Assembly (NCBI GenBank): GCA_030065815.1
Contig: JASJCU010000008.1
Coordinates: 1-55,339, forward strand
Direction: 5' to 3'
Length of the DNA: 55,339 bases
Origin: Gammaproteobacteria bacterium
GTDB lineage: Bacteria; Pseudomonadota; Gammaproteobacteria; Chromatiales; Chromatiaceae
How positions within the stretch are numbered: position 1 is the first letter of the stretch; every line of letters begins with the position of its first letter. Shown here one piece after another: positions 1-55,339 of the stretch. The notes beneath the pieces are model-generated. The model saw only the letters and a list, made by a program, of their open reading frames with translations. It did no database searches and was not told the origin of the DNA. The position numbers and the translations under genes were made by a program.

Positions 1-257
1 CCAACTGGGACCTCGCGCCGCTGGCGCGCGAGCTGCCGCGGATCGCGCCGCTGCTGTACCTGGTCGCCTGCGCCAACGACCGTACCGTGCCGCCGGCCGA
101 GGCGCGGCGGCTGCACGCGCTGTTGCCGGGCAGCCACCTGATCCGGGTACCCGGTCTCGGTCACCTCGGTCACGAGGAGGCACCGCAACGCTTTGCCGAG
201 CTGATCCAGGACATCGCCGACGGTGGCGCCGGCCGGCCCGCGGACGCCGGTCGCTGA
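1..257 (+). CDS. bchO: BchO-like alpha/beta hydrolase, C-terminal end (5' truncated by window)
   Basis: The open frame running in from the left edge ends at TGA 255-257 and gives about 84 residues. It contains the C-terminal signature of an alpha/beta hydrolase: an Asp in a NDRTVP loop and the catalytic-His region PGLGHLGHEE. BchO, the putative magnesium-chelatase accessory protein of purple bacteria, ends this way and normally follows bchI-bchD. Position at the edge of a photosynthesis cluster just before crtB supports BchO over a generic hydrolase. The nucleophile elbow and the start lie outside the window, so family membership is firm and the exact name is inferred from context. Confidence 0.72.
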   Translation, partial: NWDLAPLARELPRIAPLLYLVACANDRTVPPAEARRLHALLPGSHLIRVPGLGHLGHEEAPQRFAELIQDIADGGAGRPADAGR

Positions 258-304
258 GACGCCGGCGACGCCGGGCTTGGCCGGCCTCCGTCGGCCTGCT
301 AGGC

Positions 305-348
305 TGTCTAAAGTCGTAGACACTTTTTGATGTCTACATCAATGACGC
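305..348. promoter_or_regulatory. Tandem PpsR/CrtJ-type operator upstream of crtB
   Basis: A full TGT-N12-ACA palindrome, TGTCTAAAGTCGTAGACA, lies at 305-322. After exactly 8 bp a second element starts at 331 (TGTCTACATCAATGACGC) that keeps only the left half. The pair sits about 95 bp before the crtB ATG. Spacing equals that of the other tandem sites in this window. CrtJ/PpsR repressors bind such paired sites cooperatively; binding here is inferred. Confidence 0.75.
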
Positions 349-441
349 GCTCGTCGAGCGCGCGCGGGCCAGTGGCCGTGCCGATGGCGGGCCGGCGGCG
401 CTGCGCCCAGTGACCGCGAGCCGTGGACGAGGTGGTGCCGG

Positions 442-1545
442 ATGGCAACAGGATCTGTCGACACGGGTGATCGGCCCGGAAGCGACCTGCGCGACTGCCG
501 CGCGCGGCTTCGCGCCGGGTCGCGCTCCTTCCATGCCGCGGCGTTGCTGCTGCCGGCCGGTTTCTGCCGGCCCGCCGCCGCGCTGTATGCGTTCTGCCGC
601 GTCGCCGACGACGCGGTCGACATCGATCCGGATCCGGTGCAGGCATTGCGTGCGCTGCACGCGCGCCTCGACGCGCTGTATGCCGGGCGGCCGCACGACC
701 ACGCCGCCGATCGTGCGCTGGCCGAGGTCGTCGAACGGTTCGCGATTCCACAGGCCCTGTTCGCGGCGCTGTTCGAGGGTTTCGCGTGGGATGCCGCAGG
801 TCGGCGCTACGCCGATCGCGGCCAGCTGCTCGACTATGCGGCACGCGTCGCCGGTACGGTCGGGGCGATGATGGCGCTGCTGATGGGCGTGCGCGATCGC
901 GACATGCTGGCACGCGCCTGCGATCTCGGTGCCGCGATGCAGCTGACCAATATCGCCCGCGACGTCGGTGAGGACGCGCGCAACGGACGCCTGTACCTGC
1001 CCGAGTCGTGGTTGCGCGAGGCCGGCGTCGACCCCGACGCCTTCGTCGCCCGGCCAGTCTTCACGCCGGCGCTCGGCGGCGTCGTGCAGCGCCTGCTGGA
1101 CGACGCCGAGTCGCTGTACCGACGCGCCGACAGCGGCATTGCACGGCTGCCGCGGCGTTGCCGGCCGGCGATGTACACCGCCCGGCTGCTGTATGCGGAG
1201 ATCGGCCGCGAGATCGAGCGTCGGCACTGCGACTCGGTCACGCAGCGCGCCGTGGTGTCGCCGCGACGCAAGCTGCGAACGCTGCTCGGCCTGGCGCGCC
1301 TGGTCGGCCTGTCGGGCGCGGCGCTGACCGAGCCCGCCGACCCGGCGACGGCGTTCCTCGTCGCCGCGGCGGCACAGGCGGCGCCGGCTAGCAGGGCGCT
1401 GACGATCGGTCGTGCGCGCCACGAGGGCCGGTTGGCCTGGATGCTCGAGCTGTTCGCGGATCTCGACCGCCGCGAGCGCGCCGCCGCCGGCGCCACGCCG
1501 CTCGACGACGCGTCGGCGCTGGCCCAGGAGGCGCCGGCCCGGTGA
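442..1545 (+). CDS. crtB: Phytoene synthase CrtB
   Basis: Condenses two geranylgeranyl diphosphates head to head into phytoene, the first committed carotenoid step, at the cytoplasmic membrane. The 367-residue product has the first Asp-rich signature in YAFCRVADDAVD (about residues 48-59) and the second in LTNIARDVGEDARNGRLYLP, both diagnostic of squalene/phytoene synthases. The ATG is preceded by GAGGTGG about 8 nt upstream. A PpsR-type operator pair lies upstream and a tiny ORF overlaps the stop codon as GTGA. The usual partner crtI is not adjacent and is not found anywhere in the window. Length is slightly above the family norm because of an extended C-terminus. Confidence 0.95.
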   Translation: MATGSVDTGDRPGSDLRDCRARLRAGSRSFHAAALLLPAGFCRPAAALYAFCRVADDAVDIDPDPVQALRALHARLDALYAGRPHDHAADRALAEVVERFAIPQALFAALFEGFAWDAAGRRYADRGQLLDYAARVAGTVGAMMALLMGVRDRDMLARACDLGAAMQLTNIARDVGEDARNGRLYLPESWLREAGVDPDAFVARPVFTPALGGVVQRLLDDAESLYRRADSGIARLPRRCRPAMYTARLLYAEIGREIERRHCDSVTQRAVVSPRRKLRTLLGLARLVGLSGAALTEPADPATAFLVAAAAQAAPASRALTIGRARHEGRLAWMLELFADLDRRERAAAGATPLDDASALAQEAPAR

Positions 1546-1676
1546 GCGGTAAATGGCTCGGGCTGCTGGAGCTGCTGCTGGTGTTCGGCGCCCTGGTCTG
1601 GTTCGGCTACGCCCAGCTCAGGTCGGTGCGCCGGCCGCCGCGCCGGGACCCCGAACGCGACGACGACAGCGCCTGA
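1542..1676 (+). CDS. Small single-pass membrane protein following crtB (44 aa)
   Basis: A GTG start at 1542 overlaps the crtB stop (GTGA), so translation is probably coupled. The predicted protein begins MSGKWLGLLELLLVFGALVW, giving one strongly hydrophobic helix over residues 5-22, followed by a basic Arg-rich segment (SVRRPPRRDPERDDD) at the C-terminus. That layout suggests a single membrane span with a charged cytoplasmic tail. Codon third positions are almost all G or C, as in neighbouring real genes. No function is recognised; co-expression with crtB suggests a role in, or tolerance of, carotenoid or photosystem assembly. It is short enough for gene callers to miss. Confidence 0.6.
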   Translation: MSGKWLGLLELLLVFGALVWFGYAQLRSVRRPPRRDPERDDDSA

Positions 1677-1724
1677 CCGCGACGCCGGGCACGCATTGGC
1701 CGCGCCCGACGGCCGCGCGCCTGA

Positions 1725-2735
1725 TCAGGACCGCGGCGCGCCGCGGATCCGCGGCATCCGGAACGGCAGCAGCATCTGCACCCAGCGCCGGGCGAAGCGG
1801 TTCAGGCACAGGCTCTCGTGGATCGCGGTCAGCGGCTGGCCCAGCAGTCGCGTGCGGATGATCGAGCGGGCATAGAACGGCGTGTCCTCGAGGGTCTCGG
1901 TCACGGTCGGTGTGTGGCCGGGCTCGGCCTGGACGCCGCGCGGTATGCGCCAGATCCGGGTCGCCGGCAGGCGACGGTCGCGCGGCGCCTCGAAGTGCTC
2001 GACGGCGCCGTGCCGGTCGAACAGCAGCGCCAGTGATGCGCTGTCGCGACCACGCTCTTCGCGGTTGTAGAGGACCGCGCAACGGCCGTCGTCGAGCATG
2101 CCGCGCGACCAGTCCCAGCGCACGAAGCGCCGTTCCAGCGCCTCCGGCCCCCAGTTCGCATCCAGGTAGGCGTCGCCGCGCCAGCGCAGCGCCGGTTGCT
2201 GCATCTCGACCTCGACGCGTGATCGCGGCGCGATCGGCCACCACTGGTGGCCGCCGGCGCGGTCGAGCGCGAAACGCTGCGTGCTGACGGCGGCCGGGTG
2301 CACGCGGATGGTGCCGCGCAGCCGGCGCGGCACCGGCACCGTGCGTTCGTCGACCCGGATCTCCAGCCAGCGGCCATTCCAGTGCAGCGCACTGGATCCG
2401 ACGACCAGCCGCTCCGGGGCGCGTCGCAGGGCCTGCGCGTCACGCTCGGTCAGGGCCCAGCGTTTGCCGGCGGCGCCGTACAGCGCGACGTTGAGGGCGC
2501 AGTGGTCCTCCGGGTCGGCGGGTCCGCGGCGACGCGCGGCCGCGTAATACGGCGAGAACACACTGCCGATCATCGCGATCAGCGTCAGGCCGTGGCGACC
2601 GTCGTCGCTGAGCGCATCCAGGTACCACCAGGCATAGCCGCTGGTCGCGACCGCACGGTCGAACTCCAGACCGGGCGCGGCGCGAGGTCTGCGGAGATCT
2701 GCCGCCTGGGTGTCGGTGCTTTGCGCGCTCGCCAT
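1725..2735 (-). CDS. crtC: Carotenoid 1,2-hydratase (hydroxyneurosporene synthase) CrtC
   Basis: Adds water across the C1-C2 double bond of acyclic carotenoids (neurosporene, lycopene) on the way to spheroidene or spirilloxanthin. The N-terminal part reads GYAWWYLDALSDDGRHGLT followed by GSVFSPYYA, the CrtC fingerprint, and the C-terminal half carries further Trp-rich conserved blocks. The 336-residue form starting MASAQSTDTQ at 2735 is chosen; the longer open frame would run through the operator and into crtE. Divergent from crtE and convergent with the crtB unit. crtD, its frequent neighbour, is absent. A promoter-like TTTAGA-N17-TAGAAT on this strand overlaps the operators. Confidence 0.92.
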   Translation of the reverse strand: MASAQSTDTQAADLRRPRAAPGLEFDRAVATSGYAWWYLDALSDDGRHGLTLIAMIGSVFSPYYAAARRRGPADPEDHCALNVALYGAAGKRWALTERDAQALRRAPERLVVGSSALHWNGRWLEIRVDERTVPVPRRLRGTIRVHPAAVSTQRFALDRAGGHQWWPIAPRSRVEVEMQQPALRWRGDAYLDANWGPEALERRFVRWDWSRGMLDDGRCAVLYNREERGRDSASLALLFDRHGAVEHFEAPRDRRLPATRIWRIPRGVQAEPGHTPTVTETLEDTPFYARSIIRTRLLGQPLTAIHESLCLNRFARRWVQMLLPFRMPRIRGAPRS

Positions 2736-2779
2736 CGTGATCGTGCGGGTCCCCGCTCGGTTGACCGGAATCTCAGCAG

Positions 2780-2823
2780 TGTCTATTCTAGCTGACAAAT
2801 GATGATGTCTAAATACCAAGACA
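2780..2823. promoter_or_regulatory. Tandem PpsR/CrtJ operators between crtC and crtE
   Basis: Two full TGT-N12-ACA palindromes, TGTCTATTCTAGCTGACA (2780-2797) and TGTCTAAATACCAAGACA (2806-2823), are separated by 8 bp in the 112-bp divergent region. They are positioned to block transcription in both directions. On the minus strand a TTTAGA-N17-TAGAAT promoter candidate for crtC overlaps both sites. No convincing -10 was found for crtE. Confidence 0.85.
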
Positions 2824-2847
2824 TCCAACCTGACCGCCGGGGGCGCC

Positions 2848-3726
2848 ATGAACGATGCAGACACCAAGATTGAGCAGGTACTCAAGGCCGTGATCGGTCG
2901 CGCCGCCGACCGCACCTGTCCGCCACTGCTGGCGCGCGCGGTGCGTTACGCGGTGTTCCCGGGCGGGGCGCGCCTGCGGCCCAAGCTGTGCCTCGCGGTG
3001 GCCGCCGCCAACGGTGACTCGGATCCGGCCCTGTCGGCCGCGGCCGCGGCGTCGATCGAGCTGTTGCATTGCGCGTCGCTGGTCCACGACGACCTGCCGT
3101 GCTTCGACAACGCCGACGAGCGCCGCGGCAAGCCCTCGGTGCACGTCGCGTTCGGCGATCAGATCGCGGTGCTGACCGGCGATGCGCTGATCGTGCTCGG
3201 CTTCGAGTCGCTGGGCCAGGCGGCCGGCAACTGCCGTTCGCCGCAGCGCCTGTCGACATTGTTGTCGATCACCGGCCGCGCCGTGGGTATGCCGTTCGGC
3301 ATCTCGGCCGGCCAGGCGTGGGAATGCGAGGCCGACGTCGATGTCTCGCAGTACCACCAGGCCAAGACCGGCTCGCTGTTCGTCGCCGCGACCTGCGCCG
3401 GTGCCGCCGCGGCCGGTGCCGATCCCGAGCCGTGGATCCTGCTCGGCCAGCGCATCGGCGAGGGCTATCAGGTCGCCGACGATATCCGCGACGCGACCGC
3501 GGATGCCGAGACGCTCGGCAAACCGGTCGGCCAGGACGAGGCCCTGGGGCGGCCGAGCGTCGTCCACGAACTCGGATTGAACGGTGCGGTGCGGCGCCTG
3601 CGCGAGCTCATCGACGAGGGCGTCGAGTCGATCCCGGCGTGTCCCGGCGGCGACCTGCTGCGCCTGCTGATCGTCGAGGAATCGAAGCGCTTCCTGCCCA
3701 GCGGGCTGGCGCGCCGCGCCGCCTGA
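2848..3726 (+). CDS. crtE: Geranylgeranyl diphosphate synthase CrtE
   Basis: Makes the C20 prenyl diphosphate used for phytoene and for the bacteriochlorophyll tail. The 292-residue product is the normal length of a short-chain trans-prenyltransferase. It has the first Asp-rich motif in VHDDLPCFDNADERRGKPS, the second in YQVADDIRDATAD, and a substrate-binding GGARLRP near residue 39. The ATG follows a GGGGGC Shine-Dalgarno-like run. First gene of the crtEF-bchCXYZ-puf superoperon and expressed from the operator region shared with crtC. crtF follows after 7 nt. Confidence 0.95.
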   Translation: MNDADTKIEQVLKAVIGRAADRTCPPLLARAVRYAVFPGGARLRPKLCLAVAAANGDSDPALSAAAAASIELLHCASLVHDDLPCFDNADERRGKPSVHVAFGDQIAVLTGDALIVLGFESLGQAAGNCRSPQRLSTLLSITGRAVGMPFGISAGQAWECEADVDVSQYHQAKTGSLFVAATCAGAAAAGADPEPWILLGQRIGEGYQVADDIRDATADAETLGKPVGQDEALGRPSVVHELGLNGAVRRLRELIDEGVESIPACPGGDLLRLLIVEESKRFLPSGLARRAA

Positions 3727-3733
3727 TTCGCCG

Positions 3734-4891
3734 GTGGCGGCGCATCCGCAGGCCTCCGAGGGACCGCTGGACGTGCCCGTCGCGCAGTCGCTGCGCGATC
3801 GCTGGCTGGGTCTGCGCGACCGCCTGCTGATGAGCCGCCGTTTCCAGCGCTGGGCCGCGCGGTTCCCGCTGACCCGCCCGGTGACGCGGCGGCGCACCCG
3901 CGAGCTGTTCGATATCGCCGCGGGTTTCGTCTATTCGCAGGTCCTCGCGGCCTGCGTCCGGCTCGGCCTGCTCGAACGGCTCGCCGACGGGCCGTGTTCG
4001 ACCGATCGGCTGGCGTCGCTGACCGGCCTGCCGGGTGACGCGCTGCAGCGCCTGCTCGCGGCGGCCGCGTCGCTGCGCCTGGTCGAGCCGCGCAGCGGCG
4101 GCCGCTACGGGCTCGGTGCGCACGGCGCCGCGCTGCTCGGCAATCCCGGCATCAGCGCGATGGTCCGCCACCATGCGCTGTTGTACGCCGACCTCGGCGA
4201 CCCGGTCGCACTGCTGCGCGACCGCCGCGGCGCGCGCCTGGCGACCTATTGGCCCTATGCCGCCGCGGCACACCCCGAACGCCTGGCCGCGGCCGACGTC
4301 CACGACTACAGCGAGCTGATGGGCGAGTCGCAGGCGCTGATCGCCGGCGATGTGCTCGACCGCTACTCGCTGCGCGGTCAGTGCTCGCTGCTCGACCTGG
4401 CCGGCGGCGAGGGACGCTTCGCGGCGCTCGCGGCCGCGCGTTGGCCGGATCTGCAGGTCACGCTGCTGGACCTGCCGGCGGTCGCCGAGCGGGCGCGTCA
4501 GCGCCTGCGGCGCAGCGGGCTGCAGGACCGGGTGAGCGCGGTCGGCGGCGACCTGTTTGCGCCACCGCCGCTGCAGGGGTTCGACGTCGTCTCGCTGATC
4601 CGGGTCGTGCACGACCACGACGATGCGGCGGCGCTGGCGATCCTGGAGACCGCGCGGCGGGCGCTGCGACCCGGCGGCAGGCTGCTGATCGCCGAGCCGA
4701 TGGCCGGCACGCCGGGTGCCGAACCGGTCGGTGACGCCTACTTCGGCCTCTATCTCTGGGCCATGGGCAGCGGCCGCGCGCGCCGTCGCGAGGAACTGCA
4801 GGGGCTGTTGGCGTGTGCCGGATTCCGCGCCAGCCGCGAGCTGCGGACGCCGCGCCCGCTGCTCGTGCGCCTGCTGGTCGCCGAGGCCTGA
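3734..4891 (+). CDS. crtF: Demethylspheroidene O-methyltransferase CrtF
   Basis: Methylates the 1-hydroxyl of demethylated carotenoids with S-adenosylmethionine, giving the methoxy group of spheroidene or spirilloxanthin. The 385-residue protein has an N-terminal winged-helix dimerisation region (FVYSQVLAACVRLGLLERLA) and a C-terminal class I methyltransferase fold with the SAM loop LLDLAGGEGRFAAL (about residues 218-231) and RVVHDHDD, typical of the O-methyltransferase-2 family. Translation starts at GTG 3734, eight bases after the crtE stop. Gene order crtE-crtF-bchC matches many purple bacteria. Confidence 0.9.
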   Translation: MAAHPQASEGPLDVPVAQSLRDRWLGLRDRLLMSRRFQRWAARFPLTRPVTRRRTRELFDIAAGFVYSQVLAACVRLGLLERLADGPCSTDRLASLTGLPGDALQRLLAAAASLRLVEPRSGGRYGLGAHGAALLGNPGISAMVRHHALLYADLGDPVALLRDRRGARLATYWPYAAAAHPERLAAADVHDYSELMGESQALIAGDVLDRYSLRGQCSLLDLAGGEGRFAALAAARWPDLQVTLLDLPAVAERARQRLRRSGLQDRVSAVGGDLFAPPPLQGFDVVSLIRVVHDHDDAAALAILETARRALRPGGRLLIAEPMAGTPGAEPVGDAYFGLYLWAMGSGRARRREELQGLLACAGFRASRELRTPRPLLVRLLVAEA

Positions 4892-4901
4892 CGGTCGCGA
4901 G

Positions 4902-4945
4902 TGTCCGAAAAAATTGACAATTTGAAAAGTCTATTTAGACTGACA
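4902..4945 (+). promoter_or_regulatory. bchC promoter with tandem PpsR/CrtJ operators
   Basis: TGTCCGAAAAAATTGACA (4902-4919) is a full TGT-N12-ACA site. Eight bases later AGTCTATTTAGACTGACA (4928-4945) is a near-consensus second site containing the inverted repeat AGTCTA-TT-TAGACT. A sigma-70-like TTGACA (4914-4919), 16-bp spacer and TAGACT (4936-4941) are embedded in the two operators, so occupied sites would cover -35 and -10. Predicted transcription start is near 4947-4948. The bchC promoter of Rhodobacter capsulatus has the same paired arrangement. Confidence 0.85.
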
Positions 4946-4946
4946 C

Positions 4947-5000
4947 ATGAGTCATTCGGTGGATGAACCAGCCGTGAAGCGGCGGGGGGCCCTGTCTTGA
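4947..5000 (+). CDS. Putative 17-codon leader ORF coupled to bchC
   Basis: ATG 4947 opens a 17-codon frame (MSHSVDEPAVKRRGALS) ending at TGA 4998-5000, whose stop overlaps the bchC TTG start in the sequence TTGA. The ATG lies within a base of the transcription start predicted from the TTGACA/TAGACT promoter, so it would be read from an almost leaderless mRNA. The overlap with a weak TTG start suggests translational coupling. There is no proof of translation, and such a short frame could occur by chance. Confidence 0.35.
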   Translation: MSHSVDEPAVKRRGALS

Positions 5001-5947
5001 GTCTTGCAACGACTGCCGTGGTCTTCGAGCGTGCCGGACAGCTGTCCGTGAGCCAGGTCGGCCTGATGCGGCCGGGCGATGACGACTGCGTCGTCGAGAT
5101 CGAGTGGAGCGGCATCAGCACCGGGACCGAGCGCCTGTTGTGGAACGGCAGCATGCCGGACTTTCCCGGTATGGGTTATCCGCTGGTGCCCGGCTACGAA
5201 TCGGTCGGCCGGGTCGCGAGCGGCGGTGCCGGCAGCGGACTGCAGGTCGGCCAACGCGTGTTCGTCCCCGGGTCGCGCGGCTTCACCGGCGTGCGCGGAC
5301 TGTTCGGCGGCGCGGCCGCGCGGGTCGTTGCGCCGGCGGCGCGGCTGATACCGCTGGCCGACGACATCGCCGAGGAGGGCGTCCTGCTGGCGCTCGCGGC
5401 GACCGCGTATCACGCGCTGGCGGTGTCCGGCCGGGTGGAGCTGCCCGACCTGATCGTCGGCCACGGCGTGCTCGGCCGGCTGGTCGCGCGACTGGTCGTC
5501 GCGCTGGACGGGCCGCCACCGATGGTCTGGGAGGCCAACCCGGCGCGGCGTGACGCCAGCGGCGGTTATGTCGTGATCGACCCGGCCGCCGACCAGGAGC
5601 GCGACTACCGCCTGATCTGTGACGCCAGCGGTGATGCCGCGCTGTGCAACGAGCTGATCCTGCGCCTCGCGCGTCGCGGCAGGATCGTGCTCGCCGGCTT
5701 CTACGAACGACCGCTGAGCTTCGACTTCGCCCCCGCCTTCATGCGCGAGGCCGGACTGCAGGTCGCCGCCGAGTGGCAGCCGGAGGACCTGGACCAGGTG
5801 ATCCGGCTGCTGCGCAGCGGCCGGCTGTCGCTCGATGGCCTGATCACGCACCGCGAGACACCCGCCCGCGCAGCGACTGCGTACCACACGGCGTTCGCAG
5901 ACGACGCCTGCCTGAAGATGATCCTCGACTGGAGAACACCGCAATGA
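4997..5947 (+). CDS. bchC: Bacteriochlorophyllide a dehydrogenase BchC
   Basis: Oxidises the 3-(1-hydroxyethyl) group of the bacteriochlorin to the 3-acetyl group of bacteriochlorophyll a. The 316-residue protein is a zinc-less medium-chain dehydrogenase-like enzyme with EIEWSGISTGTERLLW and PGYESVGRV near the N-terminus, the BchC hallmarks, and a nucleotide-binding region around GHGVLGRLVARLV. Only TTG 4997 is available as a start: an in-frame TGA occurs at 4964 with no start codon between, and GGGGGG lies 8 nt upstream. The stop overlaps bchX as ATGA. Confidence 0.95.
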   Translation: MSLATTAVVFERAGQLSVSQVGLMRPGDDDCVVEIEWSGISTGTERLLWNGSMPDFPGMGYPLVPGYESVGRVASGGAGSGLQVGQRVFVPGSRGFTGVRGLFGGAAARVVAPAARLIPLADDIAEEGVLLALAATAYHALAVSGRVELPDLIVGHGVLGRLVARLVVALDGPPPMVWEANPARRDASGGYVVIDPAADQERDYRLICDASGDAALCNELILRLARRGRIVLAGFYERPLSFDFAPAFMREAGLQVAAEWQPEDLDQVIRLLRSGRLSLDGLITHRETPARAATAYHTAFADDACLKMILDWRTPQ

Positions 5948-6948
5948 GCAAGTCGCAAGCAGATTCGGCCCCGTCGGCCCGCCGTTCGGCCGGCGCGGAG
6001 GTGGCGATCGACGTCGGCGCGCTGGCGACATCGGCGGCCGCGGCCAAGACCCAGATCATCGCGATCTACGGCAAGGGCGGTATCGGCAAGAGCTTCACGC
6101 TCGCCAACCTGTCCTACATGATGGCCCAGCAGGGCAAGAAGGTCCTGCTGATCGGCTGCGACCCGAAGAGTGACACGACGTCGTTGCTGTTCGGCGGCAA
6201 GGCCTGCCCGGCGATCATCGAGACGGCGTCGAAGAAGAAGCTCGCTGGCGAGACCGTGCAGATCGGCGACGTCTGTTTCAAACGCGATGGCGTCTACGCG
6301 ATGGAACTCGGCGGACCGGAGGTCGGCCGCGGCTGCGGCGGCCGCGGCATCATCCACGGCTTCGAGACCCTGGAGAAACTCGGCTTTCACGACTGGGACT
6401 TCGACTACGTCCTGCTCGATTTCCTCGGTGACGTGGTCTGCGGCGGCTTCGGCCTGCCGATCGCGCGCGACATGTGCCAGAAGGTCATCGTCGTCGCGTC
6501 CAACGACCTGCAGTCGCTGTACGTCGCCAACAACGTCTGCTCGGCGGTCGAGTACTTCCGCCGTCTCGGCGGCAATGTCGGGGTCGCCGGCATGGTCACC
6601 AACAAGGACGACGGCAGCGGCGAGGCCCAGGCCTTCTGCAGGGCCGTCGGCATTCCCGAGCTGGCGTCGATCCCGGCCAACGACGACATCCGCCGCAAGA
6701 GCGCCAACTACGACATCATCGGCTACCCGGACGGCGAATGGGGGCCGTTGTTCGCCGACCTCGCGCGCAACGTCGCCGAGGCGCCGCCGCACCAACCGAC
6801 ACCGCTGAGTCAGGACGGCTTGCTCGACCTGTTCGCCGGCGATGCCGTCGGCCGGCATGTCGTGCTCGAGCCGGCCTCGCTCGAGGACATGTGCGGCGAG
6901 GCGGCGCAGCCCAAGCCGTCGCTCGAGGTGATCTATGACAGCGTCTAG
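5944..6948 (+). CDS. bchX: Chlorophyllide a reductase iron protein BchX
   Basis: Nitrogenase Fe-protein homologue that passes electrons with ATP hydrolysis to BchY-BchZ for reduction of chlorophyllide a to bacteriochlorophyllide. Start ATG 5944 overlaps the bchC stop; the product is 334 residues. It carries the P-loop YGKGGIGKS at residues 42-50, switch-like DPKSDTTS, and the two Cys-containing segments RGCGGRG and DVVCGGFGLP that bind the intersubunit [4Fe-4S] cluster. An N-terminal extension of about 35 residues before the P-loop is typical of BchX and distinguishes it from BchL. Overlaps bchY by 14 nt. Confidence 0.96.
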   Translation: MSKSQADSAPSARRSAGAEVAIDVGALATSAAAAKTQIIAIYGKGGIGKSFTLANLSYMMAQQGKKVLLIGCDPKSDTTSLLFGGKACPAIIETASKKKLAGETVQIGDVCFKRDGVYAMELGGPEVGRGCGGRGIIHGFETLEKLGFHDWDFDYVLLDFLGDVVCGGFGLPIARDMCQKVIVVASNDLQSLYVANNVCSAVEYFRRLGGNVGVAGMVTNKDDGSGEAQAFCRAVGIPELASIPANDDIRRKSANYDIIGYPDGEWGPLFADLARNVAEAPPHQPTPLSQDGLLDLFAGDAVGRHVVLEPASLEDMCGEAAQPKPSLEVIYDSV

Positions 6949-8476
6949 ACCACCGCACGACGAACCGGCCGCCGCCGACGCGCCGCCCGGCGCCGGGGTC
7001 GACGGGCTCGGCTGCCACGCCGGCGCCGAACAGCTCGGCCGCGCGGCAGCGGCGGCCGGCAAGCGCGAGCTGCTCGAGCAGTTCGCGATCGACTACCCGA
7101 GCGGACCGCACGACCAGCCGCAGAGCATGTGCCCGGCGTTCGGCGCGCTGCGGGTCGGACTGCGCATGCGCCGCACCGCGACGGTGCTGAGCGGTTCGGC
7201 GTGCTGCGTCTACGGCCTGACCTTCACGTCGCATTTCTACGGCGCCCGGCGCACCGTCGGTTACGTGCCGTTCGATTCCGAGACCCTGGTCACCGGCAAG
7301 CTGTTCGAGGACATCCGCGACGCGGTGTTCAAGCTCGCCGATCCGGACAGGAACGACGCCGTCGTCGTCATCAACCTGTGCGTGCCGACGGCCTCGGGGG
7401 TGCCGCTCGATCTGCTGCCGAAAGAGATCAACGGCGTGCGCGTGATCGGCATCGACGTGCCGGGCTTCGGCGTGCCGACGCATGCCGAGGCGAAAGACGT
7501 GCTGGCCGGCGCGATGCTCAAGTTCGCGCGCACCGAGGCCGAGCTGGGCCCGGTGCAGGAGCCGGCGCAGGGCCGCAGCCGGAAGCCGAGCGTGACCCTG
7601 CTCGGCGAGATCTTCCCGGTCGATGCCGTGGCCATCGGTCGCATGCTCGAGCCCCTCGACCTCGCCGCGGGTCCGGTCGTGCCGACGCGCGAGTGGCGCG
7701 AGCTGTATGCCGCGCTCGACTGCGCGGCGGTCGCCGCGATCCACCCGTTCTACACGGCGTCGATCCGCGAGTTCGATAACGCCGGCAGGCAGTGCATCGG
7801 CTCCGCGCCGGTCGGCTACGACGGAACCGCGGCGTGGCTGCAGCAGGTCGGCGCGGCGTGCAACGTCAGTGCGGCCAAGGTCGCGATGGCGGGCAACGCG
7901 ATCCTGCCGGCGATCAAGGGTGCGTTGGCGGCAGCGCCGATCGGCGCCCGCATCACGCTGTCCGGTTACGAGGGCTCCGAGCTGCTGGTGGCCCGCCTGC
8001 TGGTCGAGAGCGGCGCCGACGTGCGCTATGTCGGCACCGCCTGCGCGCGTACGCCGTGGTCCGACGCCGATCGCGACTGGCTCGAGGCCAACGGCGTTGT
8101 CGTGAACTACCGGGCGTCGCTCGAAGACGACCTCGCGGCGATGCACGAGTTCCGCCCGGACCTCGCGATCGGCACCACGCCGGTCGTGCAGAAGGCCAAG
8201 GAGCTGGCGACGCCGGCGCTGTATTTCACCAACCTGATCTCGGCGCGGCCGATGATGGGACCGGCCGGGGCCGGTTCGCTGGCCCAGGTGGTCAATGCGG
8301 CCCTCGCTAGCAAGGGACGTTTCGACCGCATGCGCGAGTTCTTCGATGGCGTCGGCAGCGACGACAGCGCCGGAGTCTGGGAGGACGTGCCGGTCGATCA
8401 CAGTGCATTCCGTGCGCGTTACAAGAACCAGCTCGAGCGCCAGGCCAAGCGGCGCAAGACCCAGGAGGCCGTCTGA
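6935..8476 (+). CDS. bchY: Chlorophyllide a reductase subunit BchY
   Basis: One of two NifDK-like subunits forming the catalytic component of chlorophyllide a oxidoreductase. The 513-residue product contains the cluster-ligand segments [15 protein letters not shown] and [12 protein letters not shown] and the conserved C-terminal [26 protein letters not shown] Shine-Dalgarno inside the end of bchX precedes the ATG. bchZ starts at the last base of the stop. The C-terminal Lys/Arg-rich tail ([13 protein letters not shown]) is unremarkable. Confidence 0.96.
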
Positions 8477-9948
8477 TGCTGGTGCTCGATCACGACCGCG
8501 CCGGCGGCTACTGGGGATCGGTCTATGTGTTCACCGCGATCAAGGGCCTGCAGGTGATCATCGACGGACCGGTCGGCTGCGAGAACCTGCCGGTCACGTC
8601 GGTGCTGCACTACACCGATGCGCTGCCACCGCACGAACTGCCGATCGTCGTGACCGGGCTGGCCGAAGAGGAGCTCGGTCAGCACGGTACCGAAGGCGCG
8701 CTGCGGCGTGCCCACCAGACGCTGGATCCGGATCTGCCGAGTGTCGTCGTGACCGGATCGATCGCCGAGATGATCGGCGGCGGCGTCACTCCGGAGGACA
8801 CCAACATCGAGCGATTCCTGCCGCGCACGATCGACGAGGACCAGTGGCAGAGCGCCGACCGGGCGCTGTTCTGGCTGTGGGAGAAGTACGGCAGGCGCGG
8901 TCGCGGCAACAAGCGCTCGGGCGCGGCGCAGGATGCGTCGGGCAAAGGCGACGCCCGGCCCAAGGTCAACATCATCGGCCCGATCTACGGCATGTTCAAC
9001 ACCTGGTCGGATCTCGCCGAGCTGCGCCGCTTGATCGAGGGTATCGGGGCCGAGATCAACATGGCGTTCCCGCTCGGCAGCCATCTCGAGGACATTCCGC
9101 GACTCGCCGATGCCGACGTCAACGTCTGCATGTACCGCGAGTTCGGCCGCCTGCTGTGCGAAGAGCTCGACCGACCCTATCTGCAGGCGCCGATCGGCCT
9201 GCACAGTACGACGGCATTCCTGCGCAAGCTCGGCGAACTCCTCGGGCTCGATCCCGAGCCGTTCATCGAACGCGAGAAGTTCACGACGATAAAGCCGGTA
9301 TGGGACCTGTGGCGCTCGGTCACGCAGGATTTCTTCGGCACCGCGAGCTTCGCGATCTCCGCCAACGAGACCTATGCGCGCGGCGTGCGCAGTTTCCTAG
9401 AAGACGAAATGGGGCTGCCGTGCACGTTCGTGTTTGCCCGCAAGGCCGGGGTCAAGCCCGACAACGACACGATCCGGCAGGCGGTGCACGACAAGACGCC
9501 GCTGATTCTGTTCGGCAGCTACAACGAGCGCATGTACCTGTCGGAGATCGGGTCGCGTGCCGTCTACATCCCGGCATCGTTGCCGGGCACGATCATCCGC
9601 CGCCATCTCGGCACCCCGTTCATGGGCTACTCGGGTGCTACCTACCTGATCCAGGAGGTGTGTAATGCGCTGTTCGATGCGCTGTACAACATCCTGCCGC
9701 TCGGCACCGAGATGGATCAGGGTGCCGCGACACCGTCGCGGCTGCATCGCGAGTTGGCGTGGGAGAGCGATGCGCAGCGGGTCCTCGACGACCTCGTCGA
9801 GGCCGTGCCGGTATTGGTCCGCATATCCACAGCCAAACGACTGCGTGATGCAGCGGAGCGTACTGCGCAGGATGCCGGGGAAGAGGTCGTGACGACGCAC
9901 CACGTCGCCGCGGCCAGGAAACACCTGGCCACCGGGAACGCCGCGTGA
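8476..9948 (+). CDS. bchZ: Chlorophyllide a reductase subunit BchZ
   Basis: Partner of BchY in the NifDK-like catalytic component. The ATG overlaps the bchY stop. The 490-residue protein begins with [19 protein letters not shown] and [20 protein letters not shown], which holds a cluster-ligand Cys, and contains [16 protein letters not shown] and the conserved [17 protein letters not shown] near residue 378. A Lys/Arg-rich insert around residues 138-158 ([13 protein letters not shown]) lies in a loop variable in the family. A perfect hairpin spans its stop codon. Confidence 0.96.
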
Positions 9949-9963
9949 CGCGACGGTCACGCG
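9942..9963 (+). other. Hairpin across the bchZ stop codon
   Basis: CGCGTGAC (9942-9949), loop GCGACG, GTCACGCG (9956-9963) form a perfect 8-bp stem that includes the bchZ TGA. Only weakly T-rich sequence follows (AGTTTGATAAC), so it is more likely an RNA-processing or 3'-end stabilising element between the bch and puf parts of the transcript than a full terminator. Confidence 0.5.
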
Positions 9964-10002
9964 AGTTTGATAACAACAGCCAGCAGCAGGAGGTTCACAA
10001 CC

Positions 10003-10239
10003 ATGTCCAACGCCGTGCATACACATCCCAGCCTGACGGCGGGAATCGATTCGGATCGCAGGAAGTTCAGGCTGTTGTTCCGCATGACCTTCCTGTTCTT
10101 CGTGCTCAGTGCCCTGCTCGGTCGCATGTTGCCGAAATCGTGGCGGCCCTTTGCGACGCGCCAGGCCAGGCAGGAGTCTGTCGTCGACGAGGCGCGTCGT
10201 GTCGCCAACACGATCCTGCCGTTCGTATTCGTGCGCTGA
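10003..10239 (+). CDS. pufQ: PufQ-like small membrane protein
   Basis: A 78-residue protein between bchZ and pufL, the position of pufQ in Rhodobacter. It has an N-terminal hydrophilic stretch, one membrane helix (FRMTFLFFVLSALLGRML, about residues 26-43), a basic segment and the end EARRVANTILPFVFVR, similar in layout to the PufQ C-terminus (EA-x(3)-ITP-x-IF). PufQ supports bacteriochlorophyll synthesis and photosystem assembly. Sequence similarity to PufQ is limited, so the name rests on topology, C-terminal pattern and position. AGGAGG is found about 10 nt before the ATG. Confidence 0.6.
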   Translation: MSNAVHTHPSLTAGIDSDRRKFRLLFRMTFLFFVLSALLGRMLPKSWRPFATRQARQESVVDEARRVANTILPFVFVR

Positions 10240-10387
10240 ACGGGTCGGCAACACAAGCGAAGCACCGGACGGGACAGGGCAGCAGCGGGTGGACCGGGCT
10301 CGCGCCGGTTGCATCGCAGCGCTCGGCCTGCCTGGTCGACCGAGAACATTCGGTGTCCGCGTCGCGGCGGGCCCGGAGGATTGAGTC

Positions 10388-11212
10388 ATGTCAATGTTGA
10401 GTTTTGAAAGAAAGTACCGCGTTCGCGGCGGCACCCTCGTCGGTGGCGACCTGTTCGATTTCTGGGTCGGGCCCTTCTACGTCGGGTTCTTCGGCGTGAC
10501 CGCGATCTTCTTTGCGCTGCTGGGCACGCTGCTGATCATCTATGGCGCGGCGATCGGTCCGACCTGGAACCTGTGGCAGATCAACATCGCGCCACCGGAC
10601 CTCAAGTACGGCCTCGGCCTGGCCCCGCTGAAGGAGGGCGGCCTGTGGCAGATCATCACGATCTGCGCGATCGGCGCCTTCGTGTCGTGGGCGCTGCGCC
10701 AGGTCGAGATCGCGCGCAAGCTCGGCATGGGCCTGCATATCCCGTTCGCGTTCAGCTTTGCGATCCTCGCCTACGTAACCCTGGTCGTGGTTCGGCCACT
10801 GCTGCTCGGCGCCTGGGGACACGGCTTTCCGTACGGCATCATCAGCCACCTCGACTGGGTCTCCAACGTCGGTTACCAGTTCCTGCATTTCCACTACAAC
10901 CCGGCACACATGCTGGCCGTGACCTTCTTCTTCACGACGACATTGGCGCTGTCGATGCACGGCTCGCTGATCCTGGCCGTGACCAACCCGGGTCGCGGCG
11001 AAGAGGTCAAGGGCGGCGAGCACGAGAACACGTTCTTCCGTGACGACATCGGTTACTCGATCGGTGCCCTCGGCATTCACCGGCTCGGCCTGTTCCTGGC
11101 CCTGTCGGCGGGTTTCTGGAGCGCGGTCTGCATAGTGATAAGCGGGCCGTTCTGGACGCGCGGCTGGCCTGAATGGTGGAACTGGTGGCTGCAGCTACCG
11201 ATCTGGTCCTAG
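10388..11212 (+). CDS. pufL: Photosynthetic reaction centre L subunit PufL
   Basis: Binds half of the special pair, accessory pigments and QA/QB-side cofactors in the type II reaction centre. The 274-residue product has five membrane spans. His154, His174, His191 and His231 match the classic L153 (accessory bacteriochlorophyll), L173 (special pair), L190 and L230 (iron) ligands after counting the initiator Met. Segments [10 protein letters not shown] and HYNPAHML are diagnostic. The C-terminus [15 protein letters not shown] is slightly Trp-rich. Unlike the common pufBALM order, no antenna genes precede it; 148 nt of non-coding sequence separate it from the pufQ-like gene. Confidence 0.97.
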
Positions 11213-11230
11213 TCCGGGGGAGGGCAAGCA

Positions 11231-12208
11231 ATGGCTGAGTATCAGAACATCTTCACCCGCGTCCAGGTGCGCGCACCGTTCGAACCCGGTGTGCCGGTCA
11301 GCGGCGGCAGGTTCTTCCGCGTCGGGCGGGAGCGCTTTTCGTACTGGGCCGGCAAGCTCGGCGATGCGCAGATCGGGCCCATCCACCTGGGCGCGACCGG
11401 CGTGTTCTCGCTGGTCTTCGGTCTCGTCGCGTTCGAGATCATCGGCCTCAACATGTGGGCCTCGGTCAACTGGGACCCGGTCGAGTTCGTCCGCCAGCTG
11501 CCGTGGCTGGCGCTCGAGCCGCCGCCGCCCGAGTACGGTCTGAGTATCCCGCCGCTACACGACGGCGGCTGGTGGCTGATCGCCGGCTTCTTCCTGACCG
11601 CGTCGATACTGCTGTGGTGGTTGCGCACCTATTTCAGGGCGCGTGCGCTCGGCATGGGTTCGCACCTGGCGTGGGCGTTCGCGGCCGCGATCTGGCTGTA
11701 CCTGGTGCTCGGCTTCATCCGTCCGCTGCTGATGGGCAGCTGGAGCGAGGCGGTGCCGTTCGGAATCTTCCCGCACCTCGACTGGACGGCGGCGTTCTCG
11801 ATCCGCTACGGCAACCTGTTCTACAACCCGTTCCACATGTTGTCGATTGCGTTCCTGTACGGATCGACGCTGTTGTTCGCGATGCACGGCGCGACCATTC
11901 TCGCGGTCAGCCGTTTCGGCGGCGACCGCGAGGTCGACCAGATCACCGATCGCGGCACCGCGTCGGAACGCGCGGCGCTGTTCTGGCGCTGGACCATGGG
12001 TTTCAACGCGACGATGGAATCGATCCATCGCTGGGCCTGGTGGTTCGCGGTGCTGACCGTGATCACCGGTGGCATCGGCATCCTGCTGACCGGCACGGTC
12101 GTCGACAACTGGTACCTGTGGGCCGTCAAGCACGGCGTCGCCCCGGCCTACCCGGATATCAACCCGATGCCGGTCACGGATCCGCTGGCCGCAGGAGCAG
12201 CGCAATGA
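11231..12208 (+). CDS. pufM: Photosynthetic reaction centre M subunit PufM
   Basis: The 325-residue M subunit contains [10 protein letters not shown] and YYNPFHML-type segments with His182 (accessory bacteriochlorophyll), His202 (special pair), His219 and His266 (iron) and Glu234 (iron), exactly at the Rhodobacter M numbering. Five membrane spans are apparent. GGGGGAGGG lies just upstream of the ATG. The stop overlaps the pufC start as ATGA, so L, M and C are probably co-translated. Confidence 0.97.
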
Positions 12209-13254
12209 TCAACGATGACAACAGGCGTTTCCGTTCGCTGACCGTGGCGTTGCTGCTGCTCGGCCTGATCCTTGCCGGCTGCGAACATCCGCCGGTCGAC
12301 ACGGTGCAGAGGGGTTACCGCGGGTTGGGGATGGAGGCCGTGGTCAATCCGCGGATCCTGGCCGACAAGGTCGCTGCCAATATCCCGCCGGATCCGCTGC
12401 CGGCGGTCAGTTCCGCAGGGCCCAAGGCCGCGGAGGTCTACCAGAACGTACAGATACTCGGTGACCTGAGTGTTGCCGAGTTCACGCGCCTGATGGCGTC
12501 GATCACGGCCTGGGTCTCTCCCGAGCAGGGCTGCGCCTATTGCCACGACCAGGCCAACTTCGCCGACGACAGCCTGTACACGAAACGTGTGGCCCGCGTC
12601 ATGATCGCGATGACCCAACGCACCAACGAAGACTGGCAGGCGCATGTCGGTGACACCGGTGTCACCTGTTACACCTGTCACCGCGGCCTGCCGGTTCCGG
12701 CAGAGGTCTGGGCGACCGACCCTGGCCCGAGGCACGTAAAGGGACTGGCACCGGCGCAGCAGAACATCGCGTCGGCGGCGGTGGCCTACGCGTCGCTGCC
12801 GTACGATCCGCTGACGCCGCTGCTCTACGACGACAACGAAATCCGCGTCATCTCCGAATCCGCGCTGCCACAGGGAAGTCGCAAGTCGATCAAGCAGACG
12901 GAGTGGACCTACAGCCTGATGATGCATTTCTCCGATTCGCTCGGTGTCGGCTGCACGCATTGCCACAACTCGCGCTCCTTCTTTGCCTGGGACCAGAGCC
13001 CGCCGGAACGGACCAAGGCGTGGCACGCGATCCGCCAGGTGCGCGAGATCAACAAGGTGTTCATCGACTCGACGGCGGACATCCTGCCGGCTTCGCGCAA
13101 GGGTCCGCTCGGTGATCCGCTGAAGGTCAGCTGCAAGACCTGTCACCAGGGTGCCTATCGACCGCTCTACGGCGCCAACATGCTCAAGGATTATCCGAGC
13201 CTGGCAAAGCTGAGCGGCAAGGCCAGGGCGGCCAAGGACGCGGGTGGCAACTGA
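12205..13254 (+). CDS. pufC: Reaction-centre tetraheme cytochrome c subunit PufC
   Basis: Periplasmic electron donor bound to the reaction centre that re-reduces the oxidised special pair. The 349-residue product has a lipoprotein signal with lipobox LAGC (Cys26) and four heme-binding motifs: CAYCH (Cys110), CYTCH (155), CTHCH (250) and CKTCH (310). Met residues that serve as axial ligands occur in the expected helices (RLMASIT, RVMIAMT, SLMMHFS). Start ATG 12205 overlaps the pufM stop. Presence of pufC is typical of Chromatiales-like and many gammaproteobacterial phototrophs. Confidence 0.96.
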
Positions 13255-13516
13255 CGACTGGACCTGGCCACGGGTCGGCGGGCGACGGCAGGTGCGCAAC
13301 CGCCATCGGTCCGGACCGCCCGGCAACGCGCTTGGACCGGTCCACAAAGTCCTTCGGTTCGATTCGGCATGGCATCGGGCGGCCGGACCGGAAGCGAAGA
13401 CGGTGTCTCGGCTGCTACCCATCGGCAATGGGCAGTCGGCGCACAGGGGTGGCCCTTTCCTCGCTTGCGAGGCGAATGGCACGAAAGCCCGATGATCAAT
13501 CGAAGAGGAAACACCT
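13255..13516. other. 262-nt pufC-pufB intercistronic region with hairpin
   Basis: No gene is seen. CCTCGC-TT-GCGAGG at 13459-13472 is a perfect inverted repeat with only a 2-nt spacer, and GGTCCGGACC-like GC palindromes occur near 13311. Purple bacteria use intercistronic hairpins in the puf mRNA to protect the antenna segment from decay; this region could serve the same purpose here, or contain a separate pufBA promoter. No TTGACA-type promoter or PpsR site was found. Confidence 0.45.
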
Positions 13517-13660
13517 ATGAGTGACGAAAGCAGCCTGACAGGGCTGACTAACGAGGAGGCGAAGGAATTCCACGAGGCCTACGTAAAGGGGTTCCTGGGA
13601 TTCACCGCCATCGCTCTGGTGGCCCACATCCTGGTGTGGATGTGGCGCCCCTGGTTCTAG
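13517..13660 (+). CDS. pufB: LH1 light-harvesting beta polypeptide PufB
   Basis: Core-antenna beta chain, 47 residues, preceded by GAGGAA. It begins [20 protein letters not shown] and has the bacteriochlorophyll-ligand His37 in the single membrane helix ([15 protein letters not shown]) plus the second conserved His19 on the cytoplasmic side. C-terminal WRPW is the LH1-beta signature. It lies downstream of pufC rather than upstream of pufL. Confidence 0.95.
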
Positions 13661-13744
13661 CGGTGGGTATCTGACCCTCACGTCTAGCGATGCGGTCACG
13701 CCGGCTGCGGCCGGATTAACCGCCAAGCAATCTGGAGAAGCGTT

Positions 13745-13936
13745 ATGTACAAAATCTGGAGGATATTCGATCCAAGGCGGGTTCTGATCGCAAATGCGGT
13801 GTTCCTGTTCACCTTGGCGATATTGATCCACTTCATCCTGTTGAGCTCCGACAAGTACAACTGGATCGAGGGATCGTCCGCTACGGCCCCGGCCGCAGCG
13901 TCGCAGATGGCACCCCTGCCGCCGGCCCGCAGTTAG
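13745..13936 (+). CDS. pufA: LH1 light-harvesting alpha polypeptide PufA
   Basis: Core-antenna alpha chain, 63 residues. [15 protein letters not shown] at the N-terminus, ligand His29 in [17 protein letters not shown], and an Ala/Pro-rich tail are standard for LH1 alpha. GGAGAAGC precedes the ATG. No second LH1 or LH2 pair is seen in the window, so the cell appears to rely on one core antenna type unless puc genes lie elsewhere. Transcription ends at the strong hairpin that follows. Confidence 0.95.
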
Positions 13937-13959
13937 CCGGTTTCGCGAGTGCCACTTCG

Positions 13960-14017
13960 GAGGTGGCGGTTCGGGTGGTCCGCGCAACGCGGCACGCGCA
14001 ATCCGCCACCTCTTTTT
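13960..14017 (+). terminator. Rho-independent terminator of the puf operon
   Basis: GAGGTGGCGG (13960-13969) pairs perfectly with CCGCCACCTC (14003-14012), followed immediately by TTTTT. The enclosed loop contains a second hairpin, CCGCG-CAA-CGCGG (13980-13992), making a branched structure. It is the best terminator in the window and ends the bchCXYZ-puf transcript 24 nt after pufA. Confidence 0.85.
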
Positions 14018-14098
14018 CGTCAACCTCGGCAGTAGCGTACTGCACCGGTCTTTTCACTGATCCCCGGATCGGTCTGCGCCGATCCGCAGAGGGCGAAC

Positions 14099-14689
14099 AT
14101 GCAGCAGCACAAGGCGCAAAAGGTTTCGTTCGACGACGAGTTGCTGATCCTCGTCGACGATGCAGACAACGTCACCGGGTACGAGAACAAGCTGGTCGCG
14201 CACCGCGGCAGCGGCCTGTTGCACCGTGCGTTCTCGATCTTCCTGTTCAACGCCAACGGCGAGGTATTGCTGCACAAACGCAGCGACGCGAAACCGCTGT
14301 GGCCGGGTTTTTGGACCAACAGCTGTTGCAGTCACCCGCGTAAAGGCGAGACCTACAGCGAGGCGACACGGCGCCGGCTGCACGAAGAGCTCGGTGTCAG
14401 CGCCGAGTTGGGCTTCCTCTACCAGTTCCGTTACTCGGCGGATTTCGCCGGCCAGGGCAGCGAGAACGAGCTGTGTGCGGTCTACGCGGGGACACTCGAC
14501 GACCAACAGGAGCTCGCCCCCAACGTCAACGAGATCGCCGACTGGTGCTGGGTGAGCTGTTCGGCGCTGGACGCGTGGCTGAGCGATGCACCGGAGCGAT
14601 TCACGCCGTGGTTCAAGCTCGAATGGGGCAGGTTGCGCAGCGATCAGCAGCAAGCGCTGGCGCGGCTGTGCCGGGCGGATGTGCACTGA
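14099..14689 (+). CDS. idi: Isopentenyl-diphosphate delta-isomerase, type I
   Basis: Interconverts isopentenyl and dimethylallyl diphosphate, feeding CrtE and the bacteriochlorophyll tail. The 196-residue Nudix-fold protein has LHRAFSIFLFNANGEVLLHKRS, WPGFWTNSCCSHPRKGE with the catalytic Cys and metal-ligand His, and the Nudix-derived region RRRLHEELG. AGAGGG precedes the ATG. Idi genes accompany some purple-bacterial photosynthesis clusters. It follows the puf terminator, so it must have its own promoter; none is obvious and no PpsR-type site was found in the 80 nt upstream. Confidence 0.93.
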   Translation: MQQHKAQKVSFDDELLILVDDADNVTGYENKLVAHRGSGLLHRAFSIFLFNANGEVLLHKRSDAKPLWPGFWTNSCCSHPRKGETYSEATRRRLHEELGVSAELGFLYQFRYSADFAGQGSENELCAVYAGTLDDQQELAPNVNEIADWCWVSCSALDAWLSDAPERFTPWFKLEWGRLRSDQQQALARLCRADVH

Positions 14690-15057
14690 GCCACAGACCG
14701 GCAGCCCCGGCAGCGACTCCGTGCGGTGCCCGCGACAGAGACAGCGCCGTGATCGCGTCCACGGACGGCGTGACCGATAGACCCGTCTCCCGCGCGGACA
14801 TTCGGCGGTGCAGGGACCTGGGCGCCGGTCGTACACCCGCGACAGACATCATCGACCTCATGCGAGGACATCCTGCCCCAGTCGCCCGCGTACCTGTAGC
14901 GGCATGCGCCCGCGCTCGGCGTGAGAGACCTGCCGCGGTATCGGGCGCAGGCACGCGTCGGCGCGAACCCTGCGGGATGGTGACGCCGTGCCCGCGGTGA
15001 CCCGCAGGGCCGCGGCCGCGCGGCTTCAGGCTGCCCCGGGTCGCCTCAGGCGATCGT
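14690..15057. other. 368-nt region without a recognised gene
   Basis: Lies between the 3' ends of idi and the hemN-like gene, which converge. The short open frames on both strands have no recognisable content and look like high-GC shadows. Only short GC-rich palindromes (for example TCGCCTCAGGCGA at 15041) are visible, near the hemN-like stop. Confidence 0.4.
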
Positions 15058-16362
15058 TCAATGCGCCAGCAGGTGGGGCAGGAAATAGCGGCCTTCGTCG
15101 GTGACGCGCAGCGTGTCCTGCGTTATCGCGACCAGCCCCTGGTCGGCATAGCCGTTCCACGTCGACTCTTCGTCGTCGTCGGCGAACAGGTCCGAATAGT
15201 CGTGCAGCTCGAGATTGCACAGCAGCGCCCGGATGGCGTCGCGCTGCGTGCGCTGTCGTGACGTTAGCCGGAAACCGCCGCGGACCGGAAACTGCCCGGC
15301 ATCGACGCTCTGTTGCCAGGGCCGCACGTCGACGTGGTTCTGCACGCAGATCTCGTCGAGATCGCTGATCGCATTGGTACCCAGCCCCAGCACATCGCCG
15401 CTGGGCAGCGACGAATAACCCAGCCACGACTTGTGCAGGCGGTGTTCTTGCTGCGCCAGCGTCAGTTCGTCGCCGTGCTTGGCGAAATTGTCCAGGCCGA
15501 TCCACGCATAGGCATCGGCGAGGCCTTTGACGATGGTGTTGAACAGCACCATCTTGTCGGCCAGTGACGGCAGCGTGCAGTGATCGAGGGCGTTCTGATG
15601 GGCCTGGTTCGCGGTCCGGCGGGTGAACGCGGAACACGTGATACGGTCCGGCGACAGGCTCAGCAGGCTGTCGATCGTGCGCTTGACGCCGTCGCCGGTC
15701 TGGCAGGGCAGGCCATACTGGACATCGGTCCCCAGCGTCGCGAAGCCGACGTCGCGCGCCGTATCGAAGACATCGCGCAGCATCGCGATCGACGTCGTGC
15801 GCCCTATCGCCAGCTGTACCGCGGGGTCGAGTTCGCGCAGGCCGAAGTAGATCCGGTCGAAACCCAGGCCGCGCAGCAGCGCCAGCTGGCTGGGCGAGCA
15901 GCGTCGTGGGTTGGCATCCAGCGAGGCGTCGGTCTCGTCGTCGATGATGAAGTGTTCATCGATGATGGCCATCAGGCCCACCAGCTGACGCTCGTTGAGA
16001 TAGTTCGGTGAGCCGCCGCCGAGATGCAGGCGCTGCAGCCGCGGCCGGTAGCCGAGGGTATGCAGCGTCATTCGCGCCTCCTGCTCGAGGCCGGCGAGAT
16101 AGCGATCGATCTTCGCCGCGTCGTGTGTGATCACGGCGTTCTGTTCGCAGTTCAGGCAGCGTACCGGGCAGAACGGCAGGTGCACGTAGAGGGCGCGCGG
16201 GGCGTCGGTGCGAAGGCCGCTGCGGGCGAGCGCATCCGCGAAGGTCTGCGGATCCATCGGGTTGTCGCTGCCGAACAGCGTCTCTTCGGTGTGCGCCGTG
16301 CCGGTATAGGCGAAGTGGCTCAGCAAAGTGCGTGGAATCCCTGTGCTGCCGGTCGTCGACAT
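15058..16362 (-). CDS. HemN-like radical SAM protein (anaerobic coproporphyrinogen III oxidase family)
   Basis: The 434-residue product has the HemN layout: YVHLPFCPVRCLNCEQN with the CX3CX2C cluster motif (about residues 69-76), LHLGGGSPNYL, FGLRELDPAVQLAIGR, VQYGLPCQT, GLDNFAKHGDEL and a C-terminal HemN domain (GYSSLPSGDVLGLGTNAIS). HemN decarboxylates coproporphyrinogen III without oxygen, supplying protoporphyrin. It differs from canonical HemN in lacking the fourth Cys (CxxxCxxCxC) and in FGLRELD where HemN has LGVQDFD. It may be a dedicated second coproporphyrinogen oxidase for bacteriochlorophyll or a related enzyme. A GGGGAGAG Shine-Dalgarno precedes the start. Confidence 0.75.
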   Translation of the reverse strand: MSTTGSTGIPRTLLSHFAYTGTAHTEETLFGSDNPMDPQTFADALARSGLRTDAPRALYVHLPFCPVRCLNCEQNAVITHDAAKIDRYLAGLEQEARMTLHTLGYRPRLQRLHLGGGSPNYLNERQLVGLMAIIDEHFIIDDETDASLDANPRRCSPSQLALLRGLGFDRIYFGLRELDPAVQLAIGRTTSIAMLRDVFDTARDVGFATLGTDVQYGLPCQTGDGVKRTIDSLLSLSPDRITCSAFTRRTANQAHQNALDHCTLPSLADKMVLFNTIVKGLADAYAWIGLDNFAKHGDELTLAQQEHRLHKSWLGYSSLPSGDVLGLGTNAISDLDEICVQNHVDVRPWQQSVDAGQFPVRGGFRLTSRQRTQRDAIRALLCNLELHDYSDLFADDDEESTWNGYADQGLVAITQDTLRVTDEGRYFLPHLLAH

Positions 16363-16969
16363 GATTGCTCTCCCCTGACCACACGTCGTCGGTGGTCCAT
16401 TACCAGCCAGACGCGCTCACGCGGTACGGCCGATGACTCGCTTCACGTCACGGGATCGTTTGCGATACGGCTTCGCAAACAAAAGTGCCTGCTCGATCCT
16501 CGGCGACGCATGCCTCGGTGCAGTCGGGTCCACGCGATTCTTGTAGGCGCTGCTCTGCCTGGTCGCTTTGTCTCGAATTGCCCTGGTCGGTACTTTATTT
16601 TCCACGGGTCCATCCTGCGTCCTGCAGCACAGCAAATGTTCGCGGTCTTGACGTGGCAGTCGGGTGCCGAACCGGAGCGCGCTGTGTGGAGGGACCAAAT
16701 CGAAGCCGACCGTGCAAACCTAGCATACCGTCAAGCCGTTTGGACGTGAGATTCTGTCAAATTTCGAAAATAGATGGACAGTCTGAATTTGTACAACTTC
16801 TCGGCTGCGCATGCGGCCGGATCTGTCGAAAGTTTTGCGCCACGATGAGGCATCGACGTGGCGCCCGCGTGGTTCGGCACGCGCCGCGCCTTCGTCGATC
16901 CGCGCTGCGGCGTCCGTCCTTCGACGCCGAAGGCCACGCGAGCACCGCCGGGTGTCTGGCGTTGCGCGG
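16363..16969. other. 607-nt region between hemN-like gene and puhE
   Basis: No convincing coding sequence. It contains a perfect inverted repeat GTTTGCGA-N7-TCGCAAAC at 16458-16480 and an AT-rich patch at about 16741-16800 with TGTC-N18-GACA (16755-16780) and the palindrome TTGTACAA (16789-16796). The patch could hold a promoter for the hemN-like gene or a degenerate PpsR-type site, but no member fits TGT-N12-ACA. The one longer minus-strand frame (16417-16698) has no family features. Confidence 0.4.
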
Positions 16970-17761
16970 TCATGTCGCGCAGCTGCGTCGCCGGGTGACG
17001 GTCGTGCCGGCGAGTTTCAGCGCCCAGGCCCACAGCGTCGAATCGCGCAGCGGCAGTACCATGAACCAGTGCTCGAGCACCGCGAACAGCAGCAGCGAAC
17101 CGACCAGCGTGTAAGCGCTGCGCAGAAACGCCGCATCGGCGACTATAGCAGCGGCGAACAGCAGCACCGCCAGCGCCGTGGCCAGCGTGACCGCAAGCGG
17201 GAAGAACAGATTGATCGGACCGCGCCCCATGTAGGTCGTCAAGAAGCGCAGGCGCTCGGGCAGCCAGTCGGCGTTGACGTTGGCGACGCCGAAGAACAGA
17301 TTGAGCTTGGCGCTCCAGCGCATCAGCCACAGGGTCAGGAAGGTACCGGTCGCCACGCGATTCGCCGCGTCCCAGGTCAGGTAGACGATCAACAGGCCGA
17401 GCAGCACGACCGCGAGCTCGTGGTAGAGGCTGGTCTGCAACGCCAGCCGAAACCGCGTCCAGCCCTGCGCCGACGCTGGACACGGCGACTTGCGGGGGCC
17501 GGTGAGCATGCCCGTGAAATAGCTGATCTCGAGCCATGCCCAGACGACCAGGGCCTGGGAGAACGCCACCAGTGCGCCGACTGTCGTGGTCTCCGAACTG
17601 CCGGCCCCGATGCCGACCAGGCAGGCGACTGCCGTCACGCCGACGATCAGCACGCTCCAGCGATGGGTCCGGCGCGGCAGGTGATTGAGTAACAGCACCA
17701 GCCCGGTGCCGAACCACCAGAGGAACAGCGCGAACGCGAAGGCCGTCATGTACTCGGACAT
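16970..17761 (-). CDS. puhE: Photosynthetic complex assembly protein PuhE (DUF3623)
   Basis: A 263-residue, strongly hydrophobic protein with about seven membrane spans, carrying WWFGTGLVLLLNHLPRRTH at the N-terminus, RKSP near residue 90, LMRWSAKLNLFFGVANVNA and FLTTYMGRGPINLFFPL. These are hallmarks of the PuhE/assembly protein 2 family, which affects reaction-centre and bacteriochlorophyll levels in Rhodobacter. Start ATG 17761 overlaps the puhC stop. Last gene of the leftward bchFNBHLM-lhaA-puhABCE operon. Confidence 0.9.
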   Translation of the reverse strand: MSEYMTAFAFALFLWWFGTGLVLLLNHLPRRTHRWSVLIVGVTAVACLVGIGAGSSETTTVGALVAFSQALVVWAWLEISYFTGMLTGPRKSPCPASAQGWTRFRLALQTSLYHELAVVLLGLLIVYLTWDAANRVATGTFLTLWLMRWSAKLNLFFGVANVNADWLPERLRFLTTYMGRGPINLFFPLAVTLATALAVLLFAAAIVADAAFLRSAYTLVGSLLLFAVLEHWFMVLPLRDSTLWAWALKLAGTTVTRRRSCAT

Positions 17762-18219
17762 CAGGAACTCTGGACCTGCGCGTCGAGCAGGCGCCTGAAC
17801 GAACCGACGTTGGTCGGTCCGAAGGCCTGCAGATCGATGCGTCTGCCGGTGGCCAGGTCTTCCAGCGTCAAGCGGCCGTCACCGTGTCGCGCCAGCCGAA
17901 ACGGGATCGCGCGGTCGAGCGCGTGGCTGCGGCGCTCGCGTGCCAGGCCGCGCAGCACGCCGCGGACGAAGTTCTCGGTGCCCGGTTGCAGTGCATCCAG
18001 CAGCAGGTCGTTGGACGCATCCCAGACGTAGACGACGCCGTCGACGCCGTCGGAGAAGCGCAGATCGCGCTGCTCGACGATGCTGTCCGGTAGCGGCTGA
18101 TCGGCTTTGTAGCCGACGGCCTGGGCGATGATTACGGCGAGCAGGCTGATCACGACTAGTGACAGCAGGCCGAGCAGCGCGCCGCGCGGGATCGGATGAT
18201 GCTCGAAGGGATCGCTCAC
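17761..18219 (-). CDS. puhC: Photosynthetic complex assembly protein PuhC
   Basis: A 152-residue protein with one N-terminal membrane helix (LLGLLSLVVISLLAVIIAQAV) and a periplasmic domain with RDLRFSDGVDGVVYVWDA, typical of PuhC. Rhodobacter PuhC is needed for normal RC-LH1 assembly. It lies 15 nt after puhB and overlaps puhE by ATGA. The His-Pro-rich start EHHPIPRGAL is also seen in relatives. Confidence 0.9.
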   Translation of the reverse strand: MSDPFEHHPIPRGALLGLLSLVVISLLAVIIAQAVGYKADQPLPDSIVEQRDLRFSDGVDGVVYVWDASNDLLLDALQPGTENFVRGVLRGLARERRSHALDRAIPFRLARHGDGRLTLEDLATGRRIDLQAFGPTNVGSFRRLLDAQVQSS

Positions 18220-18234
18220 TGACCGGGCCCGGCG

Positions 18235-18903
18235 TCAGGAGCAGGCCGCGCGCGGCCGGCCGGTCTCGCCGGCCGTGAGCCCGGTGCCGAGCGGCGCGGC
18301 GCTGCGGATGGGCGCGACCACGGCACTGTGCTGACCATCGACGATCTGCTGCAGCCGGAGTGCGACATCCTCGGGGTTCGCTATGCAGCGCAGCATCGGT
18401 TGCACCGGTGAGAAGTGCCACGGTTTGGCGTGCGGCCACAGTAGCCAGTACGACATCCTGCGACTGGCGGTCAGCGTCAGCACGATGCTGCCATGGGCGT
18501 CGCTGTCGCGTTTCAGGTCGGCGGCATCGATCTTGTCCCACGGGATGTTGATCATCATCGGCAGCGCAACACCGAAACGCATCACCAGCCGGCGATCGGT
18601 CATCGTGTAGATGGTCGTCGTCGCGTACAGCCAGGCCAGCAGCCCGAGCAGCCCGATCGTGGCCGCGCCGAGCAGCAGCAGCCACGATGCGCCCTTGGCC
18701 GCGGCGAACGGTGTCGCGCCGTCGGCCAGCGTCAGCGCGACGTGCGCAGCGGCCAGGACCGCGAAGTAGAAAGCGATCTTGCGCAGGTGAAACACCCGCA
18801 GCGCGAGCTGGCGCCATTCCGGTTCGCCCTGCCAGACGATGCGCTCACCTTGCGGGAGGTATTCGGGAAGGCCGCGGACCGGTTCTGATTCGTGTTCGTT
18901 CAT
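18235..18903 (-). CDS. puhB: Reaction-centre assembly protein PuhB
   Basis: A 222-residue membrane protein with PEYLPQGERIVWQGEPEWRQ at the N-terminus, about three hydrophobic segments, and a PH-like domain containing IYTMTDRRLVMRFGVALPM and NIPWDKI. These features define PuhB, which helps assemble the reaction centre around PuhA. The start overlaps the puhA stop. The C-terminal 30 residues are low-complexity and variable. Confidence 0.92.
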   Translation of the reverse strand: MNEHESEPVRGLPEYLPQGERIVWQGEPEWRQLALRVFHLRKIAFYFAVLAAAHVALTLADGATPFAAAKGASWLLLLGAATIGLLGLLAWLYATTTIYTMTDRRLVMRFGVALPMMINIPWDKIDAADLKRDSDAHGSIVLTLTASRRMSYWLLWPHAKPWHFSPVQPMLRCIANPEDVALRLQQIVDGQHSAVVAPIRSAAPLGTGLTAGETGRPRAACS

Positions 18904-19670
18904 AGGATCGGCTCCGCGCGCTGTGGCGTGGCATACAGGTGTCCGCCGCCGTAGAAGGCGCAGATCTTGTCTTCCTCCTGCAGCGTCACCTGGTCCGGGT
19001 TCGCCAGCCCGGGTACCTTGGCGAAGTGATCGGAGCGGATCGCCACCACCTGAACGCGTTCACCGTCCTTGCTGATGCGGACGAAATTGATCGGCAACAG
19101 GGCCTGGCCGCCGCCGTCGGTCGCGATCTCCAGGTAGCGGATCTGCGGTTCGGCGCGGTCCACCCAGATGTCGGTCACCGTGGCACCGATCTTGTCATCC
19201 AGGCCATAGACCGGCTTGCCGCGCGGATCGGGGTCGCGCTCTTCGACACTGAAATCGGTCGCGACGCGCATCGGAACGATGCGCGGGCGGCCGTCATAGG
19301 TCATGTCCGGGACCTCGGGGCGGATCGCGTAGGCGGCCGGGCCAACGCCGTCGACCATCGGGTCACCGGTGGGGTAGATCGGCGCGCCCGGCCAGCGCGC
19401 CGTCGGCTCGGCTGCCAGCGGGTAGCTCTCGGGATCGGTGCGCGGTGCCTGGCGGGTGCCGCCGTCATTCGGCATGCGGAAGGTCTTGGCCGGCGGCATG
19501 TCCGGAAAGCCGACCACGCGGATCCGCTTCGACCTGTCCGATTCCAGTGGATAGCCTTCGCGTTTGCCTTCGCGGTGCAGGTAGATGATCAGTCCGAAGA
19601 AGAAGATCCAGAAGACGTACAGCACGAGCTGTGCGACGTCGATATAGCTGGTGATTGCGCCTGTTCCCAT
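18900..19670 (-). CDS. puhA: Photosynthetic reaction centre H subunit PuhA
   Basis: Stabilises the L-M core and shapes the QB proton path on the cytoplasmic side. The 256-residue protein begins MGTGAITSYIDVAQLVLYVF with one membrane helix to about residue 32, then HREGKREGYPLE and a PRC-barrel domain (GKPVYGLDDKIGATVTDIWVDRAEPQIRYLEI). FYGGGHLYATPQRAEPIL is the usual C-terminal block. GGAGAA lies upstream of the ATG, and lhaA ends 27 nt before it. Expressed from the far bchF promoter or from an internal one. Confidence 0.96.
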   Translation of the reverse strand: MGTGAITSYIDVAQLVLYVFWIFFFGLIIYLHREGKREGYPLESDRSKRIRVVGFPDMPPAKTFRMPNDGGTRQAPRTDPESYPLAAEPTARWPGAPIYPTGDPMVDGVGPAAYAIRPEVPDMTYDGRPRIVPMRVATDFSVEERDPDPRGKPVYGLDDKIGATVTDIWVDRAEPQIRYLEIATDGGGQALLPINFVRISKDGERVQVVAIRSDHFAKVPGLANPDQVTLQEEDKICAFYGGGHLYATPQRAEPIL

Positions 19671-19697
19671 AGTCGGTTCTCCGTAGTTCAGGTGATA

Positions 19698-21128
19698 TCA
19701 GCCAGGGAAGTCCGGCAGGCCCAACGCCGCCTGCTGGTCGCCGAGGTCGCCCGGGCGACGCACCAGCGGGCCGATGGCCACCAGGGTGGCGAACAGCAGG
19801 CCGATCTCGGTGTGATAGACGATCCCGTAACCGGTCGCCGGTCCGCTCAGTGCCGGCCCGAGGCTGCCGTTGGCGGCGAGCTGCGTCGCGACGTCGCGGA
19901 TCGCGCCGCCGGCGGCGATCGCGATGCCGGCGGCCGTCGCCTGCACCGCCCCCCAGGCGCCCAGCGCGATCCCGCTCTCGGTGTGCTCGGTCAGTGCCAT
20001 CGCCGCGATCAGCGTACCGACGGCGAACAGCCCGCCGCCGAATCCGATCAGCCCGGTGCCGACACGAAACAGCAGCGCCGATCCGAGCGGCGACGCGAGG
20101 ATCACGGCGGCGAACGCGAACAGGCCGACCAGCGCGCCCAGGCCGGCGACGCGGATCGGATCCGCGCCGCGGCCCAGCCAGCGTGACGCCAGTACGAACG
20201 CGGCGAGCATGCCGGCGGCCAGTATCGCCGTCAGACCGGTCGTCGCGGCGACCGACAGGCCCAGCACCTCACCGCCGTAGGGCTCGAGCAATATGTCCTG
20301 CATGCTGAACCCGGCCGTGCCGAGGCCGACGGCGACCAGCAGGCGCACGGCGTTGCCGTGACCTTTGAACGCGTTCCAGGTCTCCCGGAACGGCGGGCGC
20401 GGCAGGTGCGGTGCGGTGCGTGCCGGATTGCGCGTCTCCTGCTGCCACAACGCGACGACGTTGAGGGCGATCGTGACCAGCGCGGCGCCCTGGATGACCT
20501 GGATCAGGCGCAGCTGGCTGAAGTTGTCGAGCAGTGCCGCGAAGCCGATCGAACTGACGACCATGCCGATCAGCAGCATCACGTACAACAGCGCGACGAC
20601 GCGCGGCCGGCTGCCCTCCGGTGCCAGGTCGGTGGCCAGCGCCAGGCCGGCCGTCTGGGTCGTGTGCAGCCCGGCACCGGTCAACAGGAACGCCAGCGCG
20701 GTCGCCAGGTACGCGACCCACATCGGGCCGTGCGTGTCGCCGGACAGGACCAGCAGCGCAAACGGCATGATCGCGAGTCCGCCGAACTGCGCCATCGAAC
20801 CCATCCACAGGAACGGGACGCGGCGCCAGCCGAGGTAGCAGCGATGGTGGTCGGAGCGGTGGCCGATCAGGGCGCGCAGCGGCGCGAACAGCAGTGGCAG
20901 CGCGACCATCAGCGATACCAGCCAGGCCGGGACATCGAGTTCCAGCACCATGACCCGGTTCAGCGTACCGTTGAGCAGCACGATCGCCATGCCCACGGAC
21001 ACCTGGAACAACGACAGGCGCAGCAGCCGCGAGACCGGCAGCGCCGTGCTCGTCGCGTCGGCGAATGGCAGGAAGCGCGGTCCGAGCGCGATCCATGCCC
21101 GCGTCAGTTCGCTGGCGGCGCGCCTCAC
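19698..21128 (-). CDS. lhaA: Light-harvesting 1 assembly protein LhaA (PucC family transporter-like)
   Basis: A 476-residue major-facilitator-type membrane protein of the PucC/LhaA family, about 12 spans, with LNGTLNRVMVLELDVPAWLVSLMV, RALIGHRSDHHRCYLGWRRVP and FSMQDILLEPYGGEVLGLSV, signature blocks of the family. LhaA is required for LH1 assembly and may deliver bacteriochlorophyll. The start is GTG 21128, which overlaps the bchM stop as GTGA; the longer open frame runs through bchM and is a shadow. Its place before puhA is conserved in purple bacteria. Confidence 0.93.
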   Translation of the reverse strand: MRRAASELTRAWIALGPRFLPFADATSTALPVSRLLRLSLFQVSVGMAIVLLNGTLNRVMVLELDVPAWLVSLMVALPLLFAPLRALIGHRSDHHRCYLGWRRVPFLWMGSMAQFGGLAIMPFALLVLSGDTHGPMWVAYLATALAFLLTGAGLHTTQTAGLALATDLAPEGSRPRVVALLYVMLLIGMVVSSIGFAALLDNFSQLRLIQVIQGAALVTIALNVVALWQQETRNPARTAPHLPRPPFRETWNAFKGHGNAVRLLVAVGLGTAGFSMQDILLEPYGGEVLGLSVAATTGLTAILAAGMLAAFVLASRWLGRGADPIRVAGLGALVGLFAFAAVILASPLGSALLFRVGTGLIGFGGGLFAVGTLIAAMALTEHTESGIALGAWGAVQATAAGIAIAAGGAIRDVATQLAANGSLGPALSGPATGYGIVYHTEIGLLFATLVAIGPLVRRPGDLGDQQAALGLPDFPG

Positions 21129-21825
21129 AGACGCTCCAGTTCGAACGCCTGCGACGTGTAGAAACCGCTCTGCACGAGCCGGCTGCGGCCACGCCGCCAC
21201 AGCGCCAGACCGCTCGCGGTGCCGAGCGACTGCCACAGGCGGGCCTCGACGACGGGCTCGATGGCCGGCGCGCGGTCGCTGCGCGGGAACCAGCGGCCGA
21301 TCGCGTGCATCGCGGCGAGCACCGGCGTGCGCGGCGCAAACGTGAACGTCATCGACCGGGACGCGATGCTGGCGAGGCCGGCCAGCATGCGCACGGCGTC
21401 GTCGAGGTCGTAGTGGATCAGCGAATCCATCGCGATGACGTGGTCGAAATCGCCGAGCTCCGGGTCCCACATGTCGCCGACGCGGAACTCGAGACTGCCG
21501 CGACCGAGGCCCGCGGGGATGCGTTCGCGGGCCAGCTGGATCAATGTCGGCGACAGGTCGACGGCGACGACGTCGGCGCCGCGGCGGGCGGCCTCGACGG
21601 CCAGCGTGCCGGTGCCGCAGCCGGCATCGAGGATGCGCCTGCCGGCCAGTTCGTCGGGCAGCCAGCCGAGCAGCGTGTTGCGCATCTGATCGCGACCCGC
21701 GCGCACGGTCTGGCGGATGCGCCCGACCGGCGCGTTCGACGTCAGCCGCGACCACGCCTCGGCGGCGGTGCGATCGAAGTAGTGCTCCACTTCCGAGCGT
21801 CTCTGTTTGTAGGTCAGCGTTGCCA

Positions 21826-21826
<1 letters not shown>
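21125..21826 (-). CDS. bchM: Magnesium protoporphyrin IX methyltransferase BchM
   Basis: Methylates the C13 propionate of Mg-protoporphyrin IX with S-adenosylmethionine, making the substrate of AcsF and BchE. The 233-residue product carries VEHYFDRTAAEAWSRLTSNAP at the N-terminus and the SAM loop ILDAGCGTGTLAVEAARRGA (about residues 68-87), then VIAMDSLIHYD. Start ATG overlaps the bchL stop; the stop overlaps the lhaA GTG. The C-terminal FELERL end is short but complete. Confidence 0.95.
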
Positions 21827-26427
<4,601 letters not shown>

Positions 26428-26438
<11 letters not shown>

Positions 26439-27993
26439 AGTGGGCTTTGGCTTCATACAGGGTCTCAACGCTGATCATGTCGACACCGCGCTCGAGTGCG
26501 AACTTCTCGGTATTGCGACGCGCCTTGCCGCGGACGAAGAACGGGACCTTCTTCAGCTCCTGCTCGGCCGCCGATTCCCAGCCCGGCGCGGCCGTGTCCG
26601 GGTCGGCGAGGCTCTCGTTGGCCGCCGGGCGCAGGCCCTGGGCGTCGTGCGCGGCCAGATGCGACGGCAGGCGGTCGTCGTTGAACTCGAAGTCGTCGCG
26701 GAACATCGTCAGCAGGTGTTCCTCGAGGCCCATCATCAGCGGGTGCACCCAGCTGTCGAAGATCACGTTGGCGCCTTCGAAGCCGGCCTGCGGCGAATAG
26801 CGCGCCGGATAGTCCTGGACGTGCGCCGGTGTCGAGATCACCGCGCAGCCGATGCCCAGACGCTTGGCGATGTGGCGCTCCATCTGCGTGCCGAGCACCA
26901 GTTCCGGCTGCAGCTCGGCGATATGTCTCTCGACCTCGAGGTAGTCATCGGTGATAAGCGGCTCGACGCCGTACGCCTGCGCGGCACGGCGCACGTCGCG
27001 GGCGAGTTCGCGCGAATACGTGCCGAGTCCGACGACGTCGAAACCGAGCTCGTCGCGGGCGATGCGCGCGGCGGCCACGGCGTGCGTGGCGTCGGCGAAG
27101 ATGAACACGCGCTTGCCGGTCAGGTAGGTGGCGTCGACCGAGCGCGAGTACCAGGGCAGCCGCGACCGGGCCGCGTCGACCGCGTGGCTGACGTCGACGC
27201 CGGTGGCCTCGCCGACCTCGCGCAGGAAATCGCAGGTGGCGCCGACGCCGATCGGCACCGTCGAAATCGTCGGCTGGCCGAAGGTGCGCTGCAGCCAGCC
27301 GCACGCGGTCCTCGCGACCTCCGGGTACAGGCAGACGTTGGCGTCGGCGTCCGGGATGCGCAACAGGTCCTCGGGGCTGGCCCCCAACGGCGCCGTGACC
27401 CGCACGTCGACACCGACGTCGGCGAGCAGCCGGCGGATCTCGATTACGTCGTCGCGGCAGCGGAACCCCAGCGCGCTCGGGCCGAGCAGGTTGACACTGG
27501 GGCGCTCGCCGTGGCCACGTGGCGGCCGCTGCCCGTCCGGCGCCGCGGCACGCCCGCCGAGCAGTCCGCGCACCAGGTGATAGAAGGCCTCGCTGGCGCC
27601 CCAGTTCTCCTTGCGCGAGTACGCCGACAGCTCGAGCGGGATCACCGGCATCGGCAGCTGGGCGCCGCGCGCCAGCGAACCCGGCTGGTCCTGCAGCAGT
27701 TCCGCCGTGCACGAGTCGCCGACCAGCATCAGCTTCGGCCGGAAGCGCTCGGCGGCCTCGCGCAGCGCGCGCATCACCAGTGCCGCGGTGTCCTGGCCGA
27801 GATCGCGCGCCTGGAAGGTCGTGTAGCTGACCGGCGGGCGCTGCCCGTGCCGCTCGATCATCGTGAACAGCAGGTCGGCGTAGGTGTCGCCCTGCGGCGC
27901 ATGCAACACCATGTGGACGTCGCGCATCGACGCCGCGACGCGGATCGCGCCGACGTGCGGGGGGCCTTCGTAGGTCCAGAAAGTCAGCTCCAT
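26428..27993 (-). CDS. bchB: Light-independent protochlorophyllide reductase subunit BchB
   Basis: NifK-like subunit of the dark-operative protochlorophyllide reductase. The 521-residue protein starts [20 protein letters not shown] and has Asp36 in [13 protein letters not shown], the aspartate that serves as the unusual [4Fe-4S] ligand in characterised Bch[12 protein letters not shown] and [21 protein letters not shown] follow. The ATG is five bases after the bchN stop. The C-terminal helical domain ([21 protein letters not shown]) is complete. Confidence 0.96.
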
Positions 27994-27998
27994 CCGGG

Positions 27999-29904
<1,906 letters not shown>

Positions 29905-30021
29905 TCAGCTGACGCGACGGCTTAACTGTCGATATCGCTTTTCCTGTGAGCTGCAGATTTGCTTTAGAATGTGCGGCTTTGTTCCGCTTTCTGTCCGCAA
30001 AACCCGCACCGGTACCCCGAT

Positions 30022-31425
30022 TTGTCAAAAAAGAAATCCGTTTTCCGAGACATCGACGGGTCCGACCTGGCAACCCTGATGGAGGCCGCGGTCGATGTCG
30101 CGATGGTCGTCAGCAAACGCGGCAAGATCAACGCGGCGACATTCTCGAACCCGGACCTGCACGGCGAACTCAACGCCGTGCTGGTCGGCAAGCGCCTGGT
30201 CGACACGGTAACGGACGACAGCCTGCAGAAGGCCGAGGAGCTGCTGCATGTCGCCAACGGCCAGGGCCCGGGCCCGGTGGTCCGCGACCTGGTGCACCGG
30301 CTGCCGGACGGTTCGCAGCTGCCGGTGCGCTACGGCGCGGTGCCGGTGTTCGGCGACGGCCGGGTCGCGTTGCTCGGCCGCGATCAGCGTGCCGTGGCCG
30401 CGTTGCAGCAACAGGTGCTGGATGCGCAGATGGCGCTGGAGCAGGACTACTGGCGGTTGCGTCACGTCGAGGCGCGCTATCGACTGTTGTTCCAGATGGC
30501 CGGAGAGCCGCTGCTGATCGTCGACGAGCTGAGCCGGCGGGTGCTCGAGGCCAATCCGCTCGCCGACAAGCTCCTGGCGCCCGGCGGCAAGTCGATCGTC
30601 GGCAAGGCCCTGTCGACGGGCCTCGACAAGGCCGGCAGCGCGGCCCTGCTGGAGATGCTGCAGGAGGCGAGTGCGCTGGGCCGCGGCAGCGTAGCGGGCC
30701 TGCGCGCCGCCACCGGCAGCCAGACCTTTGGCGCGTCGGCGACCCTGCTGCGCCAGGGCGACGAGGCGCGCTTCCTGGTTCGCCTGTCGTTGGCCGACCA
30801 GCCCGCCGCCGCGCCGGGTGACGACGCGGCGGCGTGCATCGACGGCGTGATGCGCCACGCGCCGGACGCCGTCGTGCTGACAGACACCGACGGACACATC
30901 CGCGCCGTCAACCAGACGTTCCTGGAGATCGCCCAGCTGGCGTCCGAGGAACAGGTCATCGGGCGTTCGATCGACCGCTGGCTGGGGCGCAGCGGCGTCG
31001 ACCTCAGCGTGCTGTTGAACAATCTCCGCCAGCACGAGTCGGTGCGGCTGTTCGCGACCAAGCTGCGCAGCGAATTCGGCATGACCACCGATGTCGAGAT
31101 CTCGGTCGGCAGCTATGCCGACGGCGATCGCGCCGGGTTCGCATTCTTCATCCGTGACGTCGGCCGCCGACTCGCCGGCGACGCGGCCGGCGCGCCGCCG
31201 CTGCCGAGATCGGTCGAACAGATCACCCAGCAGGTCGGCCGCGTGCCGCTCAAGGACCTGGTCCGCCAATCGACCGACCTGGTCGAGAAACTGTGTATCG
31301 AGACCGCGCTGGAACTGACCGGTGACAACCGGGCATCGGCCGCCGAGCTGCTCGGCGTCAGCCGCCAGGGGCTGTACGCCAAGCTCAACCGCTACAACCT
31401 CGCCGACAAGAGCAGCGAAGACTAG
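30022..31425 (+). CDS. ppsR: Photosynthesis repressor PpsR/CrtJ
   Basis: Redox- and light-responsive repressor of pigment and antenna genes. The protein of about 467 residues has an N-terminal PAS-like region (LMEAAVDVAMVVSKRGKI), a coiled linker (QQQVLDAQMALEQDYWRLR), two PAS domains (RYRLLFQMAGEPLLIVDE; VMRHAPDAVVLTDTDGHIRA) and a Fis-type HTH (ASAAELLGVSRQGLYAKL). Cys425 in EKLCIETALEL matches the conserved redox Cys of the HTH domain; the central Cys known in Rhodobacter is not aligned. The start is uncertain: TTG 30022 (MSKKKSVF) is preferred, GTG 29971 is possible. It lies next to its own paired operator. Confidence 0.93.
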   Translation: MSKKKSVFRDIDGSDLATLMEAAVDVAMVVSKRGKINAATFSNPDLHGELNAVLVGKRLVDTVTDDSLQKAEELLHVANGQGPGPVVRDLVHRLPDGSQLPVRYGAVPVFGDGRVALLGRDQRAVAALQQQVLDAQMALEQDYWRLRHVEARYRLLFQMAGEPLLIVDELSRRVLEANPLADKLLAPGGKSIVGKALSTGLDKAGSAALLEMLQEASALGRGSVAGLRAATGSQTFGASATLLRQGDEARFLVRLSLADQPAAAPGDDAAACIDGVMRHAPDAVVLTDTDGHIRAVNQTFLEIAQLASEEQVIGRSIDRWLGRSGVDLSVLLNNLRQHESVRLFATKLRSEFGMTTDVEISVGSYADGDRAGFAFFIRDVGRRLAGDAAGAPPLPRSVEQITQQVGRVPLKDLVRQSTDLVEKLCIETALELTGDNRASAAELLGVSRQGLYAKLNRYNLADKSSED

Positions 31426-31737
31426 GGCCCTTTCCGGCCGGCGCGACGTCGCCGGGACGCCACGTCGGCGGCCAGCGCAGCGCCGCTGCGGATGGCCTGT
31501 ACGCGCCGCCGCACACCACGACCCGCGCAGCGCACGCGCCGGTCGGGGCCACGCGGCGGCGCGGTCTCTGGTCCGGTTTTGGCCATCGGCCCGGCCTGCA
31601 CACCGCGCCTGCGCGGCGGCGTCCGGTCGGGCGCGCCGCGGTTCCTGCGCCAGCGCCCGTGCGGCGACGGCACGGCCGCCAGCGGCCCGGTTGGCCTGGC
31701 GTCGGCAGCGCGGCCGCGGTCTCCGGCATGCGTCGAG
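31426..31737. other. 312-nt region between ppsR and the bchG promoter
   Basis: Very GC-rich, with several short frames on both strands but no recognisable product, ribosome site or T-tailed hairpin. It probably holds the ppsR 3' end and upstream DNA of the bchG promoter. Confidence 0.4.
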
Positions 31738-31781
31738 TGACAATCTAAATTGACATGTCCAATAGACAAGTCTAGATTACA
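31738..31781 (+). promoter_or_regulatory. bchG promoter overlapped by degenerate tandem PpsR operators
   Basis: TTGACA (31750-31755), a 17-bp spacer and TAGATT (31773-31778) form a near-consensus promoter whose start would be at 31785-31786, the bchG ATG itself. Two imperfect PpsR-type elements, TGACAATCTAAATTGACA (31738-31755) and AGACAAGTCTAGATTACA (31764-31781), each with one half-site mismatch, are again 8 bp apart and cover the whole promoter. Confidence 0.7.
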
Positions 31782-31785
31782 CTGC

Positions 31786-32703
31786 ATGCAATCGACGGCC
31801 ACTCTCAGCCGCTCACGGCAACGCCCCGCAGCGTCTGCGCTGCTCGAGCTGCTGAAGCCGGTCACGTGGTTTCCGCCGATGTGGGCGTTCCTGTGCGGCG
31901 TCGTGTCGTCCGGCGAAGCGGTCGTCGGTCAGCTGGGCATCGTCGTGCTCGGCATCCTGCTCGCAGGGCCACTGGTCTGCGGCGCCAGCCAGGTCGTCAA
32001 CGACTGGTTCGACCGCGATGTCGATGCGATCAACGAGCCGCAGCGACCGATCCCGTCCGGCCGGGTCCCCGGCCGCTGGGGCCTGTACTTCGCCATCGCC
32101 TGGTCGCTGCTCGCGCTCGCGGTCGGCGTGCTGCTGGGCCCGTGGGTGTTCGCGGCGACCGTGCTCGGCCTGCTGCTGGCCTGGGCCTACAGCGCGCCGC
32201 CGTTGCGACTGAAACTGAACGGCTGGTGGGGCAACGCCGCGGTCGGCATCTCGTACGAGGGCCTGGCCTGGGTGACCGGCGCCGCGGTGATGATCGGCGG
32301 TGCGCTGCCGGACGGCCGCATCCTGCTGCTGGCGCTGCTGTACAGCATCGGCGCGCACGGCATCATGACGCTCAACGACTTCAAGTCGATCGACGGCGAC
32401 CGGCAGATGGGCGTGCGCTCGATCCCGGTCCGGCTCGGTCCGGCGCGGGCCGCCCGCCTGGCCTGCTGGACCATGGCCGTGCCGCAACTGCTCGTCGCCG
32501 GTCTGCTCCTGTACTGGGGGAGCTGGCCGTTCGCGCTGCTCGTCGTCGGCGTGCTGCTGGCGCAGCTCGTGGCGATGCGCCGGCTGCTGCGCGACCCGCG
32601 CCGGTTCGCGCCGTGGTACAACGCCACCGGCGTCTCGCTGTACGTGCTCGGCATGCTGGCGAGCGCGTTCGCGGTCCGGGCGCTGGTCGGAGCCGGCGGC
32701 TGA
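31786..32703 (+). CDS. bchG: Bacteriochlorophyll synthase BchG
   Basis: Attaches geranylgeranyl or phytyl diphosphate to bacteriochlorophyllide a. The 305-residue UbiA-family membrane protein has the first Asp-rich motif VVNDWFDRDVDAINEPQRPI and the second in TLNDFKSIDGDRQMG, plus LLKPVTWFPPMWAF near the N-terminus. About eight membrane spans. ATG 31786 gives the usual N-terminus; it has no Shine-Dalgarno and coincides with the predicted transcription start, suggesting a leaderless mRNA. Start of the bchG-(PucC family)-bchP-HTH unit. Confidence 0.95.
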   Translation: MQSTATLSRSRQRPAASALLELLKPVTWFPPMWAFLCGVVSSGEAVVGQLGIVVLGILLAGPLVCGASQVVNDWFDRDVDAINEPQRPIPSGRVPGRWGLYFAIAWSLLALAVGVLLGPWVFAATVLGLLLAWAYSAPPLRLKLNGWWGNAAVGISYEGLAWVTGAAVMIGGALPDGRILLLALLYSIGAHGIMTLNDFKSIDGDRQMGVRSIPVRLGPARAARLACWTMAVPQLLVAGLLLYWGSWPFALLVVGVLLAQLVAMRRLLRDPRRFAPWYNATGVSLYVLGMLASAFAVRALVGAGG

Positions 32704-34064
32704 TGTCCGGTGCCGCATCCCTGGGCTGGCTCGGCATCGTCCGCCTCGGTCTGATCCAGGCCGCATTGGGCTCGATCGTCGTGTTGACGACGTCGACGCT
32801 GAACCGCGTCATGGTCGTCGAGTTCGCACTGCCGGCGATGCTGCCCGGTGCCCTGGTCGCGCTGCACCATGCGATCCAGATGAGCCGGCCGCGCTTCGGC
32901 TATGGCTCGGATGTCGGCGGGCGGCGTACCCCGTGGATCATCGGCGGCATGCTGGTGTTGGCGACCGGTGGTGTCACGGCATCGCTGGGTACCGCGCTGA
33001 TGGGTGTCGACCCGGTATGGGGCAGCGGGGTCGCGCTGCTCGGATTCGTGCTGATCGGACTCGGTGTCGGTGCCTGCGGCACGTCGCTGCTGGTGTTCCT
33101 CGCCAAGCGCGTCGACGCCGGGCGACGTGCCGCGGCGGCGACGATCGTCTGGGTCATGATGATCGTCGGTTTCGCGGTGACGGCCGGCGTGGCCGGGCAT
33201 TTCCTCGATCCGTTCTCACCGCAGCGCCTGGTCCTGGTGACCGCGTCGGTAGCGGCGATCGCGGTCGTCGTGACCGTGCTCGCGATGCGCAATCTCGAAG
33301 TCGACCGCCAACCGGGGCCGGACGACGCCGGGTCGCAACGCGCCAGGCGGATACCGTTTCGCACTGCGCTGGCCGGTGTCTGGCAGGAACAGGAGGCGCG
33401 CCGCTTCACGGTCTTCGTGTTCGTGTCGATGCTCGCCTACAGCGCCCAGGACCTGATTCTCGAACCGTTCGCCGGCCTGGTGTTCGGTATGACGCCCGGT
33501 GAATCCACGCAGCTCTCCGGCGTGCAGCACGCGGGCGTGCTGCTCGGCATGCTGATCGTTGCGATCACGGGCACGCTGCTCAAGCGCCATCGCAGCACGC
33601 TGCTCCGGCACTGGACCATCGGCGGCTGCGCCGCATCTGCCGTCGCGCTGTTCGTGATCGCCGCGGGTGGCTTCGTCGGGCCGGGTTGGCCACTGAATGC
33701 CAGCGTGTTCGCGCTGGGCGTCGCCAACGGTGCCTTCGCGGTCGCCGCGATCGGATCGATGATGGCGCTCGCCGGTCACGGTCGGGAGAATCGCGAGGGC
33801 CTGCGGATGGGGCTGTGGGGCGCTGCCCAGGCGATCGCGTTCGGACTCGGCGGTTTCCTCGGCACCGTCGCCGTCGATACCGCAAAGCTGTTCTTTGCCG
33901 CGCCGGAGGTCGCCTACGCGATCGTGTTCTGTGCCGAGGGCGGCCTGTTCATCGCCGCCGCGGTCCTGGCCGTGTCGGTTCATCCGCCGCGACAGCCGGC
34001 GGCGCAACACGAAATCGGCCTGTTCGGCGACGCGGATTTCGCCGAAGTGGCCGAGGGGAGGTAG
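32703..34064 (+). CDS. PucC-family membrane protein between bchG and bchP
   Basis: A 453-residue major-facilitator-like protein of the PucC/LhaA family with TSTLNRVMVVEFALPAMLPG, RPRFGYGSDVGGRRTPWIIGG and SAQDLILEPFAGLVFGMTPG. About twelve membrane spans. Homologues between bchG and bchP (orf428, sometimes called bch2) occur in Rhodobacter and are thought to carry pigment or aid assembly. The ATG overlaps the bchG stop. It is distinct from lhaA elsewhere in the window. Confidence 0.88.
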   Translation: MSGAASLGWLGIVRLGLIQAALGSIVVLTTSTLNRVMVVEFALPAMLPGALVALHHAIQMSRPRFGYGSDVGGRRTPWIIGGMLVLATGGVTASLGTALMGVDPVWGSGVALLGFVLIGLGVGACGTSLLVFLAKRVDAGRRAAAATIVWVMMIVGFAVTAGVAGHFLDPFSPQRLVLVTASVAAIAVVVTVLAMRNLEVDRQPGPDDAGSQRARRIPFRTALAGVWQEQEARRFTVFVFVSMLAYSAQDLILEPFAGLVFGMTPGESTQLSGVQHAGVLLGMLIVAITGTLLKRHRSTLLRHWTIGGCAASAVALFVIAAGGFVGPGWPLNASVFALGVANGAFAVAAIGSMMALAGHGRENREGLRMGLWGAAQAIAFGLGGFLGTVAVDTAKLFFAAPEVAYAIVFCAEGGLFIAAAVLAVSVHPPRQPAAQHEIGLFGDADFAEVAEGR

Positions 34065-34071
34065 CGAACCC

Positions 34072-35274
34072 ATGTCCGCAATCGAGCGATTCGATGTCGT
34101 TGTCGTCGGCGGCGGCCCGGCCGGTGCCACCGCGGCGACCGATCTGGCGCGGCGCGGCCGTGCCGTGCTGTTGTTGGAGCGCGGTGGCCGGATCAAGCCG
34201 TGCGGCGGCGCGATTCCGCCACGACTGATCGACGAGTTCGCGATCCCGCACGACCTGCTGGTCGCGCGCATTCGCTCGGCGCGCATGGTCTCGCCGCAGC
34301 GGCGTCAGGTGGATATGCCGATCGACGGCGGCTTCGTCGGCATGGTCGATCGCGACGTCTTCGATCCCTGGTTGCGCGAGCGCGCGCGGGCGTCCGGTGC
34401 CGACGTGCGCCTCGGCACGTTCGAGCAGCTGCAGCGTACCGGCGACGGCCAGGTGCGGGTCCGCTATTCGTTCAGCGATGCGCAAGGTCGAAGCAGCAGC
34501 CGCGAAGTCGAGGCCAAGGCGCTGATCGGCGCCGACGGTGCCCGCTCGCCGGTCGCCCGGCAGTGCATCCCGGGCGCCGACGAGATGCCGTGCGTCGCCG
34601 CCTACCATGAGATCGTCGCGTCGCCGGACGCCGGCGCCGGCAGCGATTTTCACCCGCAGCGCTGCGACGTTTGGTACCAGGGGCGGCTGTCGCCCGACTT
34701 CTATGCCTGGGTGTTCCCACACGGCGACAAGACGAGCATCGGCGTCGGCACGGCGCAGCGCGGTTTCTCGCTGCGCGGCGCGGTCCGCGCGTTGCGCGAT
34801 GACATCGGCATGGGTGATGCCGCGACGGTGCGCTGCGAGGGGGCCCCGATCCCGCTGCGGCCGCTGAAGCGCTGGGACGATGGCCGCAATGTGCTGCTCG
34901 CCGGTGATGCGGCGGGCGTCGTCGCGCCGGCATCGGGTGAGGGCATCTACTACGCGATGACCGGCGGCAGGATGGCCGCCGATGCGGTCGGGCAGTTCCT
35001 CGACACAGCCGATCCGGCGGCGCTGAAGACCGCGCGCCGGCGCTTCATGCGCAGTCACGGCAAGGTGTTCTGGGTGCTCGGGATCATGCAGCGCTTCTGG
35101 TATGCCAACGACCGTCGCCGCGAACGCTTCGTCAGCATCTGTCGCGACCCGGACGTCCAATACCTCACCTGGGAGGCCTATATGCACAAGCGCCTGGTAC
35201 GTGCCAAGCCCGCAGCCCACATGCGGATCTTCTTCAAGGACCTTGCACACCTGTTCGGCGTCGTTCGTCCCTGA
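34072..35274 (+). CDS. bchP: Geranylgeranyl reductase BchP
   Basis: Reduces the geranylgeranyl tail of bacteriochlorophyll a (or its diphosphate) to phytyl using NADPH. The 400-residue flavoprotein starts with the FAD-binding VVVVGGGPAGATAATDLARRG, has RGGRIKPCGGAIPPRL typical of BchP/ChlP, and the FAD motif NVLLAGDAAGVVAPASGEGI near residue 280. GGGGAGG lies upstream of the ATG, and the upstream gene ends 7 nt before. The C-terminal MRIFFKDLAHLFGVVRP is conserved. Confidence 0.94.
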   Translation: MSAIERFDVVVVGGGPAGATAATDLARRGRAVLLLERGGRIKPCGGAIPPRLIDEFAIPHDLLVARIRSARMVSPQRRQVDMPIDGGFVGMVDRDVFDPWLRERARASGADVRLGTFEQLQRTGDGQVRVRYSFSDAQGRSSSREVEAKALIGADGARSPVARQCIPGADEMPCVAAYHEIVASPDAGAGSDFHPQRCDVWYQGRLSPDFYAWVFPHGDKTSIGVGTAQRGFSLRGAVRALRDDIGMGDAATVRCEGAPIPLRPLKRWDDGRNVLLAGDAAGVVAPASGEGIYYAMTGGRMAADAVGQFLDTADPAALKTARRRFMRSHGKVFWVLGIMQRFWYANDRRRERFVSICRDPDVQYLTWEAYMHKRLVRAKPAAHMRIFFKDLAHLFGVVRP

Positions 35275-35350
35275 GGTCCGTCGTGACTGACGGACCCGCA
35301 TCGACCCGGAACCGCGCCGGCCCGATCGCCGGGCCACGCTACGCGAGGCG

Positions 35351-35683
35351 ATGCCCGGCGTGAGCACAGTGGAGCATCCAGCGGGCGATCACGTCGATCG
35401 CCAGGCGCGTCGTGATTGCCACCCGGCAGACGGGCTCCGCGAGACCGACGTCGAGCGGCAGCAGCGCCAGCTGTGGCAGCTGTTGCAGTCGCTGACCGGC
35501 CGGCTCGGCGAGTCGACGCTGAAGATGCTGGTGGGCGAGACCGTGAGCACCGTCGAGCGTCATTGCATCGAGGCGGCGTTGGCGATGACCGGCGGCAACC
35601 GCAGTGCCGCGGCCAAGGTGCTTGGCCTGAGCCGGCAGAGCCTGTATATCAAGCTCGCGCGCTACCGGATCGGTGGCGACTGA
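35351..35683 (+). CDS. Stand-alone PpsR-type HTH protein (mini-PpsR)
   Basis: A 110-residue protein with no PAS domain. Residues 52-110 (STLKMLVGETVSTVERHCIE onward, ending SRQSLYIKLARYRIGGD) align with the C-terminal linker and Fis-type HTH of PpsR, about half identical to the ppsR product encoded in this window, including the conserved Cys (Cys72 here, Cys425 there). The first 50 residues are hydrophilic, with a Gln-rich stretch (ERQQRQLWQLLQ). GAGG precedes ATG 35351; a GTG at 35360 is an alternative. It lies 76 nt after bchP and converges with acsF. It could bind PpsR operators without sensing, or dimerise with PpsR. Function is inferred. Confidence 0.75.
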   Translation: MPGVSTVEHPAGDHVDRQARRDCHPADGLRETDVERQQRQLWQLLQSLTGRLGESTLKMLVGETVSTVERHCIEAALAMTGGNRSAAAKVLGLSRQSLYIKLARYRIGGD

Positions 35684-35775
35684 GCGGCGTCCGCCCGCCG
35701 CCGCTGCCAGATCACCAGGGGACATGGCCGGCGGTCCACAGCACCCGGAGCGGCGAGCCGTTACCGCCGGCGCTG

Positions 35776-36840
35776 CTACCAGGCCGGTGCCATACGCACC
35801 GTCTCGGGCAGTGCGTTCGGCTTCGCCGGCAGCAGGTAAAGCCGGGCGAACACCAGCGCGGCGTTGCCCGCCAGCGCCGCGCGCCGCAGTCCGCCACGCA
35901 CGCCGCCGCGTTGTTTCGCCGCCTCGACCGCGAGATTGATGTCACGCAGCCGTTCCAGCCCGACGCGGAACTTCGGATTGTCGGTGTCGAGCGTCAGAGG
36001 GAAGATCTGCCGGCTGATCGCGGTCGTGATGTCGAACACCCGGTAATCGAATTCCGTCGGGTCCATGCCGAGCGCCTCGTACAGTTGCGGCCTGCTGTGA
36101 TCGCGCACGTACATGGTCGCGTACACGGCGAGCACGAAGAAGCGGATCCACGCGACATTGATGCCACGCAGCAGGCGCGGGTTCGCGCGCATGATCAGCG
36201 CGAAGGCCTCGCCATGACGGAACTCGTCGTCGCACCATTCCTTGAACCATCTGAAGATCGGGTGGAAGCGGTATTCCGGGTGCTTCTCCAGGTGGCGGTA
36301 GATCGTGATGTAGCGCGCGTAGCCGATCTTTTCCGACAGGTAGGTCGCGTAGTAGATGAACTTGGGGCGGAAGTAGGTGTATTTCTTCGCGCGTTTGAGT
36401 AGACCGAGGTCGACCGCCATGCCGAGGTGCTTCAGCGAACGGTTGATAAAGCCGGCGTGACGCGACTCGTCGCGCGCCATCGCGTTCATCAGTTCCTTGA
36501 TCTCGGGATTAGCGACGTTCTTCTCGATTTCCTTGTACAGCACGCAGCCGGAGAATTCGGCAGTCACCGAGCTGGTCAGGAAGTCCAGGAACTCCTCGCG
36601 CAGCTCATCGGACATCGCGTGCGTCTCGGCGTCGAAGTCCACGTCCTTGCGGAAGTGCTCGCGGTTCTTGTCGCGCCGAAACTCCTCCATCATCCCGTCC
36701 CACTCGGCCCTGACCGGCGCGATGTCGAGTCGATCGAGCGCGGCATAGTCGGTGCGGTAGAAGCGCGGCGTCAGCAGCGTCTCCCGCCGCGCCTGATCGG
36801 TCGTACTGTTGGTGGCCTGCGGCGCGCTGTGCTCGGTCAT
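35776..36840 (-). CDS. acsF: Aerobic Mg-protoporphyrin IX monomethyl ester cyclase AcsF
   Basis: Di-iron monooxygenase forming the isocyclic E ring with oxygen. The 354-residue protein has the ferritin-like ligand motifs: [39 protein letters not shown] and [20 protein letters not shown], with Glu and ExxH pairs, and [23 protein letters not shown] 36840 is chosen for its AAGGAG ribosome site; the open frame extends upstream without family residues. Divergent from a BLUF gene across a PpsR-type operator pair. Complements bchE under oxic conditions. Confidence 0.95.
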
Positions 36841-36910
36841 CGGTGACTCCTTGAAAGGCATGGCGTGGGCATGGACCGGCAGGCCGGGTTCGGCATCCGG
36901 GCTACACTGA

Positions 36911-36954
36911 TGTACAATGGACAGTACACTGAATATTGTCAACTATAGTTGACT
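36911..36954. promoter_or_regulatory. Tandem PpsR/CrtJ operators between acsF and the BLUF gene
   Basis: TGTACAATGGACAGTACA (36911-36928) is a full TGT-N12-ACA palindrome; TGTCAACTATAGTTGACT (36937-36954), 8 bp away, is almost perfectly palindromic with one end base off. A TTGACA lies within the second site on the acsF strand, but no clear -10 follows at 17 bp (CATTGT). The sites could control acsF, the BLUF gene, or both. Confidence 0.78.
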
Positions 36955-37109
36955 ATCGGCGCTGCAACAAGCCGTGGAGCCCGGTCGGCGCGCTGCCCGC
37001 CGGCGTCGGACGAACCGAATTATCCGTGCAGAAACAGCGGGATAGGCGTACACTTGGCAAACCGGCCCGGACCTGCTGGCCGACACCACCCACTACCGGG
37101 ACCCCCCTG

Positions 37110-37529
37110 ATGCTCTATCACCTCGGTTACGTCAGTACGCAAACCCGACCGCTGTCGGCCGACGATCTGGTCGCGCTGCTGAAGCAGGCGCGCGCCCGCA
37201 ACCAGGCCAACGGCGTCACCGGGCTGCTGCTGCACCGGGAGGACTCGTTCTTCCAGGTGCTGGAGGGCAACCAGGAACAGGTGATGCAGATCTTCAGCAG
37301 CATCGAACGCGACCCGCGCCACAATCGCGTCGAGGTCCTGTTCCAGGGGCCGACCGCGACCCGCGAGTTCAGCGACTGGCGCATGGGCTTCGTCGAACTG
37401 GACGGCGTCGACGTCGACCGTCTGCCGGGGTTCAGCGATTTCCTGGCGAGCGGCGCCGGGCCGCGACAGTTGCTCAAAGAGTTCACCGAAACCCAGCGTC
37501 TGATGCTGCTGTTCCGCAGCATGCAGTAG
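37110..37529 (+). CDS. BLUF-domain blue-light photoreceptor
   Basis: A 139-residue short BLUF protein, a flavin sensor with no output domain. Tyr7 in LGYVS, Asn31 in [13 protein letters not shown], Gln49 in FFQVLEGN, and Trp90/Met92 in SDWRMGF match the residues of the BLUF photocycle. Short BLUF proteins act through partner proteins. Divergent from acsF across a PpsR operator pair and upstream of bchE, so it may sense light for the pigment genes much as AppA does in Rhodobacter, but without AppA's other domains. The ATG has no strong Shine-Dalgarno. Confidence 0.9.
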
Positions 37530-37646
37530 CGGCACGTCGTCCCGGCGCCTGCCCGCCGGTCGCTGTCTACCGTGCCGTACCGACTGGCGCCCCGATGTCC
37601 GATCATGTCGCCGTTTGCGGCCGCCGACGGGTGTGCACTTGACCTG

Positions 37647-37689
37647 TGTCAAAAATAATAGACAACTAGACTGTCATTATTCAAAGACA
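37647..37689 (+). promoter_or_regulatory. Tandem PpsR/CrtJ operators upstream of bchE
   Basis: TGTCAAAAATAATAGACA (37647-37664) and TGTCATTATTCAAAGACA (37672-37689) both match TGT-N12-ACA exactly and are separated by 7 bp, one less than elsewhere in the window. They lie 50-95 bp before the bchE ATG. A TTGACC at 37639 could be a -35, but no clear -10 follows. Confidence 0.83.
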
Positions 37690-37740
37690 CTCGTCGCCGC
37701 GCCGGCGACGCCAGCCAGGCCGCCCGCCGGGAGGCGCACG

Positions 37741-39447
37741 ATGCGCATCGTCCTGATTCACCCCAACTATCACTCCGGTGGTGCCGAGATCGCCGGCAAC
37801 TGGCCACCGGCCTGGGTCGCCTACCTCAGCGGTCCGCTGAAGGCGGCCGGATTCGACGATCTCGAGTTCATCGACGCGATGACCAACGATCTCGACGACG
37901 ACGCGCTGCGTGCGCGCCTGCGTCTTGCGAATGCCGATATCGTCGGCGCCACGGCGATCACGCCGTCGATCTACAAGGCCGAACGGGCCCTGCAGATCGC
38001 CAAGGAGGTCAATCCCGCCAGCGTGACCGTGCTCGGCGGCGTGCACGCGACCTTCATGTACCAGCAGGTGCTGTCGGAAGCGCCGTGGATCGATGCCATC
38101 GTGCGCGGTGAGGGCGAGGAGGTCTTCCTCGAGTTCGTGCGTGCGGTCGCCGACGGGCGCTGGCCGTCGGCGCAGCGCGAGATCCAGGGACTCGCGTTCC
38201 GGCGGGATGGTGAGATCATCGCGACGCCGGCGGCGCCGACCATCAAGGACCTCGACGGGCTGGTGCCCGACTGGTCGATCCTCGAGTGGGACAAGTACAT
38301 CTACATCCCGCTGGGCAAGCGCGTCGCGATACCGAACATGGCCCGCGGTTGTCCGTTCACCTGTTCGTTCTGCTCGCAATGGAAGTTCTGGCGCGACTAC
38401 CGCGTGCGTGACCCCAGGGCCGTCGTCGACGAGATCGAGACCCTGGTCAACGAACACGGCGTCGGTTTTTTCATCCTCGCCGACGAGGAACCGACGATCA
38501 ATCGCAAGAAGTTCGTGACTTTCTGCGAGGAACTGATCGCGCGTGGCCTTCCCGACAGGGTGCAGTGGGGCATCAACACCCGCGTGACCGACATCATGCG
38601 CGACGCCGACTACCTGTCGCTGTACCGCAGGGCGGGTCTGGTGCACGTGTCGCTCGGTACCGAGGCCGCGGCCCAGCTCAAGCTCGACCTGTTCAACAAG
38701 GAGACCCGCGTCGAAGAGAACCGCCGCGCGATCCAGCTGTTGCGCGAGGCCGACATCTTCACCGAGGCGCAGTTCATCGTCGGGCTCGACAACGAGACCG
38801 AGGAGACCCTCGAAGAGACCTACCGTTACGCGCGCGAATGGAATCCAGATCTCGCCAACTGGTCGATGTACACGCCGTGGCCGTTTTCGCCGCTGTTCCA
38901 GGAACTCGGCGACAAGGTCGAGGTGTTCGACTTCGAGAAGTACAATTTCGTGACCCCGATCATGCGTCCCGCGGCGATGGACCGGGCGACCCTGCTCGAC
39001 CGCGTCATGGCCAACTACCGTCGCTTCTACATGATCAAGGCCCTGTTCCATTACCCCTGGCGCGGCACCGGCTATCGGCGCCGCTACCTGCTCGGCTGCC
39101 TGAAGGCCTTTCTGAAGGCCGGCGTGCAGCGCACCTTCTACGACCTCGGCAAGGTCGGTTACTGGGGACCGCAGTCGAAGAAGCGTGTCGATTTCCATTT
39201 CGATGCGTCGCGTCAGATCGCGCCGGCTCAGACCGCGGACTGGGAGGCGCTGGTCGAGCAGCAGCGCCGGAAGTCGGAGCGCAAGGCCGCGATCCGGCTG
39301 CAGGCGATCGAGCGCAAGGCCAATGCGAGGGGCGACGTGATCAAGGCGTGTGGCGGTGGCGACGCACAGCTCGACGAGGCCACGCTCGAGGCGCTGACCC
39401 AATCCCCGGTCGACGGCGACGGCGCCGCGCGCGGCCTGCCGTCCTGA
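37741..39447 (+). CDS. bchE: Anaerobic Mg-protoporphyrin IX monomethyl ester cyclase BchE
   Basis: Oxygen-independent, B12-dependent radical SAM enzyme that forms the E ring using water. The 568-residue protein starts [20 protein letters not shown], has a cobalamin-binding-like N-terminal domain ([13 protein letters not shown]), the cluster motif [20 protein letters not shown] (CX3CX2C) near residues 203-210, and a C-terminal BchE domain ([20 protein letters not shown]). GGGAGG precedes the ATG. Works under low oxygen where AcsF cannot. Overlaps bchJ as TGATG. Confidence 0.95.
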
Positions 39448-40103
39448 TGGCGCGCGCGATCGGACTGGCCGCACCCGAGCGCGTCGCCGCGTCGACCGCG
39501 CAGATCGCAACGATCGGTCCGAACGCGATTACCCGGATGGCCGAGGCATTGACGCAGCTGGCCGACAGCGGTTTTTGCGATGCGCTGTTCGCCGAGTGCG
39601 CGATGCAGCACTACCGTGCGCAGCCGCCGCAGTCCATGGTCGACGAGCGCGACGTGATCCGCCTGCACGCGGTTGCGCGGCAACGCCTGGGCATGGCGGC
39701 TTACCGCCCGGTCGCGCGCCGCGCCGGCGAGCTGACCGGCGAGTACGTGCAGCGGCACCGGATACCGGGTGTGGTGCGCCTGTCGATCCGTGCGCTGCCC
39801 CGATCCCTGGCGATGTCGGTACTGACACGGGCGATCTGCCGACACGCCTGGACCTTCGTCGGCAGCGGTAGCCTGCACTATCGACGCAGCGGCGACGCGA
39901 TGCTGATCGGCATCGAGGGTTCACCCCTGGCCCGCGGCACCGTTGGCGACGCGCCGGTCTGCGACTACTATGCGGCGAGCTTCGAGCGGCTGTTCCGCGG
40001 GCTCGTCGATGCCCGATTGCGCGTCGACGAGCTCGAGTGTGCGGCGGCCGGCGCGCCGCGTTGCGTGTTCCGCGTTGCTGCGGCGGCCGGCGACGCGGCG
40101 TGA
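39447..40103 (+). CDS. bchJ: Bacteriochlorophyll 4-vinyl reductase-type protein BchJ (V4R domain)
   Basis: A 218-residue protein beginning [20 protein letters not shown], with GPNAITRMAEAL near the N-terminus and a C-terminal V4R domain (GTVGDAPVCDYYAASFERLF, CRFRV-type Cys residues). BchJ was named for 8-vinyl (4-vinyl) reduction; the current view is that other enzymes (BciA, BciB or COR) do this and BchJ may carry intermediates. The start overlaps the bchE stop, so the two are probably co-translated. Confidence 0.88.
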   Translation: MARAIGLAAPERVAASTAQIATIGPNAITRMAEALTQLADSGFCDALFAECAMQHYRAQPPQSMVDERDVIRLHAVARQRLGMAAYRPVARRAGELTGEYVQRHRIPGVVRLSIRALPRSLAMSVLTRAICRHAWTFVGSGSLHYRRSGDAMLIGIEGSPLARGTVGDAPVCDYYAASFERLFRGLVDARLRVDELECAAAGAPRCVFRVAAAAGDAA

Positions 40104-40490
40104 ACCTACCCAACAGGGGACAGCCGGCAGGCTGACCTCCAGGTCGAAGCGGTATGCGGGACGCCCGTGGTGTTCGCAGCCGCCGAGACGCCAGTTGGTA
40201 GCGCAACGAACAGCGTAGCCGCCGCCGGACAGGAGACCCGGCGTCAGCGAGCGCGCCCGTGCACCGATCCGAATGGAACAGCGTCGGCTACGATCCGGGT
40301 TGTGCAGGACTCGCAGCGATGCGACCGAGACCGCTCTGGTACCAGATCACTGCCAACCGGGCGTGGCCCGACTGCTGCAGCATCCACGCGAGCGTATCGG
40401 CAGCCGTCTGACCGCGCGTTCACCCGGTGGCCGACGTCGTCGTTCGATCCCGCGCTCGTTGCCCGGCCGGGCCGGCGGCGGCCGCGGCGG
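40104..40490. other. 387-nt region between bchJ and the BASS-family gene
   Basis: Convergent junction with no recognisable gene. CAGCC-GGCA-GGCTG (40121-40134) is a small hairpin shortly after bchJ, without a T tract. It appears to mark the right end of the photosynthesis cluster proper. Confidence 0.4.
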
Positions 40491-41345
40491 TCACGCCGCC
40501 GATGCCGCGGGCTGCCAGCGTCGCCACGCGATGACACCGACCGCGGTCACGTTCATCAGCACCGCGTAGACCACGCTGGGCACGGCCAGCGCCGGCTGCG
40601 CCAGCAGGCTCAGCGCCACGGTGATGCCCAGGGCACTGTTCTGGATACCGCATTCCATCGCCAGCGCGACGCGCTGCGCGCCCGCCAGTCCCGCGGCGGC
40701 CGCGACGGCGGCCCCGGTCAGCATCGTGACCACGTTCAACAGCAGGCACGCCGGGCCGAGCGCCGGCAGGTGGTGCGTGATCGCCGGCCAGTGGACGACG
40801 AAGGTCGCTGCGACGATCAGCACGAACACGACGGTCGCCGCTCTGTGCACGACCCGGCGCTGTGCGGCGCGCAGACGACCGGACTCGCCGAGCCAGAGCC
40901 CCAGACCGAGCGGTAGCAGGGTCACGACGACCAGGCCGCCGAACAGCTGGCCGGTCGGCACGGCGACCGCGGACCCGGTGTGCAGGAAGTGAGCGAGGCT
41001 GGCGCCGACGATCAGTGGCACGGTCAGGAACGCCAGCAGACTGGTGATCGCCGACAGGCTGATCGACAGTGCCGTGTCACCGCGCGCGAGATAGGTCACG
41101 ATGCCGGCGGTGACACCGCCGGGACAGGCCGCCAGTATCATCAGCCCGACCGCGGCCTCGGGCGACAGCGCCAGCACGGTCGCGATGACGAAGGCGGTCA
41201 GCGGCAGCAGGACGGTCTGTGCCAACAGGCCCAGCAGCACGGTGTGCAGACGTCCCAGCGCGCGTCGGAAATCGGCCACCTCGAGGCCGAGGCCAAGACT
41301 GAACATGATGAACGCCAGGCCGGCCGGCAACAGCGCCTGCATCAT
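40491..41345 (-). CDS. Bile acid:sodium symporter (BASS) family transporter
   Basis: A 284-residue integral membrane protein with about nine spans. FIMFSLGLGLEVADFRRAL, AACPGGVTAGIVTYLARGDTALS and MECGIQNSALGITVALSLL are diagnostic of the BASS/SBF fold, including the two crossover-helix motifs (cPGG and eXGXQNs). Members take up organic anions such as pyruvate or pantoate with Na+. Substrate unknown here. Lies 40 nt downstream of menA on the same strand, so probably co-transcribed. Confidence 0.88.
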   Translation of the reverse strand: MMQALLPAGLAFIMFSLGLGLEVADFRRALGRLHTVLLGLLAQTVLLPLTAFVIATVLALSPEAAVGLMILAACPGGVTAGIVTYLARGDTALSISLSAITSLLAFLTVPLIVGASLAHFLHTGSAVAVPTGQLFGGLVVVTLLPLGLGLWLGESGRLRAAQRRVVHRAATVVFVLIVAATFVVHWPAITHHLPALGPACLLLNVVTMLTGAAVAAAAGLAGAQRVALAMECGIQNSALGITVALSLLAQPALAVPSVVYAVLMNVTAVGVIAWRRWQPAASAA

Positions 41346-41385
41346 GTCCGCGTCCCGGGCCGGTCCGGCAACGTGGATGGCGGCA

Positions 41386-42357
41386 TCACGCCGTGACGCC
41401 CGTCAGCAGCGTGATCGACAACAGCGCGCCGAGGAGTACCTGGGCGAACGCGGTCAGCGCCAGTTGGCTGTTCATCTGCCGACTCGGCGGCAGGCGCGTG
41501 CAGCGCCACGCCAGCCACAGGCAGACCGGCAGGGCGAGCCAGGCCGCGCCGATGCCCTGTGGGTGCAAGACCAACGCCAGCAACGGAAAGGGCCCGAGCA
41601 ATAGCAACCCGTACAGCCAATAGGCACGCGCCGGCCGCGTCACGTGAACCAGCGTGCGTCGCCCGGCGCGCCGGTCGCTGGCGTGATCGCGCAGGTTGTT
41701 GACCAGCAGGACAGCGGCAGCGTGCAGGCCCATTGCCAGCCCGACACCGAGCGCGGCCGATGTCAGCGTGCCGCGCTGCAGGTAGTAGCTGCCGCCGACG
41801 GCGACGAGACCGAAGAACACGACGACGAACACCTCGCCCCAGGCCGTGTGCGACAGCGGCCGCGGTCCGCCCGAATAGGCCCAGCCGGCTGTCAGCGAGG
41901 CCAGGCCGATCAGCAAGATCGGCCAGCCGCCGACCGCGACCAGGTACAGACCGCCGATGAACGCCAGACCGAACGCCAGCCACGCGCCGCGCTTGACCTG
42001 CCGCGGGCTGGCGAGGCCGGCCGCGGTGATCCGGGTCGGCCCGACGCGATCCGCCGCATCGGTGCCGCGCGCGGCATCGTAGACATCGTTGAACAGGTTG
42101 GTGCCGGCCTGGATCGACAGCGCGCAGACCAGCGTAACGGCGAACGGCAGCGCAGAAAACGCGCCACCGTCATGCCATGCCATCGCGCTGCCGACGACGA
42201 CCGGAACCACGGCCAGCGTCAGCGTCTTCGGGCGAACGCCGATCCACCAGGCCTGCAGTTGCGGCGTGGTCGACTGCGACGCGTCGGGCGGGGCAGGGGA
42301 CAAACCGGCTTCCGGATCGAATGGCTGGAGGATGGCGCAAAGCATACTGCGATTCAC
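41386..42357 (-). CDS. menA: 1,4-Dihydroxy-2-naphthoate polyprenyltransferase MenA
   Basis: Prenylates 1,4-dihydroxy-2-naphthoate in menaquinone synthesis. The 323-residue UbiA-family protein has RPKTLTLAVVPVVVGSA, the Asp-rich NLFNDVYDAARGTDAADR and DHASDRRAGRRTLV. About eight membrane spans. Menaquinone serves as QA in some purple reaction centres, which would explain its presence beside the cluster; other men genes are not in the window. The first 35 residues are variable and a later start is possible. Confidence 0.88.
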   Translation of the reverse strand: MNRSMLCAILQPFDPEAGLSPAPPDASQSTTPQLQAWWIGVRPKTLTLAVVPVVVGSAMAWHDGGAFSALPFAVTLVCALSIQAGTNLFNDVYDAARGTDAADRVGPTRITAAGLASPRQVKRGAWLAFGLAFIGGLYLVAVGGWPILLIGLASLTAGWAYSGGPRPLSHTAWGEVFVVVFFGLVAVGGSYYLQRGTLTSAALGVGLAMGLHAAAVLLVNNLRDHASDRRAGRRTLVHVTRPARAYWLYGLLLLGPFPLLALVLHPQGIGAAWLALPVCLWLAWRCTRLPPSRQMNSQLALTAFAQVLLGALLSITLLTGVTA

Positions 42358-42431
42358 CGCCAGAATCGCTCCGCGATGGGGTGCCGGGTCGACGAAAGGG
42401 ACGTCGACGCAACGGGTCGCTATCCAGCGCG

Positions 42432-43001
42432 CTAGGTCACATCGCCGTCGAGCAGCGCCTGGTAGCCGTTGGCCGGGAACGGCGGCCGCTCGACGCGCGC
42501 CAGGTCGCCGAGAGTCGTCGTCAGCATCGCGATCAGCGGGATGTCGCGGTTGAACGACGCATCGAACGCGATGCGCTTGCCGATCATCTGGTACGGGCTG
42601 ACGATGCCGGAATCGGCGCGCGTCACCAACACCAGCGGGCTCTGCTGGAAGATCTGGTTGACCAGCACGACCGGTTCGCCGCGCAGATGGTGGACCAGCA
42701 GGCCACTGTCGGCGGTCCCATAGTCGGCCTCACCGCTCAGCACCTGCTCGACGATGTCGCGCTGCAGGTCGATCTCGCGCAGCGTCACATCGAGTCCAGC
42801 CTGCGCGTAGTAGCCCTTCTCGATCGCCGCGTAATAACCGGCAAACTGGAACCCGTGGGTCCATTTGAGCTGGATGCTGATGCGTTCCGGCGGCGCGGCG
42901 AGTGCCGCCGGGCCGAGGCCGACGATGGCCAGCAATATGAACAGAAGCACGCCGCTGGTCGTCGAGAGCTGGCCTGAATCCTTGCGGCGAGCGGTGTGCA
43001 T
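42432..43001 (-). CDS. Truncated NMT1/THI5-like periplasmic binding protein
   Basis: A 189-residue product with an N-terminal hydrophobic segment (GVLLFILLAIVGLGPAALA) and ISIQLKWTHGFQFAGYYAAI, the start of an NMT1/THI5 domain, then QVLSGEADYGTADSGLLVHH. The domain normally runs to over 200 residues and, with this signature, often heads a sensor kinase or cyclase; here it stops at TAG after about 150 residues, 75 nt short of menA. Probably a decayed remnant of a larger receptor, though a secreted short form cannot be excluded. Confidence 0.65.
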   Translation of the reverse strand: MHTARRKDSGQLSTTSGVLLFILLAIVGLGPAALAAPPERISIQLKWTHGFQFAGYYAAIEKGYYAQAGLDVTLREIDLQRDIVEQVLSGEADYGTADSGLLVHHLRGEPVVLVNQIFQQSPLVLVTRADSGIVSPYQMIGKRIAFDASFNRDIPLIAMLTTTLGDLARVERPPFPANGYQALLDGDVT

Positions 43002-43162
43002 CGTGGAATGACTGCCGGGGGTTGGGCTTCGGACCGGGCTGGCCGCGGTCGGTACGCGGTCGCCGGCCGTTGCCGCAAGTATAGTCTTTGGCGGCCGCCG
43101 GGCCAGCGCGGGCCGATGTCGTCCGCATCGCGGACGGTGACCTCACGCAGCGGCGAGGGGAC

Positions 43163-43579
43163 TCAGTCGAGGATCAGCTCCGGCCGCCAGTACGGGCAGT
43201 CCTGCTTGCGGCCGTCGGGGCCGATGTGCTTGCAGCACTCGCGGTGGCCGAGGTCGATCTGACACGCCGACGGCTGGCCGTCTTCGGAAAAATTGATCTG
43301 TCTTACGCAGCCGATCAGCGTCGCCAGGTAGTGCAGCCGCACGACCAGCGCGCCGAGCACGGTGCCCGGTGCGAGCCAGAACAGCGGCGATGCCAAGATG
43401 GTCCGGTAGGTGTGCTCGGTCATCGCGGCGCCGGCGACCAGCAGCAGCGCCGGTACCAGCAGTGCGGTCAGCAGCAGGCTCCACATCAGCGGATCGTGCA
43501 TCGCGCGTCCCTTGCGCCACCCCAACAGCAGCCGGTGGCCCAGGGAGGAGAGCTGCGGTCGCTTGATCGAATCTGCCAT
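43163..43579 (-). CDS. Small two-span membrane protein with C-terminal Cys cluster
   Basis: 138 residues, unrecognised. Two hydrophobic helices (about residues 32-53 and 64-88) are followed by a soluble tail with five Cys: SACQIDLGHRECCKHIGPDG and QDCPYWRPE, plus one Cys at the end of the second helix. The His/Cys spacing could bind metal or a cluster. ATG 43579 is tentative because no Shine-Dalgarno is seen; ATG at residue 27 is an alternative. Codon use resembles the neighbours. Confidence 0.55.
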   Translation of the reverse strand: MADSIKRPQLSSLGHRLLLGWRKGRAMHDPLMWSLLLTALLVPALLLVAGAAMTEHTYRTILASPLFWLAPGTVLGALVVRLHYLATLIGCVRQINFSEDGQPSACQIDLGHRECCKHIGPDGRKQDCPYWRPELILD

Positions 43580-43686
43580 GTCGGGAGGTGCGTTGCTGTT
43601 ATCCCAAGCAGCGGCCGAAACGGCATTTTCTTGAATATTAGCGGATTGCGATTCTTGCCCGGCAGACCAAAGTCGGCGGCGGCGCG

Positions 43687-44034
43687 GTGCCGCCGTCATG
43701 CGCGGTGTGCGGCAGCGGCCGACCGCCACCGCAGCAGCGCCGGGTCGGGCAGCGCGATCATCTCGACGACATGCTGGACGGAGGCGCGGCGACCGGCGAG
43801 ATCCGTCAAGGCCACAGCGGCGGGTCGACCGGCTCGCCGACCGGCTTCTACGACGACACGGCCGAGCACGAGCGCATGCTGGTCGGTATGCAGCGCGGTT
43901 TCGTGATGTCCGGTCGGCGCCCCGGGCTGCGTGCGTTGTACCTGTTGTGGACGGCGCGTGACGTTGCCGGGTTTGGCGTGTGCGTGCGCGCTGGCCGCGG
44001 CAGGCACCGCTTCGCGATCGGCCTGACCGCATGA
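43687..44034 (+). CDS. Hypothetical small protein upstream of the second BLUF gene
   Basis: An open frame of 115 codons from GTG 43687 with strong G/C at codon third positions and lower at second positions, as expected of a real gene here. The product contains GFYDDTAEHERMLVGMQRGF and LRALYLLWTARDVAGFGV, matching no family I know. An internal ATG at the MLDGG segment may be the true start. It ends 53 nt before the BLUF gene on the same strand, so the two may be co-transcribed. Confidence 0.38.
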   Translation: MPPSCAVCGSGRPPPQQRRVGQRDHLDDMLDGGAATGEIRQGHSGGSTGSPTGFYDDTAEHERMLVGMQRGFVMSGRRPGLRALYLLWTARDVAGFGVCVRAGRGRHRFAIGLTA

Positions 44035-44087
44035 CCTTGCCCAGCAGGCATAATGCCGGGCGGGTGACGCAACACGGGGGAATCCGC

Positions 44088-44534
44088 ATGCTCTTGCAAC
44101 TGGGCTATGTCAGCACGGCGACCGGGTCCACGGATCGTGCCGGTCTGCTCGATATCCTGGAGACGGCGCGCGGGTTGAACCACGGCGCCGGCGTCACCGG
44201 ATTGCTGTTGTTCTACGACGGCCACTTCATGCAGCTGCTTGAGGGCGAGGAGCACGCGGTGCGCGACATCTTCGGCCGCATCGCGGCCGACCCGCGACAC
44301 CGCGACATCACGGTGTTGTTCGAGGAGCCGATCGACGAACGCCTGTTCACGGACTGGACGATGGGATTCCAGAGGCTCGACGGTAACGAGCTGCTCGAGT
44401 TCCCGGTCGAGAACGGCGCTGCGCCGGGCCTGCGCGCGATGGCGCAGGACGCCGGCCGCGCCAAGCAGCTGCTGCTGCGGATGCGCAGCCGCGGCCTCGA
44501 TCCGCGCAAGGACATCGCGACGACGCCGTCGTGA
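44088..44534 (+). CDS. BLUF-domain blue-light photoreceptor (second copy)
   Basis: 148-residue short BLUF protein, clearly paralogous to the one at 37110: Tyr7 (LGYVS), Asn31 (LNHGAGVTGLLLF), Gln49 (FMQLLEGE), Trp90 and Met92 (TDWTMGF) occupy identical positions. The C-terminal extension (AKQLLLRMRSRGLDPRKDI) differs. GGGGGA precedes the ATG. It is convergent with eda and outside the pigment genes, with no PpsR-type site nearby, so the two copies may serve different circuits. Confidence 0.9.
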   Translation: MLLQLGYVSTATGSTDRAGLLDILETARGLNHGAGVTGLLLFYDGHFMQLLEGEEHAVRDIFGRIAADPRHRDITVLFEEPIDERLFTDWTMGFQRLDGNELLEFPVENGAAPGLRAMAQDAGRAKQLLLRMRSRGLDPRKDIATTPS

Positions 44535-44545
44535 CACGCTGAACG

Positions 44546-45160
44546 TCAGCCGGCGGCGGCGCGCGCCAGCCGCGTCACGGCCTCCCAGTCGCCGGACCCG
44601 ACCAGGTCGCCCGGCGCCAGCCACGAACCGCCGACGCAGCTGACGTTGGGCAGCGCCAGGTAGTCGCGGAAATTGTCGGCGCCGATGCCGCCGGTCGGAC
44701 AGAAGCGCAGTTCCGGGAACGGCCCGCCAAGGGCCTTGAGCATGCCGATGCCGCCGGCCTGCGCGGCCGGGAACAGCTTCAGGTACTCGAAGCCGATGTC
44801 GCGCGCCGCCATCGCCTCGCTCGGTGTGAACACGCCGGGCAGGAACGGAAGCTCCGACTGGCCGCTGGCATTCAGCAGTACCCGGGTCAGGCCGGGGCTG
44901 ACCGCGAACTGCGCACCGGCGTCGGCCGCCTGATGGAAATGTTCCGGCCGGGTCAGCGTGCCGACGCCGACGATCGCGTCGGGTACCGACGCGGCAATCG
45001 CCCGTACCGCGGCCAGTGCGACCGGCGTGCGCAGCGTGACCTCGAGGACCCTGAGACCGCCGGCCACCAGCGCCTGCGCCAGTGGCACGGCATGGCCGAG
45101 GTCTTCGATGACCAGCACCGGCATGACCGGCGTGCTGGTGACGATCTGTTCTATCCGCAT
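44546..45160 (-). CDS. eda: 2-Dehydro-3-deoxy-6-phosphogluconate aldolase
   Basis: Cleaves KDPG to pyruvate and glyceraldehyde 3-phosphate in the Entner-Doudoroff pathway. The 204-residue TIM-barrel protein has [13 protein letters not shown] with the conserved Glu and Arg, [21 protein letters not shown], the Schiff-base Lys in [14 protein letters not shown] and FCPTGGIG for phosphate binding. It lies 28 nt after edd on the same strand, forming an edd-eda operon. Confidence 0.95.
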
Positions 45161-45188
45161 GGCTCGGGTTCTTGTGCTGCTGCGATGT

Positions 45189-47027
45189 TCATGTGCCCGG
45201 CAGCGGGTCGCACAGGATGCTCAGCGCGCCGTCTTCGGCACCGCCGCTGCGAGCGCGGAAGCCATCGAACAGCTCGCGGCCCATGCCCCAGTGGCGGTGA
45301 CCGAGGTCGGCCGGCGCGTGTTCGCGCTGTTGCCACGCGGCCGCGTCGACACACGCCTCGAGGATACCGCGTTCGCCGTCCAGCCGTATGCGGTCGCCGT
45401 CGCGTACCTTGCCCAGCGGGCCGCCGCACAGTGTCTCCGGTGTCACGTGGATCGCCGCCGGCACCTTGCCCGACGCGCCGGACATGCGCCCGTCGGTGAC
45501 GATCGCGACCTGGAAGCCGCGGCCCTGCAGCACGCCGAGCGCCGGCGTCAGCTTGTGCAACTCGGGCATGCCGTTGGCGCGCGGTCCCTGCAGGCGGATC
45601 ACGGCGACGAAGTCGCGTTCGAGTTCGCCGCGCGCGAACGCCGCGAGGACGTCGTCCTGGTCGTCGAACACGATCGCCGGTGCCTCGACGACGCGGTGTT
45701 CGGGCTCGACCGCCGAGACCTTGATCACGGCGCGGCCGAGGTTGCCGGTCAACAGGCGCAGGCCGCCGCTGGCGCTGAACGGCCGTGCCGCGGCGCGCAG
45801 GACATTGTCGTTGCCGCTGTCCGCGACGGCGGGTCGCCAGCCCAGCCGGCCGTCGTCGAGCCAGGGCTGTTCGGTGTAGGCGCGCAGGCCGTGGCCGGCG
45901 ACCGTCTGCACGTCGGCGTGCAGCAGGCCGGCGTCGAGCAGCTCGCGGATCAGGAACGCGGTGCCGCCGGCGGCATGGAACTGGTTCACGTCGGCGTCGC
46001 CGTTTGGGTAGATGCGCGCGAGCAGCGGCACGACGTCGGACAGGTCGTTGAAGTCGTCCCAGTTCACGCGCATGCCGGCGGCGCGCCCGATCGCGACCAG
46101 GTGCATGGTGTGGTTGGTCGAGCCGCCGGTCGCGAGCAGCGCGATCACGGCATTGACCAGGCTGCGTTCGTCGAGCATGCGCCCGACCGGTACGAAGGCG
46201 TCGCCGAGCGCGGTCAGCGCCGCCGCGCGCCGGGCCGCGGCCTGGGTCAACGCGGCGCGCAGCGGCGTGCCGGGATGGACGAACGCGCTGCCCGGCAGGT
46301 GCAGGCCCATGACCTCCATCAGCACCTGGTTGCTGTTCGCGGTGCCGTAGAAGGTGCATGTGCCAGGCCCGTGGTAGGACTGGCTCTCGGCCTCGAGCAG
46401 CGCGTCGCGGCCGATCCTGCCGTCGGCGAACAGCTGGCGCATGCGTGCCTTCTCGGCGTTGGGCATGCCCGACGTCATCGGCCCGGCCGGCACGAACACC
46501 GCGGGCAGGTGGCCGAAGGCCAGTGCGCCGATCAGCAGGCCGGGGACGATCTTGTCGCAGACGCCGAGATACAGCGCGCCGTCGAAGGTGTTGTGCGACA
46601 GCGCGACCGCGGTCGCCAGCGCGATCGTGTCGCGGCTGAACAGCGACAACTCCATGCCCGGCTGGCCCTGGGTCACGCCGTCGCACATCGCCGGCACGCC
46701 GCCGGCGAACTGCGCTGTTGCGCCGACCTCGCGCACCGCCTGCTTGATCTGTCGCGGGTAGTCGTGCAGCGGCTGGTGTGCCGACAGCATGTCGTTGTAT
46801 GCCGAGACGATCGCCAGATTGGGCCGGCGCAGCTCGCGCAGGGTCTGCTTGTCGCCGGCCGGGAACGCCGCGAACGCGTGCGCGAGGTTGGTACACGACA
46901 GCCCCTTGCGTACCGGGCCGTCGCCAATCGCCGCGTCGATGCGCTGCAGGTAGGCGGTTCGGGCCTCTGCGCTGCGCGTGCGGATGCGCTCGGTCACGCG
47001 GGCGACGGTCGGGTGCAGTGCTGTCAT
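45189..47027 (-). CDS. edd: Phosphogluconate dehydratase
   Basis: Converts 6-phosphogluconate to KDPG. The 612-residue IlvD/Edd-family protein has [34 protein letters not shown] and [15 protein letters not shown] with cluster Cys residues, plus [18 protein letters not shown] and [20 protein letters not shown]. Length and motifs fit Edd rather than IlvD. Start at ATG 47027. Together with eda it gives a complete Entner-Doudoroff branch from 6-phosphogluconate. Confidence 0.95.
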
Positions 47028-47316
47028 GACGGCCTACCTGGCGCTGCGCTGTGTGGATGGCGTGGCGGCGCGTGTCCGCGGGGACGCGCGCCCGGCACTA
47101 TCGTCCCCGCATCGCGCACGGCGATGCAAGGGTGACGCGACGGCGCGGCGACGGACGCGGCGCGATGCACCGTGGCGGTGCGATTGCGCCGCGTCGGCGA
47201 CCGTCGCTGCACGTTTGCGGTGCGCTATCGTGTCCGTAACGCGGCGTTGGCATGGCCCGGATGTTGCTGCACCCGGTTGGGCGGGTCACGGCGTCCGCCG
47301 CAGGAGGTGGTGGCAA

Positions 47317-48255
47317 GTGAGCGCGAACAACCCCTACTCGCTGATGCTGCACGGCGGCGCGGGCAGGCTCGACCAGGTCCGCGACGGGTCGACGGCGGTG
47401 CGCTATCTCGACAGCCTGCGCGGCATCCTCGAACACGGTCGCGACATCCTGTCGCTGGGCGGTTCGGCGCTGCAGGCGGTCGAGGCCTGCACCGTGCTGC
47501 TCGAGGACGACCCGCTGTTCAACGCCGGCTGCGGCTCGGTGCTGAACGCCGACGGCAATGCCGAGATGGATGCGGCGATCATGGACGGACGCGACCTCGG
47601 CGCCGGGGCCGTCGCCGCGCTCCGTAACATCGCCAACCCGGTGCAGCTGGCGCGCCGCGTGCTCAGCGAATCCGAGCACGTGCTGCTGGTCGCCGACGGG
47701 GCGCAGCGGTTTGCCGCCGAACACGGCTTCGAGCCCGTCGCCGATGCCTATTTCCGGCGCCGCGAGCGCGTCGCGCAGCTCGAGCGGGTGCGCCGCGACG
47801 GCCGCGTCGCGCTCGACCACGGGTCGGCGGGCGACGTCACGGACGGCGCTCACGGTACCGTCGGCGCCGTGGCGCTCGACCTCGACGGCAACCTCGCGGC
47901 GGCGACGTCGACCGGTGGCATGGTCAACAAGCGCGCCGGCCGGGTCGGCGATTCGCCGCTGCTCGGGGCCGGCGTGTATGCCGACAACGACAGCTGCGCG
48001 GTATCGGCGACCGGCAACGGCGAGGACCTGATGCGGACCGTGATCGCGAAGACGATCGCCGATCACATCGCGCTACAGGACCTGGACGCGGCCGCGGCGA
48101 CGGCCGCCGCGATCGACCTGCTGCGTCGCCGCGTGCACGGCCAGGGCGGCGTGATCGTCATCGATCGCCACGGCCGCTGTGCGAGCGGCATGACGACGGC
48201 GAAGATGATCCACGGCTGGATCGAACTCGGTGGTGACGCGGTCGTGCGCTTCTGA
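47317..48255 (+). CDS. Isoaspartyl peptidase / L-asparaginase (Ntn hydrolase family)
   Basis: 312-residue threonine-type N-terminal-nucleophile hydrolase that hydrolyses isoaspartyl dipeptides and asparagine. MLHGGAGRL at the N-terminus, LFNAGCGSVLNADGNAEMDA, the self-cleavage site before Thr in GAHGTVGAVALDLDGNLAAA, TSTGGMVNKRAGRVGDSPL and SATGNGEDLMR are family signatures. GTG 47317 follows AGGAGG. Usually iaaA/ansB-like; the exact substrate is not clear. Confidence 0.92.
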   Translation: MSANNPYSLMLHGGAGRLDQVRDGSTAVRYLDSLRGILEHGRDILSLGGSALQAVEACTVLLEDDPLFNAGCGSVLNADGNAEMDAAIMDGRDLGAGAVAALRNIANPVQLARRVLSESEHVLLVADGAQRFAAEHGFEPVADAYFRRRERVAQLERVRRDGRVALDHGSAGDVTDGAHGTVGAVALDLDGNLAAATSTGGMVNKRAGRVGDSPLLGAGVYADNDSCAVSATGNGEDLMRTVIAKTIADHIALQDLDAAAATAAAIDLLRRRVHGQGGVIVIDRHGRCASGMTTAKMIHGWIELGGDAVVRF

Positions 48256-48281
48256 ACGGGCAGTGGCGCGGCGGCCGGGCT

Positions 48282-50090
48282 TCAGCCGCGGTCGGCGACG
48301 CGCGGTGCGAGCGTGCCGAGTACGTGATTGAGGTCTTCGAGAACGAACGGCTTGGTGATGAAGCCCTGCATGCCGGCATCGCGCGCGCGCCGGCGGTTGC
48401 TGTCGTCGGTGAACGCGGTCACGGCGATGATCGGTACGTCCGGCCGATCGCCGCCCGGGTTCTCCGCGGCGATCCGCTGCGCCGCCTCGCAGCCATCGAC
48501 GCCGGGCATGTCGCAGTCCATCAGGATCACGTCGAAGTCGTCGGCGTGGTAGCGGTCGATGCAGGCCTGGCCGTCGCCGACGACGTCGCAGCTGCAGCCC
48601 AGCATCTCGAGCATCTCCTGCATGATGACCTGATTGATCGGGTTGTCCTCGGCCAGCAGCACGCGCAGGCCGAGCGTCGGGTTCGCGCCGGCGTCCACGG
48701 CGCCGCCCGCTGCCTGTGCCGCAGGCAGCGGCCGGTCGGCGAACGGCAGCGTCAGCGTGAACGCAAAGCGGCTGCCCCGGCCGGGTTCGCTGTCGACGCC
48801 CAGCTCGCCGCCCATCAGCCGCACCAGGTCGTGCGACACCGCGAGGCCGAGCCCGGTGCCGCCGTACTCGCGGGTTGTCGAATCGTCGGCCTGGGCGAAC
48901 GAATCGAATATCCGCGCCTGCGCGTCGGCCGGGATGCCGATACCGGGATCCTCGACGACGAACGTGCAGCGGACGTGGTCCGGGTCCGGCCGCTGCTGGC
49001 GCAGCGACACGACCACGGTACCGCGCGGCGTGAACTTGATCGCGTTGGCGACCAGGTTGAGCAGCACCTGGGTCAGGCGGCCGGGGTCGCCGGTCACGCA
49101 ATCCGGCGGCGCCGGGGGCAGGTCGGCACGCAACGTCAGTCCCTTGGCCTGCGCCGAGTCCTGCAGCAGTGACACGCAATCGCGGACGACGTCGGCGGCG
49201 CACATCGGGATGGATTCGAGCGTCAGCTTGCCGGCCTCCATCTTCGAGAAGTCGAGCAGCTCGTTGATCCGCTGCAGCAGCAGGTCGGCCGAGCGCGACA
49301 TGATCTCCTGGTAGCGCGCGCGGCGCGCCGGGACATCGGTCTGGCGCAGCATGTCGAGCGTGCCGATCAGGCCGTTCAGCGGCGTGCGCAGTTCGTGGCT
49401 GACCTTGGCGACGAACTGCCCCTTGGCGCGGTCCGCGTCCTCGGCGCGCGCCCGCGCCTCCTCGAGTTCGGTCGCGCGCTGCTTGAGCAGGCGCAGGTTG
49501 CCGAGGTTTTCCCAGTAGCTGCGATCGAGCTTGACGCCGATCGTCAGCAGAAACGCGATATTGAGCGCGAACAGCATCCCCATCAGCATCGCGTCGCCGT
49601 CGGCGGTGGCGAGGCCGGCGAGCGCCGGTGGCAGCAGCAGCGTGATGATGTAGGCCTGCTGCAGGCGGCGATGGGTACTCAGGCTGATCGTGCCGCCGGC
49701 GACGATGCCGGCCGTTGCGAAGCTGGCCATCATGGCCGGCCACGCCGCGTGGTAGTGCCAGATCAGGTTGGCTACCAGCAGGCCCCAGACCGCGGCCAGG
49801 CAGATCACCGAGGTCCAGTAGGCGCGCCGCCACAGGTGCGGGTTGCGCGGGTACCAGTGATCGAAGCGCAGGCCGAGCAGCAGGCGCACGCCGCCCGGCA
49901 GCGTCAGCAGCAGCAGACCGCTCCAGGCCAGCGCCGGGTGGTCGGCGGCCAGCGACGTCACGCCGATCACGAGCAGCCAGATCGCCGTGTACAGCAGGCT
50001 GCCGGGCAAACCCTGTTGTCCCAGGTCACGATCGGCCTGGGCGTAGTCGTCTGCCGTGAACTGTATCGTCGGGACGTCGGGCGCGGGCAT
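48282..50090 (-). CDS. Hybrid sensor histidine kinase with receiver domain
   Basis: A 602-residue membrane kinase. About six hydrophobic helices cover residues 25-200, then a short coiled coil (LLKQRATELEEARARAEDAD), the H-box KVSHELRTPLNGLIG, N-box LNLVANAIKFTPRG, G-boxes DPGIGIP and GGTGLGLAVS, and a C-terminal receiver with VLLAEDNPINQVIMQEML and phospho-acceptor Asp in VILMDCDMPGVDG. The signal and final output are unknown; no response regulator lies next to it. Convergent with the isoaspartyl peptidase. Confidence 0.9.
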   Translation of the reverse strand: MPAPDVPTIQFTADDYAQADRDLGQQGLPGSLLYTAIWLLVIGVTSLAADHPALAWSGLLLLTLPGGVRLLLGLRFDHWYPRNPHLWRRAYWTSVICLAAVWGLLVANLIWHYHAAWPAMMASFATAGIVAGGTISLSTHRRLQQAYIITLLLPPALAGLATADGDAMLMGMLFALNIAFLLTIGVKLDRSYWENLGNLRLLKQRATELEEARARAEDADRAKGQFVAKVSHELRTPLNGLIGTLDMLRQTDVPARRARYQEIMSRSADLLLQRINELLDFSKMEAGKLTLESIPMCAADVVRDCVSLLQDSAQAKGLTLRADLPPAPPDCVTGDPGRLTQVLLNLVANAIKFTPRGTVVVSLRQQRPDPDHVRCTFVVEDPGIGIPADAQARIFDSFAQADDSTTREYGGTGLGLAVSHDLVRLMGGELGVDSEPGRGSRFAFTLTLPFADRPLPAAQAAGGAVDAGANPTLGLRVLLAEDNPINQVIMQEMLEMLGCSCDVVGDGQACIDRYHADDFDVILMDCDMPGVDGCEAAQRIAAENPGGDRPDVPIIAVTAFTDDSNRRRARDAGMQGFITKPFVLEDLNHVLGTLAPRVADRG

Positions 50091-50217
50091 CTGCGGTTCG
50101 TCGTTCGGGGCTTTTCTGGCTAGCGGCCGTTCGACGGCGCATTGTAGCCGGCGCGCGACGCGCGACGCCGCCGGGGGATAATCGCGGATCGCGACAGTGA
50201 TCGGGAGCGGATCGGGC

Positions 50218-50976
50218 ATGCCGGTGCGACGCACCAAGCGGGACGGACGATTGCGGCGCCTGCGCCGTGCGCTGCTGCGCGTGCTCGGCGCTGCGCTGCT
50301 GCTGTCGGTGGGCGTGGTCCTGCTATTGCGCTGGCTGGATCCGCCGTACTCGGCGGTCATGCTGCAGCGTCTGCTCAACGAGGGTGCTGCGCAACACCAG
50401 GCCTGGGTCGACATCGAGCGCGTCGCCCCGGTCATGGCGCTCGCCGTCGTCGCCGCCGAGGACCAGCGCTTTCCGCACCACCTCGGATTCGACACCGAGC
50501 AGATCCTCGCCGCGGTCGAGGCTCACCTCGACGGCGCTCGGCTGCGTGGGGCGAGCACGATCAGCCAGCAGGTCGCGCGCAACCTGTTCCTGTGGCAGGG
50601 CCGCAGCTATCTGCGCAAGGGCCTCGAGGCCTGGTTCACGGTGTTGATCGAGGCGCTCTGGGGCAAGCGCCGGATCCTCGAGATGTACCTGAATTTCGCC
50701 GAGACCGGCACGCGTCGCTTCGGTGTCGCGCTGGCCGCGCGCGATGGCTTCGGGCGCACGGCGCAGGCGCTGAGCGCGGCACAGGCGGCGCTGATCGCCG
50801 CGGCGCTGCCGAATCCGACGGCCTACGATGTCACGGCGCCATCCGGCCATCTGCGCGAGCGCCAGCGCTGGATCCTGCGGCAGATGCGCAATCTCGGCGG
50901 CCCGGCCTATCTGGCCGGGATCCACGGCGCCGCCGCGGACGCCGGCCGCGACGGCCAAACGACACCGGGGGGCTGA
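50218..50976 (+). CDS. mtgA: Monofunctional biosynthetic peptidoglycan transglycosylase
   Basis: Polymerises lipid II glycan strands. The 252-residue protein has one N-terminal membrane anchor (LGAALLLSVGVVLLLRWL) and a GT51 domain with catalytic Glu in VAAEDQRFPHHLGFD, RGASTISQQVARNLFLW and KRRILEMYLNFAETG. ATG 50218 is preferred over GTG 50197. A perfect 11-bp hairpin encloses the stop codon. Confidence 0.94.
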   Translation: MPVRRTKRDGRLRRLRRALLRVLGAALLLSVGVVLLLRWLDPPYSAVMLQRLLNEGAAQHQAWVDIERVAPVMALAVVAAEDQRFPHHLGFDTEQILAAVEAHLDGARLRGASTISQQVARNLFLWQGRSYLRKGLEAWFTVLIEALWGKRRILEMYLNFAETGTRRFGVALAARDGFGRTAQALSAAQAALIAAALPNPTAYDVTAPSGHLRERQRWILRQMRNLGGPAYLAGIHGAAADAGRDGQTTPGG

Positions 50977-50988
50977 TGCCCCCCGGTG
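50963..50988. terminator. Hairpin at the mtgA stop codon, possible bidirectional terminator
   Basis: CACCGGGGGGC (50963-50973), loop TGAT holding the TGA stop, GCCCCCCGGTG (50978-50988): a perfect 11-bp GC stem between two convergent genes. No T run follows in either direction, so it may act through RNA stability or Rho rather than as a classic intrinsic terminator. Confidence 0.6.
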
Positions 50989-51012
50989 CGCTGTCGCGGC
51001 GGTCTGATCGGA

Positions 51013-51438
51013 TTACGAACGGCCGTCGTTGCCGCGGACGTCCGCGGCCAGGCCTTCGTTGATGCGGTTTTCACGCCACTCGCGGGCCACCCGGTCCCAG
51101 TCGGTATCGGCCGGGTACTGCTCGTGGTAGTCACGGTAGGCGATACCCTCGGGCGAGTCGCGCTGGACTTCCCACAGGCTGATACGGGTCGGGCCGAACG
51201 GCTCGATCGTGCCGACGAAGTCGTTCAGATTGATGCTGTCGACGTTGGCCGCGGCGTACAGTGCCGTGCGGCTGTCGACGGTGTTCGACGGTGCGACCGG
51301 CGCGAACGTGATGCTCGCGGCGTCGGCGCCGTGGACATACTCTTCGGAACCGAACTGCAGCTGGAAGTCGAACGGGGCGTTGGCCGATGCCGAGCCGGCG
51401 GCGATCGCGAACAACGTAGCAATGATCGTGCGTTTCAT
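51013..51438 (-). CDS. Secreted protein of unknown function
   Basis: 141 residues with a clear Sec signal peptide (MKRTIIATLFAIAAGSASA, cleavage likely after ASA) and a good AGGAGA ribosome site. The mature part has FDFQLQFGSEEYVHG and a hydrophilic C-terminus (DRVAREWRENRINEGLAADV) with no recognised domain and no Cys. Probably periplasmic. Convergent with mtgA. Confidence 0.75.
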   Translation of the reverse strand: MKRTIIATLFAIAAGSASANAPFDFQLQFGSEEYVHGADAASITFAPVAPSNTVDSRTALYAAANVDSINLNDFVGTIEPFGPTRISLWEVQRDSPEGIAYRDYHEQYPADTDWDRVAREWRENRINEGLAADVRGNDGRS

Positions 51439-51786
51439 GATTGGGATCTCCTGAGTCGATGTCGGGCGGTCAATCCACCCGTTACGCTCAAGGAGACCCG
51501 GTCGCCGGCGATTTCTTTTCAGCGCGGCGCTTCTGGCGCCTTGTCGCACCAGCAGGCCAGCGGGCCGAGCCTCCATGGTCGGATCCGCGCGCGCACGCCG
51601 CCCTGCAGCCGCCGGCTCGGCATGCAGACGCAGACGCGCCGGCCGAACTTCAGCAGCATTGAAAGCTTTCCTTTATTTTTCAACATGTTAGTTGTTTTCT
51701 CTGCAATATCGTTGGGAAAATTTTAGCATATCAATGAACGCTAATATATGGCGTGGCCAGGCCGGCGGCGCAGGCTGTGCGGGCGA
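51439..51786. other. 348-nt intergenic region with an AT-rich patch
   Basis: From about 51655 to 51760 the sequence is strikingly AT-rich for this genome and contains TTAGC-N12-GCTAA (51723-51744). It may hold promoters for the secreted-protein gene or a short minus-strand ORF, or be foreign DNA. No transposase, tRNA or direct repeat was seen. Confidence 0.45.
51519..51686 (-). CDS. Possible small basic Cys-containing protein (55 aa)
   Basis: An uninterrupted 56-codon frame from ATG 51686 to TGA 51519. The product starts MLKNKGKLSMLLKFGRRVCV and is basic, with Cys in VCVCM and ACWC. The first ten codons are AT-rich and the remainder GC-rich. No good Shine-Dalgarno and no known family; chance is possible. 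Confidence 0.22.
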   Translation of the reverse strand: MLKNKGKLSMLLKFGRRVCVCMPSRRLQGGVRARIRPWRLGPLACWCDKAPEAPR

Positions 51787-52914
51787 TCACGAATCGCCGT
51801 CCCGGTCGGCGCGGCAGACCCGGTTGCGCCCGGCCTGCTTGGCGCGATAGACCGCGCGGTCGGCGGCGTCGAGCATCGCCTCGCCGGCGTCCCGCGCGGT
51901 CGACCGGCGCCCGTCGGCCAGCGTCGCGACGCCGATCGACACGGTCACGGCGACCGCGTCGCCGCTGGCCAGCATGACCGGTTCCGCGGCGATCGCGGCG
52001 CCGATCTGCGCGGCCAGCGCCGAGGCGCTGTCGATGTCGGTCTGTGGCAGCAGTACGGCGAATTCCTCGCCGCCGTAGCGGGTCGCCAGGTCGCTGGCGC
52101 GCAGGCGCGCGCGCAGGCGCTGGGCCAGCGCGACCAGCACCTGGTCGCCAGCCGGGTGGCCGTGGCGGTCGTTGATCTGTTTGAAGTGGTCGGCATCGAC
52201 GAACAGGCACGACAGCGTCTGGCCGTAGCGCTGCGCGCGCGTCGCCTCCTGCTGCAGCCGGTGTTCGAGATGCCGCCGGTTGTACAGCCCGGTCAGGCTG
52301 TCGGTCAGGCCGACCAGGCGCAGGCGTTCGCGGTTGACGGCGTTCTCCAGGCATACCGCGGCGACGCAAGCGAGGTGGCCGAGGAAGTCGGTCGCCTGGC
52401 CGGCGCGGAAGCGCTGCGGATCGCGACTGCCGAGGCACAGCAGGCCGATCAGTCCCTCGCTGTGACGCAACGGCAGCAGCGCGACGCTGCCGCCGAGACG
52501 GCGGCCGAACAGCGCCAGGTGGTGCGCTTCGTCCCAGGCCCCGAGCAACGGCGCCCCCAGCTCGCCGAAGCGTGTGCGCGCCGCGGCGACGTCGGTGCAC
52601 AGCTCGATGTCGCGCATCAGGTGGGTGTCGGCGGCGCTGTGACTGACCAGCAGGTCGCGGATCACGAAACACGGGTCGAGCAGCTTGAGCTTGACGCTGT
52701 CGAGACCGAACGACGCGCGCATGCCGTCGGTCAGGCAGGTCAGCAGCCCGACCAGGTCACCCGCGCTCAGCAGCGCCAGCTCGCGCTCCTGGAAGCGCTG
52801 CAGGACCGCCTGGTTGTACCGGGCGTCCTGGCCGAGCGCCTGCAGCAGGCCGCGCAGCTCGCTGTTCTCGTGGCGCAGCGACGGCTGCGCCTGCTGGCTG
52901 GGGGTTGGCCTCAT
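51787..52914 (-). CDS. DUF484/GAF-like diguanylate cyclase (GGDEF)
   Basis: A 375-residue cytoplasmic protein with an N-terminal helical and GAF-like DUF484 region (RFQERELALLSAGDLVGLL; LPLRHSEGLIGLLCLGSRD) and a C-terminal GGDEF domain starting LTDSLTGLYNRRHLEHRL, with the active-site RYGGEEFAVLLPQ. It should make cyclic di-GMP from GTP. An inhibitory-site RxxD occurs upstream of GGEEF (RLRASDLATRYGGEEF). A hairpin abuts the start codon and no Shine-Dalgarno is visible. Confidence 0.9.
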   Translation of the reverse strand: MRPTPSQQAQPSLRHENSELRGLLQALGQDARYNQAVLQRFQERELALLSAGDLVGLLTCLTDGMRASFGLDSVKLKLLDPCFVIRDLLVSHSAADTHLMRDIELCTDVAAARTRFGELGAPLLGAWDEAHHLALFGRRLGGSVALLPLRHSEGLIGLLCLGSRDPQRFRAGQATDFLGHLACVAAVCLENAVNRERLRLVGLTDSLTGLYNRRHLEHRLQQEATRAQRYGQTLSCLFVDADHFKQINDRHGHPAGDQVLVALAQRLRARLRASDLATRYGGEEFAVLLPQTDIDSASALAAQIGAAIAAEPVMLASGDAVAVTVSIGVATLADGRRSTARDAGEAMLDAADRAVYRAKQAGRNRVCRADRDGDS

Positions 52915-52930
52915 TGCCGATGTATCGGCA
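52915..52930 (-). promoter_or_regulatory. Inverted repeat abutting the GGDEF gene start codon
   Basis: TGCCGAT-GT-ATCGGCA is a perfect 7-bp inverted repeat immediately before the ATG (52914). In the mRNA it would occupy the place of the ribosome site, forming a hairpin with a small loop; as DNA it could be an operator. Confidence 0.45.
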
Positions 52931-53032
52931 TGCCCGCATTGGGCTTTAGATTCGGCTCGCGGCCGCCGCTGCGGTCGCACTACCGGGCATTGTGGTAGCC
53001 TCGACGCGCGCACGCTCCAGGGAGGGAAGACG

Positions 53033-53452
53033 ATGCGACACCTTTGGCTGATGATGGCCTGCCTGTGGCCGCTGCTGGCATCCGGCGGCGAGATCTACCG
53101 CTGTACCGGCGATGCCGGTGAACCGGCGTTCAGCCGCCGGCCGTGCGGCACGGCGAACCCGCCGCTGCTGCAATCGACACCGCCACGCGCCGCCAGCGGT
53201 GGTTTGCGCGCCAGCGAGCGCGCCTGGCTCGACGAGCGTCGGCGGCAGCGGCACGACCCCGCGAAGCCACGCTCGATGCCGACCCGGGGCTCGGGGCGAC
53301 GCGACCGGCAGGCTTACCGCTGCCGCGAGAAGCGCCGTGCGTTGGAGAAGGTCAGGGGACGGCTGCGACGCGGCTACAAGCCGGCGCAGGGTGAGGCGCT
53401 GCGCAAGCGGCGCCGCAGCTACGAAGACTACCTGGCGACGTTCTGTTCCTGA
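53033..53452 (+). CDS. DUF4124-like secreted basic protein
   Basis: 139 residues with a signal peptide (MRHLWLMMACLWPLLASGG), then EIYRCTGDAGEPAFSRRPCG, the pattern of DUF4124 domains (IYRC-x-G-x(3)-FS-x(2)-PC). The rest is Arg/Lys-rich (ERAWLDERRRQRHDP; YRCREKRRALEKVRGRLRRG) and contains four Cys in the mature part. GGGAGG precedes the ATG. Overlaps the convergent thioredoxin-like gene by 25 nt at the 3' end. Function unknown, probably periplasmic. Confidence 0.8.
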   Translation: MRHLWLMMACLWPLLASGGEIYRCTGDAGEPAFSRRPCGTANPPLLQSTPPRAASGGLRASERAWLDERRRQRHDPAKPRSMPTRGSGRRDRQAYRCREKRRALEKVRGRLRRGYKPAQGEALRKRRRSYEDYLATFCS

Positions 53453-54522
53453 GTCACGGGGTCGGGCGTCATGGCGTCGCTGTCGTCGAGCACGCGCCGC
53501 ACCCGCGAACTCCAGCGCAGGAAACTCGGCTCGGTCAGGTAGCCGCGGCTGACGACGTAGTTGAGCACGTTGCGCAGGCGGAAGAAGCGCACGACCGAGT
53601 CGACGCGGATGATCTCGCGGCCGTGCTCGTCGAAGAACAGGATCGACGGGGCGTAGAAGATGCCCAGTTCCTCGGCCCATTCGCGCGCGGTCGAACGCTC
53701 GCCGTTCGGTTTGACCAGCGGTGTGTCCGACCACATGTCGAGTTGCACGCTCTCGATGTCGTTGAGCAGGCGGCGCACGGCACTGCGTTGCAGCGGCTGG
53801 GTATGCAGGACGTCGCAGGCATGGCAGTCGCCCTGTTCGAAGAACACCGCCAGCGGCATCTGCGCCGCAAACCGCGAACGGTCGAGGTTGTAGGGCGGCG
53901 GCGCGAAGAACGGCTGGTCGATCAGGTCTCCGGGCTCGAAGCGCAGTGTCTTGTCGCCGCGCGCCATGTAGACCGGGAACTCCTCGCGCCGGTAATGGCC
54001 GTCGGCGATGTATTCGAGCGCAGCGCGGAACTGGTAGGGCGGGTAGTAGCCGCGCAGGCGCAGCGCGACGTCGCCGTCGGCGTCGTAGAACACCAGCGAT
54101 GGCGTGAAGTTGGTGCCGAGCGCCAGCGAATACTCACGCTCGCTCATCGACTCGCCGACCGGGGTCGTCAGTTTCTCGGGGCTCCAGATGTCGATCGGTA
54201 TCACGTCGAAGTGGCGCTGCGTGTAGGTGACGATGTCGGGCGCCTGGAAGTTCACGTCCATCAGCATCTTGCAGTAGGCGCAGCGTTTCTGGCCGAAGTA
54301 CACGATGATGCCCTGCTTGCCGTTGGCGATCGCCTCGGCGAGGTCTTCGTCGAGTTCGAGAAAGCTCTGTTTGAACCAGTCGGGGTATTCGAGCACCTCG
54401 TCGAGCGGCGTGTCGTCGAAGTCGAACGGGTCGCCGTTGGCGGCCCAGACAGCAGCGGCCGCGATCGCCAGCAACCCGGCGACCAGCAGCGAGCGGGCGG
54501 CAGGAGTCACGCGCACCGGCAC
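53428..54522 (-). CDS. Secreted protein with two thioredoxin-like domains
   Basis: 364 residues with an N-terminal signal or anchor (SLLVAGLLAIAAAAVWA). The first domain has GIIVYFGQKRCAYCKMLMDV and the second PLAVFFEQGDCHACDVLHTQ, giving redox motifs CAYC and CHAC in tandem, each followed by thioredoxin-fold strands (FTPSLVFYDADG; YAPSILFFDEHG) with the cis-Pro. Probably a periplasmic thiol reductase or oxidase or a cytochrome c/sulfur-metabolism helper; partners are not evident. Shares its 3' end with the DUF4124-like gene. Confidence 0.85.
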   Translation of the reverse strand: MPVRVTPAARSLLVAGLLAIAAAAVWAANGDPFDFDDTPLDEVLEYPDWFKQSFLELDEDLAEAIANGKQGIIVYFGQKRCAYCKMLMDVNFQAPDIVTYTQRHFDVIPIDIWSPEKLTTPVGESMSEREYSLALGTNFTPSLVFYDADGDVALRLRGYYPPYQFRAALEYIADGHYRREEFPVYMARGDKTLRFEPGDLIDQPFFAPPPYNLDRSRFAAQMPLAVFFEQGDCHACDVLHTQPLQRSAVRRLLNDIESVQLDMWSDTPLVKPNGERSTAREWAEELGIFYAPSILFFDEHGREIIRVDSVVRFFRLRNVLNYVVSRGYLTEPSFLRWSSRVRRVLDDSDAMTPDPVTQEQNVAR

Positions 54523-54559
54523 ATCCCGGACGGGCCGGCGGGCGCCGTGCGTGCGCGGT

Positions 54560-55339
<780 letters not shown>

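Follow-up and report, generated by a model that had tools for sequence, protein, structure and literature searches.

We identified, in the photosynthesis gene cluster of an uncultured purple-bacterium relative, a 110-residue protein, here called mini-PpsR2, that is best read as the product of a reduced second ppsR (ppsR2), not of a new kind of gene. Its sequence suggests a sensor-blind, putative binder of PpsR operators that would compete with the full-length PpsR1 encoded nearby, a reading to which we give a probability of roughly 55%. In purple bacteria, PpsR (CrtJ) is the main regulator of the photosynthesis genes. The gene lies in a stretch of 55,339 nucleotides (contig JASJCU010000008.1, hereafter the window) from a draft genome of 172 contigs and 3.89 Mb that is 98.87% complete.

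35351..35683, + strand: mini-PpsR2, 110 residues; low-confidence tail (about residues 1-32) followed by the linker helix and Fis-type helix-turn-helix (HTH) of PpsR
35447..35680, + strand: Fis-like DNA-binding domain; helices at residues 33-49, 57-79, 84-91 and 95-104; recognition-helix letters SRQSLYIKL

The open reading frame, which the initial annotation had described as a PpsR linker with a Fis-type HTH, was found exactly at this place, with an ATG at 35351 and a TGA ending at 35683. Residues 66-105 matched the Pfam model HTH_8 (Fis) at E 9e-15, and none of the six Pfam models reported up to E 10 was a PAS model. The NCBIfam model TIGR02040 (PpsR-CrtJ) matched residues 32-107 at E 7.5e-24, limited to the C-terminus of the model (positions 366-442 of 442). 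The protein thus consists of the DNA-binding part of PpsR by itself, with no PAS domains, as the annotation had claimed. Its TIGR02040 score was 84.6 bits, below the curated cut-off of 275.4 bits; the next model reached 34.7 bits, and the Fis family NF001659 scored 22.2 bits, below its cut-off of 99 bits. The HTH part had a coding-like GC content by codon position (0.667/0.462/0.923), and the first 32 codons were less coding-like (0.844/0.531/0.719); given this composition, the tail may have been recruited from non-coding sequence. An alternative start is the GTG at 35360. Predicted ribosome-binding energies at the two likeliest starts were weak (-5.9 and -6.3), compared with -12.3 before bchP.

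The AF2 model of mini-PpsR2 had a mean pLDDT of 82 with a low-confidence tail, and block means of 92-98 over residues 41-100 and 87 over residues 101-110. It aligned with the Fis-DNA complex 3iv5 over 78 residues (Z 9.3, rmsd 4.4), a Z value common for helical folds, and with the NtrC4 DNA-binding domain over 67 residues (Z 8.5, rmsd 2.6). The structural re-alignment covered Foldseek's own hits, whose E-values were weak (best, 0.065). In the model, the linker helix, through which Fis-type domains dimerize, appears to be retained. These fold scores would also suit an ordinary small regulator of the Fis or NtrC type that never derived from PpsR. We consider such an origin very improbable, given the margin of the TIGR02040 C-terminus over the next model, the position of the gene in the ppsR2 slot described below, and the best matches in the order, which are PpsR-type frames.

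The mini-PpsR2 gene is flanked by the following genes.

~30028..31425, + strand: ppsR1, full-length PpsR with PAS and HTH domains (TIGR02040, 463.6 bits over 1-442)
31786..32703, + strand: bchG, start by inspection
32703..34064, + strand: bch2/PucC-type MFS gene, start by inspection
34072..35274, + strand: bchP, start by inspection; ends 76 nt before the mini-PpsR2 frame
35779..36846, - strand: acsF, convergent with the mini-PpsR2 gene

The order ppsR1-bchG-bch2-bchP-[ppsR2]-acsF is common to the window and two congeners, G190 and G192, with acsF on the opposite strand and followed by a BLUF gene. A search for homologues next to bchP/acsF, as the initial annotation had suggested, found a second ppsR of these congeners, full-length or shortened, in exactly the slot of the mini gene. 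In Ca. Thiodictyon syntrophicum the order is bchG-MFS-bchP-ppsR2; the photosynthesis genes of this organism, including both ppsR genes, lie on a plasmid (NZ_CP020372.1, 105000-145000), where about 25 kb of unrelated genes separate ppsR1 and chlG. Bradyrhizobium is described with the order BphP-ppsR2-cycA-bchP-MFS-bchG-ppsR1 (PMC10569730), in which cycA stands between bchP and ppsR2, unlike in the window. The mini gene is therefore no isolated invention, since it occupies the slot of the second regulator, ppsR2, in Chromatiaceae and Bradyrhizobium. Like mini-PpsR2, the PpsR2 of Bradyrhizobium and Rhodopseudomonas palustris is a second PpsR encoded near bchG-MFS-bchP, but it comprises N, PAS1, PAS2 and HTH domains and normally has no Cys in the HTH, whereas mini-PpsR2 is an HTH only and has a Cys (PMC10569730, PMC6899989, PMC4452267).

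The three phototrophic genomes of the genus represent three states of ppsR2. G190 encodes a full-length PpsR2 of about 453 residues with PAS domains and HTH. In G192 the protein has about 230 residues from its likely start and keeps an N-terminal PAS-like domain and the HTH, having lost PAS1 and PAS2; the window genome has the HTH alone. Reaction-centre genes (PF00124) were found in these three among nine genomes of the genus; the remaining six lacked matches to both reaction centre and PpsR. All are drafts, with a completeness of 94-99% in the three phototrophs. Phototrophy is thus patchy within the genus. In G192, a 102-residue, apparently membrane-type ORF (L039, 8874-9182, - strand) with no Pfam match at 0.001 overlaps the end of bchP and precedes the shortened ppsR2.

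A tree of 14 photosynthesis-cluster genes (trimmed and non-overlapping) placed G190 and G192 as sisters with support of 99/99. AU tests on the same tree rejected a grouping of the window with G192 (p-AU 0.0013) and gave p 0.034 for the window with G190. An earlier, first concatenation had rejected the window with G192 only at p 0.044 and had not settled the three-way order; an earlier 14-ORF concatenation gave 100/100 and p 1.2e-5 from stop-to-stop frames that overlapped neighbouring genes. An RpoB tree (window with G192, p 0.061) was left out, as it contained wrong-frame segments for G058, G186 and G117. Because G190 and G192 are sisters and the PpsR2 of G190 is full-length, the PAS losses in the window and in G192 are, judged from these sequences, two independent events.

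We then considered how the PAS part was lost. A search of the window's own genome with the PpsR2 of G190 (452 residues) at E up to 0.001 turned up no PAS part belonging to a second PpsR; the matches were PpsR1, the mini-PpsR2 HTH and two weak ones confined to the HTH end. A blastn comparison of positions 35275-35480 with the bchP-ppsR2 stretches of G190 and G192 gave short, chance-level matches (best E 0.008, reverse strand). A frameshifted ppsR2 or a hidden PAS part was thereby ruled out, as no PpsR2 PAS DNA was found in the genome and the frame is uninterrupted, with neither stop nor frameshift. For the same two reasons, sequence evidence assigns the PAS loss to a deletion, not a frameshift. 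The draft state of the genome, with its 172 contigs, might point to an assembly error or a frameshifted second ppsR behind the short gene, but this explanation is very hard to sustain: no PAS remnant was found in the genome, the bchP-mini gap shows chance-level DNA matches, the gene is interior to a 55-kb contig among neighbours in conserved order, and a congener carries a different ppsR2 deletion.

The short forms proved rare. A search of the order found 102 HTH matches in 75 of 210 genomes; 100 of them lay in open frames of at least 432 residues, and the exceptions were the window (130 residues) and G192 (313 residues). A mirror search with the PAS part of the G190 PpsR2 gave 101 matches, again in 75 of the 210 genomes, with G192 as the sole short frame; the short forms are thus no artefact of the HTH query, since both searches give the same picture. 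No PAS-only remnant was detected in the 210 genomes at E up to 1e-12, a limit below which short PAS remnants could fall. The first pass of these genome searches scored only some candidates per genome. In a sample of the phylum, PpsR-type matches occurred in 31 of 398 genomes, and the 30 other than our own all had frames of at least 473 residues. In a sample of the class, eight of 369 genomes matched; the seven others comprised four long PpsR-type frames, two NtrC-type frames and one of 86 residues that we read as Fis itself. A plasmid search returned 14 records, 10 of them annotated ppsR, and a contig search kept 80 loci of 127 confirmed, mostly of NtrC type, in which complete PpsR-type frames were long except for L054, the G192 gene. 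No further mini form was found in the order, phylum, class, plasmid or contig searches, so that a single genome is known to have the 110-residue form. Searches of the open-licence PMC literature, including the available portions of PMC4452267, PMC3949515, PMC2654016, PMC11406998, PMC10569730, PMC6899989 and PMC8877833, brought up no account of a PpsR that lacks PAS domains. The initial annotation had reasoned that if all homologues carried PAS domains, the gene would be a frameshifted second ppsR. Among the other PpsR-type frames seen, all but that of G192 are indeed long enough for the full PAS set, for which reason we regard the gene as a reduced ppsR2; a frameshift was the wrong explanation, as the gene arose by deletion and G192 lost PAS1 and PAS2 independently.

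Descent of the mini gene from ppsR2 is very probable on sequence grounds. Over linker and HTH, mini-PpsR2 is 64% identical to the PpsR2 of each congener and 46% identical to its own PpsR1. In an HTH tree of 68 columns, 13 PpsR1 rows fell on one side without mini-PpsR2 (100/99), and its nearest rows were the PpsR2 of the congeners. AU tests on this tree, which have little power at 68 columns, rejected neither a grouping with PpsR1 (p 0.49) nor one with the two congeners' PpsR2 (p 0.44). As the grouping with PpsR1 is left unrejected, the assignment rests on slot and identity. An earlier HTH tree had taken in the unaligned tail, and the long mini branch in it is meaningless.

We next asked whether the HTH bears marks of constraint. 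In 32 other HTHs, 23 columns are conserved at 90% or more, and the mini-PpsR2 HTH matches every one of them; the recognition-helix columns are conserved. Nine changes are specific to mini-PpsR2 relative to both congeners, and none falls in the 23 conserved columns (chance 0.0019). A separate random-mutation control is weak, as it mixes both branches. Omega on the mini branch was 0.089 against a background of 0.067; omega = 1 was marginally rejected (LRT 3.85, p about 0.05), with synonymous sites near saturation. The selection tests span the whole mini branch, including the time before truncation, and are therefore no proof of constraint after it. Within the genus, the PpsR2 HTH has evolved faster than the PpsR1 HTH, with pairwise differences of 21, 23 and 19 of 67 residues versus 7, 10 and 10 of 72.

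The faster evolution is what would be expected of a decaying remnant, in which PpsR2 became dispensable after loss of a phytochrome partner and late erosion has by chance left the HTH intact, with no role. The weak start-site signals, the poorly coding tail and the frequent loss of phototrophy genes, with six of nine genomes of the genus having no reaction-centre or PpsR match, fit this account as well. Set against them are the sparing of the HTH in both truncations with no PAS-only remnant seen, the absence of mini-specific changes from conserved columns, the frame without stop or frameshift, and an omega well below 1, if marginally tested. We take decay to be a serious possibility, though the less probable one. 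That the HTH survived two separate losses is a hint that the DNA-binding module by itself retains a use.

The division of work between the PpsR PAS domains and the HTH cysteine varies by species. Cys72 of mini-PpsR2 aligns with the HTH Cys of PpsR1, so the cysteine reported by the initial annotation is indeed there; it is probably not the conserved residue that the annotation took it for. Among 39 distinct C-termini fetched, this column holds Cys in 25 of 25 PpsR1 and Tyr in 13 of 13 other Chromatiaceae PpsR2, with mini-PpsR2 the one PpsR2 with Cys. Because the other PpsR2 fetched have Tyr, the mini-PpsR2 Cys was probably not inherited, and Y72C is probably a lineage-specific change. Three alphaproteobacterial PpsR-type sequences (L059-L061) also have Cys in this column (HCIE). 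R. palustris CGA009 is described with an R428C change together with a frameshifted bphP1, a loose parallel to the absent phytochrome and Tyr-to-Cys change here; a disulfide between HTH domains is also described (PMC6899989). An HTH Cys mutant of Rubrivivax was almost without phenotype in vivo (PMC4452267). We hypothesize that mini-PpsR2 may be redox-gated through Cys72.

In R. palustris, the phytochrome BphP1 binds PpsR2 (PMC6899989). Among 16 other Chromatiaceae genomes, a selection from those with PpsR2, 13 had a gene with a PHY domain (PF00360, phytochrome) a few kb or less from a PpsR2-type gene. By contrast, the three phototrophs of the window's genus all gave no PF00360 match, including the window's own genome at 98.87% completeness. 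The remaining three of the 16, all of genus g49, have a full PpsR2 and PHY matches elsewhere: in G057 and G058, the PHY gene is next to a second PpsR2-like gene on another contig, and the contig of G150 stops about 1 kb beyond ppsR2, so that a neighbouring PHY gene may be missed. G058 (C10) and G057 (C381) each carry two PpsR2-like genes, and the PHY gene of G058 adjoins the copy away from bchP. Judged from these gene contents, PpsR2 in the window gives the impression of a light-regulated repressor that was orphaned and dropped its sensor. Most simply, loss of the light receptor came first, and the sensory half of PpsR2 was then shed twice while the operator-binding half was kept. Phytochrome loss does not force truncation, because G190 has a full PpsR2 without a PHY match and the three g49 genomes have a full PpsR2 with no PHY gene next to it.

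To place the gene in its regulatory context, we listed candidate operators and possible transcription signals around it.

31738..31755, + strand: PpsR-like candidate operator TGACAATCTAAATTGACA, located upstream of bchG, with the hexamer TTGACA at its end (by eye)
36911..36928, + strand: PpsR-type candidate operator TGTACAATGGACAGTACA, in the acsF/BLUF gap
29861..29878, + strand: PpsR-type candidate operator in the bchF/ppsR1 gap (autoregulatory position)
35275..35296, + strand: perfect 8-bp inverted repeat directly 3' of the bchP stop, with no T run
35319..35335, + strand: GC-rich inverted repeat in the bchP-mini gap

We counted 19 copies of the motif TGT-N12-ACA in the window, where 4.6 would be expected; none of these lies between bchP and the mini gene. 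The PpsR-type operator assigned to the bchG-bchP unit by the initial annotation does exist upstream of bchG, albeit imperfect, its core being TGA-N12-ACA with one mismatch to TGT-N12-ACA; candidate sites upstream of bchG in G190 and G192 have a perfect TGT/ACA core. The annotation also placed the mini gene with bchG-bchP, and the gene is indeed co-oriented with bchG-bch2-bchP. Co-transcription with bchP is plausible given the 76-nt gap, although the two inverted repeats lie between them. The 8-bp repeat was not reported by a terminator scan, the GC-rich stretch pairs otherwise in the predicted minimum-energy fold, and the RNA fold of the gap is unexceptional (z -1.27).

We propose the following mechanism, a hypothesis like the competition, heterodimerization, thiol gating and feedback suggested by the initial annotation. 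Loss of the phytochrome would have made the docking platform formed by the PAS domains dispensable. The remaining Fis-like dimer would bind PpsR operators (TGT-N12-ACA) with no PAS sensing of light or redox. PAS2 is described as having a role in PpsR tetramers (PMC3949515); unable to form the PAS-dependent tetramer, mini-PpsR2 would compete with PpsR1 for operators and damp the PpsR1 switch. With the gained Cys72, a redox-dependent disulfide may take over dimerization from the PAS domains. The gene is probably transcribed together with bchG from the promoter region that carries the operator, and a feedback loop would result. As to the net effect, we lean slightly towards an anti-repressor over a weak constitutive co-repressor.

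A sensor-blind co-repressor would form a heterodimer with PpsR1, or block RNA polymerase by binding the operator, and so impose constitutive basal repression. The TTGACA hexamer at the end of the candidate bchG operator agrees with such blocking, and Fis-type HTH four-helix bundles and modelled HTH heterodimers described for PpsR2-BphP1 (PMC6899989) with such pairing. The linker and HTH of mini-PpsR2 are nevertheless only 46% identical to those of PpsR1, and the PAS domains with the PpsR dimer and tetramer contacts (PMC3949515) are lost, so that we rate co-repression as rather unlikely, and competition with PpsR1 remains our preferred reading. The series in one genus (full-length, PAS1-PAS2 deleted, HTH only), with PpsR1 intact and no phytochrome found, provides ready-made constructs for the function of the HTH alone.

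Several known regulators resemble mini-PpsR2 in part. PpsR1/CrtJ (TIGR02040) shares with it the linker, the Fis-type HTH and the HTH Cys column, and differs in its PAS domains. AerR isoforms are a case of regulator isoforms with opposite effects in photosystem control, but AerR is a different, cobalamin-binding protein, with no separate truncated gene as far as described in the available part of PMC6199135. E. coli Fis, too, is a small protein that stands alone and has a fold of the Fis type (known from a model for mini-PpsR2); mini-PpsR2, by contrast, is apparently PpsR2-derived, lies in a photosynthesis cluster, and has a modelled N-terminus with no strand of at least three residues. Fis reportedly arose from the NtrC DNA-binding domain, a proposal attributed to Morett and Bork in 1998. 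The accessible portion of PMC7408454 contains nothing on the origin of Fis. By analogy, mini-PpsR2 and Fis are plausibly parallel births from a multi-domain regulator, and mini-PpsR2 would make a second example, open to observation, of the route proposed for Fis from NtrC. The boldest version, which we regard as unlikely, is that a Fis-like regulator is being born: with the phytochrome lost and the PpsR2 sensor shed twice, Y72C would bring a redox disulfide and yield a thiol-switched PpsR1 competitor within its own operon.

The anaerobic cyclase gene bchE (37738-39447) lies beside acsF, with tandem PpsR-type candidate operators at 37647-37664 and 37672-37689; tblastn found no bchE in G190 (whole contig) or G192 (80 kb). 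The window carries two single-domain BLUF genes (37113-37529 and 44070-44531), the first of which has a counterpart next to acsF in G190 and G192. A single BLUF gene near ppsR is described in Congregibacter (PMC2654016), and it is possible that BLUF provides light input to PpsR1 where the phytochrome is absent.
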